Under the pieces are notes generated by a model. That model saw only the letters and a list, made by a program, of their open reading frames with translations. It ran no database searches and was not told the origin of the DNA. DNA of 64,000 bases, from NCBI GenBank assembly GCA_003554585.1, contig PWGV01000093.1:1-64000 (forward strand), read 5' to 3'. Numbering within the stretch: the first letter of the stretch is position 1; every line of letters starts with the position of its first letter. Shown one piece after another: positions 1-64,000 of the stretch. Origin of the DNA: Halobacteroidaceae bacterium. GTDB lineage: Bacteria > Bacillota > Halanaerobiia > B1SED10-174. The translations under genes were made by a program, and so were the position numbers.

Positions 1-44
1 CCCCCATTTAAAATTTTTTCGCCTTTCGTCTGGAAAATCCTGCA

Positions 45-75
45 CAAAAAAGAGAACACCAGAGGTGCTCTCTTT
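45..75 (-). terminator. Rho-independent terminator downstream of tsf
   Basis: Minus strand AAAGAGAGCACC-TCT-GGTGTTCTCTTT followed by a T run. Confidence 0.8.
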
Positions 76-82
76 GTAATAC

Positions 83-682
83 CTATTCCTCTTCTCCCAC
101 CGCGAAGCGAGCGAAGCGGTTAACCACGATATTCTCTCCAAGTTGGGCGATACTTTCCATGATCAGATCTTTAACGGTTTGATCATTATCCCTGATATAT
201 GGTTGTTCCATAAGGCATCTGGCTTCGAAGAATTTTTCCAGCCGGCCCTCAACCATTTTCTCCACAACATGTTCGGGTTTATTTTCTGCCAGGGCCTGCT
301 GCCTGAGGATTTTCTTTTCCTTTTCCACTTCTTCTGCGGGAACATGTTCTCGAGAAACATATTCTGGCTGGCTGGCAGCCACCTGCATCGCCAGGTTATG
401 GACCAGTTCTTTAAAATGGTCAGTTTTAGCGACAAAATCAGTTTCACAGTTAACTTCAATCAGAACGCCAATTTTGCCACCCATGTGAATATAGGAGCCA
501 ACAATTCCTTCAGCGGCAGTTCGGCCAGCTTTTTTAGATGCAGCAGCAATGCCTTTTTCCCGGAGGTATTCAACTGCCTTATCAATATCGCCACCGGTTT
601 CCTGCAAGGCTTTTTTGCAATCCATTACGCCTGCACCGGTTTTCTGGCGAAGAGTTTTTACATTCTCCATGCTTATAGACAC
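83..682 (-). CDS. tsf: Translation elongation factor Ts
   Basis: ORF 199 aa; LRQKTGAGVMDCKKALQE..GDIDKAVEYLREKG; adjacent to rpsB. Confidence 0.98.
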   Translation of the reverse strand: MSISMENVKTLRQKTGAGVMDCKKALQETGGDIDKAVEYLREKGIAAASKKAGRTAAEGIVGSYIHMGGKIGVLIEVNCETDFVAKTDHFKELVHNLAMQVAASQPEYVSREHVPAEEVEKEKKILRQQALAENKPEHVVEKMVEGRLEKFFEARCLMEQPYIRDNDQTVKDLIMESIAQLGENIVVNRFARFAVGEEE

Positions 683-695
683 GTTTTCCCCTCCT

Positions 696-1514
696 TTATT
701 CGGCCTTTTTTTCTTCTTCTTCTTTTTCGGAAGGTTTTTCTTTTAAGTCTTCGAGGTTCTTAACAGGTTCTTCAGCAACTTCTTTTTTTTCTTCGGCCTG
801 ATCTTCTTCCGGATCGGGCATTTCAGCTTCCTGCCCCTGATTTCCTTCCAGGACTGCCTCTGCCATCACTCCGGTCAGAAGCTTAACAGCCCGGATTGCA
901 TCATCATTACCAGGAATAATATAATCAATTATGTCGGGATCACAGTTGGTATCCACTATAGCTACTACTGGTATTCCCAACTTGTTGGCTTCTGCAACTG
1001 CAATGCTTTCCTTGCGAGGATCAACCACGTATACCGCACCCGGCAATCTCTTCATATGCCGAATACCACCAAGAAAGCGGTTCAAACGTTCTTTTTCTTT
1101 TTGCAACTGGATTACTTCTTTTTTGGGAAGGACTTCGAACAACCCTTCTTCTTCCATCTTTTCCAATTCTTCAAGCCTTTTGACCCGACGGTTAATTGTC
1201 TGGAAATTGGTGAGCATACCTCCCAGCCAGCGCTGGTTAACATAGGGCATCCCACACCTTTCCGCTTCTTTTTTCACCGTTTCCTGGGCCTGTTTTTTGG
1301 TCCCTACAAAAAGAATTTCTTTGCCATCCATGGCCAGATCGCGGACAAAATTGTAGGCGACCTCAACCATTTTTACAGTTTGCTGCAGGTCAACGATGTA
1401 AATCCCGTTACGTTCAGTAAAGATGTAAGGCTTCATTTTGGGATTCCACCGCCTGGTTTGATGTCCGAAGTGGACACCCGATTCCAGAAGTTGTTTCATT
1501 GTTACCACTGCCAT
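696..1514 (-). CDS. rpsB: 30S ribosomal protein S2, with Lys/Glu-rich C-terminal tail
   Basis: [41 protein letters not shown]. Confidence 0.98.
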
Positions 1515-1625
1515 TTTTCATTTTCCTCCTCTCGGTTTTTCCTCTGATCCGGTCATCCTCATCTTAGGGAACCCTCGCAGGCACCACCCTTGGAGTTGCG
1601 GATCATGTGTTATTAACCATTAGGT

Positions 1626-1654
1626 AGTATACCACAGCGCGGCTGAATAATCAA
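1626..1654 (-). promoter_or_regulatory. Sigma-A promoter for rpsB-tsf
   Basis: Minus strand TTGATT-17 nt-TATACT about 110 nt upstream of rpsB. Confidence 0.7.
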
Positions 1655-1733
1655 TAGAATTAAAGGGGTTTAAATAATTTTCTCTCCCTCATGGAAGGTT
1701 TTAATAATCAATTCTCCGGATTCCGGGGAAAAT

Positions 1734-2159
1734 TTAATTGTACGGCCGGATTTCCCCCCCGCAATCTATCCCCTTGAGGGAAATTTTCTTTTCCTTCAGG
1801 ATTTCCCTGACTTTTTCTGTATTGCGTTCTCCAATACGCCCGATGTCGTTATCGGTATCAAAGGAGAACATGTGGGCTCCCCCTGTTATTTTAGCCCACA
1901 ACCGATTGGGTTTTGCTCCCCCTTGGCATAAGTCCTCAATTAGTTTGGGAATAGCAGTATCGGCAGATTTGCCGAGTTTATCAGGGGAATTACCATTCCT
2001 TCCTGCTTCGGGCAAAATAATATGGGCAAGTCCCCCCATTTTCTTTTTCGCATCATAAAGAATGAGCCCGAAACAGGACCCGAGGCCCGTGCAGCCCAGA
2101 AAATCAGGAGATCCGGAAATTTTTAATTCACCCATTCGGACCTGGATCAGCCTGCTCAT
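1734..2159 (-). CDS. cheD: Chemoreceptor glutamine deamidase CheD
   Basis: GCTGLGSCFGLILYD..GGLAHIILPEAGRN..ITGGAHMF; internal ATG of ORF 1734..2366 chosen because the upstream part overlaps cheC. Confidence 0.93.
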   Translation of the reverse strand: MSRLIQVRMGELKISGSPDFLGCTGLGSCFGLILYDAKKKMGGLAHIILPEAGRNGNSPDKLGKSADTAIPKLIEDLCQGGAKPNRLWAKITGGAHMFSFDTDNDIGRIGERNTEKVREILKEKKISLKGIDCGGEIRPYN

Positions 2160-2772
2160 CGCTTTCAGCTCCAATTGCCTCGAGAATCTTTTCCAGGCTT
2201 CCCGGCTCGGGAACCAGGAAAAATTTACTGAAAATTTTATTATCGCCTTCATAAAAGGATGTTTCCAGGAACAAGGCCCTGTCGCCAAATTGTCCTTCAT
2301 GAGCAGCAATAGAACCCAGAACTGCTCCCGCCACGTCCAGGACAAAGCTCGGCAAAGACTGGACACAGTTAAAGCCGGTCATTTTATTAATAGAATTCAA
2401 AAAAGAACCCGACAGAATATTGGCTATTTCCTGGATTGCTGATTGTTCCATTTCTCCGCTGATATCCTCAGGCTCATAACCCAAAGCTAAAGTCAATAGC
2501 CGGTACGTGCTTTGCTCATCCACCAGATAAACAATTTTTCCCGGAGCTTCGCCCACCATTCTAAGTAAAACGCAACCTACCAGGCGTTCTTCCCCTCCCA
2601 TAATTTCAGGGATTTCCTCCAGGGAAAGAACCCTGGCGGCAGGAACTTCCATTTTAATCTCTCGTTTTAGAAACTGGGCAAGTGCCGTAGCGGAATTCCC
2701 CGCACCAATATTGCCCACTTCCCGCAAAGCATCAATTTGAAATGGGGTAAGCCGGCTAATTAGATCTGACAT
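2128..2772 (-). CDS. cheC: CheY-P phosphatase CheC
   Basis: Two D/S-x3-E-x2-N-x22-P motifs (DALREVGN..P and SAIQEIAN..P). Confidence 0.95.
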   Translation of the reverse strand: MSDLISRLTPFQIDALREVGNIGAGNSATALAQFLKREIKMEVPAARVLSLEEIPEIMGGEERLVGCVLLRMVGEAPGKIVYLVDEQSTYRLLTLALGYEPEDISGEMEQSAIQEIANILSGSFLNSINKMTGFNCVQSLPSFVLDVAGAVLGSIAAHEGQFGDRALFLETSFYEGDNKIFSKFFLVPEPGSLEKILEAIGAESDEQADPGPNG

Positions 2773-2794
2773 TAATAAAACCCTCTCGCTGCGG

Positions 2795-3577
2795 TTAAAG
2801 GTCTATTTTTCTAATTTCCTCCATGAGGAACTCATTGAGAATCTTGATGTAAGTCCCTTTCATGCCCAGGGAGCGAGATTCAATTACTCCAGCACTTTCA
2901 AACTTCCGCAGGGCGTTAACAATAACTGAGCGGGTTATCCCGGCCCGGTCAGCAATTTTACTGGCCACAATCAACCCTTCTTCTTCATCCAATTCGGCAA
3001 AGATGTGTTCAACAGCTTCAATTTCCGAGAAAGAGAGGCTTTCCAGGGCCATGTGCACAGCAGCTTTTTTCCGGGCTTTTTCTTCCATTTTTTCACTTCG
3101 GGAACGCAATATTTCCATACCCACAACTGCAGCAGCGTATTCAGCTAAAATTAAATCTCCCGGGCCAAATTCATTTTTAAACCTGGCCATAATCAATGTT
3201 CCCAGGCGTACTCCGCCCCCTTTTACCGGGACGATAGTTGTCAGCTTTGTGGAAAAAAGGCAGTCGCCCTTGAACTCAAAAACACATTTTCCATTTTCCT
3301 GTTCAATGTTTGCCTTGGTTTCATTTATGGAAACCAACTTGTTATTAAAATCTTCCGGAAAGTGTTTCTTTTCCAGGACCTCTTCAACCATAATCTCACA
3401 TTCAAACTGATCAAGGAGATTATAGCCAAGTAATTTCCCTTTCTTGCTGACTACATAAATATTTGCCTGCAGTGCTTCGCTCAGTACCTGGGCCATTTCT
3501 GAAAAGTTTACTGGTTTTCCGGCCCCACCCAGAATTAGGTTATTTATTCGCCGGGTTTTTTGGAGTAGATCTTCCAA
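2795..3577 (-). CDS. codY: GTP-sensing transcriptional pleiotropic repressor CodY
   Basis: [15 protein letters not shown]... GAF-like N-terminus; C-terminal [45 protein letters not shown]. Confidence 0.97.
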
Positions 3578-3597
3578 AATCCTCGACCTCCTTTTAT

Positions 3598-4989
3598 TTA
3601 TAATATATATCGGCTTAAATCCTTGTCCTTTATAATACCTTCAAGCTGCTCCTTGACAAAAGTTTCATCAATTTCTATTTTTTCCCCTTTCAATTCCGGG
3701 GCCCGGAAAGAAATATCTTCAAGGAGTTTTTCCAAGACTGTGTGCAGCCGTCTGGCTCCAATATTTTCCATCTGTTCATTAGCCAGCCGGGCAATCCGGG
3801 CCAGTTCTGCTATTCCTGATTTGGCAAATTCAATTTCAACTTCCTCTGCATTCAAGAGAGCCACATACTGCTTGATCAGAGCATTCTGCGGTTCAGTCAG
3901 TATCTGGCGGAAATCTTCCTCGCTCAGGCTTTCCAGTTCCACCCTGATAGGGAACCGCCCCTGCAGTTCAGGAATTAAATCGGCAGGTTTGGCCATGTGG
4001 AAAGCTCCCGCAGCGATAAAGAGGATGTGGTCTGTTTTAACCGGCCCGTGTTTTGTAATCACAGTGGAACCTTCAACAATCGGAAGAATATCCCTCTGCA
4101 CACCCTCCCGGGAAACATCGGGTCCTTGGCTATTCTCTTTTCCCGCAATTTTGTCAATTTCATCAAGGAAAATTATCCCGCTCTGTTCCACTCTCTCCTT
4201 GGCTTCTTCGGTTACTTCGTCCATATCAATAAGCTTCTGTGCTTCCTGTTGTTTTAATATCTCCCGGGCCTGTTCAATACTAACTCTTCTTTTCTTCTTT
4301 TTTTTGGGAAACATGCCTCCGAAAAGATCCTGCATGTTGATCCCCATTTCTTCAACACCCTGGCCAGAAAAAATTTCCAGCATGGGAGAATGACTGGATT
4401 CAACCTCAATTTCAATCACGTGCTCTTCCAGTTCACCCGAGCGGAGTTTTTCTCTTAATCTTTCTCTCCGGGAACGAAGCCTTTCCTGGGCTTCGCTTTC
4501 TTCCTTGTCTTCATCCCCATTATCTTCCCCGGAAGAAGTTAGAAAAAGGTTAAAGGGATTGCTTGTTTTTTTCTTGGCAGGCATCAGGTAATCCATTAGC
4601 CTATCTTCGACCAGTTCTTCCGCCTTGTCTTCCACTTCTCTCATCTTTTCCTGTTTTTCCATCTGGATTGCGTTTTCCACCAGGTCGCGAATCATGGATT
4701 CGACATCCCGGCCTACATAACCAACTTCAGTAAATTTGCTTACCTCCACCTTGATAAATGGAGCACGAACCAGGCGGGCTAACCTGCGGGCGATTTCGGT
4801 TTTTCCCACACCGGTTGGGCCAATCATCAAAATATTCTTGGGCAAAATTTCTTCCCGCAGTTCATCTTCCAGTAATCGGCGGCGGTACCGGTTACGAAGA
4901 GCAATTGCAACGGCCTTTTTGGCCTGGTTCTGCCCAATAATATATTTATCAAGTTCATTTACAGTTTGTCGAGGAGTTAAATCTTCCAA
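3598..4989 (-). CDS. hslU: ATP-dependent protease ATPase subunit HslU
   Basis: [49 protein letters not shown]. Confidence 0.98.
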
Positions 4990-5004
4990 CTTCAGGCCTC
5001 CTTT

Positions 5005-5532
5005 TTAATTCACAACTTCAACCCGGATCTGATCATTAGTATAAATACAAATATCAGAAGCAATTTTCATTGCTTCCCGGGCAATTTCCTCTGCTTCTAA
5101 ACCCGTATGGCCAATTAAGGCCCGGGCTGCAGCCAGGGCATAGGCTCCTCCCGAGCCAATTGCAGCGATGTCATCATCTGGTTCGATAACATCGCCGGTG
5201 CCCGAGATGACAAACATCTCCTCCCGGTCAGCAACAATTAACAATGCTTCAAGCCGGCGAAGCATCCTGTCCGTTCTCCACTCCTTGGCCAGTTCTACAG
5301 CAGCCCGTTTTAGATTCCCCTGATAACTTTCGAGTTTCCCCTCAAACTTCTCAAAAAGGGTGAAAGCATCTGCCGATGCTCCTGCAAAACCCGCGACCAC
5401 CTTCCCTTCATAGAACCGCCTGACTTTATTTGCTCCCTTTTTCATTATCGTGTTTCCCATCGAAACCTGCCCGTCACCAGCGATGGCCAGGCTTCCATTT
5501 TTTCTTACTGCCAGAATGGTTGTCGCTTTCAT
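5005..5532 (-). CDS. hslV: ATP-dependent protease peptidase subunit HslV
   Basis: [31 protein letters not shown]; start at 5532 preferred (GGAGG 8 nt upstream) over the ORF start at 5547. Confidence 0.96.
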
Positions 5533-5550
5533 CGAAATGGCCTCCATTAA

Positions 5551-6888
5551 TTATTTTCCCCCCGGATGCTCAGAAAAGGGTCCTAAAAGGTCAAATCTAT
5601 CAATAAACCCCCCTAAAGCTTCCCGGGCAATAACCACCTGTTTTTCTCTTCGTTCTTCTTTCTTTTTAATCCTCTTTTCTGGTTGAGGCAAAAGCCCAAA
5701 ATTCATATTTATAGGCTGAAAATTTTTATTTGGGGTCGTAATATAATCGATTAAACTCCCCAGAGCTGTTTCTCGCGGAGGGATAAGGGGTTCTTGCCCC
5801 CGGGCCAAAAGAAAAGCATTAATACCCGCCCACAGACCCGTTATTGCCGATTCCAGGTAACCTTCAACACCGGTAAGCTGACCGGCACAAAAAACATTGG
5901 GCCGGGCCTTTAGCTGCAGTGTGGGTTGCATTGCCGAAGGGGAATCAATAAAAATATTGCGGTGCATTACCCCAAACCTGGCAAATTCGGCATTTCCAAG
6001 GCCAGGGATCATCCGAAAAACCCTTTTCTGTTCGGACCATTTGAGCCGGGTTTGAAAACCCACCAGATTAAAAAGTGTTCCTTCTTTATTATCACGCCGG
6101 AGTTGAACTACCGCAAAAGGCCTTTTTCCCTCCCGGTCCTTTAAACCAACCGGTTTTAATGGGCCAAAAGCAAGGGTTTTATACCCTTTTTTAGCCAGGT
6201 TTTCTAAGGGCATGCACCCGGAAAAAAGTTTTTTTTCTTCGAATCCATGCAGGGGCACTACTTCTGCTTGGATCAGTTCATTGTAAAAATCTTGGTACTG
6301 TTCTTCGGTCAGGGGGCAGTTAATATAATCAATGCTCTGTTCTTCATAACGGGCCCCGTAAAAAGCAATATCCATATCTATGGTATCTGAATAAACTAAA
6401 GGGGCAGCGGCGTCAAAAAAATAAAGGCTTTGCTGCCCTGTTAATTCCTGCAGTTTTTGGGTTAATGGCTCTGACGTAAGAGGACCAGTAGCCACAATGG
6501 TTATATTATTTGAAGAAATTTCAGTAACTTCTTCCCGGCAAATTTCCACCAGGGGGTGTTCTTCCAGGCGGCGGGTAATTTCCAGGGGGAATTTTTGCCG
6601 ATCCACGGCAAGAGCATTACCTGCTGGAACCCGGGTTTTGCGGGCCACCTCTAACAGCAGGGAATTGAATTTTTCCAGTTCAAGTTTTAAAACCCCTCCG
6701 CCGGTGCTTGTTTTTTCTGAACCCAGGGAGTTGCTGCAAACAAGTTCTCCCAGATAAGAGGTGTGATGAGCAGGGGTGTTTTTTTGCGGGCGCATCTCGT
6801 AAAGTCTGACTGGTTCGCCCCGGCAGGCAAGCTGCCATGCAGCTTCCGCTCCAGCAAGCCCCCCTCCTATTATTTCAATCTTTGCCAC
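5551..6888 (-). CDS. trmFO: Methylenetetrahydrofolate-tRNA-(uracil-5-)-methyltransferase TrmFO
   Basis: IEIIGGGLAGAEAAWQLACRGEPVRLYEMRPQKNTPAHHT; GTG start at 6888 preceded by GGAGAGG. Confidence 0.96.
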   Translation of the reverse strand: MAKIEIIGGGLAGAEAAWQLACRGEPVRLYEMRPQKNTPAHHTSYLGELVCSNSLGSEKTSTGGGVLKLELEKFNSLLLEVARKTRVPAGNALAVDRQKFPLEITRRLEEHPLVEICREEVTEISSNNITIVATGPLTSEPLTQKLQELTGQQSLYFFDAAAPLVYSDTIDMDIAFYGARYEEQSIDYINCPLTEEQYQDFYNELIQAEVVPLHGFEEKKLFSGCMPLENLAKKGYKTLAFGPLKPVGLKDREGKRPFAVVQLRRDNKEGTLFNLVGFQTRLKWSEQKRVFRMIPGLGNAEFARFGVMHRNIFIDSPSAMQPTLQLKARPNVFCAGQLTGVEGYLESAITGLWAGINAFLLARGQEPLIPPRETALGSLIDYITTPNKNFQPINMNFGLLPQPEKRIKKKEERREKQVVIAREALGGFIDRFDLLGPFSEHPGGK

Positions 6889-8950
6889 CTTTATCCTCTC
6901 CCTGAACATAATCACATTCTTCCCGGGCACAAACTTTTTTTACACCTTTTTTATTTCTTTTTTCCAGCAAAAAGGCTCCGCACCTGGGACAATTTTCCGC
7001 CAGGGGACGGGACCAGGTAACATAATCACAATCAGGAAACTGATCGCAACCGTAAAAAGTTCTTCCCTTTTTACTACGTCGCTGGACAATTTTCCCTTCA
7101 CCACATTTAAAACAATCAATGTCCTCCAGGATCATGTAGGGCTTGGTATTGCGACATTCGGGAAACCTGGGACAGGCCAGAAATTTTCCGAATCTTCCAT
7201 GCTTGATAACCATTTTGGCTCCGCACTTTTCACATTCGATATCGGTTTCTTCATCTTCAATATCAACTTCCTGCATTTGCTCCTGGGCTTTTTCCAGCTT
7301 AACTTTAAAGTCCTCATAAAAATCCTGCAAAATTTTAACCCAGTCTTCCTGGTTTTCTTCTACTTTATCCAGTTTTTCTTCCATCTGAGCGGTGAAATGG
7401 ACTTCAGTTATTTCCGGGAAAAAGGAAACCAGGAGATCATTGACTTTAAATCCCAGCTCCGTGGGCTTAAAACGGCGTTCTTCACTAACAATATAACCCC
7501 TTTGCTGGATTGTGCTAACAATTGGGGCATAAGTGGAGGGTCGCCCAATTCCCTTTGCTTCAAGCTCTTTGACCAGGGTTCCCTCTGTAAAGCGCGGGGG
7601 TGGCTGGGTAAAGTGCTGCTCTTCCCCCAGCTTATTTAATTTTGCTTCCTCCCCTTCTTTTAATTCCGGGAGAATATTCTCTTCAATATTTTCAGCACCG
7701 AGAACTTTTAAAAACCCGGGAAAGATAACCTGAGACCCGTTGGCCCTAAAAACAAATTTTCCTCCCTGGACATCAACGTTTAGACCAAAAAATACAGCGG
7801 GTTCCATCTGGCTAGCAATAAATCGGTTCCAGATTAACCGGTACAGTTTAAACTGATCCTTATTCAAATAGGTTTTTGCATCTTCAGGGGTGAGGGTGGG
7901 GTCAGTAGGCCTGATTGCTTCATGAGCATCCTGGCTTCCCTTTTTTCCCCGGTACTGCTGGGCTTTAGCAGGAAGATACTTTTCCCCAAATTTTTCTTTA
8001 ATTATCTTTCTGGCAGATTTTTGAGCAACAGGAGAAGTTCTGACTGAATCCGTCCGCATATAGGTTATGAGTCCTGTTTGCCCCCTGCCACCAATCTGCA
8101 AACCTTCATAAAGCTGTTGGGCCACAGCCATGGTTTTGCGGGCAGTAAAATTGAGGCGCTTAATGGCCTCCTGCTGGAGAGTACTGGTAATAAAAGGAGG
8201 CAGCGGCCGCCTTTTTCGCTTGCGTTCCTTGATTTTGGCAATTTTATATTCTTCTTTTTTAATTTCTCCAAGGAGTTTTTTGGCCTGTTCCTCGTTTTTT
8301 ACCTTTACTCTCTTGCTATCAATGCGGAAAAGTCGGGCTTTAAAGTTCCCCTTGGGAGCCTTGAAATGCCCGGTTATGGTCCAGTACTCTTCTGGTTCAA
8401 ATTTTTCTATTTCTCTTTCTCTCTCGCAGACCAATCGCACAGCCACAGTCTGGACCCTTCCTGCACTTAACCCTTTTTTTACCTTTTTCCAGAGGAGCGG
8501 GCTCAATTTATAACCTACAAGTCGGTCTAAAATGCGCCTGCCCTGCTGGGCATCAACCAGTTTCCCATCAATATCCCGGGGTTTTTCCATGGCTTTTTTC
8601 ACTGCATCCTTGGTTATTTCATTAAAAACCACCCGGCATTTTTGATTGGGGATTGCAAGGGCACGTTTGAGGTGCCAGGAAATAGCCTCTCCCTCCCGGT
8701 CCGGGTCAGTTGCCAAAAAAACTTCATCAGCTTTTTGAGCCTCTTTTTTCAGGTGAGACAAAATTTTCCCTTTACCTCTGATTGTAATATAGTGGGGACG
8801 GAAATTGTTTCCGATATCCACTCCCAGCTTGCTTTTGGGAAGATCAATCAAATGGCCCATGGAAGCTTCAATAGAGTATTTTTTTCCCAAAAACCTCTTG
8901 AGAGTCCGGGCTTTGGCTGGAGATTCGACTATAACAAGCTTACTTGCCAT
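6875..8950 (-). CDS. topA: DNA topoisomerase I with C-terminal zinc ribbons
   Basis: MASKLVIVESPAKARTLKRFLGKKYSIEASMGHLIDLPKSKLGVD; CxxC zinc ribbons. Confidence 0.98.
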   Translation of the reverse strand: MASKLVIVESPAKARTLKRFLGKKYSIEASMGHLIDLPKSKLGVDIGNNFRPHYITIRGKGKILSHLKKEAQKADEVFLATDPDREGEAISWHLKRALAIPNQKCRVVFNEITKDAVKKAMEKPRDIDGKLVDAQQGRRILDRLVGYKLSPLLWKKVKKGLSAGRVQTVAVRLVCEREREIEKFEPEEYWTITGHFKAPKGNFKARLFRIDSKRVKVKNEEQAKKLLGEIKKEEYKIAKIKERKRKRRPLPPFITSTLQQEAIKRLNFTARKTMAVAQQLYEGLQIGGRGQTGLITYMRTDSVRTSPVAQKSARKIIKEKFGEKYLPAKAQQYRGKKGSQDAHEAIRPTDPTLTPEDAKTYLNKDQFKLYRLIWNRFIASQMEPAVFFGLNVDVQGGKFVFRANGSQVIFPGFLKVLGAENIEENILPELKEGEEAKLNKLGEEQHFTQPPPRFTEGTLVKELEAKGIGRPSTYAPIVSTIQQRGYIVSEERRFKPTELGFKVNDLLVSFFPEITEVHFTAQMEEKLDKVEENQEDWVKILQDFYEDFKVKLEKAQEQMQEVDIEDEETDIECEKCGAKMVIKHGRFGKFLACPRFPECRNTKPYMILEDIDCFKCGEGKIVQRRSKKGRTFYGCDQFPDCDYVTWSRPLAENCPRCGAFLLEKRNKKGVKKVCAREECDYVQGEDKGGKD

Positions 8951-8964
8951 CCTATCTCGTCCCT

Positions 8965-9468
8965 TCAGTTGATATAGAATTTGGCTTCCCGCATAAAGGG
9001 TTTGAATTCAGGAATTAAACGGGCCAGCATTGCCAGATCTTCCTCGGGTAAAACCTTCTGTAACCCCTGCCAAAGGACCGAAGAATCTATGGGTGGTTCC
9101 TGGTCATTGAACAGGGTCAAAAGCAAATATTCCCATTTTTGCAGGTCCAGTAAACCCGAGGTCTGAACCTGCAGGAGGACCCCCACAGCTTCCCTGGTTA
9201 ATTGCATTTTCTCATCGGCTGTTAAAAGGCGAAGCCGGGAAGTTGATAGTTCCACTCCTGCCAGGGGAGTAAGGTCAATTACATTCTGCTGTTGCTGAGC
9301 AAAAATCAACTGGAATGCTGTATCAATATCTTCAAGGGGGTATCCTTCATCCAGAAGATATTGAATGAGTTCTTCTTTTTTGACGGAAATCTCTTCATCG
9401 GAAATTTTCTCCATCAAAATATTTAAAATTTGCGCCACATTATTATTCAAGAATACCCCTCCTTCCAT
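8965..9468 (-). CDS. DUF494/Smg family protein
   Basis: MEKISDEEISVKKEELIQYLLDEGYPLEDIDTAFQLIF; next to topA. Confidence 0.75.
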   Translation of the reverse strand: MEGGVFLNNNVAQILNILMEKISDEEISVKKEELIQYLLDEGYPLEDIDTAFQLIFAQQQQNVIDLTPLAGVELSTSRLRLLTADEKMQLTREAVGVLLQVQTSGLLDLQKWEYLLLTLFNDQEPPIDSSVLWQGLQKVLPEEDLAMLARLIPEFKPFMREAKFYIN

Positions 9469-9518
9469 ACTAATATTATATTATAGGGGTTCGCGGAAAG
9501 TTTGTAAAGATAAGTTAG

Positions 9519-9983
9519 CTATCGTAAAAAATCAATTTCTCCCTTTACCCTTTTTAAATACCTGATCAGGGGGTAACCAAGTCCCAGGATAACAATAGCC
9601 TGGCTTATGGTTATGCTTATTGCTACCTCCCAGTAGGGCAGGTCAAAAAGGAGATGTAAATAGGCACTGACCAAAAATCCATTGAGCACAATAGGGCTGA
9701 GATAAGCCAGGAAATTTCTCCGAAAAAGGTAGGTTAAAAAGGCTGCCAGTAAAGAAATCAAACTTCCCAGGCCAATATCCACCAGACCAAGCCCACCAAA
9801 AATGTTGGCAATTAAAACCCCGGCAAATATTCCGGGGACGGCTTCAAAATAAAGTATTGGCAGAACAGTCAAAGCTTCTGCAACCCTGAGCTGAATGGGG
9901 CCAAAACTGATTGCCTGCAAAAGAAAGGTTATAACAATATAAAGAGCTGCAATTATTCCCGCCCGGGCAATTTTTTTAGTCAA
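9519..9983 (-). CDS. queT: QueT-type transporter (queuosine precursor ECF S component)
   Basis: TKKIARAGIIAALYIVITFLLQAISFGPIQLRVAEALTVLPILYFEAVPGIFAGVLIANIFGGLGLVDI; TTG start at 9983 with AGGAGG. Confidence 0.85.
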   Translation of the reverse strand: MTKKIARAGIIAALYIVITFLLQAISFGPIQLRVAEALTVLPILYFEAVPGIFAGVLIANIFGGLGLVDIGLGSLISLLAAFLTYLFRRNFLAYLSPIVLNGFLVSAYLHLLFDLPYWEVAISITISQAIVILGLGYPLIRYLKRVKGEIDFLR

Positions 9984-10779
9984 AAAGGGTCCCTCCTTTT
10001 TGCCTTTTTGCTTCTCGTACAGGAGCAAAAGACAACCGATGAATAGGGGTCGGTCCCTTTAATTTTAAAGCTTCCAGGTGGTCCGGACTTCCATAGCCCT
10101 TGTTGTGGACCAACCCATAACCCGGGTAAACCGTATCCAGATAATCCATTATCCAGTCTCGCAGCACCTTGGCTACGATTGAAGCAGCGGCAATAGATAA
10201 GGATTTATAATCTCCGCCAATTATTGTAGACTGGTTGATCTCTAAATTTTTTATCCTTTGATTGCCGTCAATTAAAACCCCGTCAATGTTTTTGTTAATC
10301 CCGCCAATGGCCATTTCCATGGCTTTTAAAGAAGCCTTGCCGATATTCAAGCGGTCAATTTCCCCGGGCTCAACCAGCCCCAAACCTATGGAAATACTGA
10401 ATTTATGAATCAGGCAAAACAATTCTTCTCTCTGGAACGAGGTCAATTCCTTGGAATCCTGTATACCATAAAGGGGGATTCGTTCAGGCAGGATAACTGC
10501 TGCCGCAACAACAGGTCCTGCGAGGGGTCCCCGGCCTACTTCATCCACCCCCACCAGGTACTCCCCATTTTCATCGCGGAATTTGCGGTCAAAGGCTTCC
10601 ATTTCCCGAAAATTCTTTATTCTTTCCTGACGCTGGTCCATTTCCTTTTGAAGTTTTCTTCCCAGTTTCTGCACTCCCGCCCTGTCATCATCTAAAAGAG
10701 CCTGCAAAAGGTCCCGGGAATATACATTCTTTTCCATTATCGCTTTTTTTATCTGGGAGATGGTAAGGTCTTTTAGCAA
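9976..10779 (-). CDS. rnhB: Ribonuclease HII
   Basis: GVDEVGRGPLAGPVVAAAVILP; AASIVAKVLRDWIM. Confidence 0.97.
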   Translation of the reverse strand: MLKDLTISQIKKAIMEKNVYSRDLLQALLDDDRAGVQKLGRKLQKEMDQRQERIKNFREMEAFDRKFRDENGEYLVGVDEVGRGPLAGPVVAAAVILPERIPLYGIQDSKELTSFQREELFCLIHKFSISIGLGLVEPGEIDRLNIGKASLKAMEMAIGGINKNIDGVLIDGNQRIKNLEINQSTIIGGDYKSLSIAAASIVAKVLRDWIMDYLDTVYPGYGLVHNKGYGSPDHLEALKLKGPTPIHRLSFAPVREAKRQKGGTLFD

Positions 10780-11633
10780 TTTTCTCCCTCCTCCCGGGGA
10801 GCATCTTCCAGGGTCACCCGGCCCAAAAACCCCTTCCTGAAATCCTGCAAAAGAAGAGATGCCGCTTTTTCCAGATAAATTGTTCCCCCCGGTTTAAAAC
10901 AACCTCTTGCCCTGCCAACACCTTCCAAAACTTCCCAGGGCATTTGTCCCTCCAGAGAAAAACCATATCTTTCTTCAAAACCGGGAACAGGCATTTTAAC
11001 GAGGAAACTTAAAAGTTCAGAAGCAACTTCCAGATTATCAAAAATTCCCTCGCGCAGTGCTCCAACCGAAGCAAGGATCAATCCGGTTTCCCGTCCCTGC
11101 TCTGGACCAGTAATTCCCGGGGTATCCAAAAGGGAAAGATCCTCACTCACCTTCAGCCACTGCTTGCCCCGGGTGGTTCCAGCCACATTCCCTGTTTTGG
11201 CCATTTTCCGGCCGGCCAGGGCGTTCAGGAGGGTCGATTTTCCCACATTGGGAATTCCTGCTACTATAATTCTCAGGGGCCTTCGACCCTTCTCCTTTTC
11301 TTCCCGGTCTTTTTTTATTTTTTTAGCCCTTTTCTCCATGAAATTCTTAAGCTCAGCCAATCCTTTTTTATTCGGAATATCAAGGGCAAAAACGGGGGTT
11401 CCCTTTGCCTGGAAGTATTCACACCACTTTTGAGTTTTCTTTTCATCCGCAAGGTCCCGTTTGGATAAAATAATTACTTTTTCCTGGTCCGTCAAATAAC
11501 GGTCCAAATCATAGGGTCGGCTGGTGTGGGGAACCCTTGCATCTCTAACCTCCAGCAATAAGTCGATCAGGGCAATATTATTCCGTAGTTCTTTTTTGGT
11601 TTTTACCATAAGGCCTGGATACCAGTTGTTCAT
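10773..11633 (-). CDS. rbgA: Ribosome biogenesis GTPase RbgA (YlqF), circularly permuted GTPase
   Basis: WYPGLMVKTKKELRNNIALIDLLLEVRDARVP; G1 GIPNVGKSTLLNAL after the G4 region. Confidence 0.95.
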   Translation of the reverse strand: MNNWYPGLMVKTKKELRNNIALIDLLLEVRDARVPHTSRPYDLDRYLTDQEKVIILSKRDLADEKKTQKWCEYFQAKGTPVFALDIPNKKGLAELKNFMEKRAKKIKKDREEKEKGRRPLRIIVAGIPNVGKSTLLNALAGRKMAKTGNVAGTTRGKQWLKVSEDLSLLDTPGITGPEQGRETGLILASVGALREGIFDNLEVASELLSFLVKMPVPGFEERYGFSLEGQMPWEVLEGVGRARGCFKPGGTIYLEKAASLLLQDFRKGFLGRVTLEDAPREEGENC

Positions 11634-11650
11634 TCATCTACCCCCATAAA

Positions 11651-11676
11651 CAAAGAGGGACAGAAGTCCCCCTTTG
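11651..11676 (-). terminator. Hairpin downstream of rplS (terminator or attenuator)
   Basis: Minus strand AAAGGGGGAC-TTCT-GTCCCTCTTT; one G-T wobble; weak T run. Confidence 0.55.
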
Positions 11677-11678
11677 GA

Positions 11679-12023
11679 TTAAAACCTTTTCTCTTTAACC
11701 CGGGCAGCACGCCCGACTCTCTTCCGCAGGTAGTAAAGCTTGGCCCGGTTGACATCGCCCCGGCGCACAACTTCAATTTTAGCTATATTGGGCGAATGAA
11801 GGGGAAAAGACCTTTCAACTCCAATTCCGTGGGATATTTTCCGCACGGTAAAGGTTTCCCTCATTCCGCCGCCCTTGCGTCGGAGAACAATCCCCTGGAA
11901 AACCTGAACCCTCTCCTTACCACCTTCAACGACGCGGACATGAACTTTAACTGTATCCCCGGGATTGAACTGGGGAAGGTTTTCTTTCATTTGTTTTTTT
12001 TCTACACGATCAACACTTTTCAT
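11679..12023 (-). CDS. rplS: 50S ribosomal protein L19
   Basis: [60 protein letters not shown]. Confidence 0.98.
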
Positions 12024-12774
12024 TTCTGTCCTCCTTTCCGCCCAGACCTGGTTTTATTTCAGCCTCGATTTCAGCCATTAGTTCCCGGTCCTCGGGGGCC
12101 AGATTAACCCTTTTTAGTAGATCGGGACGTTTTAACATAGTCTGGCGCAGACTTTCCTTTTTTCTCCACCGAGCAATTTTTTTATGGTCCCCGCTCAAAA
12201 GGACTTTGGGGACACGATGTCCTTTGAATTCTTCCGGCCGCGTATAGTGGGGGTGGTCTAAAAGACCCTGGTAAAAAGAATCACCCACTACTGAATCTTC
12301 ATCTCCCAAAACCTCGGGCAGCAGGCGAATAACGGCTTCCATTATTACCATCGCCGGGACCTCGCCCCCGTTCAAAACATAGTCCCCAATAGAAATTTCT
12401 TCATCAACAAGTTTTTCGCGAACCCTCTCATCAACACCTTCATAACGGCCACAGATCAGGACGAGATTTTTCAACTGGGCCAGTTCCCAGGCTTTTTCCT
12501 GATCAAAGGTACTTCCGTGAGGCGTAAGGAAAACTACCCGTTTGGGCTGGGGAAGTTCTTCAACTGCCCTCCAGATGGGTTCAGGTTTTAAAACCATTCC
12601 CGGGCCACCCCCGTAGGGGTAGTCATCAACCATCCGGTGCTTATCCAGAGCAAAATTCCGCAGGTCATGGGCCCGGATGTCGACGGCCTTCTTCTCCAGG
12701 GCTTTTTTTATGATCCCCAGCCGGAGGAAAGGATTAAAAAGTTCAGGAAAAATTGTTATTATATCAATCCGCAT
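12010..12774 (-). CDS. trmD: tRNA (guanine37-N1)-methyltransferase
   Basis: [33 protein letters not shown]; internal ATG used. Confidence 0.97.
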
Positions 12775-13282
12775 TTTTCCCCGCCTCCCGCAGACCGGGC
12801 AGAAGCTCAACCTCCATCCGCCGTCCGGAAATATCAACCTTTTTTACAACCTTTTTCAAGGCCGGAACAGGAATTTCCTGATCTTCTTTAACCACAAGGT
12901 AAACATCGTTTCCTGGCAGAGACAAGACCTCCGTTAATTCTCCGAGGTGTTCTCCTGTAACGGAAAAAACCTCGATTCCAATCAGGTCGAAGATGTAATA
13001 CTCTCCCTGGGGCAGTTTTTTTCTCCAGGAAGCGGGGATTTTAAGGAGTTTGCCGCGCAGGGGCTCCGCTTCTTCAATAGAATCTATCCCCTTGATTTTC
13101 AAAAAAACAAAGTTTTGCTTCAAGCGGACCCCGCTAATTTCAAGTTCTTCCCAACCCGAAACCTCGGTAAAAACTCTTTCCAGCTCAAGAAACCTCTCTG
13201 GAAAACTGGTTAAAGCCTCAATTTTCAGCTCCCCTTTAATTCCCTGGGGTTTTAGAACTTTCCCCACAGCCAGGTAATCCAT
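12764..13282 (-). CDS. rimM: 16S rRNA processing protein RimM
   Basis: LAVGKVLKPQGIKGELKIEALTSFPERF; PRC-barrel C-terminus. Confidence 0.95.
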   Translation of the reverse strand: MDYLAVGKVLKPQGIKGELKIEALTSFPERFLELERVFTEVSGWEELEISGVRLKQNFVFLKIKGIDSIEEAEPLRGKLLKIPASWRKKLPQGEYYIFDLIGIEVFSVTGEHLGELTEVLSLPGNDVYLVVKEDQEIPVPALKKVVKKVDISGRRMEVELLPGLREAGKNAD

Positions 13283-13309
13283 AACTACACCTCACTAAGG
13301 GAAAAAGAT

Positions 13310-13540
13310 TTATTCCAGGATATCCACCTGGCTCCTTTTTCCCTCCCGGGCAGCCGAGGCTTTGGCCAAAGTTCGGATTGCCTTGGCAATTCTACCCTGT
13401 TTACCAATAACCTTGCCCATATCTTCCTCGGCGACTTTGATGCCAACCCGGATCATTTTGTCTTCTTCCTCAACCAATACTTCTACCTGTTCGGGATTAT
13501 CTACAAGCGCACAGGCTATAAACCTGATTAATTCTTGCAA
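13310..13540 (-). CDS. khpA: KH-domain RNA-binding protein KhpA (YlqC)
   Basis: IRFIACALVDNPEQVEV..EEDMGKVIGKQGRIAKAIRTL. Confidence 0.95.
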   Translation of the reverse strand: MQELIRFIACALVDNPEQVEVLVEEEDKMIRVGIKVAEEDMGKVIGKQGRIAKAIRTLAKASAAREGKRSQVDILE

Positions 13541-13556
13541 AGGAAGCCCTCCTTAA

Positions 13557-13829
13557 CTATTTCTGCTGTTGAAATTTTTCCATTATACCGGCTTTGCGGA
13601 AAAGGGTCCGAACCGTGTCCGAAGGGCGGGCGCCTTTTGCCAGCCAGTCCAGGGCTTTTTCTTCTTCAATTTTTACTTCAGCGGGTTCCCGGGTAGGATT
13701 ATAATAACCAAGTTCGTCGATAAAACGTCCATCCGGAGCCCTGCGAGAATCCGCTACCACCAACCGATAAAATGCATTCCTTTTTGCACCCATTCTTTTT
13801 AACCTGATTTTTACAGCCAAATCTTTCAC
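13557..13829 (-). CDS. rpsP: 30S ribosomal protein S16
   Basis: [40 protein letters not shown]. Confidence 0.98.
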
Positions 13830-13842
13830 CTCCGCTTGTTTT

Positions 13843-15183
13843 CTAAAAGGGGAAGGGGTTTTTCATCATGGAACTCTTCCCCGATTTTTGGAATCTCTTC
13901 ATCATTTTTTTCATTTCCTTAAACTGCTTGAGCAGGCGGTTAACCTCCTGGGTAGAGGTTCCACTTCCCTGAGCAATCCTGCGCCGGCGGCTGCCATCAA
14001 TAATTTCCGGTTCCTGACGTTCTTTTTTGGTCATAGAATTGATTATTGCCTCGGTGTAGACCAGCTGTTTTTCATCAACCTGGAGATTTTTTAGCATTTT
14101 CTTGTTGCCCATTCCGGGCAGCATGCCAATTATATCTTCCAGGGGACCCATTTCCCGAACCTGGTGGAGTTGTTCGAGGAAATCATCAAAGGTAAAGCTG
14201 GCTTCCCGGAGCTTTTGTTCCATTTTCTTGGCTTGTTCCCGGTCGTAGCTTGCTTCAGCCTTCTCAATTAACCCCAGGACATCGCCCATTCCCAGAATTC
14301 TGGAAGCAAGGCGGTCGGGGTGAAATGGTTCCAGGGCGTCAGCCTTTTCCCCAACCCCAACGAATTTAATTGGAGCATCGGTTACTGCCTTAATAGAAAG
14401 GGCCGCACCTCCCCGGGCATCACCATCCATTTTAGTCAGGATCACACCGGTTAAGCCCAGATCCCGGTTAAAACTCTCAGCAAGATTTACCGCGTCCTGA
14501 CCAGTCATGGAATCGGCCACCAGGAGAATTTCTCCGGGCTCAATGTCTTTTTTCAGGCCTTTGAGCTCGGTCATCATTTCTTCATTAATATGCAGCCGAC
14601 CTGCGGTATCAATAATGACCGGTTCAAAACCTTCGCGCCGGGCCTTGGAAAGAGCACCCCGGCAAATATCACGGGGGCTGGTTCCAGTTCCCAGCGAAAA
14701 AACTTCCAGGCCTGTCTGCTGGCCAAGAGTTTCCAGCTGGTCAATAGCAGCGGGACGATAAATATCAGCAGCAACCAGGAGCGGTTTTTTCCCATTTTTT
14801 CGCAGGTAATTGCCAAGTTTGGCTGTTGCTGTAGTTTTACCTGCGCCCTGCAAACCTACCAGCATGATCACGGGAATATCTCCAGTTAAATGGAGCTCTT
14901 CCCGTTCACTGCCCATTAGTTCGGTTAGCTCCTGCTGGACAATCTTCACAACCTGTTGGCCGGGGGTCAGGCTGGAAAGAACCTCTTCTCCCACAGCTTT
15001 CTCTTCAACCCTGGCCACGAAGTTTTTAACTACTTTGAAATTCACATCAGCCTCCAGCAGGGCCATTTTTACCTCCCGCAGGACTTCTTTTACGTCCCGG
15101 GGGGAAATTTTACCCTTGCTGCGCAGCTTTTGCATTGCTCCCTGCAGTTTTTCGGAAAGGTTGGCAAAAACCAAAGGTACCAA
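13843..15183 (-). CDS. ffh: Signal recognition particle protein Ffh
   Basis: [44 protein letters not shown]; Met-rich M domain. Confidence 0.98.
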
Positions 15184-15190
15184 TCCCCTC

Positions 15191-15523
15191 TCAAATTTTT
15201 TCCATCCGGTTTATCATTTCCAGCAATCCGTCACGTTCCTTGCACGAACAGTTTTCCAGGCCTTTTTTAATTTCTTCCAGGCCTTTTTTCAACTTGCGAT
15301 CCCTTTTGACCAGGCCCATCCTTTCTTCATACTCCTGCAGGATTTTTTCCGCCCGGTGCAGGTGATCATAAACCGCCTGCCGGCTTATGGTAAGAGTTTC
15401 CCCAATTTCGCCCAGGGAAAGGTTCTCGAAATAATAAAGGCGGATAATTTCCCTTTGTTTCGGAGTAAGAAGCAAACCATAAAAATCAAAGAGATGGCCA
15501 ATAAGGACCGTTTTCTCCAACAT
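15191..15523 (-). CDS. ylxM: YlxM family DNA-binding protein
   Basis: DFYGLLLTPKQREIIRLYYFENLSLGEIGETLTISRQAVYDHLHRAEKIL. Confidence 0.94.
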   Translation of the reverse strand: MLEKTVLIGHLFDFYGLLLTPKQREIIRLYYFENLSLGEIGETLTISRQAVYDHLHRAEKILQEYEERMGLVKRDRKLKKGLEEIKKGLENCSCKERDGLLEMINRMEKI

Positions 15524-15567
15524 AAAACCACCTGCAGTCTGTTAAGGATAACAGCTTTACAGGTGAT

Positions 15568-15596
15568 AGTATATTAAACCAAACTCCTTTTGTCAA
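15568..15596 (-). promoter_or_regulatory. Sigma-A promoter for ylxM-ffh
   Basis: Minus strand TTGACA-17 nt-TATACT, upstream of ylxM. Confidence 0.85.
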
Positions 15597-15620
15597 GACC
15601 ATTCTGGGGAAAAAAGCAAT

Positions 15621-16520
15621 TTATTCGCTACCCTCGAGCAGTTGTTCAACAAAAAGTTCCGGTTCAAAAGGTTTTAAATCTTCCATGCCCTCTCCCAGTC
15701 CAAGTTTAAAAACTGGTAATTTTAGTTCCCGGGCCAGGGGAAAAACAATTCCACCTTTTGCGGTTCCATCCAGCTTGGTCAGGATTACTCCGTCAATAGT
15801 CAAAGAATCGTTAAAAGTCCTTCCCTGCTCCAGTGCGTTCTGGCCGTTGGTAGCGTCCAGGACCAGCAGGGTTTTCAGGTTGCACTCTTCCTTACCCAGG
15901 ACCCTTTTGATTTTCTTGAGTTCCTCCATCAGGTTTTTCTCTGTATGCAGCCTGCCTGCAGTGTCAATCAGCAGGAGATTCTTGCCGCGGGCCCGGGCCG
16001 CCTCGCGGGCGTCATAGCACACTGCAGCCGGATCAGAACCGGGGCTCTGGGCTATAATGGGGACGTTAAGCCGATTTCCCCAGACTTTTAACTGTTCTAT
16101 TGCTGCAGCCCGAAAAGTATCTCCGGCCACGAGAAGAGGAGCAAAACCTTCGTCTTTATAATAATGGGCAAGTTTGGCCAGGGAAGTTGTTTTTCCCGAA
16201 CCATTTACACCAACAATCAGCAGGATATTCAACTGGTCCTGGTTCAGTTCGAGCTTACTAACCTGGAGAAATCCCGAAAGGAGTCGTTTGAATTCAGCAA
16301 AAAGCTCTTCCCCCTCCAGATTTTTTTCTTTCTGCTGCTGGCGGAGTTCTTCGATTAATTCCATTGTAGTGTTAACTCCAACATCTCCCTGGATTAAAAG
16401 TTCCTCCAGTTGTTCGTAAAAATCCTCGTCCACCTTGCCCCGGAAGAGGCCAACAGTATTTTTCCAAATGCCCTGGCGTGTTTTGGCCAGCCCCGATTTT
16501 AATTTATCTATAAGGCTCAT
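15621..16520 (-). CDS. ftsY: Signal recognition particle receptor FtsY
   Basis: LLIVGVNGSGKTTSLAKLAHYYKDEGFAPLLVAGDTFRAAAIEQL. Confidence 0.97.
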   Translation of the reverse strand: MSLIDKLKSGLAKTRQGIWKNTVGLFRGKVDEDFYEQLEELLIQGDVGVNTTMELIEELRQQQKEKNLEGEELFAEFKRLLSGFLQVSKLELNQDQLNILLIVGVNGSGKTTSLAKLAHYYKDEGFAPLLVAGDTFRAAAIEQLKVWGNRLNVPIIAQSPGSDPAAVCYDAREAARARGKNLLLIDTAGRLHTEKNLMEELKKIKRVLGKEECNLKTLLVLDATNGQNALEQGRTFNDSLTIDGVILTKLDGTAKGGIVFPLARELKLPVFKLGLGEGMEDLKPFEPELFVEQLLEGSE

Positions 16521-16776
16521 GGGAGTACCCTCCTTAACCTATTATTTTTTTCCCTGGAAATCCCAACCTATTTTCAGTTGCAGGTAAATTTCTATCTTAC
16601 CGCGGAAGCCTCCTTGCCTGAAAAAATGGTGTTTCCTGATCACCTTTTCCAGGACCTCAAGAGCAGGAACTGCTCCTGGAAACCTTACTGGGGATAATAT
16701 TTTCCACCAGAAAGCATTCCTCCTGCAGGCGACGTTTCCGCTGTTGAAAACCAAATATGGAACCAAAAATTAACCA

Positions 16777-16801
16777 AAGACCGGGAGGGAAAACCGGTCT
16801 T
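16777..16801 (-). terminator. Terminator-like hairpin downstream of smc
   Basis: AAGACCGG-N9-CCGGTCTT stem; only a weak T tract. Confidence 0.45.
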
Positions 16802-16833
16802 GGGAATTTTCTCCTCTTTTTAGGTTAGGCTTT

Positions 16834-19800
16834 TCAACTGGCCTTTTCCTTCAACCGGTAGGATATTATTTTAGAAATTCCTTCCTCTTCCATGGTTATC
16901 CCATATATGGTATTGGCTTCCGCAATTGTTCTTTTGCGGTGGGTGATAATTATAAATTGAGATAGCTCATTGATGTCCGAGAGGAAGGAGATAAACCGAT
17001 CCACATTGGCATCGTCCAGGGGGGCATCAATTTCGTCGAGGACGTAAAATGGACAGGGTTTTACCTTCATCAGGGCAAAAAGAAGGGCAATAGCGGTCAG
17101 GGCTTTTTCTCCACCGGACATGAGAGATAATTTCTGCAATTTTTTCCCCGGGGGCTGAGCCACAACCTCAACACCAGTTTCCAGGAGTTCCTCCTCATTG
17201 GAAAGGTAGAGGTGAGCTTTGCCCCCCTGGAATAGTTTGCTGAAAACATCTTCAAATTCCCGACTGACCCTTTTAAAGGTTGCCAGGAATTTCTTTGCCA
17301 TGGTCCGGTCAATGCCTTCTATAATCCGGTTCAAAGTATCCTGGGCTTCCCTTAAATCCCTGTGTTGTTCCCGCATGAAATTCAAGCGTTTCTCCAGGGC
17401 TTCGTATTCTTCTATTGCCCCCAGGTTTACAGGGCCCATTTTTTCCTTTTTATTTTTTAATTCTTTAATTTCACTATCCGCCCCGCGCAGATCCAGTTTT
17501 TCATCGGCATGTTTTTGCGCGTTTTCAATATTCAGGTTATACTCCCGGTCAAGCCAGTCCACAATTTTCTCCCGTTCTCCTTCCAGCCTTGTTTCTTCGA
17601 GCTGAAGGCCGTGGAGTTTTTTATCTTCTTTTTCCAGAACTTCCCCCAGCGTTTCCAGTTCATTCTGCAACTGGCTTTCCTTCTCTTCAAGTTCTAATTT
17701 TTGGGTTTCTGATTCCTGCAGTTGAACCTCTTTTGCAATTTTTTCTTCGCGGAAGGAGGTTTTTTGTTCTTTCCAGTTTTCAATATTATCCTCCAGTTGA
17801 GAAATTGATTTTTCCAGGGCCTGTTTTTGTTCTTCCTTTTCCTGCTGCTCTGCGTTTATTTCTTCAACTTCTTCCCGGTTTTTTTCCAGTCTTTGCCGGA
17901 GGTGATTATAGTGCTGGCGGGTTTCCGCCATTTCCACCCTCAGGTCCATTACCGAATTCTGATGTTCGCCCCGTTTTAAATCCAGTTCCTCCAGTTCTCG
18001 TTCCAATTTATTCAGGCCACTTCTTTTCTCCTGGACCTCTTCCTGCCATGACTTTATGGTTTCCTGCTTATTCTCAACTGATTGTTTTACCTTTTTTAAT
18101 TCTTTTGCCAGCTGGTTAAGGCGTTTTTCCTGCTCTTCCAGCCCGGAATTCATTTGAGCAAGGTTTTTTTCCTGCAGGTTAATATCTTTTTCCTGAGCTT
18201 TTTCTTCCAGCTGCAATTCATAAATTTTTCCCCGGTTATCTTCTTGTTTTTTCCGCAGGCTATTCTGTTCGGCTTCCTTTTCTTTTAACCTTGATTCCAA
18301 ACTGTCCAGGTTTTTTTGTAGTTTTTTCAGCGTTTTATTTAATTCTGCTTCCTGGCTGGAGCCACTGAAAAGAGTTCTCCTTCTTCGGCTGCCCCCGGTT
18401 ATTGCACCCCCGGGCTGGATAATATCTCCATCCAGGGTCACAAACCGCAATCTATTCCCCGTTTCCCGGGAGGCCTTAACTGCTTGATCCATTTTTTCTG
18501 ATACAATTACCCTGCCCAGGAGGTTGGAAAATACCGGCTTTAACTCCGGGGAAAAGCGGATCAATTCTAATCCAGTTCCCAGTATTCCTGGCATTTTTAT
18601 ATTTTTTTCTTCGGAAGAATTCAAAGAACGTTCGTTGATCAAATCCAGGGGCAAAAATGTCGCCCGTCCCGAGTTATTTTCTTTTAACATCTGGATGGCT
18701 TTCCTGGCGGCCTGGTCGGATTCCGTTATTATATTCTGTTCCCGACCTTCCAGGGCGGCAGCTATTGCATCCGAGTAACGGGCATCAACTTCAAACGATT
18801 CAGAAATAATCCCTAAAATACCGGTAAGTTTCTCGGCCTGGGCAGCTTCCAGGACAGCTCTAACTCCTCCATGGTAGCCCCGGCCCTTCTCTCGAAAATC
18901 ACTGAGGACCACAAGCCTGTTCCGGACACTTTCCAGATCTTTTTGCAGTTCATCTTTTTCCTCGCACATTCTCTGAAGTTCTGTCTGGGTTTCTTTTAAT
19001 TTTCCGTTAGTTTTTTTACTTGCCTCCCTGAAACCACCCAGTTCTTTCTTTTTCTTGTCCAAACTGGCCTTACTTTGGTCCAGGTTGTTTTTTAGTTCAA
19101 CCACATTTTGCTCCAGTGTCTCCCGGGTTTTTTCCAGTTCCTGAATTCTGGTTTCTAAACGGGTTTGTTCGCCTTCTAATTCCTGGACCTTTTGCCTTTT
19201 CTGGTGAAGGTCATTTAATAAATCTTTAATTTCTCTTCTCAGAACCTCCCTTTTCTGGTGAAGGTCATCACCCCGGGTTATTTTTTTCTGTTCTTCCTGG
19301 GAAAAGGAATCCAGTTTTTCTTCTAAGGCTTTGACTTTTTTATTTTTGGCTTCCAGTTCAGCCTCAATTTCCTGCCCTTCTTTTTTCTTCCTTGCATAAC
19401 TCTGGGTCAGGGTTTCCAGGGTGTTTAACTTTTCCTTTTTGGAAGCCCGGTTAACCCGGATCTTTTCCTGGTTTATTTCGATCTTGTTGCTGAGAACATC
19501 GGCCTTGTTGCCCAGCTGGTATATTTCCTGCCTCGTTTTATCCAGTTCCTGGGTTACCTCTTTCCGCCGGGAAAGGGCAACTTTCAAATCTTTTTCGACT
19601 TTTTTGTGCTGATCTTTTTTTCCCTGAAATTGATTCTGGCAGATTTCAACCTCGCCTTGCAGGGCATCCAATCTTTCCGAGTAGTTATTATATCGCTTGA
19701 GGAGTAGGTTTACCTCAAGCAAAAAAAGGCGGTCCTGGATATCCATGTACTTCCGGGCTGCCCGGGCCTGTTTTTTCAAGGGCTGGGCCTGCCGGTTAAG

Positions 19801-20391
19801 TTCAAAGATAATATCCCTGATCCGCCGTTGTTGTTGTTGAGTATGTTCGAGTTTGCCATAAGCTTCTTTCTTGCGATATTTGTACTTGATAATTCCAGCG
19901 GCCTCTTCAAAAAGTTCCCTGCGGTCTGAGGGTTTACTCATTAGAATTGTTTCAATTTTCCCCTGGCCCAGGATTGAAGAGGAATCTTTGCGAATCCCAC
20001 CGTCAATAAGCAGGTTTTCTATATCTTTAAGCCGGCAAACTTCTCCATTCAAAAGGTAGTTGCTTCCATGAGTCTGGTTTACTCTCCTGGTTATCCGGAC
20101 CTCGTCTTCCGCCAGAGGTAATTCGCCCATGGAATTATCTAAAATCAAGGTCACCTCAGCAGATTTTTTCGGACCTCTTTTTAATGTCCCCGAAAAAATC
20201 AAATCTTCCATTTTGCCACCGCGAAGGGTTTTAGCACTCTGCTCTCCTAAAACCCAGCGGATCGCATCAACTATATTGCTCTTACCACTACCATTCGGTC
20301 CAACAACCGCCGTTATTTCCTTGTCAAACCAGACTGTCACCTTATCCGGGAAAGATTTAAACCCGTTAAGCGTGATGCCCTTGATGTGCAT
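16834..20391 (-). CDS. smc: Chromosome segregation protein SMC
   Basis: MHIKGITLNGFKSFPDKVTVWFDKEITAVVGPNGSGKSNIVDAIRWVLGEQSAKTLRG; coiled coil, hinge, C-terminal LSLMSGGEKALTAIAL. Confidence 0.98.
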   Translation of the reverse strand: MHIKGITLNGFKSFPDKVTVWFDKEITAVVGPNGSGKSNIVDAIRWVLGEQSAKTLRGGKMEDLIFSGTLKRGPKKSAEVTLILDNSMGELPLAEDEVRITRRVNQTHGSNYLLNGEVCRLKDIENLLIDGGIRKDSSSILGQGKIETILMSKPSDRRELFEEAAGIIKYKYRKKEAYGKLEHTQQQQRRIRDIIFELNRQAQPLKKQARAARKYMDIQDRLFLLEVNLLLKRYNNYSERLDALQGEVEICQNQFQGKKDQHKKVEKDLKVALSRRKEVTQELDKTRQEIYQLGNKADVLSNKIEINQEKIRVNRASKKEKLNTLETLTQSYARKKKEGQEIEAELEAKNKKVKALEEKLDSFSQEEQKKITRGDDLHQKREVLRREIKDLLNDLHQKRQKVQELEGEQTRLETRIQELEKTRETLEQNVVELKNNLDQSKASLDKKKKELGGFREASKKTNGKLKETQTELQRMCEEKDELQKDLESVRNRLVVLSDFREKGRGYHGGVRAVLEAAQAEKLTGILGIISESFEVDARYSDAIAAALEGREQNIITESDQAARKAIQMLKENNSGRATFLPLDLINERSLNSSEEKNIKMPGILGTGLELIRFSPELKPVFSNLLGRVIVSEKMDQAVKASRETGNRLRFVTLDGDIIQPGGAITGGSRRRRTLFSGSSQEAELNKTLKKLQKNLDSLESRLKEKEAEQNSLRKKQEDNRGKIYELQLEEKAQEKDINLQEKNLAQMNSGLEEQEKRLNQLAKELKKVKQSVENKQETIKSWQEEVQEKRSGLNKLERELEELDLKRGEHQNSVMDLRVEMAETRQHYNHLRQRLEKNREEVEEINAEQQEKEEQKQALEKSISQLEDNIENWKEQKTSFREEKIAKEVQLQESETQKLELEEKESQLQNELETLGEVLEKEDKKLHGLQLEETRLEGEREKIVDWLDREYNLNIENAQKHADEKLDLRGADSEIKELKNKKEKMGPVNLGAIEEYEALEKRLNFMREQHRDLREAQDTLNRIIEGIDRTMAKKFLATFKRVSREFEDVFSKLFQGGKAHLYLSNEEELLETGVEVVAQPPGKKLQKLSLMSGGEKALTAIALLFALMKVKPCPFYVLDEIDAPLDDANVDRFISFLSDINELSQFIIITHRKRTIAEANTIYGITMEEEGISKIISYRLKEKAS

Positions 20392-20427
20392 TGTCTTCCC
20401 CCATTTCTCCAGATCATCAACAAAAAA

Positions 20428-20688
20428 TTAGCGCGGCTCAACAACAAATTTGATTGCAGTCCGCTCCTCCCCATCTATCTCGATTTCAGCAAAGGAAGGA
20501 TACATCACCAGATTCATCCCGTTTGGGGCCACATAACCTCGACAAATAGCTATTGCTTTCACCGCCTGGTTAATGGCTCCTGCTCCAATAGCCTGCATTT
20601 CCACCCGCTTTTCATTTCTCAACACTGCCGCAAGGGCTCCTGCTACTGCTTTGGGTTTTGATTTTGCTGATACCTTTAAAAGTTCCAT
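20428..20688 (-). CDS. spoVS: Stage V sporulation protein S
   Basis: MELLKVSAKSKPKAVAGALAAVLRNEKRVEMQAIGAGAINQAVKAIAICRGYVAPNG. Confidence 0.96.
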   Translation of the reverse strand: MELLKVSAKSKPKAVAGALAAVLRNEKRVEMQAIGAGAINQAVKAIAICRGYVAPNGMNLVMYPSFAEIEIDGEERTAIKFVVEPR

Positions 20689-20795
20689 CTTTTTTCCCCC
20701 TTTTTTTGTATTCAACTGCAAATTTGACAACAACCGGAAGTAATCTATTGCTTTATTATAATAATTCTACATCAATCACGATAAACCTTTCTAAA

Positions 20796-21506
20796 TCAAC
20801 TGCTGGAACCTTTCTTTAAATTATTAATTTCTTTTTGGGTTAATTTGCGAAATTTCCCCGGAGAAAGGTCTTTGAGCTCAATGGGCCCCAGAGAAATCCG
20901 CTGAAGTCTTTTAACCGGAAGGTTGAGACTCCCCATCATTCGCCTTACCTGGCGGTTTCTTCCTTCATGAATGGTCAGTTCAATCAGGCCGGGTTCAATT
21001 AACCTGGCTCGACCGGGAGAAGTGGGCCCATCTTCCAGATTAATACCCCCTGCCAGTTTTTCCAGTTCCTTCTTTCCCACCCCGGTTTCGGTCCAGACCA
21101 GGTAGGTTTTTTCTATTTCGTAACTGGGGTGAGTAATTTTAAAGGTTAATTCCCCATCGTTGGTAAGGAGTAAAAGACCCTCGGTATTCCAATCCAGCCT
21201 CCCCACCGGGTGCAGCTCTTGATATGCGGGGGGCAAAAAGTCCATTATTGTCGGCCTGCCCTGGGGATCGGATTTACTTGTAATACAATAGAGTGGTTTA
21301 TGAAAAGCAAGATAAACCAACTGGGCTTTAGCAGTAGCTTGCCCATCCACGGTTATAAGATCTTTATCGGGATCAACTTTGGTACCGAGTTCGCGCACAA
21401 TCTCGCCATTAACCGCAACCCGGCCTGCGGCGATATATTCTTCGGATTTTCTCCGGGAGGCTACACCCCGCCGGGCCAGAACTTTTTGTAATCTTTCCAC
21501 ACCCAA
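20796..21506 (-). CDS. rluB: 23S rRNA pseudouridine synthase RluB-like
   Basis: S4-like N-terminus; GRLDWNTEGLLLLTNDGEL. Confidence 0.93.
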   Translation of the reverse strand: MGVERLQKVLARRGVASRRKSEEYIAAGRVAVNGEIVRELGTKVDPDKDLITVDGQATAKAQLVYLAFHKPLYCITSKSDPQGRPTIMDFLPPAYQELHPVGRLDWNTEGLLLLTNDGELTFKITHPSYEIEKTYLVWTETGVGKKELEKLAGGINLEDGPTSPGRARLIEPGLIELTIHEGRNRQVRRMMGSLNLPVKRLQRISLGPIELKDLSPGKFRKLTQKEINNLKKGSSS

Positions 21507-21655
21507 TACCCCCTTCAGCCCTCCTGCTTTCCAGCAGTAGGCGATGAATTTCTTCTAACTATGTAGGGAGCGGCTTTTTGGTTATTACTCTATCCAGCTT
21601 AAAATCTGGTTTGGTTTATGGCAAACCCTTTTAAGCTCTTCCCAGACCTAAAACG

Positions 21656-21684
21656 AAAAAAAGGGGTTGACTAGCTACCCCCTT
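21656..21684 (-). terminator. Terminator overlapping the scpB stop codon
   Basis: Minus strand AAGGGGgtagctagtcaaCCCCTT followed by TTTTTTT. Confidence 0.6.
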
Positions 21685-22258
21685 CTCTCATTTCTTCCTC
21701 ACCAGGGCTTTCTTTATGCAGGTCAGGCCCTCCTTCCCCTCGCAAACCATCGGGGTCGGGCAGGTGCTCAATATCCGAAAGTCCGAAGTGCTTCAGGAAA
21801 GCATCAGTAGTTCCGTAGAGAATGGGGGTTCCTGTTTTTTCCAGGCGGCCTACTTCTTTAATCAGGTCTTTTTTTACCAGGGTGAATAATGCTTTTTCGG
21901 CTTTAACCCCCCTGATATCCTCAATTTCTGCCCTGGTAATGGGCTGTCGATAGGCGATAATGGCCAGGGTTTCTAAAGAAGCCTGAGTAATTCTCTGTTT
22001 CAATTTTGGTTTGTGCAGGCGGCGGATATATTCTCCAAATTCAAGCCGTGTGGAAAAGAGATATCCCCCGGCAAGTTCATCAAGCTGAATTCCCCGCCTG
22101 TTGTCTTCATTATATTCCTGTTTTAATTCTTCGATAGCCTGGCTTATTTCTCTCTGATCAGCCTCCAGGACCTGGGCTATTTCCTCAATATTAACTGGTT
22201 CGGAAGCCAGGAAAACCAGGGCTTCCACAGCACCTTTTAAGTTTGCCGGAGAGGACAC
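21671..22258 (-). CDS. scpB: Segregation and condensation protein B
   Basis: LKGAVEALVFLASEPVNIEEIAQVL..LETLAIIAYRQPITRAEIEDIRGV. Confidence 0.96.
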   Translation of the reverse strand: MSSPANLKGAVEALVFLASEPVNIEEIAQVLEADQREISQAIEELKQEYNEDNRRGIQLDELAGGYLFSTRLEFGEYIRRLHKPKLKQRITQASLETLAIIAYRQPITRAEIEDIRGVKAEKALFTLVKKDLIKEVGRLEKTGTPILYGTTDAFLKHFGLSDIEHLPDPDGLRGEGGPDLHKESPGEEEMREGGS

Positions 22259-23020
22259 TCAAACCTTACCTCCCTTGATAATCAGTTTATTGACGCTTGT
22301 CCCTTTATCAATTTTTATCCGCTTGCTCTTAATCAGTTCCAGAAGAGCCAGAAAGGAAACCACTTTTTCCTGGGGGTTTTCCAGGTTATTTATCACCTTC
22401 CCGAAAGGAAAACCCCGGGGACATCTCTGGCAAAAGTCAAGAATTTCTTCCATCTTTTCCGCAATAGTATAGCTTTCTCCCTCGAGTTCCTGCCACTTTT
22501 TTTCGCGTGATTTATCTCTTTTCTTTCGGGCCTTGGCATCAATCTGGGCCCGGTTGAAAGCAGCAACAACCTGTTTTAATTGGATGCCTTCCAGGGGGTT
22601 TTCCCTCTGTTTTTCCTGGTCCTCGTATCGGCTCAGGAAATAAATTAAATGATCGGAATTGCGCTCGTAAACTCCCATCCTTTTTTCTTCGAGGTCTTTG
22701 AGGAGTTCAGTTACTCGCTTAACCCGGCGGTAGAAAAAAAGCCTTTTAACCAGGTCCGGTTCAGGAAGAGGGCCTCCCCTTTTCTTTTTAGCGCCGGGAA
22801 GCAGGGTTTTGGTTTTTAACTGGACCAGTTCAGCCGCAAGCATTAAAAACTCGCTGGCTATTTCCAGGTCCATTTCCTCCATCCGGTTAAGATAATCCAG
22901 GTATTGCTGGGTAACCTTTCTCAGGGAAATTTCACTTATATCCAGCTGGTTTTTTTCTATCAGGTGAACCAGTAAATCCAGCGGTCCTTCGAAGGAATCC
23001 AGCCTGAGATTATACTCCAC
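22259..23020 (-). CDS. scpA: Segregation and condensation protein A
   Basis: VEYNLRLDSFEGPLDLLVHLIEKNQLDI; GTG at 23020 preceded by GGGAGG. Confidence 0.96.
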   Translation of the reverse strand: MEYNLRLDSFEGPLDLLVHLIEKNQLDISEISLRKVTQQYLDYLNRMEEMDLEIASEFLMLAAELVQLKTKTLLPGAKKKRGGPLPEPDLVKRLFFYRRVKRVTELLKDLEEKRMGVYERNSDHLIYFLSRYEDQEKQRENPLEGIQLKQVVAAFNRAQIDAKARKKRDKSREKKWQELEGESYTIAEKMEEILDFCQRCPRGFPFGKVINNLENPQEKVVSFLALLELIKSKRIKIDKGTSVNKLIIKGGKV

Positions 23021-23021
23021 T

Positions 23022-24011
23022 TTAAATCCTCCCGACACCCATCTTTTGCCTTACGATTTTCATAGTTGCTGCAGCTTCTTCCCGGGCCTTTTCTGAGCCC
23101 CGGGCCAGGTAATCTTCAACAAGGCCTGGATCCTGCTCAAATTTCTTTCTTTCCTTCTGGATTGGCGCCAGCAGATCTATTAGTATCTCAACCAGTTCTT
23201 TTTTGCAGGCTGTGCAGCCTCTTTCAGCGTTCCTGCATTCCCGCCCAACCCTTTCGACCCGGTCGTCAGCAAAGACTTTGTAAAAGGAATATACATTGCA
23301 AACCTCGGGGTTCCCGGGATCTTTTAGGCGGATCCTCTGGGGATCAGTTATTACATTCCAGACTTTTTTGTGGACTGTATCCGGGTCATCGGTTAGGAAA
23401 ATAGCATTACCATAGCTTTTGCTCATTTTGCGCCCGTCAATTCCAGGCAACCTGGCTGTTTTGGTTAGTTTGGGCTCCGGGACTGGAAAAACTTCCCCGA
23501 ACAGGTAATTAAAACGTCGAGCCATTTCCCGGGTAAATTCCAGGTGAGGTAATTGATCATCCCCCACAGGAACAGCATGAGCTCGATAAATTAAAACATC
23601 CGCTGCCTGTAAAACAGGGTAACCCAGCAGACCATAACTTACCTGATCGCCAAGGTTAAGTTCATTAATCTGTTCTTTATAGGTGGGGTTTCGCTCCAGG
23701 CGAGAAACCGTTGCCAGCATAGAGAAAAGCAGGTGCAATTCGGCATGTTCGGGGACCCGGGATTGAACAAACACAGTGCTTTTTTCCGGGTCAATCCCGA
23801 CGGCGAACCAGTCCATAGCCATTTCCCTGGTATTTTCAGATATCGTCCCACTATTTTCAATTGAGGTAGTTAACACGTGCCAGTCAGCAACCTCATAAAA
23901 ACATTCATATTGGTCCTGCATATCCACCCAGTTACCAAGAATTCCCACCAGGTGGCCCAGGTGGAGTCGTCCGGTTGGACGGTTTCCGCTTAGAACTCTC
24001 TTTTTTTCCAT
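23022..24011 (-). CDS. trpS: Tryptophanyl-tRNA synthetase
   Basis: LSGNRPTGRLHLGHLVGILGNWV; RKMSKSYGNAIFL. Confidence 0.97.
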   Translation of the reverse strand: MEKKRVLSGNRPTGRLHLGHLVGILGNWVDMQDQYECFYEVADWHVLTTSIENSGTISENTREMAMDWFAVGIDPEKSTVFVQSRVPEHAELHLLFSMLATVSRLERNPTYKEQINELNLGDQVSYGLLGYPVLQAADVLIYRAHAVPVGDDQLPHLEFTREMARRFNYLFGEVFPVPEPKLTKTARLPGIDGRKMSKSYGNAIFLTDDPDTVHKKVWNVITDPQRIRLKDPGNPEVCNVYSFYKVFADDRVERVGRECRNAERGCTACKKELVEILIDLLAPIQKERKKFEQDPGLVEDYLARGSEKAREEAAATMKIVRQKMGVGRI

Positions 24012-24029
24012 TTTCCCGCTCCTTTCTGT

Positions 24030-24662
24030 TTATGCTCCGAACATGAGAACATTATAAAAGAAGAAAATTACTGGAGATATTACTCTCCCGATTACTCCGG
24101 TGAACAGGAGCAAAATAATAATCATAAAACCATAGGGTCCTTCCAGGAAATTAAGGTACTGATGATAACGATAGGGCAAAACTCCCCGCAGAATTTTAGA
24201 GCCGTCCAGGGGAGGAACTGGAAGCAGGTTAAAAATTGCCAGAGCCAGGTTGATAATTATACCAATCTGGATCATCTCAACCAGGAAAAAAGCAAAATTA
24301 CCGACAGCATAGTTGATAGCACCCCTTTCCAGGAGAAACAGGACAAATCGGAAAATAAAAGAAATTAAAATGGCCAGGCCTATATTGGAAAGAGGGCCTG
24401 CAAGACTAACAAGCAGGATATCTCGCTGGGGATTTCTGAAGTTTCGCGGGTTTATAGGGACCGGTTTGGCCCAGCCAAAGCGGCGGGTCAATAACAAAAC
24501 CAGAGCCCCAATGGGATCCAGATGAGCAATTGGATTCAGGGTCAACCTTCCCATGGACCTGGGGGTAGGATCTCCAAGCATATCGGCAGCCTTCCCGTGG
24601 GAAAACTCGTGAATGGAGAGGGAGAGCAAAATTACGGGTATTATTAATAGTATTTCAGTCAT
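24030..24662 (-). CDS. Site-2 protease family (M50) membrane metalloprotease
   Basis: HEFSHGKAADMLGDPTPRSMGRLTLNPIAHLDPIG (HExxH-like HEFSH). Confidence 0.9.
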   Translation of the reverse strand: MTEILLIIPVILLSLSIHEFSHGKAADMLGDPTPRSMGRLTLNPIAHLDPIGALVLLLTRRFGWAKPVPINPRNFRNPQRDILLVSLAGPLSNIGLAILISFIFRFVLFLLERGAINYAVGNFAFFLVEMIQIGIIINLALAIFNLLPVPPLDGSKILRGVLPYRYHQYLNFLEGPYGFMIIILLLFTGVIGRVISPVIFFFYNVLMFGA

Positions 24663-27262
24663 TTCTGTTTTTTACCTCCTTGAGCAGAGAGAATTTGCCG
24701 AGCTAGTTCTTTTTCCTGGTCCACTGTAGAAACTTCCCCATTAATTCGGGCAGCCCGGATTTGTTGCAAAACTTTTCCCAGCTCCGGTCCCCTGGGAAAG
24801 CCAATTTTTAAAAGTTCCTGCCCTGAAAGTTTTACTTCCTCAAAACTGCTGCGGAAAAGAAAATCCGTAATTTTCCCCCGCAAATTTTCCTCTCCCGCCA
24901 GAGCTCCCAGAATTGCAGAGAAATCACGGGTATATTTACTTAAAAGCCAGAATACATCGGCCGGTTTCTCCATATTTCTGATTTTTTCCAGTGTAGTTTC
25001 AAGCAAGTCAATTTCAACTGTAAAAAGCCTTTTGGCTTTTTTATCCAGCTGCCACCTTTCAACAAGCTCATCCCGGTCAGGAATAGGTTCATTGCGGCAG
25101 ATATACCCCGTGAATAATAAAAGGGAATCAAATCTCTTTCTCTCATCTTTTCTAAAGATATTTTCCAGGAAAGCAAAAGCCTCTTTTTCTGTTTCTATTC
25201 CCCGGGGAAAAAACGGTAGCAGGGCTGGCCAGATCTTAAATTCCTCAAAAAGCTCACCGAGCCTTCCCCATTCCCCGAGTTCTAGTAATCTCCTGATATT
25301 ATCCTTTATTACCAGCGGGGGAAGGTTTTGAAGAATATCCGCCTGAATTGCCTCTTCAATGAGAGAGCGGGTTTCCGGGCTAAAAGAAAAGTTATAGCGC
25401 ATAATCAAACTTATACCCCGGAAAATTCGCTGGGGATCATCTACAAAACTCATGGTATGCAGAACCTGCAGCCTTTTCTTTTCCAAATCCTGATATCCCC
25501 CGAAAAGATCAAGAAGCTGTCCCCATTCATCTCCTGACAGGGAAATCACCATGGAATTCACGGTATAATCCCGGCGGTAAAGATCCTGTTTCAGGGATGC
25601 TGGTTCAACCTGGGGCAAAGCAGCAGGGTACTCGTAATATTCACGCCGGGTTTGCGCAATATCCATGGCAAGACCGTCCTCCAGCTCGAGAGTTGCAGTA
25701 TTAAAATCTTCAAACTGGGTAAGCTTCCCTCCCAAACGGCGAGCAAGTTGCCTGGCCAGGAGGAAACCTTCCTCTTCCACGATAAAATCGAGGTTGAAAT
25801 TAATCCTGCCCAAGAGGAGATCCCTGACAAATCCTCCCCCCACATAAACCTTGACTCCGATTTGGGAACTGCATTCACTGATCTCTCGAAAAATTTCCTC
25901 CAGCCGCGGAGGTAAATTGGTCAACCGTTCCCTGACATTGTAGGTTTTTAATTGAGGTAAAACGAGCTGCCCTCCATAGCGGTTAACTTCGAGTTGTTCT
26001 TTATGGTGAACTTTTAATAAATCACTCCGGGTTACAATACCCAACAGGTTGTTTGCTTCATCGAGAACCGGCAGTCGGCCCACATTGTTTTTTATCATAA
26101 TTTCCTGGATCTCCGGAATTGTTGAATCAGGTCCAATGGTAAGCACCCGCCTGCTCATATATCCCTTCACGGGAGCATGACTTAATCCGTGTTTTTTTAC
26201 CTTGATTAAATCTCTACGGGAAAAGATGCCCTCAATCGCCTTTTCACCCACTATTACCAGGCCATTATGCCCGTAAAATTCCATTAACTCCTCTGCTTTT
26301 TCTACTGGAGTATCCGGAGTCACAGTTTTTACCGGACTGGACATTATATCTCGTGCAGTTTGTTCAGTAACAATACTCTCCTCCAGGTAATCCCGCAGCA
26401 TTTTGACCAGAGTATCACCATCCATATCCTTTGCCTGAGCAGATCCAGCCCCTCGATGTCCACCACCGCCAAGCTTTTCCATGATCGGTCCCAGATTTAT
26501 TTCTGGAACTATAGCCCTGCCCACAACGAACTGGCGATTTTTATTTTCCAGGATTAAAAAAACCGCGTCCGCATCCCGGATATCCATCAGAGTCTGAGCA
26601 ATTTGATTCAATCCGGTCATGTAATCCTTTTGTTTGTGGCGGAAAATATGAATACTTAAACCCTTTATTTTCCAGGTTTCTCCCTCATCCAGCAGTTCGT
26701 TTAATAGATCCTGCTGTTTTTCATTGAGGGGGAAATGCAAAAATTCTCTTAAAATAGAAATATTAAAACCCTTTTCCCAGATGTATAAAGCGGCCCGAAA
26801 ATCCTCCAGGGAAGTATATTCGGCGGTAAAGGACAGGGTATCACTATAAATGGCTATTGCAGCTAAAACCTTTTCCGGTTCGGTAAGTTCCATTCTTTTA
26901 TCAATTATTTTGCGGAGAAGAACGGCAGTCGTTGATCCTACCTTTTTAACCTCCCCTTCTGCCCCTTCGGGCAATTCAAAAGGAGGATGATGATCATAAA
27001 TTGTGAGCCGCAAATCTGAATCCTGGGGAAAAGGATTTTTTTGGGTGTCGACTAAAATCAGCTCGGTTAACTTTTCATCTTCTTCTTCTGGAAATTCTTC
27101 CAAAAAATCAAACTCATCCCTGTAGAGAGCCATAAAATCCTGGACTGCTTTACTCTGCCTTCGGGGGAGAAAAACGCGAAAATCGGGATTAAGCTTTTTG
27201 GCCAGGACCATGGCGGCCAGGCCATCAAAATCGGTCAAAGCATGAGTTGTTATCGCTTTCAT
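24659..27262 (-). CDS. DHH phosphoesterase-CBS pair-class II tRNA nucleotidyltransferase fusion (CCA/A-adding family)
   Basis: N-terminal DFDGLAA and YDHHPP; two CBS motifs; GGGFVRDLLLGR and LYRRDYTVNSM. Confidence 0.9.
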   Translation of the reverse strand: MKAITTHALTDFDGLAAMVLAKKLNPDFRVFLPRRQSKAVQDFMALYRDEFDFLEEFPEEEDEKLTELILVDTQKNPFPQDSDLRLTIYDHHPPFELPEGAEGEVKKVGSTTAVLLRKIIDKRMELTEPEKVLAAIAIYSDTLSFTAEYTSLEDFRAALYIWEKGFNISILREFLHFPLNEKQQDLLNELLDEGETWKIKGLSIHIFRHKQKDYMTGLNQIAQTLMDIRDADAVFLILENKNRQFVVGRAIVPEINLGPIMEKLGGGGHRGAGSAQAKDMDGDTLVKMLRDYLEESIVTEQTARDIMSSPVKTVTPDTPVEKAEELMEFYGHNGLVIVGEKAIEGIFSRRDLIKVKKHGLSHAPVKGYMSRRVLTIGPDSTIPEIQEIMIKNNVGRLPVLDEANNLLGIVTRSDLLKVHHKEQLEVNRYGGQLVLPQLKTYNVRERLTNLPPRLEEIFREISECSSQIGVKVYVGGGFVRDLLLGRINFNLDFIVEEEGFLLARQLARRLGGKLTQFEDFNTATLELEDGLAMDIAQTRREYYEYPAALPQVEPASLKQDLYRRDYTVNSMVISLSGDEWGQLLDLFGGYQDLEKKRLQVLHTMSFVDDPQRIFRGISLIMRYNFSFSPETRSLIEEAIQADILQNLPPLVIKDNIRRLLELGEWGRLGELFEEFKIWPALLPFFPRGIETEKEAFAFLENIFRKDERKRFDSLLLFTGYICRNEPIPDRDELVERWQLDKKAKRLFTVEIDLLETTLEKIRNMEKPADVFWLLSKYTRDFSAILGALAGEENLRGKITDFLFRSSFEEVKLSGQELLKIGFPRGPELGKVLQQIRAARINGEVSTVDQEKELARQILSAQGGKKQK

Positions 27263-27301
27263 GGATCTCCCCCCAGTTCAAACTAATTATAACATAAAGC
27301 A

Positions 27302-29188
27302 TCAATTAAAGTTAATCCCATGCCGCTGCATCTTGTTGTAAAGGGTGGTCCGGGCAACCTTTAATTGCCGGGCAGCCTCGGTTCGATTCCCCCCCGTTTT
27401 ATGCAGGGCCTGGATAATTGCCCTTTTTTCAGCCTCTTCTACGGATTGATCAAGTGATAATCCAAACTCTTCTCCTCTTTCTGCCCCACCTTCATCTTTT
27501 TCTTCCTGTAGCGTATGGGGCATGTAAGGAGAAAGAATAATATTCCCTTCAGCCAGGTTAATACCCCGTTCCAAAACATTTTCCAGTTCTCGAATATTAC
27601 CTGGCCAGTTGTAATTTAGCATTAAACGCAGGGCTTCATCGGAAACACCCGTTACTTCTTTTCCAACCTTGGCAACCAGTTTGGGTAGCAGGAAGCGAAT
27701 TAAATCCAGAATATCGTCTTTTCTCCGCCTCAGGGGAGGAATTATCAGGGAAATAATGTTCAAGCGGTAATAAAGGTCTTCCCGGAATTCCTTTTTCATC
27801 ATTGCTTCTTCCAGGTTTTGATTAGTTGCTGCAATTATGCGGATATCCAGTTCAATGGGCTCGACCCCACCCAGTCTTTGAATGGTCTGATCCTGCAAAA
27901 CGTGTAATAGTTTTGCCTGCAGGGATAGGCTCAGGTCCCCTATTTCATCCAGGAAAAGTGTTCCTCGGTTGGCCATTTCAAACTTACCCAGTTTTCCGCT
28001 TTTCTTGGCTCCTGTAAAAGCCCCATCCTGATAACCGAATAATTCGCTTTCCAGAAGGGATTCAGGAATTGCAGCACAGTTTACCTGGACAAAAGGTCCA
28101 TCTTTCCTGCTGCTCGCCTCGTGAATCCCCCGGGCAAAAAGCCCCTTCCCGGTTCCACTCTCTCCAAGGAGAAGAATTGTTGAATTGGAACGAGCCGCCC
28201 GGTCGGCCATGCGAACCACATTAAGAAATTCCGGGTTATGACCAATTATTCTTGAGAATTCCGGGGGTTTTTGATAATCCCCAGTCAACCGATCTTCAAG
28301 ACTGCGCACCGTGGCTAAAGCCCGGTCCCGCTCTGAAGACAGGTTTTTCAGCTCCGAAATATCCTCAATTAAAAGGAGTCCCCCCACTATGTCGTCACCA
28401 CTGGCCAGAGTCCGGGTTCGGCAACGGACCGGGACGCCATTGAGTTCATACTCAACGTGGGAGTTGATTTCTTTTTTCTCTTGGAGGTACTGGATTAACT
28501 GGACGATTTCCTCGTTTTGGGGATGGATTTCCCTTAAACTTCTGCCTCGCAAGTGGGGAACCGGAGCAGTTGGCCCTTTTGCCCCAAAGCGCTTTCCTTT
28601 TAAAATATCTCCCACATCTTCTCCTCTTGCGGTGTAACCTCTGGCCTGGTAGAATTTCACTTCTCTTGTTTCACCATCCAGGATAACCATGTGCCCAGCA
28701 GCAACCTTGTATTCATAAGTGAATTGTTTGCGGTCAATTTTGATGTCCATTACTTTCCGGGCTCGATCCAGCATCAGTTCAACTGAACGGCCCTTCCATT
28801 CCGATTGAAAATGCGTTTGCATTTGTTCCCGGGGAGCCAGTTCCAGATTACCTTCGCCTGTCCTGGCACCAAATTCGCCCATGGCAAGGAAACCATGGCC
28901 TTTTTTAACATCCCCAGGAGAAATTCCAAGCACATTCAGGCTGTTGGGTTCTAACCTCCCATCATCTTCACCCAGGGCATTATCAATAATCAGGACCAAA
29001 TCCCCTGGCATAAGCTGCCCTGGGGAATGGCCGGGACCAACCCGGGGATCAATTCCGAATATTGAACGGCCAACGTCATTATAAACAATAATTTGCCCTT
29101 CCCGGTCAACAACAATTACCCCTTCCTCCAGGTGGTTGGCAACCAGGGCCAGAAGATCTTTGTTGGCACCATTCCAGGCTTCCTCCAT
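27302..29188 (-). CDS. Sigma-54-dependent transcriptional activator with PAS domain(s)
   Basis: GESGTGKGLFARGIH; ELFGYQDGAFTGA; C-terminal Fis-type HTH NRTEAARQLKVARTTLYNKM. Confidence 0.93.
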   Translation of the reverse strand: MEEAWNGANKDLLALVANHLEEGVIVVDREGQIIVYNDVGRSIFGIDPRVGPGHSPGQLMPGDLVLIIDNALGEDDGRLEPNSLNVLGISPGDVKKGHGFLAMGEFGARTGEGNLELAPREQMQTHFQSEWKGRSVELMLDRARKVMDIKIDRKQFTYEYKVAAGHMVILDGETREVKFYQARGYTARGEDVGDILKGKRFGAKGPTAPVPHLRGRSLREIHPQNEEIVQLIQYLQEKKEINSHVEYELNGVPVRCRTRTLASGDDIVGGLLLIEDISELKNLSSERDRALATVRSLEDRLTGDYQKPPEFSRIIGHNPEFLNVVRMADRAARSNSTILLLGESGTGKGLFARGIHEASSRKDGPFVQVNCAAIPESLLESELFGYQDGAFTGAKKSGKLGKFEMANRGTLFLDEIGDLSLSLQAKLLHVLQDQTIQRLGGVEPIELDIRIIAATNQNLEEAMMKKEFREDLYYRLNIISLIIPPLRRRKDDILDLIRFLLPKLVAKVGKEVTGVSDEALRLMLNYNWPGNIRELENVLERGINLAEGNIILSPYMPHTLQEEKDEGGAERGEEFGLSLDQSVEEAEKRAIIQALHKTGGNRTEAARQLKVARTTLYNKMQRHGINFN

Positions 29189-29193
29189 TTTGC

Positions 29194-29913
29194 TTACCTC
29201 CTTGCGTGGTCAATAAACATCCGGAAAAGAGCGAGGGTTTTCTCTTCCCTTTCCCAGAGGTGCTCAGGATGCCACTGCACCCCTACCAGAAACTGGCCAT
29301 TTTTGGACTCAATAGCCTCAACTACTCCATCTCCAGCCCTGGCGCTCACAAAAAAACCAGGAGCAGGCTCTTTTACCGCTTGATGGTGGAAAGAATTAAC
29401 TTTGTTTTTACCCTTTCCAAATACTTCACTCAATTTGGACCCTTTTTCAACTTTAATTGAATGGGTCGGGTACCAGCGGGGAGCATTTTGGGAGGGTTTG
29501 ATTAATTCATTGTCGATTTGCGAAGTTATATCCTGGTAAATGGTCCCACCTGAAACCAGGTTAATAATCTGGCACCCGCGGCAGATCCCGAAAACCGCTT
29601 TCTCTTCTTCCACGAAATTTTCCAGTATGGTTTTTTCAAAAAAATCTCGCTCGGGGTCAATCCCGCCCATCTTGGGATGGGGTTCTTCCCCGAAAATTAA
29701 GGGGTCCATATCGACACCGCCGGAAATCAGGAGACCATCGAGTCTTTTTGCCATCTCTCTGATCTGTTCTTTATCCTGCAAAAGAGGCAGGATAACCGGG
29801 GTCCCCCCAGCGGCGGCGACCCCTTTTACATAGTGGCGACCGATCTGATAGTTTGGAGGTGCGTCACCTTTTTCCTGAGTTGCTGTAATCCCAATTAATG
29901 GTTTTTTGTTCAT
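29194..29913 (-). CDS. Peptidase C26 / gamma-glutamyl-gamma-aminobutyrate hydrolase family (class I GATase-like)
   Basis: PLIGITATQEKG..FGICRGCQIINLVSGGTIYQDI..GVQWHPEHLW. Confidence 0.9.
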   Translation of the reverse strand: MNKKPLIGITATQEKGDAPPNYQIGRHYVKGVAAAGGTPVILPLLQDKEQIREMAKRLDGLLISGGVDMDPLIFGEEPHPKMGGIDPERDFFEKTILENFVEEEKAVFGICRGCQIINLVSGGTIYQDITSQIDNELIKPSQNAPRWYPTHSIKVEKGSKLSEVFGKGKNKVNSFHHQAVKEPAPGFFVSARAGDGVVEAIESKNGQFLVGVQWHPEHLWEREEKTLALFRMFIDHARR

Positions 29914-30229
29914 CGTTTAGTCAGCTCCTTTTTGCCCATAATTTTGGACACAATTCTATTATTATTTCTCTAAATCAGGTGGTTTACCTGCCTGCTCTGT
30001 TTAAATTTTTAAACAAAAATTTATTGTTTTTTTCAAATTAAAAAACTCTCCTCGCGGAGAATCTTTTTTATTTCAATTTAGTGCTCTTTACCTTTTTTTG
30101 TTTTGATAATTCAAATAAGCGGCCAGGAAATCGTCAAAATTATCCCGGTTTAACCTGACCTATTCTTTCCCAGGAACCTGAATACCCCCTTTGTATTCAG
30201 GTCTCCCGCTTGATAACTATTTTTTTCTC

Positions 30230-30258
30230 AAAAAAAACCGCCGGAAATAACCGGCGGC
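30230..30258 (-). terminator. Rho-independent terminator of lysA
   Basis: Minus strand CCGCCGG-TTATTT-CCGGCGG-TTTTTTTT. Confidence 0.85.
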
Positions 30259-30267
30259 ATTTTCTCT

Positions 30268-31602
30268 TTAAAGGGCCAGATACTGATCTTCATCCTTCTG
30301 AAGATGAGCGGGTATCTCATTTCTCTGCAAGATGTCTTCATAAGATTCGCCCTTAATTAACGTGCTGGCCTGTCCATTACCTACCAGGACAACTGCTGGA
30401 CGGGGTAACCCGTTATAGTTAGAAGCCATGGGATAGGTGTAGGCACCCGTGCAGGTCACAGCTAATAAATCACCTGCTTTAATTCGAGGTAATTCAATTT
30501 CATTGATCAGGTTATCTCCTGATTCGCAGAGGCGCCCGGCGATAGTTACCGTTTCCAGGGCCCTTTTTTCTGCTTCTTTGTTCACCACAAAAGCATTATA
30601 TTTTGCTTCGTAAAGAGCCGGTCTTATATTATCCGACATACCTCCGTCAACCGGAACAAAAGTCCCCAAGCCATCCACTTCTTTCCGGGCTCCAAGAGTA
30701 TACAGCGTTACCCCCGCAGTAGCCATTATACTGCGCCCCGGTTCAAATTCAAGGGTAGGAAGGGGAAGATTTAATTCCCGGCTAAGTGAAATTACTTTTT
30801 GAGAAATCTCGGGGAGAAAACTGTCAAAACCAAAGCTTTCTTCTTCCTCATTGTGGGCTACAGCAAAACCGCCACCAAGGTTTAGGGCAAAACCTTCATC
30901 CCATAATTGCTTGAATTCGGCTGCGAGTAGTAAAACTTCCTCCGCTGCTTCCAGGTAAATATCAGCATCAGTGATCTGGGAACCAAGGTGACAGTGCAGA
31001 CCGACGGGTTTCATAACTTCAGAACGGGACAATTTCCGCATGGCTTTCCTGGCCTGCCCCTGATGCATTTTAAAACCAAACTTTGAACCCATTCCGGTTT
31101 GCAGGTGGGGGTGAGTAACTGCTTCCAGGGCAGGAACAACTCTAAGCATAACGGGAATAATACTTCCCATTGCCTTACCAATCTTTTCAATCCTATCAAG
31201 TTCATCATCGTTATCCACGACAATAGCCCTGATCCCGGACCTGATAGCCTGAATTATATCTCTCCTGCTTTTATTATTACCGTGCATTATAATTCTATCC
31301 GCGGGAAACCCGGCGCTCAGAGCGGTATACAATTCTCCACCTGAAACTACATCCAGGCCCATGCCCTCTTCTTCCATTATTCGACAAATTCCCATATTTA
31401 AGAAAGCCTTAGAGGCATAATAGACATTGCTTTGAGGATAATACTGTTTGAGATTATCCAGATAATAACGGGCGTTCCTCCGAATTGTTTCTTCATCCAT
31501 AACCAGAAGCGGAGTCCCGTATTCCCTGGTCAATTCTTCGAGTTTACAGCCTCCTAAATAGTACTCTCCATCACGCTTTTCCAAAGTTCCTGGCAAATCC
31601 AT
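30268..31602 (-). CDS. lysA: Diaminopimelate decarboxylase
   Basis: YYASKAFLNMGICRIMEEEGMGLDVVSGGEL; start ATG 31602 with GGAGG SD preferred over the ORF start at 31668. Confidence 0.95.
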   Translation of the reverse strand: MDLPGTLEKRDGEYYLGGCKLEELTREYGTPLLVMDEETIRRNARYYLDNLKQYYPQSNVYYASKAFLNMGICRIMEEEGMGLDVVSGGELYTALSAGFPADRIIMHGNNKSRRDIIQAIRSGIRAIVVDNDDELDRIEKIGKAMGSIIPVMLRVVPALEAVTHPHLQTGMGSKFGFKMHQGQARKAMRKLSRSEVMKPVGLHCHLGSQITDADIYLEAAEEVLLLAAEFKQLWDEGFALNLGGGFAVAHNEEEESFGFDSFLPEISQKVISLSRELNLPLPTLEFEPGRSIMATAGVTLYTLGARKEVDGLGTFVPVDGGMSDNIRPALYEAKYNAFVVNKEAEKRALETVTIAGRLCESGDNLINEIELPRIKAGDLLAVTCTGAYTYPMASNYNGLPRPAVVLVGNGQASTLIKGESYEDILQRNEIPAHLQKDEDQYLAL

Positions 31603-31624
31603 CTTTAATTCCTCCCAATCTTTC

Positions 31625-31661
31625 GGTAAAAGCAAAGCGGTTGCTTGGACAACCGCTTTGC
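31625..31661 (-). terminator. Strong hairpin with T tract in the lysA leader (leader terminator/attenuator or 5' stabiliser)
   Basis: 12-bp perfect stem GCAAAGCGGTTG-TCCAAG-CAACCGCTTTGC then TTTTA on the minus strand. Confidence 0.7.
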
Positions 31662-31683
31662 AAGCCATTTTCCTTTATAAGTA

Positions 31684-31712
31684 AGTTTACCACATTTTTT
31701 CCTTCTGGTCAA
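31684..31712 (-). promoter_or_regulatory. Sigma-A promoter for lysA
   Basis: Minus strand TTGACC-17 nt-TAAACT. Confidence 0.7.
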
Positions 31713-31871
31713 ATTGCCTTTGGCCCCTATTACGAGGATAATGGCGATTATCGAGGAGAATCAAACCCCTTAACCACAGATGAGATTAAGTGAGGCTCCT
31801 GAAAAACCTTTTATCGGGACAAATCCCGGATTTTCCTTCAAACCTCGTTGGCAGGGAATTTTTTTCTTAAA

Positions 31872-33158
31872 TCAATCAATTGTGTCTCCAATCAAAGGAC
31901 CAATTTCTGTTTTGTTTTCCTGAATCAACCAGGCCTTCTGCAGGAGAGGTTCTGCTTGATTGAAAACCCTTTCGTCCCGGGCATAAACTGAAGCCAATAC
32001 CTCTCCCTTTTCTACCCTGTCCCCTCTCTTTTTCTGGAGATAAATGCCTACCTGGTGGTCAACTTCTTCCTCCTTGGTTTTGCGGCCTGCACCAAGAACA
32101 ACGCTGCAGCGGCCGATTAAGCGGGCATCAAGCTCATTTACAAAACCGGAGCTATCCGCCTTAAATTTGAATTCGGTAGCAAGGGGCAGCTCAGTGGGAA
32201 GGTCTCCCCCCTGGGCCTGGACAATTTCCTGGAATTTATCCCATGGTTTCCCTTCTTTCCAGGTGGTCTCAATTTTTTCGCGGGCATGTTCCCTGCTTGC
32301 ATCGTGGTTTTCAAGTTGAAATGCAGCCTGAGCCAGGGAAATAACAACCTCTCTCAAATCTTCTGGCCCTTCCCTCTTAAGACAATTTATTGCTTCCATA
32401 ACCTCTATATTATTGCCTACTGCTCGTCCCAGGGGTTGATCCATACTGGAGAGAATTGCCCTGATTTTTCTGTTCATTCCCTTCCCTATTTCCACCATAG
32501 TTTCCGCCAGCAAACGAGCCTTATCCATCTCCTGCATGAAAGCACCTTTACCAAACTTAACATCCAGGATTATGTTTTCAGCGCCTCCCGCGATTTTTTT
32601 ACTCATAATGCTGCTGGCAATAAGGGGAATGGAATCGACGGTCCCGGTCACATCTCGCAACCCGTAAAGTTTTTTATCACCCGGAGCAAGATTTCCAGTT
32701 TGACCAATCATCGCAGCTCCAACCCTGTTTACCTGGTCGACAAATTCTTTTCTGCCCAAATCAGTTCGAAAGCCCGGAATGCCCTCCAGCTTATCAACAG
32801 TACCGCCTGTATGTCCAAGCCCCCTGCCCGACATTTTCGGGGCTTTAAAACCAAGGGAAGCAAGAAGGGGAATCAGGACCAGGCTTACCTTATCCCCCAC
32901 CCCTCCCGTCGAATGTTTATCAACCTTAATTCCTTCTATTCCGGACAGGTCAATTGTTTCCCCTGAATTAACAAGAGCACGTGTAAGAGTAACGGTTTCC
33001 TCTTTTCCCATCCCCTGGAAATATATTGCCATAGCCATTGCAGCCATTTGATATTCCGGAATTTTTCCCTGGACATAACCCTCGATCAAAAATTCGATCT
33101 CTTCGGGTTCTAACTCCTGGCCATCCCTCTTTTTAATAATTAAATCATAGGTTTGCAT
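31872..33158 (-). CDS. pdp: Pyrimidine-nucleoside phosphorylase
   Basis: KVDKHSTGGVGDKVSLVLIPLLASLG. Confidence 0.95.
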   Translation of the reverse strand: MQTYDLIIKKRDGQELEPEEIEFLIEGYVQGKIPEYQMAAMAMAIYFQGMGKEETVTLTRALVNSGETIDLSGIEGIKVDKHSTGGVGDKVSLVLIPLLASLGFKAPKMSGRGLGHTGGTVDKLEGIPGFRTDLGRKEFVDQVNRVGAAMIGQTGNLAPGDKKLYGLRDVTGTVDSIPLIASSIMSKKIAGGAENIILDVKFGKGAFMQEMDKARLLAETMVEIGKGMNRKIRAILSSMDQPLGRAVGNNIEVMEAINCLKREGPEDLREVVISLAQAAFQLENHDASREHAREKIETTWKEGKPWDKFQEIVQAQGGDLPTELPLATEFKFKADSSGFVNELDARLIGRCSVVLGAGRKTKEEEVDHQVGIYLQKKRGDRVEKGEVLASVYARDERVFNQAEPLLQKAWLIQENKTEIGPLIGDTID

Positions 33159-33983
33159 TTACAAAACTCCTTCAGCTAAAATCCCCTTGACCAGTTTTTT
33201 AAATTCTGGTTTAACCTTTTCTCCCACTTCCATGACCTCTTCATGGCTTAATGGTTCAGGGAGAGTTCCCGAAGCCATGTTCGTAATACAGGATATTCCC
33301 AGGACCCTGAGGCCCATGTGGCTGGCTGCAATAACCTCGGGGACAGTGGACATTCCTACAGCATCTGCGCCCCAGCGCCCCACCATTTTTATCTCGGCAG
33401 GTGTTTCAAAACAGGGCCCCCCAAAAGCTGCGTAAACCCCTTTGCGGGTCATTTTCCCAATACTTTTGGCGACTGTTTCCCCAACCTCAATTAACTCGGG
33501 ATCATAAGCTTGACTCATATCGGGAAAACGGGGCCCGAGGTCATCTGGATTAGCCCCGCGCAGGGGATTTATTCCCATAAAATTAATGTGATCGGCAATA
33601 AACATGAAATCTCCCACGTTAAAATTGGTATTAACTGCACCAGCAGCATTGGTTACAATTAAAACTTCAATACCCATCTGGGTCATTATCCGCAGGGGCC
33701 GAACTAACTCCTGGGGAGAATAACCTTCGTAATAATGGTACCGCCCCTGCATCATCGCTACAGGAATATTATTCAAAAACCCAAATACAAACCGCCCACT
33801 ATGGCCGGGAACAGTAGAAGGGGGTAAGTGCGGAACTTCCTCATAGGGTACACTTGTTTTTCTTTCAACTTCATTGGCCAGCTCCCCCAGTCCAGACCCC
33901 AGGATCAGTCCAACCTTGGGCTTGGTTACCTTTTTTTTCTTAAGAAACTGGACGCCCTCTTTAATCTTTTTCATCTCTTCCAC
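33159..33983 (-). CDS. punA: Purine-nucleoside phosphorylase
   Basis: PKVGLILGSGLGELANEVE; MQGRYHYYEGYSPQELVRPLRIM. Confidence 0.95.
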   Translation of the reverse strand: MEEMKKIKEGVQFLKKKKVTKPKVGLILGSGLGELANEVERKTSVPYEEVPHLPPSTVPGHSGRFVFGFLNNIPVAMMQGRYHYYEGYSPQELVRPLRIMTQMGIEVLIVTNAAGAVNTNFNVGDFMFIADHINFMGINPLRGANPDDLGPRFPDMSQAYDPELIEVGETVAKSIGKMTRKGVYAAFGGPCFETPAEIKMVGRWGADAVGMSTVPEVIAASHMGLRVLGISCITNMASGTLPEPLSHEEVMEVGEKVKPEFKKLVKGILAEGVL

Positions 33984-33988
33984 TATCT

Positions 33989-35161
33989 TTATTCCTCCTT
34001 GCCTTTAATTTGGTCCCAGAAACTTTTGCCATCAATCTGGCAATCCAGGGCGAAATAACTCGCAATCGTAGCTCCCACATCTGCCAGTGTTGACCGGGTT
34101 CCCAGGTTTACATTTTCCTTTAGGCCAGGCCCCCAGACAAGCAATGGAACATATTCCCGGGTATGGTCAGTTGTATCAAAGCCGGGATCTGTTCCATGGT
34201 CTGCTGTTATAAAAAGAATATCCTCTTTTCCCATTTCTCCTAGAAAAGAAGGCAAGAATTCATCAAATTCCAGGAGAGCCTGGGCGAATCCATCAATATT
34301 ATTCCTGTGCCCATAAAGCATATCAAAATCAACCAGGTTGGTAAAAATCAAATCATCCCTGGAATTTTTTGCTTCCTCCAGCAATTTTTCCATACCATCC
34401 GCGTTGTTTTGAGTGGGAACAGAACGGGAAATCCCTCTTCCCTCAAAAATATTTTCCAGTTTCCCTACAACTACTACTTCCCGGCCTGCTTCTTCTAAAT
34501 AATCAAGAAGTAATTTCCGCGGTGGTTCCAGGGAAAAATCTTTTCTCCGGTGGGTTCGTGTATAATCCCCTTCTTTTCCAATAAAAGGTCTTGCAATAAC
34601 CCGACCTACTGCCCATTCATCCTTTAAAAGTCCCCGGGCGATTTTACAGATCCGGTAAAGTTCATCCACTGGAATAACCTCTTCGTGGGCAGCTATTTGA
34701 AAAACGCTGTCTGCTGATGTATATACAATGGGTTTGCCTGTTTTTTGGTGTTCTGGACCCAGCTCTTTGATTATTTCCGTCCCCGAAGCAACTTTGTTAC
34801 CCAGGTACCCGTATCCAGTCTCCCGGGAAAAGGCTTCCATCAATGCATCAGGAAACCCTTCTCCAAAAGTGGGGAAAGCTTTATCTAAAATTAATCCGCT
34901 CAGTTCCCAGTGGCCCGAAGTAGTGTCCTTATTTGGCGAAGCAAGGGCCATCCGGCCAAATCCACCCCTGGGGGATTTAACTGCCCGGGGAGAATCAATT
35001 ATATTGAAAAGACCCATTTTCTGCATATTATAAAGGGGTAAATCGGGGTGCTTCTCCAGAATATGCCCGAAGGTATTACTACCCGCGTCGCCAAATTTTT
35101 CCGCATCAGGCATTGCCCCTACACCAAAACCATCAAGCACTAGTAAAAATACCCTTCCCAC
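33989..35161 (-). CDS. deoB: Phosphopentomutase
   Basis: GRVFLLVLDGFGVGAMPDAEKFGDAGSNTFGHI; GTG start at 35161 with AAGGAGG. Confidence 0.96.
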   Translation of the reverse strand: MGRVFLLVLDGFGVGAMPDAEKFGDAGSNTFGHILEKHPDLPLYNMQKMGLFNIIDSPRAVKSPRGGFGRMALASPNKDTTSGHWELSGLILDKAFPTFGEGFPDALMEAFSRETGYGYLGNKVASGTEIIKELGPEHQKTGKPIVYTSADSVFQIAAHEEVIPVDELYRICKIARGLLKDEWAVGRVIARPFIGKEGDYTRTHRRKDFSLEPPRKLLLDYLEEAGREVVVVGKLENIFEGRGISRSVPTQNNADGMEKLLEEAKNSRDDLIFTNLVDFDMLYGHRNNIDGFAQALLEFDEFLPSFLGEMGKEDILFITADHGTDPGFDTTDHTREYVPLLVWGPGLKENVNLGTRSTLADVGATIASYFALDCQIDGKSFWDQIKGKEE

Positions 35162-35230
35162 TAACCCACCTCCTTTTGTTTTCTCTATCTCCTTTTTATA
35201 TTCCTTATAAGAACCCCTTTTTCCTCCCAC

Positions 35231-35263
35231 AAAAAAAGCCCCCTGCAGAAAGAGGGGGCTTTT
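35231..35263 (-). terminator. Rho-independent terminator of ald
   Basis: Minus strand AAAAGCCCCCT..AGGGGGCTTTTTTT. Confidence 0.85.
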
Positions 35264-35267
35264 CAGC

Positions 35268-36368
35268 CTAGCTTAAAGGATAGTATTCCAAATCCAGGGC
35301 GTCGGCAACGGCCTTGTAGGTTACCTTGCCGTTAAGAACGTTGACTCCTTTGGCCAGTCCGGGATCCTGATGGATTGCTTTTTTGTAACCGTTATTGGCT
35401 AGGCGAAGAGCATAAGGTAGAGTTTGGTTGGTCAGAGCATAGGTTGAAGTGCGGGGTACTGCTCCAGGCATATTTACTACGCAGTAATGGATTACATCGT
35501 GCACGGTGTAAACGGGGTCACTGTGGGAGGTGGGTTTAGCAGTTTCAACACAACCGCCCTGGTCAATAGCCACGTCGACTATTACCGAACCGGGTTCCAT
35601 TGTTTTGACCATTTCTTCTGTAACCAGGCTGGGAGCCTTGGCGCCAGGCAGAAGCACTCCACCGATTACCAGGTCCGAATCTTTTACTGCCTCGGCAATA
35701 TTGAGGCTGTTGGACATTATGGTCTTGACCTGGCCGCGGAAAATATCGTCCAGGTACTGCATCTGCTTGTGACTTATGTCCATCATGGTAACTTCTCCAC
35801 CCAGGCCCAGGGCCATCTTGGCAGAGTTTATTCCAACGGTGCCTCCCCCGATAATGGTAACTTTGGCCGGGCCAACACCGGGAACACCACCGAGAAGAAC
35901 TCCTTTTCCACCATGGTGCTTTTCCAGGTAACGAATACCCATCTGGGGAGCCAGACGACCGGCAACTTCACTCATTGGGTTTAAGAGAGGTAGGCCACCT
36001 TGCTTGTCTTCAACAGTTTCGTAGGCAATGGCGACAACTTTCTTTTCCATCAGGGACAGGGTCAATTCCTTGGGAACACCTGCAAGATGAAGGAAGGTAA
36101 ACAAAATCTGCCCTTCTTTGAAGAATTTGTATTCTTCAGCTTCAGGTTCTTTTACCTTGATAACCATTTCGGTATCCCAGGCTTCTTCCCGGGAAACCAT
36201 TTTTGCTCCTGCTTGCTCAAAATCCTCATTACTGATGCCACTGCCCAGGCCCCCATTTTTTTGAACGAGGACCTCGTGGCCACTGGAGGTCATTGCTTTT
36301 ACTCCAGCGGGGGTAATCGCTATGCGATTTTCTTTGTCCTTAATTTCCTTAGGTACACCGATTAGCAT
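35268..36368 (-). CDS. ald: Alanine dehydrogenase
   Basis: MLIGVPKEIKDKENRIAITPAGV; GGGTVGINSAKMALGLGGEVTMMD. Confidence 0.97.
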   Translation of the reverse strand: MLIGVPKEIKDKENRIAITPAGVKAMTSSGHEVLVQKNGGLGSGISNEDFEQAGAKMVSREEAWDTEMVIKVKEPEAEEYKFFKEGQILFTFLHLAGVPKELTLSLMEKKVVAIAYETVEDKQGGLPLLNPMSEVAGRLAPQMGIRYLEKHHGGKGVLLGGVPGVGPAKVTIIGGGTVGINSAKMALGLGGEVTMMDISHKQMQYLDDIFRGQVKTIMSNSLNIAEAVKDSDLVIGGVLLPGAKAPSLVTEEMVKTMEPGSVIVDVAIDQGGCVETAKPTSHSDPVYTVHDVIHYCVVNMPGAVPRTSTYALTNQTLPYALRLANNGYKKAIHQDPGLAKGVNVLNGKVTYKAVADALDLEYYPLS

Positions 36369-36407
36369 GCTATTATACCTCCTTTTCTTCCTTGCTTGTT
36401 AATTATA

Positions 36408-36425
36408 TTGCAAACTTTATGCCAA
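36408..36425 (-). promoter_or_regulatory. Sigma-54 (-24/-12) promoter upstream of ald
   Basis: Minus strand TTGGCATAAAGTTTGCAA; GG-N10-GC spacing. Confidence 0.75.
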
Positions 36426-36435
36426 GACACCTTAC

Positions 36436-37594
36436 TCAGGCGTCAAGTCTTTTTATCTTTCCATAGCGGCCTGCCCCGCCGCATTCAATTTCCAGTTCTC
36501 CTGTTCGCAATCTTAAAATCATTTCTACCCTTTTTTTATCTAAAAACCTTTCCAGTTGCTCCGGGGAAATATTATGGATTATCTCCATTTCTGAACCCAG
36601 GTTTTCGTAAAGAACCTCTAGGATCCTTGGTCCAAACCCGGGTAAAAGATGCAGGGGAATATGGAAAAAGTATGGAGCCCTGCCTGTTGGCAGTTTTGCA
36701 GTGTCGGATAATTTTTCAATCCGGTTGGAAACACCCTGGACCAGCGCAGGCTCCAAACATCGGGGACAGGTTTTGCCTTCATTTTTTCCAGGAGTAAAAC
36801 CACATTTGCGACACCTGGTTTGAAAATATTTACCCAGGGCAGGTGGAAAACCCCTGAAAGATTTAATCTCCTGGCCGGACAGTATAATCTGAAAAAGTTG
36901 TCCAAAATCCCTTACAGTAGTGTCAATTTCCAGGTACTCCCGGGCAATATTGGGGGAGGAATGAGCGTCAGATCCGACCAGGAAAGGAACTTCATGCAAA
37001 TCCTTTATCCTGTCCGCCAGAGTGCTGTCTGCACTCAGGCCCAGTTCAACAAAATCCACCTCATCAGAAAATTCCCCCAGGGATTGAAAGCTATCCAGCT
37101 GGCCAAAATAACCCTTGAAGGGAGTAAAGGCATGGGCCAGCCCAAGGTAACCTCCCAATTGACGGACCATGGAAAAAGCTTTGTGAAATCCGTCACGTAA
37201 AAACTGAGTACTAAGACCCGGATTCGTAATTTTTTTCCCTAAATAGGAGTTAAAGGCTTCTAACTCTTCCATCCCCGGGAAAAATGCCAAACAATGAACC
37301 CGAGTGCCTTCTATGTCCATTTCCCATTCTGAACCGGGGATAAGCAAAAAAACCGCTGGAGGTTTTTAGCCCTCCCCCCGGACATTCACCGAGGTATCCT
37401 TTCGCGACCAAACCTTGAAATTCCTTTAAAACTCCATTGCAGGCTGCATCTATAATGCCCAGAACATTTAGCCCTCTAATTTTCTCTGCGTGTTCAATGG
37501 CCCGGTCCAGGGTTAACTCGGGAGAAGCAGTAATTTTAACTGGTTGGTCCGAAGCTCTTCCCAGGTGTACATGCAGGTCACAAAAGCTCAGCAC
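36436..37594 (-). pseudogene. EndoQ-like PHP-domain protein, frameshifted (ORFs 37250..37594 and 36436..37347)
   Basis: N-terminal DLHVHLGRASD..; C-terminal CRKCGFTPGKNEGKTCPRC and helix-hairpin-helix-like region; removing one T from the T7 tract at 37346-37352 joins both frames as ..SSGFLLIPGSEWEM.. Confidence 0.75.
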
Positions 37595-38082
37595 CGTTCA
37601 AACTCCTGCAAATAAAATTGTAGCCCGATGATCGTCTTGGCATCGTTGAAAAAACCTTTTTGTAATCCTTCTTTTATTCCCTGTTTATCCATTATAACCT
37701 TTTCCAGCCCCTCTTCCTGGGCGGGTCGTGCAAACTCCAGGTCAGAAGCAAGACACAAAAACAGTTTTTCATTGCTGTACCCCGGAGATGTGAAAAACTG
37801 CTGGCGGATCTCAATTTGTTTACATTTATACCCCGTTTCTTCCAGCAGTTCCCTTTTCCCCGTTTCTATTGGTTCTTCCCCTGGTTCCAATAATCCTGCC
37901 GGTAATTCTAAAATATAATCATTTACCGCTGGTCGAAATTGCCTGACTAAAACCACGCGTCCGTCTTTTAAAACGGGAAGAAGCACCACAGCTCCCGGGT
38001 GAACAACACATTCATATTTTCCTTCAAGCTTAAGCAGACGAAGCAACTTCCCAGAGAATATTTCTTCCGGGTCTGAATTCAC
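37588..38082 (-). CDS. NUDIX hydrolase (ADP-ribose pyrophosphatase-like)
   Basis: GLLEPGEEPIETGKRELLEETGYK Nudix box. Confidence 0.92.
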   Translation of the reverse strand: MNSDPEEIFSGKLLRLLKLEGKYECVVHPGAVVLLPVLKDGRVVLVRQFRPAVNDYILELPAGLLEPGEEPIETGKRELLEETGYKCKQIEIRQQFFTSPGYSNEKLFLCLASDLEFARPAQEEGLEKVIMDKQGIKEGLQKGFFNDAKTIIGLQFYLQEFERC

Positions 38083-38115
38083 TTAGACCACCCTTTTCTT
38101 TTTTCTTAAACCACT

Positions 38116-39225
38116 TCAGTCTCCGAGAATATTTACTATCAATTGGGAGAGATCAACCAGGTCGGAAAAAGGAATATATTCATCAGTTGAATGGGCTTTC
38201 TCCATCCCTGTAGCCAGGTTAAGTGTGGGGACACCTTTGCCATTAAATATATTGGCGTCGCTTCCTCCCCCGCTGGCCAAAAGGTTTGCTTCCTTCCCCA
38301 GTTTTTCCAAGGCTTTTTTGCACCTTTTCACAACCTCTTCTTCGGGAGAAAACTCAAAAGAAGGATAAAGGTTTTCAGCTTCGAACTCCAGCTTCGCTCC
38401 ATATTTTTCCGCTGCTTTCAGGAAAATGTTTTCCATTTTTTCGGTTTCGCGTCTTAGTTTTTCTGGATCATGACTGCGGGCCTCACCGGCCATTTCTACT
38501 AGATCTGGAACCACGTTACGGGCTTTACCACCCTTTATGGTTCCAATATTGGAAGTAGTTTCGGCATCTATTCTTCCCTGCTCAATTTTTGCCAGGGCTA
38601 CGCTCGCAACCTTGATGGCATTGATCCCTTCTTCTGGACTTACTCCAGCGTGGCTTGCTTTCCCTTTAATTTTAACCTTAATACTGTTGTGTGTCGGGCC
38701 CTTAATTATAATGTTGCCGACCGGCCCATTGGAATCAAAAGCAAAACCAAAATCGGCTTTCAGGGCTCCCTCTTCAAGGTTTTTTGCTCCTAAAAGACCA
38801 ACCTCTTCTGATACCGTAAAAACCAGTTGCACCGGATAGTGGTCCAGTCCTTGCTCTTTAATAGTATAAAGAGCTGCAAAGATTGGGGCAATTCCGGAAA
38901 TATCATCTGCAGCCAGTATGGTCTCACCCTTAGAGCGGAAAATTCCATCTTCCTTAACAGGTTCAATGTTTTCCCCGGGTTCTACCCGATCCAGATGGGC
39001 CGTAAACATAATTGTAGGACCATCCTTGTTCTTCCCGGGAAAGTAGGCAATAATATTTCCCGCGTTTCCTCCGGTTTTTTCTCCTGCCTTATCCTCTTTA
39101 ACTTCAAGGCCCAGTTTTTCCAGGTGATTTTTCACATAATCGGCTAGTTTTCTTTCTCCGCCTGATGGACTGTATATTTTGACCATCTCGACGAAAAACT
39201 GCTCCAATCTTTTTTCGTTAATCAT
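38116..39225 (-). CDS. M20 family peptidase (PepT-like)
   Basis: FTAHLDRVEPG; AADDISGIAPIFAAL; VFTVSEEVGLLGAKNL. Confidence 0.9.
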   Translation of the reverse strand: MINEKRLEQFFVEMVKIYSPSGGERKLADYVKNHLEKLGLEVKEDKAGEKTGGNAGNIIAYFPGKNKDGPTIMFTAHLDRVEPGENIEPVKEDGIFRSKGETILAADDISGIAPIFAALYTIKEQGLDHYPVQLVFTVSEEVGLLGAKNLEEGALKADFGFAFDSNGPVGNIIIKGPTHNSIKVKIKGKASHAGVSPEEGINAIKVASVALAKIEQGRIDAETTSNIGTIKGGKARNVVPDLVEMAGEARSHDPEKLRRETEKMENIFLKAAEKYGAKLEFEAENLYPSFEFSPEEEVVKRCKKALEKLGKEANLLASGGGSDANIFNGKGVPTLNLATGMEKAHSTDEYIPFSDLVDLSQLIVNILGD

Positions 39226-39239
39226 TGGCTCACCTCTAC

Positions 39240-39779
39240 TTATTCCCGGGCCGCCTCCATGCCTCTCTTAAGGGCTTCTTCGTTCAGGGGGATCAATTTA
39301 TGGTGGCGTTCGGGTAGATTTTTTTTCAGGGAGGCTATAATTGAATCCATATCTACAATTTTTACTTTTTCAATTACTGCTCCCAGGGCAACCATGTTTG
39401 CAGCCCTATCACTACCAACTTCTGCTGCCAGCTCGTTAGCCGGGATTTTTATTACCCGGATATCTTTCCGTTCGGGCTCGTCGTCAATAAGCGAGCTGTT
39501 GATGATGAGGAGCCCTCCCTCTTTTAACTGGGGAGCAAATTTATCCATGGAGGGCAGGTTCATTGCTACGACAACATCCGGCGTAGCAACAAAAGGAGAG
39601 CCAATGCGTTCATCGGAGACGATAACGTGGCAGTTAGCAGTTCCTCCCCGCATTTCCGGTCCATAGGAGGGAAGCCAGGAAACTTCTTTCCCTTCAATCA
39701 TTCCTGCTCCAGCCAGGACCTGCCCCATCAGCATTACTCCCTGGCCACCAAATCCTGCAATGATAATTTCCTGCATCAC
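39240..39779 (-). CDS. 2-oxoacid:ferredoxin oxidoreductase, gamma subunit
   Basis: [51 protein letters not shown]. Confidence 0.92.
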
Positions 39780-40528
39780 TTGCTATCCCCTCCTTTTGGT
39801 GTTTTAAATTCGCCGAGGGGATAATAAGGAACCATATTGCTTTCAACCCAATCCAGGGCTTCCGCGGGATTCATGCCCCAGTTGGTAGGACAGGTTGAAA
39901 GAAGTTCTACCAGTGAGAATCCCTGGCCGGCTTTTTGAGTTTCAAAGGCTTTTCTAATTGCCTTTTTCGCTTTTTTAATTTCCTTATTATTAAACATTCC
40001 AACCCGGGAAAGATAGGCAGAACCATTGAGGGTAGAGAGCATTTCCACAACCCTGATCGGGTCTCCTGCAGATTTTGCATCCCTTCCATATGGGGAGGTA
40101 GTTGTCTTTTGGCCAATCATTGTGGTCGGTGCCATCTGTCCCCCGGTCATACCATAAATTGCATTGTTAATAAAAATAGTTGTTATATTTTCTCCCCGCA
40201 TTGCTGCGTGGACTATTTCCGCGGTTCCAATAGAAGCCAGATCTCCGTCACCCTGGTAGGTAAAAACGAAGTTTTCGGGGTTTACCCGCTTTATTCCTGT
40301 AGCAACAGCAGGGGCGCGACCATGGGCTGCCTGCTGGAAATCACAATTAAAGTACTCGTAGGCTAATACTGCACAGCCAACAGGGGCAACTCCCACTGTT
40401 TTTTCCCGGATATTCATCTCATCCATTACCTCTGCCACCAGGCGGTGAGTTATTCCATGGGTACACCCGGGACAGTAGTGACTGGGTTTATCTGCCAAAG
40501 ATTCGGGTCTTTTAGCTACAACTTTCAT
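39776..40528 (-). CDS. 2-oxoacid:ferredoxin oxidoreductase, TPP-binding beta subunit
   Basis: [63 protein letters not shown]. Confidence 0.93.
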
Positions 40529-41595
40529 TCCTTTTCACCCCTTACTAGCTCCATTAGTTGTTCATAAATCTCCTGGGAGGTCGGAACTACCCCTCCGCTT
40601 CTTCCGTAGAAATAAACAGGGCAACGACCGTTTGCAGAGAGACGAACATCTTCCACCATCTGGCCACAGCTCATCTCTACGGTGAGTAAGAACTTGACCT
40701 GCTCGGCTATTTTTCCAACAACCTGTTCGGGGTAGGGGAATAGAGAAATGGGCCTGATTAATCCCACTTTAATTCCTTCTTCTCTTGCCCTTTCTACGGC
40801 ACTCAAGACAATCCTGGCCATTGATCCAAAGGCGACGATTGCATAATCAGCGTCCTCGGTTTGGATTGTTTCAACCCGGACTTCCTCTTCCCGCATTTGC
40901 TCATATTTCTTTTGCAACCGGAGGTTCAGTTCTTCCAGCTTTTCCGCCTGGAGACTTAGAGAGTTAATAACGTTGGGCTTGCGGTCTTTGTTTCCCACAG
41001 TTGCCCATTCTTTTTCCGGCAGATCTTCTGGAGAAATTTCTTTCTTGAATTCGACAGGTTCCATCATTTGCCCGATCATGCCATCCCCCAAAATCATTAC
41101 GGGATTACGGTATTTATCCGCAAGGTCGAAAGCTTCCAATGTTAAATCAACTGCTTCCTGGACGGATTGGGGGGCCAAAACAAGCATTTTATAATCTCCG
41201 TGCCCTCCCCCCTTAGTAGCCTGCAGATAATCAGACTGGGCCGGCTGAATTCCCCCAAGACCGGGTCCTCCCCGGATTATATTGACAATGACTCCGGGAA
41301 GCTCAGAACCAGCCATGTAGGAGATTCCCTCCTGTTTAAGGCTTATTCCCGGACTTGATGAAGAAGTCATTACCCTCGCTCCAGCCCCTGCAGCTCCGTA
41401 AACCATGTTAATTGCAGCAACTTCACTTTCAGCCTGCAGGAAAACTCCATCTTCCATGGGCAAACGTCTTGCCATGTAAGCCGGGAGTTCATTCTGAGGG
41501 GTTATAGGGTAACCAAAAAAGTAACGGCAACCTGCCTTTATTCCTGCTTCGGCGATCGCCTCGTTTCCCTTCATTAAAATCTTCTCGGCCATCAT
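40525..41595 (-). CDS. 2-oxoacid:ferredoxin oxidoreductase, alpha subunit (VOR-like)
   Basis: [58 protein letters not shown]. Confidence 0.92.
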
Positions 41596-41813
41596 TTACC
41601 TCCTTCCTCTTTATATACTTCAATTACAGTGTCTGGACAGATTTCATAACAGAACCCACATCCAATGCATTTATCCATCTCTTCAACATAAGCGGGATGA
41701 TAACCCTTCTTATTTATTCCATCGCTCATCTTGATTATTTTTACCGGGCAAACCCTTGGACACAGGTTACAACCCTTACACCTTTCGGAATCAAATACAA
41801 CTTTAGGCACCAC
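41592..41813 (-). CDS. 2-oxoacid:ferredoxin oxidoreductase, 2x[4Fe-4S] delta subunit
   Basis: CKGCNLCPRVCP and CIGCGFCYEICP. Confidence 0.92.
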   Translation of the reverse strand: MVPKVVFDSERCKGCNLCPRVCPVKIIKMSDGINKKGYHPAYVEEMDKCIGCGFCYEICPDTVIEVYKEEGGK

Positions 41814-41837
41814 TTATCCTCCTTCCCTATCCACTTA

Positions 41838-42917
41838 TTAGCTGTAAATCTGGGGTTCTTCACACCCCTGCAATACCCGGAGCGCGCCCTTCCAGAGCGC
41901 TTCCATTTCCTTCTCCCCGGGTTTAATTACCACAGGAGCAATATACTTAATCCTTTCCTCAATCAATTTAACCAGTGGAGGTGATTTGGCCATTCCTCCG
42001 GTCAGGATTACAGCGTCAACTTCACCCCAGTTTGCCGGAGCAAGACTTCCAATCTCTTTTGCTATCTGGTAGGCCATGGCTTCAAATACTTCCTCTGCTT
42101 TTTTATCCCCGTTTTCAATGTCCTTTTCAATCTGGACCAGGTCATTTTTTCCAAGGTAGGCAACCAGGCCACCCTGTCCTTTGATTCTTTTCTTAATAAA
42201 ATCCTGGGAATATTTTTCCGAGAAACAGAGTTTGACCAGATCACCGACAGGCAAACCTCCGGACCGTTCGGGAGAAAATGGTCCTTCTCCATCCAGGGCG
42301 TTATTTACATCCACAACTTTTCCCTTCCGGTGGAGACCAACAGAAACGCCTCCACCCATATGGGTTATGATAAAGTTGGCTTTTTCATATTCAGTACCCA
42401 TTTCTTCGGCAACATCCCGGGCTACAGCTTTCTGGTTTAAAGCATGGAAAATGCTGCGCCTTTCTATTTCCGGCATCCCCGAAAATTTGGCGATTTCATC
42501 CATTTCGTCAACGATAACCGGGTCAACTATAAAAGCGGGGCATCCTAACTGCTGTCCCATCTGGTAGGCCAGAATTCCCGCCAGATTGCTGGCATGTTCG
42601 CCCTGAACGCCAGCTTTTAAGTCTTCAACTATTTTCTCGTTAACTTCCCAGGTTCCGCCGGGAATGGGCTTTAAAAGCCCACCCCGGGCAGATATAGCAT
42701 CAATATCCTCTACTGCAAAGCCCCTTTTCTCCAGGGTTTCCAGGATAACCTTCCTCCGGAAGTTTTCCTGGTCAGCTATTCTCTTGTAATCTTTCAGTTC
42801 ATCACTGGAGTGCCGAACAGTTTCGTCCAGGACACACTCCTGTCCCTGGTAAAAAGCAAGCTTGGTTGAGGTTGATCCAGGATTGAGAACCAGGATCTTA
42901 TAATCCATATTTCCCAC
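41838..42917 (-). CDS. buk: Butyrate kinase (copy 1)
   Basis: KILVLNPGSTSTKLAFYQ; GVQGEHASNLAGILAY. Confidence 0.95.
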   Translation of the reverse strand: MGNMDYKILVLNPGSTSTKLAFYQGQECVLDETVRHSSDELKDYKRIADQENFRRKVILETLEKRGFAVEDIDAISARGGLLKPIPGGTWEVNEKIVEDLKAGVQGEHASNLAGILAYQMGQQLGCPAFIVDPVIVDEMDEIAKFSGMPEIERRSIFHALNQKAVARDVAEEMGTEYEKANFIITHMGGGVSVGLHRKGKVVDVNNALDGEGPFSPERSGGLPVGDLVKLCFSEKYSQDFIKKRIKGQGGLVAYLGKNDLVQIEKDIENGDKKAEEVFEAMAYQIAKEIGSLAPANWGEVDAVILTGGMAKSPPLVKLIEERIKYIAPVVIKPGEKEMEALWKGALRVLQGCEEPQIYS

Positions 42918-42919
42918 TC

Positions 42920-43984
42920 CTAGCGCTTAATATAGTTACTGCGGACTTTGCCCATTTTTTCAATCCGCTCTTCAGCCAGCCGGTCAGCAGCTTTATAGGT
43001 CGGAATATTGTCTCTCTCCGCAATTTCAAGAACCATCTTTACGCTATCGTAAATTCCTGCTACAGACTGCAGGGCTCTTTCTTTGTTGTATCCTTTAAGT
43101 TCATCAGCAACGTTAATCAATCCACCCGCATTGATTACATAGTCCGGAGCATAGAGAATTCCTTTTTTCTCAAGCTCATCCCCGTGGCGTTCTTCAGCGA
43201 GGACGTTGTTGGCACCTCCAGCAATAATCTTACACTTGAGCTGAGGCAGAGTTTCATCATTTAATACCGCTCCCAGAGCACAGGGGGCAAAGATATCTAC
43301 ATCTACACCGTAAATTTCGTCAGGACCAACGGCTTTTACTCCAAATTCATCAACAACCTTCTTAACACGGTCTTCGTCAATATCGGTAATAAAAACTTCA
43401 GCACCTTCATCTTCGACCAGGTGTTTAACGAGGTAATAACCCACGCTCCCTACGCCCTGAACTGCAACTTTTTTGCCCTTCAGGCTGCGGCTGCCATAGA
43501 CTTTCTCTGCACAGGCCTGCATTCCGTGCCATACTCCGTTGGCGGTAAAGGGAGAGGGATCTCCACTTGTTCCCATGAGTCCAACAACGTAGTCAGTTTC
43601 CATGGAAACAAAATTCATATCCTGAGGAGAAGTACCCACGTCTTCAGCGGTAATATAGCGGCCGTTTAAGCTTTGAACTGCCCGGCCAAAAGCACGCCAC
43701 AATTCTTCACTTTTTTCTTTTTTGGGATCTCCAATAACTACCCCTTTGCCTCCCCCGAGGTTTAACCCTGCAACAGCAGCCTTATAGGTCATGCCTCTTG
43801 CCAGACGAAGAACATCTTCGATGGCTTCTTCTTCCTTTTCATAAACCCACATCCGGGTTCCGCCAAGGGCAGGGCCCAGGGTTGTATCATGGATACAAAT
43901 CAGGGCTTTTAAACCAGATGTTTCATCATAATTAAAAACCAGCTGTTCATAATCATATTTCGCCATGTAATCAAATTTTTTCAT
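42920..43984 (-). CDS. Leu/Val/Phe-type amino acid dehydrogenase (copy 1, canonical)
   Basis: [33 protein letters not shown]. Confidence 0.94.
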
Positions 43985-44013
43985 TTCAAGATTCCCTCCT
44001 TAAAAATTTTTAA

Positions 44014-44907
44014 CTATATGGCCAGTTTACCCAGGCCGATTGATAGGAGTTTGGTCCGGGCGTCATCTGCACGGGAGGTAAGCACTACCGGTACCTTTGC
44101 TCCCACCACAATACTTGCCCCCCGGAAACCGCCGAGATAAAGCATAGCTTTATAAAAAACATTCCCCGCTTCAATATCTGGCATTAGCAAAATATCAGCT
44201 TTCCCTGCTACCTGGCTGGTTATGCCTTTGTGTTTTGCGGCTTCTTCATTAACTGCATTATCCAGAGCTAAAGGACCATCAACAACAACACCTTTTATCT
44301 GTCCCCGCTCCGCCATCTTGGATAAAGCCGCGGCGTCTAAAGTTGCAGGCATATCAGGGTTGACCACTTCAACCGCGGCAAGAGGAGCAACCTTTGGTTT
44401 TTCAATTCCCAGCTTATGCGCTACTTCTGCCGCATTGGAAATGATCTGAGCTTTCTTTTCCAGGTCAGGAGCAATATTCATGGCCCCATCAGTCATAATT
44501 ATCAGTCTACTCAAACCAAAGTCCATTACTGAAAGATGGCTTAAAAGCCTATCCCGACGAAGACCATATTCCTTAGTTAAAAGAGCCCGGAGAAGGGTTG
44601 AAGTCCCAATTAAACCTTTCATCAGGAATTCGGCTTCCCCCCCGGCCACGAGTTCCATGGTTTTTTGGGCAATTTCATCCGGGTCGGAGCAATCAACAAT
44701 CCAGCCGGGATCAACCTGGAAGTCCGCCTTTTTTCCTGCTTCAATAATAGCCTCCCTTTCTCCAACAAGGACTGGTTCGATCATTCCACTTTCCTGGGCC
44801 TGTTTTACAGCTTCTAAAACCTCGCTATCGGCTGCTGCGGCAACTGCCATTTTTGCTTTTGGGCTTGATTGGGCTGCTTGTAAAAGCTCTTCCAAGTTTT
44901 TAAACAT
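44014..44907 (-). CDS. ptb: Phosphate butyryltransferase
   Basis: FLMKGLIGTSTLLRALL; MTDGAMNIAPDLEKKAQII; VDGPLALDNAVN. Confidence 0.94.
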   Translation of the reverse strand: MFKNLEELLQAAQSSPKAKMAVAAAADSEVLEAVKQAQESGMIEPVLVGEREAIIEAGKKADFQVDPGWIVDCSDPDEIAQKTMELVAGGEAEFLMKGLIGTSTLLRALLTKEYGLRRDRLLSHLSVMDFGLSRLIIMTDGAMNIAPDLEKKAQIISNAAEVAHKLGIEKPKVAPLAAVEVVNPDMPATLDAAALSKMAERGQIKGVVVDGPLALDNAVNEEAAKHKGITSQVAGKADILLMPDIEAGNVFYKAMLYLGGFRGASIVVGAKVPVVLTSRADDARTKLLSIGLGKLAI

Positions 44908-45995
44908 TACTCCACCTCTTCGCCATAATCTTTCGCCTCCTCTTCTCCTGTAGAGACCCGGTAAGCACCAAGCGCCAGAGCCTCCATCTCCATTGACCCC
45001 CGGATCACCCTTACTGGAGCAATGAACTCAACCCTTTTGGAAATTCCTTCTGTAAGATAATCCGATTTGGCGATGCCTCCTGTAAGGATTACCTGATCCA
45101 CTTCTCCTCGGAGAACAGTTGCGGCCATTCCAATTTCCTTGCTAATCTGGTAAATCATGCCTTCATAGACCTTTTTTGCTTCTTCGTCTCCCTGGGAAAT
45201 CCGTTTTTCGATTTCCCTGCAATCATTCGTTTCCAGGTAGGCCAGAAGTCCCCCGCGGCGGGTAATCTTGTTCCGCAATTCCCGGGGAGAATACTTGCCA
45301 CTGAAGGCCATCTTAACCAGGTCACCAACAGGAAGTCCCCCGGTTCTTTCCGGAGAATAGGGACCCATTTCGTTGGCATTGTTAACATCCATAATTCGAC
45401 CTTTTTCCAGGGCCGCTATGGATATACCCCCACCCAGATGGGCTACCACAGCGTTAAACTCATCCAGTTTTTTCCCCTTTTCCCCGGCAACAATTCGGGC
45501 TACCGCCTTGATATTAAGCGCATGTCCCAGGGAACGTCGCTGGATTTCCGGGATTCCAGAGTAGCGCGCCAGGGGTGTAAATTCATCAACGGAAACCGGA
45601 TCCGTAATGTAGACCGGGATATTTTCATCTCGACCCAGTTCATACCCTATCAAACCTGCCAGATTAGACGGGTGCTGACCCTGCACTCCTACCCGTAAAT
45701 CTTTGCACATTGCTTCATTTACTACGTAAGTACCGCCGGCGAGGGGTTTTAATAGGCCACCCCGGGCAGCAACTGCCATAAAATCAGCAGGTTTCCAGCC
45801 CTTTTGCTGTAAAAAATCTCGAACTACCTGCACCCGATAATCCAGCTGATCTGGAATATCGGGAAATTTCTCCATTTCCCCGACAGGATGCTGGATATTC
45901 TCATCAAGAATCAGCCCCTGAGCAGCATCCCACACTGCAAGTTTAGTCGAAGTTGAGCCGGGATTGATTACCAGAATTTTTTCACTCATAACCAA
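44907..45995 (-). CDS. buk: Butyrate kinase (copy 2)
   Basis: KILVINPGSTSTKLAVWD; GVQGQHPSNLAGLIGYELG. Confidence 0.95.
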   Translation of the reverse strand: MVMSEKILVINPGSTSTKLAVWDAAQGLILDENIQHPVGEMEKFPDIPDQLDYRVQVVRDFLQQKGWKPADFMAVAARGGLLKPLAGGTYVVNEAMCKDLRVGVQGQHPSNLAGLIGYELGRDENIPVYITDPVSVDEFTPLARYSGIPEIQRRSLGHALNIKAVARIVAGEKGKKLDEFNAVVAHLGGGISIAALEKGRIMDVNNANEMGPYSPERTGGLPVGDLVKMAFSGKYSPRELRNKITRRGGLLAYLETNDCREIEKRISQGDEEAKKVYEGMIYQISKEIGMAATVLRGEVDQVILTGGIAKSDYLTEGISKRVEFIAPVRVIRGSMEMEALALGAYRVSTGEEEAKDYGEEVE

Positions 45996-46004
45996 AGCCT
46001 CCTG

Positions 46005-47087
46005 TTATTTTCCCGAAAAAATCCTTCTAATCTGGTAAACTCCTTCGATTCGGTTCTCGGCCATCATGTCAGCCGCTTCAAGAGTCGGAATCTTGTTTTC
46101 CCGGGCCAGCCGGAATACCTCGAGGAGCATATCGTAGATTCCATCGGCTTTCTTAAAAGCTCTTTCCTTGCTGTATTCCTGCTCAGCAGTTTCGTCTGCT
46201 ACCTGGATCAGGCCACCGGAATTAATTACATAATCCGGAGCATAAAGAATCCCTTTCTCTTCAAGAGCTTTTCCGTGTTTTTCTTCATCGGCGAGTACAT
46301 TATTGGCTGCTCCACCGATAATTTCACAGTTAAAGCGGCCAATGGTTTCATCATTTACAACACTACCCAGAGCATTGGGAGAAAAGATATGGCATTCAAC
46401 ATCATATGCCTTTTCCGGATCTACAACTTCAACATCGGAATAATCCCTTTTTACTCGCTCCAGATGTTCTTCATTAACGTCACAAACAACAATTTCTGCT
46501 CCTTCTTCAGTCAGGTGACCAACAAGTTTGTGACCAACCTTTCCAACACCCTGCACTACAATTTTTAACCCTTCAAGGCTGTCAGTGCCATACTTTTCTT
46601 TGGCGCAGGCTTTAAGGCCCTTCCAGGTTCCGTAAGCTGTAATTACTGAGGTGTCTCCGCTTCCACCATATTCTTCGGGCAGAGCACCAACATATTCAGT
46701 TTCCCTTCCCATGACAACGAAATCTTCAAAAACAGTCCCAACGTCAGTCCCCGTGGAAAAACGACCTTTGAGCCCTTCGATGAAACGGCCCATGGCCCGG
46801 AACAGTCTCTCAGATTTATCCTTCTTGGGATCAGCATAAATTACAGCTTTGGCTCCTCCAAAATCAACTCCTGCAGCAGCAGATTTGTAAGTCATTCCCT
46901 TAGCCAGGCGCAGAGCATCGTAAATTGCCTCATCCTCGTTTTCGTAATCCCACATCCGGCAGCCCCCCAGCCCCGGACCTAAAACAGTATTGTGGATGGC
47001 AATAATTCCCTTCAGTCCTGATTTTTTGTGCTGGCAAAGAAACAACTGCTCGTGCCCTTCCTTGGCCATTTCCTTGAATATTTCCAT
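46005..47087 (-). CDS. Leu/Val/Phe-type amino acid dehydrogenase (copy 2, divergent)
   Basis: GPGLGGCRMWDY; DFGGAKAVIYADP; STGTDVGT; SPNALGSVVND. Confidence 0.9.
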   Translation of the reverse strand: MEIFKEMAKEGHEQLFLCQHKKSGLKGIIAIHNTVLGPGLGGCRMWDYENEDEAIYDALRLAKGMTYKSAAAGVDFGGAKAVIYADPKKDKSERLFRAMGRFIEGLKGRFSTGTDVGTVFEDFVVMGRETEYVGALPEEYGGSGDTSVITAYGTWKGLKACAKEKYGTDSLEGLKIVVQGVGKVGHKLVGHLTEEGAEIVVCDVNEEHLERVKRDYSDVEVVDPEKAYDVECHIFSPNALGSVVNDETIGRFNCEIIGGAANNVLADEEKHGKALEEKGILYAPDYVINSGGLIQVADETAEQEYSKERAFKKADGIYDMLLEVFRLARENKIPTLEAADMMAENRIEGVYQIRRIFSGK

Positions 47088-47126
47088 TAAATACCCTCCC
47101 TCCTGTTTTTCTCATAATTATAATAA

Positions 47127-47144
47127 AAGCAAAACTTGTACCAA
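47127..47144 (-). promoter_or_regulatory. Sigma-54 (-24/-12) promoter upstream of the branched-chain amino-acid operon
   Basis: Minus strand TTGGTACAAGTTTTGCTT; GG-N10-GC spacing. Confidence 0.75.
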
Positions 47145-47174
47145 AAAAAGAACCCCGTTCAGGACTGGGGTTCT
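47143..47174 (-). terminator. Rho-independent terminator of the bkdR-like gene
   Basis: Minus strand AGAACCCC-N10-GGGGTTCT-TTTTTT. Confidence 0.8.
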
Positions 47175-47185
47175 CACCAACCCAT

Positions 47186-47222
47186 CCTGCAGGCCCCTGC
47201 AGTTTTTGCAACTTTTTGCAGG
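47186..47222. promoter_or_regulatory. Palindromic/direct-repeat cluster, candidate sigma-54 activator (UAS) site
   Basis: CCTGCAGG and CCTGCAG plus two TTTTTGCA direct repeats between bkdR-like gene and operon. Confidence 0.4.
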
Positions 47223-47231
47223 AAGTTTTTT

Positions 47232-48806
47232 TCAGTCAAGGTTGTGTTTTTTCATTTTGTAGTAAAGATTGCGTTCAGAAATCCCCATTTTTTCTGCGGC
47301 TTTTTTCCGGTTACCCTCGCTGGTGGAGAGGGCCCTGCGCAAAACCTCTCTTTCTTTTTTCTGCAGGGCTCCTTTCAGATCCAGTATTCCATCCGCAGAA
47401 ATCTCTTCCTCTCCGACCTGAATATCAGCAAGTTTGTAAGCCAGTCCCAAAGCCGGAAAGTGTTGAGCTTCGAGAACTTCGGAATTATAATTAACTTCTA
47501 TCATTGCTCGCCCAACCACATTCTCCAGCTCGCGAACATTTCCCGGCCAGTCATATTCCTGCAGGAGTTCCAGCGCTTCCGGAGCACATTTTTTTACCAT
47601 TCGCCCATATTCCTGGTTAAAGCGCCTGATTAAGTGATTTACCAGTTTAGGGATATCAGTTTTCCTTTCCCGTAGAGGGGGAAGATAAATCGGAAAAACA
47701 TTAAGACGATAATATAAGTCCTCGCGGAAATTCCCTTTTCGAACTTCTTCTTCGAGGTTGGCGTTCGTTGCCACAATGACCCTTACGTTAACATTGACGG
47801 GGTCAGTACCTCCTACTGGAGTAAATTCTTTCTCCTGGAGCACACGCAGGAGTTTAGCCTGCATCTGAAAATCCATCTTGGCGACCTCGTCCAGGAAAAT
47901 CGACCCATTATTTGCTTCAGCAAATAATCCCTTTTTGCCCCCAGGGCGGGCTCCGGTGAAAGCCCCTTCCTCGTAACCGAATAATTCGCTTTCAATCAAA
48001 GTATCGGGAATAGCTGGGCAGTTAACCCGGATAAACTGGGCCTTACTCCGGGCGCTTTCATTATGAATCGCGTGCGCAAAAAACTCTTTTCCTGTTCCAC
48101 TCTCTCCCCTGAGCAAAACTGTAACCGGGGTCTGGGAAGCTTTTTTAGCCTGTACTATTACTCTTTTTATCCCCGGGCTTGATCCAATAATATCTTCAAA
48201 AGCATACTTGGCCCGGAGCCGTCGGAGCATCCAGTTGGCCCGATCCAGTTCATCGGATAATTTCTTCAGCTCCGAAATATCATGGATTACTCCCACACTT
48301 CCCCGCAACTTTCCGTTTATTATAATCGGGGCAACATTAACAATTACATCCCTTTTCTGGGGGCCAACTTTAAGCGGAACTCCGGTTACAGGTTTACCGG
48401 TTTGTAAAACCTTGTAGTGCATGCTCTCCCCTTCAGCTATATCAACTGTCGCCGGACGACCAATAACGTCTTTCTCGGTAAGTCCAGTAATTCTGGTATA
48501 AGCAGGGTTTATTAAAAGTCCCCGTCCGTTTTCATCAACCACGGAAATGGCATCCTGGGCGGAATCAATAATTGCCTGGAGCATCTGTAAACTCTCCCCC
48601 TGCAGGGGGTCTGAGTTAAGGATGGCAAGAAATTTCTGGAAAGGGGGCGGCAATTCTGCTTCATTACCTCCCGTTTGGAGTTTAATTACCAGATCATAAT
48701 TTTTATTTTTTACTTCTTCCCGGTAAACCTCAATACCCCTCAAAAGCTCAAGTTGCTGGATAAAGCTCTGCCAACCCTGAAGGGATTGGGGTATCAAAAC
48801 TCTCAT
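47232..48806 (-). CDS. bkdR: BkdR-like sigma-54-dependent activator (PAS-AAA-Fis HTH)
   Basis: GESGTGKEFFAHAIH; YEEGAFTGARPGGKKG; NRKKAAEKMGISERNLYYKMKKH; upstream of ptb/buk/LeuDH. Confidence 0.88.
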   Translation of the reverse strand: MRVLIPQSLQGWQSFIQQLELLRGIEVYREEVKNKNYDLVIKLQTGGNEAELPPPFQKFLAILNSDPLQGESLQMLQAIIDSAQDAISVVDENGRGLLINPAYTRITGLTEKDVIGRPATVDIAEGESMHYKVLQTGKPVTGVPLKVGPQKRDVIVNVAPIIINGKLRGSVGVIHDISELKKLSDELDRANWMLRRLRAKYAFEDIIGSSPGIKRVIVQAKKASQTPVTVLLRGESGTGKEFFAHAIHNESARSKAQFIRVNCPAIPDTLIESELFGYEEGAFTGARPGGKKGLFAEANNGSIFLDEVAKMDFQMQAKLLRVLQEKEFTPVGGTDPVNVNVRVIVATNANLEEEVRKGNFREDLYYRLNVFPIYLPPLRERKTDIPKLVNHLIRRFNQEYGRMVKKCAPEALELLQEYDWPGNVRELENVVGRAMIEVNYNSEVLEAQHFPALGLAYKLADIQVGEEEISADGILDLKGALQKKEREVLRRALSTSEGNRKKAAEKMGISERNLYYKMKKHNLD

Positions 48807-49465
48807 TATTCTTTTCCTCCTACCGCCCAGGGAGGTTGCAGGTGAATCTCCACAGGTAATATATCCCCGGGAAGGTCAACCTCGGGAATTAAATCAGCCA
48901 AAACAGCCGTAAACTTAATTGGTATGCCCTGCTCCCGGGCCAGGGTTTCAACTCGATTGTAGCCCTCTTCTACTTCCCCCCGAGATGTTTCCGCTCCAAG
49001 ATTCCCGTTAGCAACAAAATGCGTAACCTCAAGGCGAGAAGCATTTTCAATGGCTTCTTTCAATTCGAGCAGGTTCTTTTTATTTGAAGAAAAAGGCCTA
49101 TAGGGATTAATGACCATAATCAATTCGTAATTTCCCGGGGTGAGGTATTGGCCCAGGCTACCCAGGACCCTGGCTCCATCATCATCACCCCCTACATCTA
49201 AAACCGCTTCCCGTTCCGGGGCCTGAAGAGCTCTGTAGATTTCGGAGGTAATAATCGGTAGATCGGCCTGAGCCATATCCCTGGGATAAATTAAATCAAT
49301 TCCCGCCTTTTCTAAGGTTTTTTCTGCTTCTCTAAGCCGAAAATACGGTTTTACAATATCAAGATCCACAAGAAAAGGCGGTTTTTCCCTGGAAAGAGCA
49401 TAGTTAATACTGATTTCGGTTTTTCCACTGCCAAAATTACCCGCAAAAATTTTAATCCGAGCCAT
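48806..49465 (-). CDS. P-loop ATP-binding protein of unknown function
   Basis: IKIFAGNFGSGKTEISINYAL (Walker A); VLDVGGDDDG. Confidence 0.75.
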   Translation of the reverse strand: MARIKIFAGNFGSGKTEISINYALSREKPPFLVDLDIVKPYFRLREAEKTLEKAGIDLIYPRDMAQADLPIITSEIYRALQAPEREAVLDVGGDDDGARVLGSLGQYLTPGNYELIMVINPYRPFSSNKKNLLELKEAIENASRLEVTHFVANGNLGAETSRGEVEEGYNRVETLAREQGIPIKFTAVLADLIPEVDLPGDILPVEIHLQPPWAVGGKE

Positions 49466-49827
49466 AATTTCTCTCCTTCCCCTTATTAATTTCTATTTCC
49501 AGACTGATTTCCCTCTTTAGCAAAACAGCCTTTCCTGTGGGAAAAACTATTATGGGAAGATTGGGAATTTAAATAAAAAGCGATCCATTTCCTCTAAATT
49601 TCCCCTTATTTTAATTAACCCTCTCAAGGTAAAAAACCAGTCCCCTACTTCTTATTCCCCGATTGCTCAAAAACACAGGTCTTGCAATTTTGCTTAACAA
49701 TTGCACAGTGTTTTTTTTAATTAATGTCTATATTTATCCTTTTTTTGCTAAATCAATATAAAAAGAGGATTTCTTTAAGATTTTAGCGAAACGTTTAAAG
49801 AACAGTAAAATAAAAAGGAGGATCTTT

Positions 49828-51432
49828 ATGGTGAAAAGAAAATCTGTAATAATGTTGTGTCTCGTCTTCCTGCTGGCCCTGGGTTTATCCCTAAACGCCT
49901 CGGCCACACGGGTTCCTGAATTTACCATACTCACAACAACTGAAGGCTATGATCCGATCCGTTTCGAAGCAGCCTTTTTAATTCAGGATGCCTGGGCAGC
50001 TCTTGGTATCCAGGTCGATGTTCAGCCCCTGGAATTCAGCACCCTGATTGACAGGTTCTACAACGAACAGGACTTTGATATTGCTATTGTCGGTTGGTCG
50101 GGCCGGGTTGACCGCCTCGATCCCCAGCATTTCCTGGGAACACTCCATTCCGGTCAGACTGATGTCGGTGGGAACAACCCTGGAGGCTATGAAAACGAAC
50201 GCTACGATGAACTTTTCGAAATGCAGGCCCGGGAATTTGATCCTGATCAGCGGCGGGAATATGTCCTGGAAATGCAAAAGGTTGCCATGGAAGAACAACC
50301 CCTGAGTATTCTTTTCTACAGGGATGAAGTCCTTGCGTACAATGTAAATACCTTCGCGGGTTATGTTCCCATGGCCGGAGAGGGCCTCTACACCGAGTGG
50401 CTTCCATTTGATGTTTATCCCGTTGGGGACTCCAACACCCTGACCATCGGAACCAGCCAGGAACCGGACAATATTAACCCCCTCGATTCAACCACTGTCT
50501 GGGGCTGGAAATTCATGCGCCTCTACTACGACAAACTGGTTCGCTTATCCCCGGATATTGAACCACTTCCCTGGGCAGCAGAATCAGTAGAAGCCTATGA
50601 CGAACAGACTATCGAAGTTGTTATTCGGGACGACATGCTTTTCCACGACGGGGAGCCTGTAACTGTAGAAGACGTTAAATTCTCCTACGATTACATGGTG
50701 GAACAGGACTTTGCTTACTTCCGTCCCTTCTACGATCCCCTGGAAGAGGTTATTATTATCGATGACCAGACCCTGCACTTTGTCCTCAAAGAACCTACCT
50801 CTTTCTTCATTACAGTAACCCTGAGCCAGATCCCCATCCTTCCCAAGCACCTCTGGGAAGACATCGAGGAGGCCAATCAGCTCGCCCCTGAAGATGTTCC
50901 CACAATTGGTAGCGGCCCCATGAAGTTTGACCGCTACGACCGCGGGGAATACAAGCGGCTGGTCAAGTTCGAAGATTACTTCTTGGCTGATGAAATTAAT
51001 ATTGAAGCAATTGACTATATCATATACGCTGACGCCGAAGGAACCTATACCGGTATGGTCACTGGTGAAGCTGACATGACTGCCTGGAGATTGGAACCCG
51101 CTCAAATTAATCTCGCCGAGCAGGAAGATCACCTGGAAGTTGTCAGTGTTCCCGACTTTGGTTACTACCACATGACCTACAATACCCGCCTGCCCGCACT
51201 GGATGATCCTGATTTCCGCCGGGCAATTGCCCACTCCATCCCCCACGAGACCTTGGTCAATGTTCTCCTGGATGGCCGTGGCGAGCGGGGAACTTCAATA
51301 ATTGCGCCTGTAAACACCTTCTGGCATAATCCTGACGTTCCCATCTTTGAATACAGCCTTGAAACCGCACGGATCCTGCTGGAGCAGGCCGGTTACTGGA
51401 TAGACGATGACGGCCGGCTTAATCTGCCGTAA
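49828..51432 (+). CDS. Peptide/nickel-type ABC transporter substrate-binding protein (SBP_bac_5), apparently circularly permuted
   Basis: Signal peptide (aa ~1-27), then aa 30-198 matching the usual C-terminal segment (EFTILTTTEGYDPIRFEAAFLIQDAWAALGIQVDVQPLEFSTLI..DIAIVGWSG), then aa ~203-534 matching the usual N-terminal part (NTLTIGTSQEPDNINP..MLFHDGEPVTVEDVKFSYDYM..ETARILLEQAGYWIDDDGRLNLP*). Confidence 0.92.
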   Translation: MVKRKSVIMLCLVFLLALGLSLNASATRVPEFTILTTTEGYDPIRFEAAFLIQDAWAALGIQVDVQPLEFSTLIDRFYNEQDFDIAIVGWSGRVDRLDPQHFLGTLHSGQTDVGGNNPGGYENERYDELFEMQAREFDPDQRREYVLEMQKVAMEEQPLSILFYRDEVLAYNVNTFAGYVPMAGEGLYTEWLPFDVYPVGDSNTLTIGTSQEPDNINPLDSTTVWGWKFMRLYYDKLVRLSPDIEPLPWAAESVEAYDEQTIEVVIRDDMLFHDGEPVTVEDVKFSYDYMVEQDFAYFRPFYDPLEEVIIIDDQTLHFVLKEPTSFFITVTLSQIPILPKHLWEDIEEANQLAPEDVPTIGSGPMKFDRYDRGEYKRLVKFEDYFLADEINIEAIDYIIYADAEGTYTGMVTGEADMTAWRLEPAQINLAEQEDHLEVVSVPDFGYYHMTYNTRLPALDDPDFRRAIAHSIPHETLVNVLLDGRGERGTSIIAPVNTFWHNPDVPIFEYSLETARILLEQAGYWIDDDGRLNLP

Positions 51433-51446
51433 GATTAAAAACAAGC

Positions 51447-51470
51447 GGGGAGGGAGGGGACTCCCTCCCC
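51447..51470 (+). terminator. Intercistronic hairpin between SBP and permease genes
   Basis: Perfect 10-bp stem GGGGAGGGAG-GGGA-CTCCCTCCCC followed by TCTCTCTTCT. Confidence 0.6.
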
Positions 51471-51514
51471 TCTCTCTTCTATTCCAAATTTAAAATTAGA
51501 ACCGGAGGGAGCTT

Positions 51515-52504
51515 ATGGGTAAAAGAAAATTTATTTTTCGGCGCCTTCTGCAAATGGTAGTAACTTTTTTGATAATCCTGACCGGGCTCTTTTTCGTTTT
51601 TCGCCTGACCCTACCTGACCCAACTGCTGCCCTGGTTATGGAAGGATTATCTGCAGAAGCCCAGGCCATGGTTCGAGCCCGTTTTGGCCTTGACCGGCCC
51701 CTGTGGCAACAGTATTTTATCTACCTGGGTAACTTTTTCCAGGGTGAATTCGGCATGTCCTTTCATTACCGATCGGCGATCGCCCCAATTGTCTGGGAAA
51801 AGCTTTTAAACACCCTGGTATTGATGTTCCCGGCAATAATTGTTTCCTACTCTATTGGTCCCCTGCTCGGGGTAATATTATCCTGGCGGAGAGGGACAAG
51901 AGTCGAATTCAGTGGTATTGTGGGGGGACTTTTTCTTCGTTCAGCTCCAGTTTTCTGGACGGGGATGATTTTCATTATGGTTTTTGGTATCTGGCTGGGA
52001 ATTCTTCCAACCAGCGGAATGAGAACACTACCTTATGAAGCCGCTCATTTCTGGGATAAAATTTTCACTTTTGATTTCCTCTGGCATTTAATGCTGCCCG
52101 CTTTTACTATTGCCATCTACTACGTGGCATTACCAATGCTAATCATGCGCAATACCATGCTGGAGGTAATGGGTGAGGATTTTATTGAATTATGCCAGGC
52201 CAAAGGTTTAAATGAACGAACAATAATGTATAAACACGCTGCCCGCAACGCCCTGCTGCCTGTTGTAACCCAGGCGGCTATCACCGTCGGCCTGGCTGTT
52301 GGAGGGCAGGTTGTGGTTGAAGTTGTCTTCTCCTGGCCCGGCCTGGGGCGGGAAATAATTCAGTCTGTAAGAACCAGTGACTTCCCTATGGCCCAGGCTT
52401 GCTTTATGTTAATGGCCGGAATGGTTATGGGAATGAATTTCCTGGCTGACCTGGTTTACGGCTACCTTGATCCCCGGGTTGTTTACCAGAAAGGGGGCAA
52501 ATAA
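51515..52504 (+). CDS. DppB-like ABC transporter permease
   Basis: FGLDRPLWQQYFIYLGNFFQGEFGMS; RAKGLNE-type EAA loop (CQAKGLNERTIMYKHAARNALLPVVT). Confidence 0.94.
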   Translation: MGKRKFIFRRLLQMVVTFLIILTGLFFVFRLTLPDPTAALVMEGLSAEAQAMVRARFGLDRPLWQQYFIYLGNFFQGEFGMSFHYRSAIAPIVWEKLLNTLVLMFPAIIVSYSIGPLLGVILSWRRGTRVEFSGIVGGLFLRSAPVFWTGMIFIMVFGIWLGILPTSGMRTLPYEAAHFWDKIFTFDFLWHLMLPAFTIAIYYVALPMLIMRNTMLEVMGEDFIELCQAKGLNERTIMYKHAARNALLPVVTQAAITVGLAVGGQVVVEVVFSWPGLGREIIQSVRTSDFPMAQACFMLMAGMVMGMNFLADLVYGYLDPRVVYQKGGK

Positions 52505-52505
52505 T

Positions 52506-54269
52506 ATGAGCAAACAAAGCAGCCGCTGGAAACAATACCAGCCTTATTTTCAATCAATGAAGGCACCTTTTAAAGCAATCTGGGCCGATCCCCTGGGGCG
52601 ACCGGGATCAATTTTATTTCTCCTGGTTCTCTTTGTGGCAATTTTTGCTCCCCTCCTCGCAACCCACGACCCCCATGAAATGAACCAGCGTGTGGAAGGA
52701 ACAGCTGCAACTTTTATTGAGGGGCAATGGGAAAGAATGCGGGTAATTGGTTACAAACCATTAACCGCAACTGCGGTCATCTCCCCGGGTGAAAGTTTTG
52801 CTGTCGGTAGGGAAGGAACCATTCTTCACTTCGATGGTAACCGGTGGAATGAAGAAGAATCGCCTGTAAATACCTCCCTGCTCTCAGTTGACTTCTTTTC
52901 TTCTGAGTTCGGTTTTGTTGTAGGAGAAAATGGGGTAATTATCAAGTATGATGGCCTTTCCTGGGAACAGTTGGAGAGTCCCGTAGAGATAGCACTTAAT
53001 GGGGTTGCAGTCCCAGCCCCTGACAAAGCGATCGCCGTTGGCGAAGACGGAACAATTCTCAGCTGGGACGGAAACTCCTGGAGCATTCTTGATAACCCTG
53101 CCACCCGAGATTTAATGGCCATTAATATGGTCAACCCCAATTCGGGAGTAATCGTGGGAGACAGGGGAACCATCCTTCATTACCAGGATGGAGAATTTGT
53201 TAATCCCTCTTACCGGACTTTTATGGATGGGACCTTCCGCAGGTTAAATGCCGTTGCCCTTTCCGAGGAGGGCTTTGGTTTTGCCACCGGAGAAAGGGGT
53301 GAAATCCTCGGATTTGATGGGGAAGACTGGTATAACATGACCAGTCCTGAAAGTCGGGAGCTAACAGCAGTAGGAATTGTTGGTCCCGAAGAAGCTTATA
53401 TCCTTGGGATTCGCGGAATCATTCTTAAATTTGACGGTGAAAACTGGACAAGGCTCGGTCTGGGTTACCACCGCAGTTTTCGCGGGCTGGATATTGAGGA
53501 CGGTTACGGTTTTGGAGTTGGGACTGATCCCTATATCAACGAATTATCCCCTCCCACCTGGGAGCACCTTTTTGGAACCACCCACCTGGGAAGGGATATC
53601 TGGAGCCAGGTAATGTACGGTTCGCGGACTGCGCTAATTGTGGGAATCGTCACCGCCCTTATTGTTAATATTATCGGGGTGGTTATTGGCTTAACCTCGG
53701 GTTATTTCCGGGGGCGGGTTGATAATATCCTGATGCGCATAGTTGACATTATGTACGGTCTTCCGCTGGAACCCTTTGCCATTATCCTGGTTTTAATTTT
53801 CCGGCCCAGCCTTTGGATTATTATCCTGGCAATTGGGCTTTTAACCTGGAGAACAAATGCCCGGATTATTCGCTCCCAGGTCCTTTCCCTGGTTGAGCGC
53901 CCCTTTATTAAAGCTGCCCGGGTAGCCGGAGCAAGTAATTTACGAATAATTCTGGTTCACATCGCCCCCAATGTCCTTCCCCTTGCCTTTTTGCAGCTCG
54001 CCGTAGCAATTGGCTATGCAATAACAGCAGAAGCGACCCTTAGTTTCCTGGGCCTTGGCCCACCAAGGTTATACAGCTGGGGCACAATACTGCACGCTGC
54101 CCGTCTGTCGGGGGCCTGGCGAACCGCCTGGTGGTGGGTAATCCCCCCCGGTATATTCATAAGTTTGACAGTGGTATCAGTATTCCTGATTTCCAGATCA
54201 CTTGAAGTTCTTACTAATCCACGCCTGAGAGGAGGTAGTACCCGTGCTCCTAGAAGTAAAAAATCTTAA
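52506..54269 (+). CDS. DppC-like ABC transporter permease with inserted extracytoplasmic repeat domain
   Basis: TM1 (GSILFLLVLFVAIFAPLLATHDPHEMN), large insertion, then PPTWEHLFGTTHLGRDIWSQVMYGSRTALIVG and EAA loop AARVAGASNLRIILVHIAPNVLP; ATG 52506 after GGGGG SD. Confidence 0.93.
   Translation: MSKQSSRWKQYQPYFQSMKAPFKAIWADPLGRPGSILFLLVLFVAIFAPLLATHDPHEMNQRVEGTAATFIEGQWERMRVIGYKPLTATAVISPGESFAVGREGTILHFDGNRWNEEESPVNTSLLSVDFFSSEFGFVVGENGVIIKYDGLSWEQLESPVEIALNGVAVPAPDKAIAVGEDGTILSWDGNSWSILDNPATRDLMAINMVNPNSGVIVGDRGTILHYQDGEFVNPSYRTFMDGTFRRLNAVALSEEGFGFATGERGEILGFDGEDWYNMTSPESRELTAVGIVGPEEAYILGIRGIILKFDGENWTRLGLGYHRSFRGLDIEDGYGFGVGTDPYINELSPPTWEHLFGTTHLGRDIWSQVMYGSRTALIVGIVTALIVNIIGVVIGLTSGYFRGRVDNILMRIVDIMYGLPLEPFAIILVLIFRPSLWIIILAIGLLTWRTNARIIRSQVLSLVERPFIKAARVAGASNLRIILVHIAPNVLPLAFLQLAVAIGYAITAEATLSFLGLGPPRLYSWGTILHAARLSGAWRTAWWWVIPPGIFISLTVVSVFLISRSLEVLTNPRLRGGSTRAPRSKKS
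52689..53546 (+). repeat. In-frame protein repeats (about seven Ycf48/BNR-like blades) inside the DppC-like permease
   Basis: Recurring L-x-A-V-x(6-8)-A-V-G-E-x-G-T-I-L-x-F-D-G-x-x-W units, ~39-44 aa each. Confidence 0.85.
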
Positions 54270-56505
54270 AACCTACTACCAAGTGGATGATATTGTAGTC
54301 AAGGCACTGGATGGAGTTTCTTTTAAACTGAAAAAAGGAGATAACCTGGGGCTTGTTGGGGAAAGTGGCTGTGGAAAAACAACTGCCGCCAAATCAATCA
54401 ACAGGATCCTACCTCCCAACGGGGGAATTGTTGACGGCCAGGTTATTTTCAAAGGCAAGGACCTGGTCCCCCTCAATAATAATCAGATGAACAAGGTTCG
54501 CTGGAAAGAAATTTCCATGGTTACCCAGAGTGCCATGAACGCCCTGGACCCGGTTTATAAGATCGGGGACCAGATTACTGAAGCTATCCATACGCACGAA
54601 AATATGAGTAATAAAGAAGCTTTAAAGCGGGCCAAAGAGTTATTTGGGATGGTTGGACTGGAGAAAAAGCGTCTCAGGGATTTCCCCCATCAGCTATCGG
54701 GGGGAATGAAACAGCGGGTTGTAATCGCAATGGCTCTTGCTCTTAGCCCGGACCTGGTAATCGCCGATGAGCCAACAACCGCCCTGGATGTGGTTGTCCA
54801 GGATGGGATTTTAAAACAATTTATTGATCTGCAGAGCCAGATCCAGTCTTCAATAATCCTCGTTACCCACGATATCTCGGTTGTGGCTGAAATCTGTCAG
54901 CGGGTTGCAGTTATGTACGCGGGAAAAATAATGGAACAGGGCACAACCAGGGAAATTTTCAAAGATTCCTTCCACCCATATACCCTGGGCTTACTGAACG
55001 CCTACCCCACCCTCGAAGCTGCCAAAGGCGATATTATCTCCATTCCCGGATCTCCCCCGGACCTGGCAACAGATATTACCGGCTGTCGGTTCCGGGAACG
55101 CTGTCCCTTCAGTACAGAAAAATGCAGGGAAGAACCTGATCCTGTTGAAGTTGCTCCAGGTCACGAAGTTCTCTGCCACTACCCGGAAAAAGTCGAAACC
55201 TTCCGGAAAGAGTCTACCAAGACTTCAACCTGGCAGGGAGAAACACCTCCACCGAGCAAAAAAGGAACTGTTGGAGAAAAAAATGCGCTCGAAATTCAGG
55301 GTTTGAAAAAATATTTCCCCATCAAACAAAGTTTCTTCGGAGGCAAAAAAACAATTCTGAGGGCTGTTGACGGTGTAGACTTTACTGTAAAAGAAAGAGA
55401 AATCGTAGGCCTGGCTGGAGAAAGCGGCTCAGGAAAGAGTACTATCGGTGAACTCCTTGCCAACCTGCAAAACACCACGGACGGGAAAATTCTCTACCTG
55501 GGCAAGGAAACTGAATTGCAAAAGAAAAAACACGATAAGGCTTTTCGGCGCAATTTCCAGGTTGTTTTCCAGGATCCTTATGAAACTCTTAATCCTCGTT
55601 TTACTGTATTAAATACAATCATGGAACCTCTTGTGATTCATAAAATCGGCAAGGATTATGAAGACCGGCTGGAAAGGGTTAAGAAAGCCCTACAATTAGC
55701 CGAGCTTTCCCCTCCTGAAAACTTCCTTTCCCGTTTCCCCCATCAGCTCTCTGGAGGGCAAAGGCAAAGAGTGGCATTAGCCCGAGCTATTGTCCTTGAA
55801 CCCAAATTCATAATAGCTGACGAACCAGTTTCCATGCTTGACGTTTCCATTCGGGCCGGAATTTTAAACCTGCTAAAACGCATGCGAGATGAACTCGGAG
55901 CTTCCCTTATTTACATTTCACACGACCTGGCCACAATCCGTTATATCTGCAATAGAACTGCTATTCTTTACCTCGGCCGGATTATGGAAATTGGTGAAAC
56001 GGAAAAAGTAATCGCCCAGGCTGCACACCCTTATACCCAGATGCTTTTAGCCGCTGTTCCCATACCTGACCCGGATACAAACCGGGAACGGGTTGATCCC
56101 CGGGGAGAAATCCCCGATCCCATTGACATGCCCAATGGTTGCCGTTTTCACCCCCGCTGCCCCAAAGCTTTTGCCCGCTGTGGCTGGGAAGGTAAAGACG
56201 TCCGTAATCTCCTGGAAAATCCTGAGTTTGAAGATCTGGCAAAACCTTTTGCCGATGAAATCTCGGGTTACGAAATTGAAGGGCTGGACCTCATTGTCAA
56301 AATGCAGTGGAAAGGGGAAACTCGCTGGGAAGAATTGAAAAAAACCCTGGAAAAAATCATGAATAATAATAATTCAACTATGCTGGAAACTATGACAGAA
56401 ATGAAGGTTGAAGATACTGGGTTGCGTATTTCTTTCCCTCCCAAAGAAGACCCCCAGATTAAAAACATCGATTCTGATCATGATGTTGCCTGTTATCTTT
56501 TCTAA
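54244..56505 (+). CDS. Fused DppD-DppF ABC transporter ATPase (two complete NBDs)
   Basis: Two Walker A (GESGCGKTT, GESGSGKST), two signatures (LSGGMKQR, LSGGQRQR), two oligo_HPY-type Cys motifs; GTG start with GAGGAGG. Confidence 0.93.
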   Translation: MLLEVKNLKTYYQVDDIVVKALDGVSFKLKKGDNLGLVGESGCGKTTAAKSINRILPPNGGIVDGQVIFKGKDLVPLNNNQMNKVRWKEISMVTQSAMNALDPVYKIGDQITEAIHTHENMSNKEALKRAKELFGMVGLEKKRLRDFPHQLSGGMKQRVVIAMALALSPDLVIADEPTTALDVVVQDGILKQFIDLQSQIQSSIILVTHDISVVAEICQRVAVMYAGKIMEQGTTREIFKDSFHPYTLGLLNAYPTLEAAKGDIISIPGSPPDLATDITGCRFRERCPFSTEKCREEPDPVEVAPGHEVLCHYPEKVETFRKESTKTSTWQGETPPPSKKGTVGEKNALEIQGLKKYFPIKQSFFGGKKTILRAVDGVDFTVKEREIVGLAGESGSGKSTIGELLANLQNTTDGKILYLGKETELQKKKHDKAFRRNFQVVFQDPYETLNPRFTVLNTIMEPLVIHKIGKDYEDRLERVKKALQLAELSPPENFLSRFPHQLSGGQRQRVALARAIVLEPKFIIADEPVSMLDVSIRAGILNLLKRMRDELGASLIYISHDLATIRYICNRTAILYLGRIMEIGETEKVIAQAAHPYTQMLLAAVPIPDPDTNRERVDPRGEIPDPIDMPNGCRFHPRCPKAFARCGWEGKDVRNLLENPEFEDLAKPFADEISGYEIEGLDLIVKMQWKGETRWEELKKTLEKIMNNNNSTMLETMTEMKVEDTGLRISFPPKEDPQIKNIDSDHDVACYLF

Positions 56506-56513
56506 TAATCAAT

Positions 56514-56537
56514 AAAGGCGGCCTTTCGGCCGCCTTT
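56514..56537 (+). terminator. Bidirectional terminator between ABC operon and spo0A (convergent)
   Basis: AAAGGCGGCC-TTTC-GGCCGCCTTT then T tract. Confidence 0.85.
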
Positions 56538-56543
56538 TTCTTT

Positions 56544-57326
56544 TTAACCGGCTTGGGTTTCTAGCCGCAGTTTGTCTGCTATTTTGGCAATAAATTGAGA
56601 ATTTGTTGGTTTCCCTGATTTTTCCTCAACGGAATTCCCAAAGATGCTTTTCATTTCTGCAAAATTCCCCCGCTCCCAGGAAACCTCAATTGCGTGCCTG
56701 ATAGCCCTCTCTACCCGGGAAGGGGTAGTATTATATTTTTTGGCTACGGTGGGGTATAATTCTTTTGTTACAGCACCAATTAATGCAATTTCTTCAATTA
56801 CCATTGTAATGGCATCCCGTAGGTACAGGTATCCCTTTATATGAGCAGGAACACCAAGTTGATGCATAATATTGGTTACCCTTACTTCAAGATTATTACT
56901 GCTTTTTTTAAATCCGGTTTTTTTGAAATTTGTTTTTTGGGGGCTGGAATCCTTTAACTGCCTGATCCTTTTGCCCACTATCTCCAGGTCAAAAGGCTTT
57001 AAAATATAGTAATCAGCACCCAATTCCACAAACCGCTGGATAACGTCCTGGTGTCCAAATGAAGTAAGCATAATTACCTTTAAGTCAGGGTCTCGGCCTT
57101 TTTCATTCAATTCTTCCAGGACTCCAATGCCATCGAGATAAGGCATAATAATGTCAAGGAGTAAAACATCAGGAGGATTCCTTTCCATTAATTCCAAGCA
57201 TTTAGCACCATCATAAGCAACACCTATCAGTTCTAAATCGTCCTGTTGGGAAAAAAATTCCTCGACCATTTCGCAAAAATCCAGGTTGTCATCGGCAAGT
57301 AAAACCTTAATTTTTTCTTGAATCAT
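56544..57326 (-). CDS. spo0A: Sporulation master regulator Spo0A
   Basis: Receiver ([22 protein letters not shown]) and C-terminal [30 protein letters not shown]. Confidence 0.98.
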
Positions 57327-57363
57327 CTATGATAACCACCTCCATTTTTTGATCAATTAGGAT

Positions 57364-57388
57364 TTTCTATATTTTATAACAATTTCCT
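57364..57388 (-). promoter_or_regulatory. Possible sigma-H promoter for spo0A
   Basis: Minus strand AGGAAAT-11 nt-ATAGAAA, one mismatch to the RnnGAAT -10. Confidence 0.45.
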
Positions 57389-57414
57389 TTTTTCTGGAAA
57401 AATTTTTTTAATTT

Positions 57415-57450
57415 TTCTAAAAAACAAAGGGCACCCGCCAGGATGCCCTT
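57415..57450 (-). terminator. Rho-independent terminator of recN
   Basis: Minus strand AAGGGCATCC-TGGC-GGGTGCCCTT then TGTTTTTT. Confidence 0.75.
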
Positions 57451-57469
57451 AAATTTAACAAATTTTATT

Positions 57470-59197
57470 TCATTGGCTCCCCTTCTTCGCCTGAGCCTTT
57501 TCCAGCATTTCCCGGGCATGGGATATTGCTGTTTCGGATTGCTCCCCCTCCAGCATCCTGGCAAGTTCCTGGGTTCGATCTTTTGATTGCAGTTCAAGAA
57601 CCCTGGTTCTAGTCACTCCATCTTTAATTTCCTTGTCAATGAAAAGATGTTTATCGGCCATACTTGCAATGTGGGGCAGATGAGTTATTGTTATCACCTG
57701 GCGCCTGGCACTTATCTGGTCCAATTTTTCGGCAACTTTTTGCGCGGTTTTTCCCCCGATACCGCTATCAATCTCATCAAAAATCATCGTGGGAACCTGT
57801 TCCTGGTCGGCAGTTAAGGCTTTCAAAGCAAGCATCAGGCGGGATATTTCTCCCCCTGAAGCAATCTTTGTCAGGGGCTTTAAATCTTCTCCCGGGTTCG
57901 GAGAAAGCATAAAATCTATTTGATCAATTCCATGCTCGGAAAAAGCAATTTTTCCACCTTCTGGCCCAATACCATTATTATCCGGGATCCTTTTGAAATT
58001 TACTCGGAAGCGGGTTTGAGGCATTGCAAGGCCCTTCAGTTCATTGACCAGAAGTTCAGCCATTTTTTTTGCAGCCTCTTTTCTTTTTTGGGAGAGCTGC
58101 TGGGCAAGCTCCAGGTACTCAGTTTCCCCCGATTCAATCTTTTTTTCCAGTTCTTCGGTTTTTTCCTGACTTCCCTTGAGGGTTTTATATTCTTCTTTCG
58201 CTTTTTCCAAAAATTCAATAACCTCCGCAAAGGAAGGTCCGTATTTTCTTTTCAAATCATTTATTCCGCCAATTCTATTTTCAACTTCCCGCAAACGGGC
58301 CTCATCAAAGACGATACCATCAGCATAGCTCCTGATTTCCCGGGCAAGTTCCTGCAACTGATAATAGGAGCTGCTCAGGAGTTCTTTCGCATTTTCCAGT
58401 TGGGCATCAATTTCCTTTAATTCTTTCAGTTCTCTATGGAGATAACCCAGCTGATCATTTATTCCCGTTTCCACCTCTTCCCCACTTAAACTCGAAAAAA
58501 TTTCCTGGCATTTGGTATATAATAATTCCACATTGGTCAAAATTCTGTGTTCCTGGTTTAGCTGTTCTTCTTCTCCGGGTTCGAGGTTTGCGTCTTCCAG
58601 TTCTTTGATTTGGAATTCCAGCAATTCCAGGCGCTGTTGTCTTTCTCTTTCCGAACGCCGTAACCTTTTTAATTCTTCCCTTGCCTTTTGCAGTTTTTTG
58701 TAGCCCTCTTCAACCTCGATTTTTACAGCTTTAAATTCTCTTCCCCCAAAGTGATCCAGAAATTCCCGTTGACTATCTTCGGAAAACAGGGATTGATGCT
58801 CGTGCTGACCGTGAATATCAATTAGAAAGGGGGAAATTTGCTTTATCAGTCCCAGGGTTGCAATTTGGCCATTGATCCTAACCCGGTTATTGCCCGAACG
58901 AGAAATCTCCCGGCTTAAAAGCAGGTTGTCTTCTTCATCTTCAATACCCAGCTCCCTGAGCTTTTCTTTTAAATTCGGAAGATCTTTAACTTCGAAAAGG
59001 GCCCGGATTTCTGCTTTTTCCGCGCCCGTTCGTATGAAATCCAGGGAAGCCCTTGCTCCCAGTAAAAGTTCCAAAGCACCGATTAAAATCGATTTTCCTG
59101 CGCCGGTCTCACCTGTCAAAATATTGAGACCGGGGGAAAATGCAATATCCTGCCTTTCAATCAGGACAAAATTATTTATCCCCAGTTCAACCAGCAC
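57470..59197 (-). CDS. recN: DNA repair protein RecN
   Basis: MLVELGINNFVLIERQDIAFSPGLNILTGETGAGKSILIGAL. Confidence 0.97.
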   Translation of the reverse strand: MLVELGINNFVLIERQDIAFSPGLNILTGETGAGKSILIGALELLLGARASLDFIRTGAEKAEIRALFEVKDLPNLKEKLRELGIEDEEDNLLLSREISRSGNNRVRINGQIATLGLIKQISPFLIDIHGQHEHQSLFSEDSQREFLDHFGGREFKAVKIEVEEGYKKLQKAREELKRLRRSERERQQRLELLEFQIKELEDANLEPGEEEQLNQEHRILTNVELLYTKCQEIFSSLSGEEVETGINDQLGYLHRELKELKEIDAQLENAKELLSSSYYQLQELAREIRSYADGIVFDEARLREVENRIGGINDLKRKYGPSFAEVIEFLEKAKEEYKTLKGSQEKTEELEKKIESGETEYLELAQQLSQKRKEAAKKMAELLVNELKGLAMPQTRFRVNFKRIPDNNGIGPEGGKIAFSEHGIDQIDFMLSPNPGEDLKPLTKIASGGEISRLMLALKALTADQEQVPTMIFDEIDSGIGGKTAQKVAEKLDQISARRQVITITHLPHIASMADKHLFIDKEIKDGVTRTRVLELQSKDRTQELARMLEGEQSETAISHAREMLEKAQAKKGSQ

Positions 59198-59211
59198 TTT
59201 AAATAAACCCC

Positions 59212-59670
59212 CTATTCAATTCCCACCAGTTCTCGCAGACGATGTAAAACTTCCTCTTTATTACATTTCTCCTCCAGGGCAACAAAAATACAGTCATCTC
59301 CAGCCACACAACCCATTACTTCTTTCCACTCCAGGTTATCAATTGCAGAAGCAAGTCCTCCGGCAGTCCCGGAAAGGGTTTTTACCACAATCATGTTCCC
59401 GGTTAACTCTACACTCAAGACAAAATTTTTGAACATTTTTTCTATCCAGCGGGCCATTTTGTATTTGTCTGCCTCGGGTGGCATGGCATATTTATAGCTT
59501 CCATCTTCAACTGGAACCTTGATCAAACCCAGATCTTTTATGTCCCTGGAAACAGTTGCCTGAGTAACCTCAATCCCTTCCTCCTGCAGAACTTTGGCCA
59601 GTTCTTCCTGGGTTTTAATCCGCTCATTTTTTATAATGTTAATTATCTTAAGATGCCTTTTCCCTTTCAT
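59212..59670 (-). CDS. argR: Arginine repressor
   Basis: KIINIIKNERIKTQEELAKVLQEEGIEVTQATVSRDIKDLGLIKV. Confidence 0.97.
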   Translation of the reverse strand: MKGKRHLKIINIIKNERIKTQEELAKVLQEEGIEVTQATVSRDIKDLGLIKVPVEDGSYKYAMPPEADKYKMARWIEKMFKNFVLSVELTGNMIVVKTLSGTAGGLASAIDNLEWKEVMGCVAGDDCIFVALEEKCNKEEVLHRLRELVGIE

Positions 59671-60533
59671 GCTTTACCCCCTATCCCTTTGTAGTTTAAG
59701 CGTTTTTGTAAAATCTGATAAAAATCTTTCTCCGAAAAACGAACCAGGAGAGTTTTCTCTTCCGCTGCGGCTATTTTGACAACATCATCTTTTACCAAAC
59801 GAAGCCCCTCCTGGCCGTCGACTGTTAACATAACCCGTCTATCTGCTCTCCTCACCTTGATTTCAATTTGCTCTTCCTTCCGGACCACCAGTGGTCGAGC
59901 ATGTAATGAATGGGGGCAAATCGGAGTAACAATGAAAGCTTCAACCATGGGATGGATAATAGGTCCTCCTGCACTCAGGGAATAAGCAGTTGAGCCAGTT
60001 GGAGTTGAAACAATTAATCCGTCTCCAGGAAAGGTACTGATGTAAATCTGTTGCAGATAAAGATCAAGTTCAATTATCCGGGCGAAGGCCCCCTTGCTAA
60101 TAACAATATCATTTAAACCCAAAACACGAGCAATTTCAAGGCCCCTGCGGCAAACCCAGCCTTCAACCATCGCTCTTTCCTCAACCCGGTATTTTTTTTC
60201 CAGAATATTATCCAGGACTAAATCCAAATCCTCAGCTTCCATTTCTGTTAAAAAACCCAAACGCCCCAGGTTAAAACCCAAAATGGGAATATTGGATCCG
60301 GCGAAAAACCTGGCCGTATGCAGAAATGTCCCATCTCCTCCCAGAATGAGCAGGAGTTCTGCCTCTTTGCGAAGCTGTCTTCGGGACATTGCTGTCCCCT
60401 TTCCCTGCAGGCCAGGGGCATCCTCCTGGGAAATATAAACCGGCAAATCCCGGCCCTTCATTTTTTCGATTAGAGCTTCGGCAACCTGCGCGGCCTTTTT
60501 TTTCTCTTCATTTACAATCAATCCAATTTTCAA
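59667..60533 (-). CDS. nadK: NAD kinase
   Basis: LLILGGDGTFLHTARFF; STPTGSTAYSLSAGGPIIHP; TTG start at 60533 inferred, ORF extends to 60566. Confidence 0.94.
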   Translation of the reverse strand: MKIGLIVNEEKKKAAQVAEALIEKMKGRDLPVYISQEDAPGLQGKGTAMSRRQLRKEAELLLILGGDGTFLHTARFFAGSNIPILGFNLGRLGFLTEMEAEDLDLVLDNILEKKYRVEERAMVEGWVCRRGLEIARVLGLNDIVISKGAFARIIELDLYLQQIYISTFPGDGLIVSTPTGSTAYSLSAGGPIIHPMVEAFIVTPICPHSLHARPLVVRKEEQIEIKVRRADRRVMLTVDGQEGLRLVKDDVVKIAAAEEKTLLVRFSEKDFYQILQKRLNYKGIGGKA

Positions 60534-60544
60534 GACCAACACCT

Positions 60545-61327
60545 CTATTTGAGTCTTGCCATGCAATCCAGCCAGTCCTGGGGGGAAAAATTCCCTTCTC
60601 CCCCTTTTTGGGCCAGGAGAAAAAATTCCTGGTTCCCGCTAACTCCCCTTGGAGAAGCTGGAGCAAGTCCAACAAATCCCAGCCCATTTTCCTTTTTAGA
60701 ATCCGCAACTTTTTTTACTGCAAAAAGCTGGTCGGTTTCTTTGCGAACCAGCCCTTTTTTGCCAATTTTTTCCGGACCTACTTCAAACTGCGGTTTGGCC
60801 AGCGTTAGAAAAAAACCTCCATCTTTCAGAGCAGTTACAAGGGCCGGAATAACTTTGGTCGCAGAAATAAAAGAAAGGTCCAGGACTATGAAGTCCAATT
60901 TTTCTTTAATAAAATCCGGAGAAAAATAACGGAGATTATAGTTTTCGATAACAATAACCCTGGGATCAATTCGAAGCTGGGAGTCCAGCTGGTTTTTTCC
61001 AACATCCACTGCATATACCTTGCGGGCCCCGCGCTGTAAAAGACAAGAAGTAAAGCCTCCGGTAGAAGCTCCCCCATCAAGAACAACCATGTCTCTGGGA
61101 GCAAAATTTAACTGGTCAAGGGCATGGGCAAGCTTAATTCCTCCCCGCCCGGGGTAAGGAACCTGCGGGGCCACATCTATTTGGGCGCCGGCTTTTATTT
61201 TTGCCGCAGGCGTTTTAATTATTTCGCCTTCTACCGTTACTTCTCCTTTACGTATTGCTGTTTGCGCCTTATTTCTTGAAGAAAAAAGCCCTAGTTCTAC
61301 GAGCAAAAGGTCCAATCTTTTCTCCAT
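60545..61327 (-). CDS. tlyA: TlyA family rRNA (cytidine-2'-O)-methyltransferase
   Basis: MEKRLDLLLVELGLFSSRNKAQTAIRKGEVTVEGE; VLDGGASTGGFTSCLLQRGARKVYAVDVG; ATG 61327. Confidence 0.94.
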   Translation of the reverse strand: MEKRLDLLLVELGLFSSRNKAQTAIRKGEVTVEGEIIKTPAAKIKAGAQIDVAPQVPYPGRGGIKLAHALDQLNFAPRDMVVLDGGASTGGFTSCLLQRGARKVYAVDVGKNQLDSQLRIDPRVIVIENYNLRYFSPDFIKEKLDFIVLDLSFISATKVIPALVTALKDGGFFLTLAKPQFEVGPEKIGKKGLVRKETDQLFAVKKVADSKKENGLGFVGLAPASPRGVSGNQEFFLLAQKGGEGNFSPQDWLDCMARLK

Positions 61328-63221
61328 AATCTGAATCCCTTTTTGGTTTTTTTGAACGGGAAATCCAAAAATCCTCAATCCTATCCACCATATTATCAAT
61401 ATCAAGCCCGTTTTCCCGCAACAATTCACCAATATTTCCATGGGTAATAAACCGATCGGGAAGACCAAGATTTAAAACAGGTTTTTCAATCTTTCCCCGG
61501 GCCATAAACTCAAGAATAGCGGAGCCCATTCCCCCCGCTACATAATTTTCTTCCAGTGTAACAACCATTGAAACATTTTTAATCCAGCTGGAAAGATTTT
61601 TTTCATCGAGGGGTTTAATAAACCTCAAGTCAGCAACACCTACTGAATAACCTTTGGCCTCCAATATTTCTGCAACCTGATATCCATCCCAGACCATGCT
61701 CCCGCTGCCCAGGAGCAGGATATCCTTGCCCCTGCGGAGCATTTCCCCTTCTCCCCGGTTGATGGGTTGATCACTCTGGAATGGCGGTTGGGGAACGCTT
61801 CCCCTGGGATAGCGGATTGCCACCGGCCCCTCACAACTCTGGGCCCAGGCAAACATCTTTTCCATTTCCACCCGATCCCGGGGAGCAAGAACCGTCATAT
61901 TGGGTATATGGCGGAGGAAAGAAAGGTCAAAAACCCCGTGGTGGGTTTCTCCATCCGCCCCGACCAATCCGGCCCGGTCGATGGCAAAAATTACCGGGAG
62001 TTTGGGCAGGCAAACATCGTGGATAATTTGATCATAGGCTCGCTGTAAAAAAGTAGAATATATGGCAACCACGGGTTTTAAGCCTCCCCGGGCCATTCCA
62101 GCGGCAAGGGTAACCCCGTGTTGTTCCGCAATTCCAACATCAAAAAAACGGTCAGGGAATTTTTGGGAAAATTTATCAAGTCCCGTCCCATCGGGCATCG
62201 CAGCAGTAATAGCAACAATATTTTCATCCTTCTCCGCCATTTTACAAATTATGTCGCTGAAACAGCTCGTAAAGCTTTTTCCCTTGGAGCGGACTTTTCC
62301 CTCTCCATTTTCCAGGATAAAAGGTCCCGTCCCGTGAAAACGGGAAGGACTCTTTTCTGCCGGGTGATAACCCTTTCCTTTTTCCGTAATAGCGTGGATC
62401 AAAAGGGGGCCATCCAGTCTCTTACAGCGCTGAAAATACTGGCGAAGGGCGGAAATATCATGCCCGGAAACAGGGCCCAGGTAGGTAAAACCGAGCTCTT
62501 CAAAAAACACACCGGGAAGAACAAGGTACTTTAAGCTATCTTTAATCCGATCGGCGGCAAATGCCATCCGCCCGCCAATAGCCGGAATCCTCTTCATCAA
62601 AAACTCCGCGTCACTTCTCAGTTTTTGATAAACCGGTTCAGTGCGAATTCTTGCCAGGTAATTGGCCAGGGCCCCCACGTTTTTGGATATTGACATTTCA
62701 TTATCGTTTAAAACCACTATTATTTTTTTGTTCAGGTGACCAATATGATTCAGTGCTTCCAGGGCCATTCCTCCGGACAGGGCCCCGTCTCCAATAACTG
62801 CAATTATTTCGTGAGCCTCACCTTTTTGTTCCCGGGCCATTGCCAATCCCATTGCTGCGGAAAGGGAGGTACTGCTATGACCGGTTTCAACAATATCGTG
62901 TTCGCTTTCACTTCTTTTGGGAAAGCCACTAATTCCCTTGTATTTGCGGAGAGTTTCAAATTCTTTTTGTCTGCCTGTCAGCAATTTATGGGCATAACTC
63001 TGATGTCCCACATCCCAGACAAGTTTATCCAGAGGGCTAGAGAAAACCGAGTGAAGGGCCACAGTCAATTCAACAACCCCTAAATTGGAAGCGAGATGTC
63101 CTCCATTTTTAGAAACAACATCAATTATTCTTTCCCTGATTTGATCAGAAATATTTTTAAGATCATTTGGATCACATTCCCGCAATATTTCAGGCCCTTT
63201 TATATCATCCAGCTTGATCAT
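61269..63221 (-). CDS. dxs: 1-deoxy-D-xylulose-5-phosphate synthase
   Basis: GHLASNLGVVELTVALHSVFSSPLDKLVWDVGHQSYAHKLLTGR. Confidence 0.97.
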   Translation of the reverse strand: MIKLDDIKGPEILRECDPNDLKNISDQIRERIIDVVSKNGGHLASNLGVVELTVALHSVFSSPLDKLVWDVGHQSYAHKLLTGRQKEFETLRKYKGISGFPKRSESEHDIVETGHSSTSLSAAMGLAMAREQKGEAHEIIAVIGDGALSGGMALEALNHIGHLNKKIIVVLNDNEMSISKNVGALANYLARIRTEPVYQKLRSDAEFLMKRIPAIGGRMAFAADRIKDSLKYLVLPGVFFEELGFTYLGPVSGHDISALRQYFQRCKRLDGPLLIHAITEKGKGYHPAEKSPSRFHGTGPFILENGEGKVRSKGKSFTSCFSDIICKMAEKDENIVAITAAMPDGTGLDKFSQKFPDRFFDVGIAEQHGVTLAAGMARGGLKPVVAIYSTFLQRAYDQIIHDVCLPKLPVIFAIDRAGLVGADGETHHGVFDLSFLRHIPNMTVLAPRDRVEMEKMFAWAQSCEGPVAIRYPRGSVPQPPFQSDQPINRGEGEMLRRGKDILLLGSGSMVWDGYQVAEILEAKGYSVGVADLRFIKPLDEKNLSSWIKNVSMVVTLEENYVAGGMGSAILEFMARGKIEKPVLNLGLPDRFITHGNIGELLRENGLDIDNMVDRIEDFWISRSKKPKRDSDYGEKIGPFARRTRAFFFKK

Positions 63222-63976
63222 TTGCTGCGCCCTCCTTTTCTTTTGCTCGGGTTAAAGCCCTGGACAATAGCTATGAAATTCCCCACAAAACCAATAATTT
63301 CATTAGCCCTGTTTATCCCAATTCCCTTGCAAAACCCTTTTCCGCCCACCGTTAAAGCGGCCGCAAGGGCTACAATTGTTATATTTAAAACTGCTTCACT
63401 TAAATCAACCGCGAAGGCCAGGCGAACTACAATCATTGCACCCAGTGCCCCACTAACAGTTCCGCAAATATCCCCAACAATATCGCTGCAAAAGGTTGCT
63501 ACTCTATCTGCATTCTGGACAAGTTGCAGACCTGTTCTGGCTCCAAAATCTTTCCGGGCCGCCCGGGCGTTAAACGGGGCAACATCAGCCGCTGCTGCAG
63601 CAACCCCAATCATATCAAAAACAACACCAGTAGCTATAATAAGGAGAAAAACAATTGTCGCCAGGAAGGAGGTCAGGTTAGCAACCGCCAAACGGGAAAA
63701 AGCCACCACCAGGATGGCAATAAAAAAAGTGGAGATGCCCATTGTTATTCCCGTCTGGAGGTTCTTGTTCAATACTTTTCCCCCCAAAAAATAATTCCAG
63801 GTGCATCGGCGGTAATAGACCGGATAAATGCTGCGGCTTAGGTCCAGCAGGCTTTCCCAGTGATCTCCAAAAGGTTGCCCTTTTTGGCGGTTTCCCTTTA
63901 AATCACTCTGCAATGTTGCCATAAGCAGGGCTGGATTACCACTCAGACCACACTTCAATCCCCGGTCTATCCCCAC
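63218..63976 (-). CDS. Multi-pass membrane protein of unknown function (often labelled CorB-like); may extend past the window edge or start internally at TTG 63772
   Basis: GVVFDMIGVAAAAADVAPFNARAARKDFGARTGLQLVQNADRVATFCSDIVGDICGTVSGALGA; hydrophobic segments. Confidence 0.65.
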   Translation of the reverse strand: MGIDRGLKCGLSGNPALLMATLQSDLKGNRQKGQPFGDHWESLLDLSRSIYPVYYRRCTWNYFLGGKVLNKNLQTGITMGISTFFIAILVVAFSRLAVANLTSFLATIVFLLIIATGVVFDMIGVAAAAADVAPFNARAARKDFGARTGLQLVQNADRVATFCSDIVGDICGTVSGALGAMIVVRLAFAVDLSEAVLNITIVALAAALTVGGKGFCKGIGINRANEIIGFVGNFIAIVQGFNPSKRKGGRSK

Positions 63977-64000
63977 AGCGGGACAGCCTAGAAGTTTTCC

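Follow-up and report, generated by a model that had tools for sequence, protein, structure and literature searches.

The 534-amino-acid (aa) product of the open reading frame at 49828-51432 (+) belongs to the cluster C (SBP_bac_5) family of substrate-binding proteins (SBPs), and its two blocks occur in inverted order. We consider it very likely that this is a natural circularly permuted cluster C SBP that serves a dedicated OppBCDF-type ABC importer; it should remain two-lobed, and it may have been derived by tandem duplication and trimming. The computed evidence for this reading consists of a cut common to 44 inverted proteins, a single origin of both blocks, a monophyletic OppB linkage, and a confident AlphaFold model. 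The gene lies in a 64,000-nucleotide stretch of DNA from a Halobacteroidaceae bacterium (contig PWGV01000093.1), hereafter called the window, and its coordinates and translation were confirmed. The features of the gene and of its operon are as follows.

49828..49905 (+): signal peptide, ~aa 1-26, Sec type, no lipobox (from the sequence; a low-confidence leader helix in the model)
49918..50367 (+): former C-terminal block, aa 31-180, equivalent to DppA mature residues ~345-492 (canonical HMM 354-487; PF00496 287-362; residue mapping)
50368..50433 (+): junction of the old C-terminus and old N-terminus, ~aa 181-202 (alignments A1 and A2; aa 203 is DppA mature residue 1)
50434..51429 (+): former N-terminal block, aa 203-534, equivalent to DppA mature residues 1-~343 (canonical HMM 32-350; PF00496 2-284)
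51515..52504 (+): OppB/DppB-type permease (NCBIfam Opp2B/Opp4B-like, below cut-offs; OppB tree)
52467..54269 (+): OppC/DppC-type permease with a 7-bladed YCF48-like beta-propeller (Pfam, AlphaFold2, Foldseek)
54244..56505 (+): fused OppD-OppF ATPase, 753 aa, two ABC domains in one chain (NCBIfam, both halves)

Few binding proteins of bacteria and archaea are as abundant as the cluster C SBPs, and membership of the window's protein in this family is clear. The whole protein matches PF00496 (SBP_bac_5) with an E value of 6e-67 and 226.7 bits against a cut-off of 32.4, it carries a signal peptide, and its operon encodes OppB/OppC-type permeases and ABC ATPases, as is usual for cluster C SBPs. No named equivalog (DppA, OppA, SapA, NikA, and others) can be assigned, given that all ten NCBIfam SBP matches fall far under their cut-offs; the Opp4A match, for example, scores 119.5 against a cut-off of 650. 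Homology to cluster B (MglB) proteins was sought in the Pfam, PDB-sequence, and Foldseek comparisons, and these returned cluster C relatives solely. The protein resembles DppA, OppA, AppA, and NikA in whole-protein homology, length, secretion signal, and an operon that encodes OppB and OppC together with two ABC ATPase domains, but differs from them in its inverted blocks and in having new termini in domain III.

An earlier sequence-only reading had proposed that the blocks of this SBP are inverted and together span the whole family model, and both profile searches bear this out. On the 368 positions of Pfam SBP_bac_5, aa 29-108 align with model positions 287-362 (E 3.4e-9 when this block is scanned alone) and aa 246-529 align with positions 2-284. 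A canonical profile built from 31 canonical SBPs, with E. coli DppA, OppA, and NikA among them, likewise places aa 31-174 of the native protein in its C-terminal third (354-487, E 9e-29) and aa 201-527 in its N-terminal two thirds (32-350, E 1e-81). Once the sequence is rotated at aa 200, a single colinear match spans profile positions 33-486 (E 2e-112). The match stays split for the rotations tried at aa ≥220 or ≤140, and rotation at aa 180 also merges the segments because this residue sits at the edge of the linker. The same inversion is apparent against relatives in the PDB, including B. subtilis AppA (1xoc), the best solved relative, where aa 204-529 align with chain residues 23-349 and aa 32-179 with residues 362-502. 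When the 44 permuted proteins were compared with the canonical profile, all had the inverted order and none had the canonical N-to-C order, whereas all 31 canonical controls were colinear.

Several further details of the sequence-only reading also held. The size of the protein is ordinary for an SBP, every segment is present once with no duplicated segments, and a signal peptide precedes the new N-terminus. The usual mature N-terminus, which had been placed at about aa 203, does begin there, as this residue is the aligned partner of K1 in mature E. coli DppA. Within the former C-terminal block, aa 92-99 carry the signature motif of the family, GR(x)2R(x)DP, and the new C-terminus follows a hairpin ending ...AGYWIDDDGRLNLP. 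The placement of the new termini in domain II, on the other hand, needs correcting. On mature DppA the cut maps between residues 343 and 346, corresponding to OppA 353 and 359, and this position belongs to domain III, the second lobe, under the customary division of OppA and DppA into three domains.

An AlphaFold2 model computed from 36 permuted sequences describes a compact single protein (pLDDT 91.6, pTM 0.85) whose chain is ordered across the new junction. The best Foldseek matches to this model are canonical cluster C SBPs, which align over ~330-400 columns of the 534 residues. This short span is expected when a permuted chain is compared by an aligner that follows sequence order. Among the best 60 chains from a profile search of PDB sequences, none matched through the junction, and thus a solved structure with this topology was not found.

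The sequence-only reading had called for a search for orthologues sharing the rearranged order, and 43 were collected besides the window's protein. The resulting 44 proteins have the same cut, range from 27 to 96% identity to the window's protein, and derive from Halanaerobiales, other Bacillota, Spirochaeta, Nitriliruptoria, Alphaproteobacteria, and haloarchaea. A scan of ~85,000 genomes contributed 18 loci with relatives that are 56-96% identical and nearly all full length, located in Halanaerobiales and other Bacillota metagenome-assembled genomes (MAGs), Spirochaeta, Nitriliruptoria, and the alphaproteobacterium Mesorhizobium (now Neoaquamicrobium) microcysteis. Plasmid records yielded 26 matches at E ≤1e-45, including those from the haloarchaea Halalkalicoccus, Natrononativus, Halobaculum, Haladaptatus, Halorussus, and Haloprofundus and from Neorhizobium, Roseomonas, Ketogulonicigenium, and Microvirga. 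The source genome itself has a second copy (55% identical) plus a fragment, and no relatives were found on viral contigs. The permuted form is sparse among sampled genomes, with matches at E 1e-90 in at least 3 of 399 from the window's phylum (its own genome counted). Elsewhere it was detected in at least 13 of 385 for the class of M. microcysteis (this species counted), at least 1 of 247 for the phylum of the Spirochaeta locus (the genome carrying that locus alone), and at least 2 of 247 for the phylum of the Nitriliruptoria locus, where a third match is a canonical SBP (L065). These counts are lower bounds because few candidates per genome were scored.

This distribution bears directly on whether the inverted gene is an assembly artefact, in which two tandem SBP genes collapsed such that the 3′ part of one came to lie ahead of the 5′ part of the next. 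Raw material for such an error is present, as tandem canonical SBP genes exist in the source genome (contig C76), and the window belongs to a draft assembly of 215 contigs. However, the cut recurs in 43 other proteins at 27-96% identity, including those encoded by complete alphaproteobacterial and haloarchaeal plasmids. Nearly all of these come from independent assemblies, comprising draft MAGs, isolate genomes, and complete plasmids, and the genes accompany a complete transporter gene set wherever the flank suffices. Because the same cut is shared by proteins from independent assemblies, we rejected misassembly of two tandem genes, whose probability we judge to be negligible.

Phylogenetic analyses, for which all SBP and permease trees were unrooted, indicate that both parts of the permuted protein share a common history. 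In a tree of rotated sequences, the permuted SBPs form one clade (99/98) whose sister is L065, a canonical actinobacterial protein (100/99). The permuted clade is also recovered when the blocks are treated separately, with support of 98/98 for the N-block and 96/70 for the C-block (the SH-aLRT value of 70 being weaker), and L065 adjoins it in both trees. Similarly, the OppB proteins associated with permuted SBPs group in a single clade (99), to which the L065 transporter is sister (95), and the OppC tree agrees with that of OppB, with weak support (41). Of the canonical systems in the SBP and OppB trees, the actinobacterial SBP-permease operon represented by L065 and L075 lies closest to the permuted lineage.

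These trees also weigh against a chimera, in which the C-block of one SBP was fused to the N-block of another, distantly related SBP. Where tandem paralogues exist, unlike neighbours could indeed fuse. Nevertheless, each block tree gives one permuted clade beside the same canonical neighbour, L065, and this concordance argues that both parts descend from one ancestor. A chimera of unlike SBPs was therefore rejected as very improbable. Fusion of recent, near-identical tandem copies would be indistinguishable from permutation by duplication, and is effectively the same event. In a separate observation, an operon on contig C76 of the source genome (L033, 1426-4759) contains a tandem pair of canonical SBP genes, which is the type of duplication that could yield a permuted gene.

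Each segment is therefore present once in rotated order, both parts have common ancestry, and the cut is the same throughout, as is characteristic of natural circular permutation. Given one SBP clade, concordant blocks, and a monophyletic OppB, the permutation is best read as a single old event in one transporter lineage that would later have crossed phylum boundaries and passed between the bacterial and archaeal domains. We infer that permutation is the derived state because it is rare, and because the canonical order is found in the 31 controls and in all solved relatives found. An ancestral canonical SBP gene may have undergone tandem duplication and in-frame fusion, followed by trimming. 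These steps would have joined the old C- and N-termini in domain I and opened new termini in a hairpin of domain III. No duplicated or fused SBP intermediate was found.

By homology, the permuted SBP would still act as a two-lobed Venus flytrap that hands its ligand to OppB and OppC. The leaders of its relatives, located at the new N-terminus, are of the Sec, lipoprotein, Tat, or Tat-lipobox-like type, varying by lineage. Since some lineages have a lipobox at this new N-terminus, the membrane anchor of the lipoprotein members should be on domain III (lobe 2) rather than on domain I, and the signal peptide of other members would be attached there as well.

The transporter genes reveal a second unusual feature. 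Pfam recognizes OppC_N (just under its cut-off), PSII_BNR, and BPD_transp_1 in the window's OppC, whose propeller spans ~275 aa (~aa 78-352) and is inserted after TM1 in the loop exposed on the outer side in OppC proteins. An AlphaFold2 model of this permease assigns the propeller a pLDDT of ~94 and the membrane part lower values, and Foldseek matches the model to YCF48 (2xbg) and DppC (8z1y_B). The propeller is of the same 7-bladed type as that of the YCF48 photosystem II assembly factor, here placed within an ABC permease loop. E. coli DppABCDF (8z1y) and M. tuberculosis OppABCD have the same importer architecture, and in Foldseek alignments the OppC permease domain is 33-40% identical to that of the window's protein. 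Unlike the window's operon, they have a canonical SBP and an OppC without a propeller. Propeller-carrying OppC proteins and fused ATPases are characteristic of the window's subgroup, including for this OppC the second copy in the source genome, whereas another subgroup of permuted SBPs is served by an ordinary OppC and separate OppD and OppF proteins. Because permuted SBPs occur without it, the propeller is unnecessary for permutation, and we rejected it as the cause.

A broader proposal, which we regard as rather unlikely, is that this is a cross-domain importer lineage in which the permutation places the tether on domain III rather than domain I and alters docking of the SBP, with the OppC propeller of one branch providing an extra docking or gating platform. 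Less probable still is that the permuted SBP has a changed role, perhaps as a sensor or as a subunit permanently docked to the importer, possibly via the OppC propeller. The transporter lineage is coherent in the OppB tree, and every propeller-carrying OppC found belongs to a permuted-SBP operon, with none detected outside such operons in a 300-genome sample and among plasmids. However, the subgroup whose OppC lacks a propeller is permuted all the same, and the permuted-SBP operons resemble those of ordinary importers. We favor the reading of a permuted SBP that serves a dedicated importer.

Residues of the ligand site provide some indication of what this importer might carry. In E. coli DppA, D408 binds the amino group of the peptide. 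Its counterpart in the window's protein by alignment is D95, a position that varies in the family, and the D408 loop of permuted SBPs is longer by a two-residue insertion and contains an arginine (R96) that is invariant. The position of DppA R355 falls in a gap, leaving this residue without an aligned counterpart; R355 and D408 are the two residues altered in the DppA R383D+D436R structure (precursor numbering). With D95 variable, the insert and R96 present, and R355 lacking a counterpart, the ligand is unlikely to be a simple dipeptide. Genes near those of the relatives encode M28, M81, M20, and TldD-type peptidases, D-aminoacylase, dipeptide epimerase, hydantoinase/oxoprolinase, creatininase, Asp/Glu racemase, and serine/threonine dehydratase. 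These neighbours, which belong solely to distant relatives, suggest small peptide-like compounds that are N-blocked, cyclic, or contain D-residues as candidate ligands.

Natural permutation of ABC binding proteins is already known. TpMglB-2 (Tp0684) of Treponema pallidum and its relatives, designated "Type Ic / Cluster Bc", is a natural circularly permuted ABC binding protein present in many species (PMC4990184). It is a glucose-binding protein of cluster B (Type I) with another fold class and a permutation in its N-lobe, whereas the window's SBP belongs to cluster C, and the two permutations are independent events. For TpMglB-2, permutation was proposed to be an adaptation to tethering (PMC4990184); by comparison, many permuted cluster C members, the window's included, lack a lipobox. 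The sequence-only reading knew of no described natural permutation in cluster C, and the open-access full-text literature indeed yields TpMglB-2 alone and no description of a permuted cluster C SBP. The permuted cluster C proteins are apparently an old line within a large and important protein family that had so far gone undescribed. Where annotation relies on profile scores only, segment order goes unnoticed. All solved relatives found share one chain order, and the permuted lineage, with its different order, offers a test of how topology affects lobe closure, docking, and tethering. Permuted SBPs are also natural scaffolds, already permuted, for biosensor design.

Some observations concern the genes that flank the operon. 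A divergent neighbour cluster (44014-48806) includes phosphate butyryltransferase-like, butyrate kinase-like, and Leu/Glu-type dehydrogenase genes and a PAS sigma-54 activator, and we read it as bkd-like branched-chain amino acid catabolism, with a Pfam basis for the activator alone. Between this regulator and the SBP gene, 48806-49465 encodes a protein of 219 aa whose start, GNFGSGKTE, is P-loop-like and which matches nothing in Pfam. Immediately downstream of the transporter operon lies spo0A (56544-57326; Response_reg and Spo0A_C), and a Spo0A homologue occupies the same position in the three nearest relatives (L001-L003).
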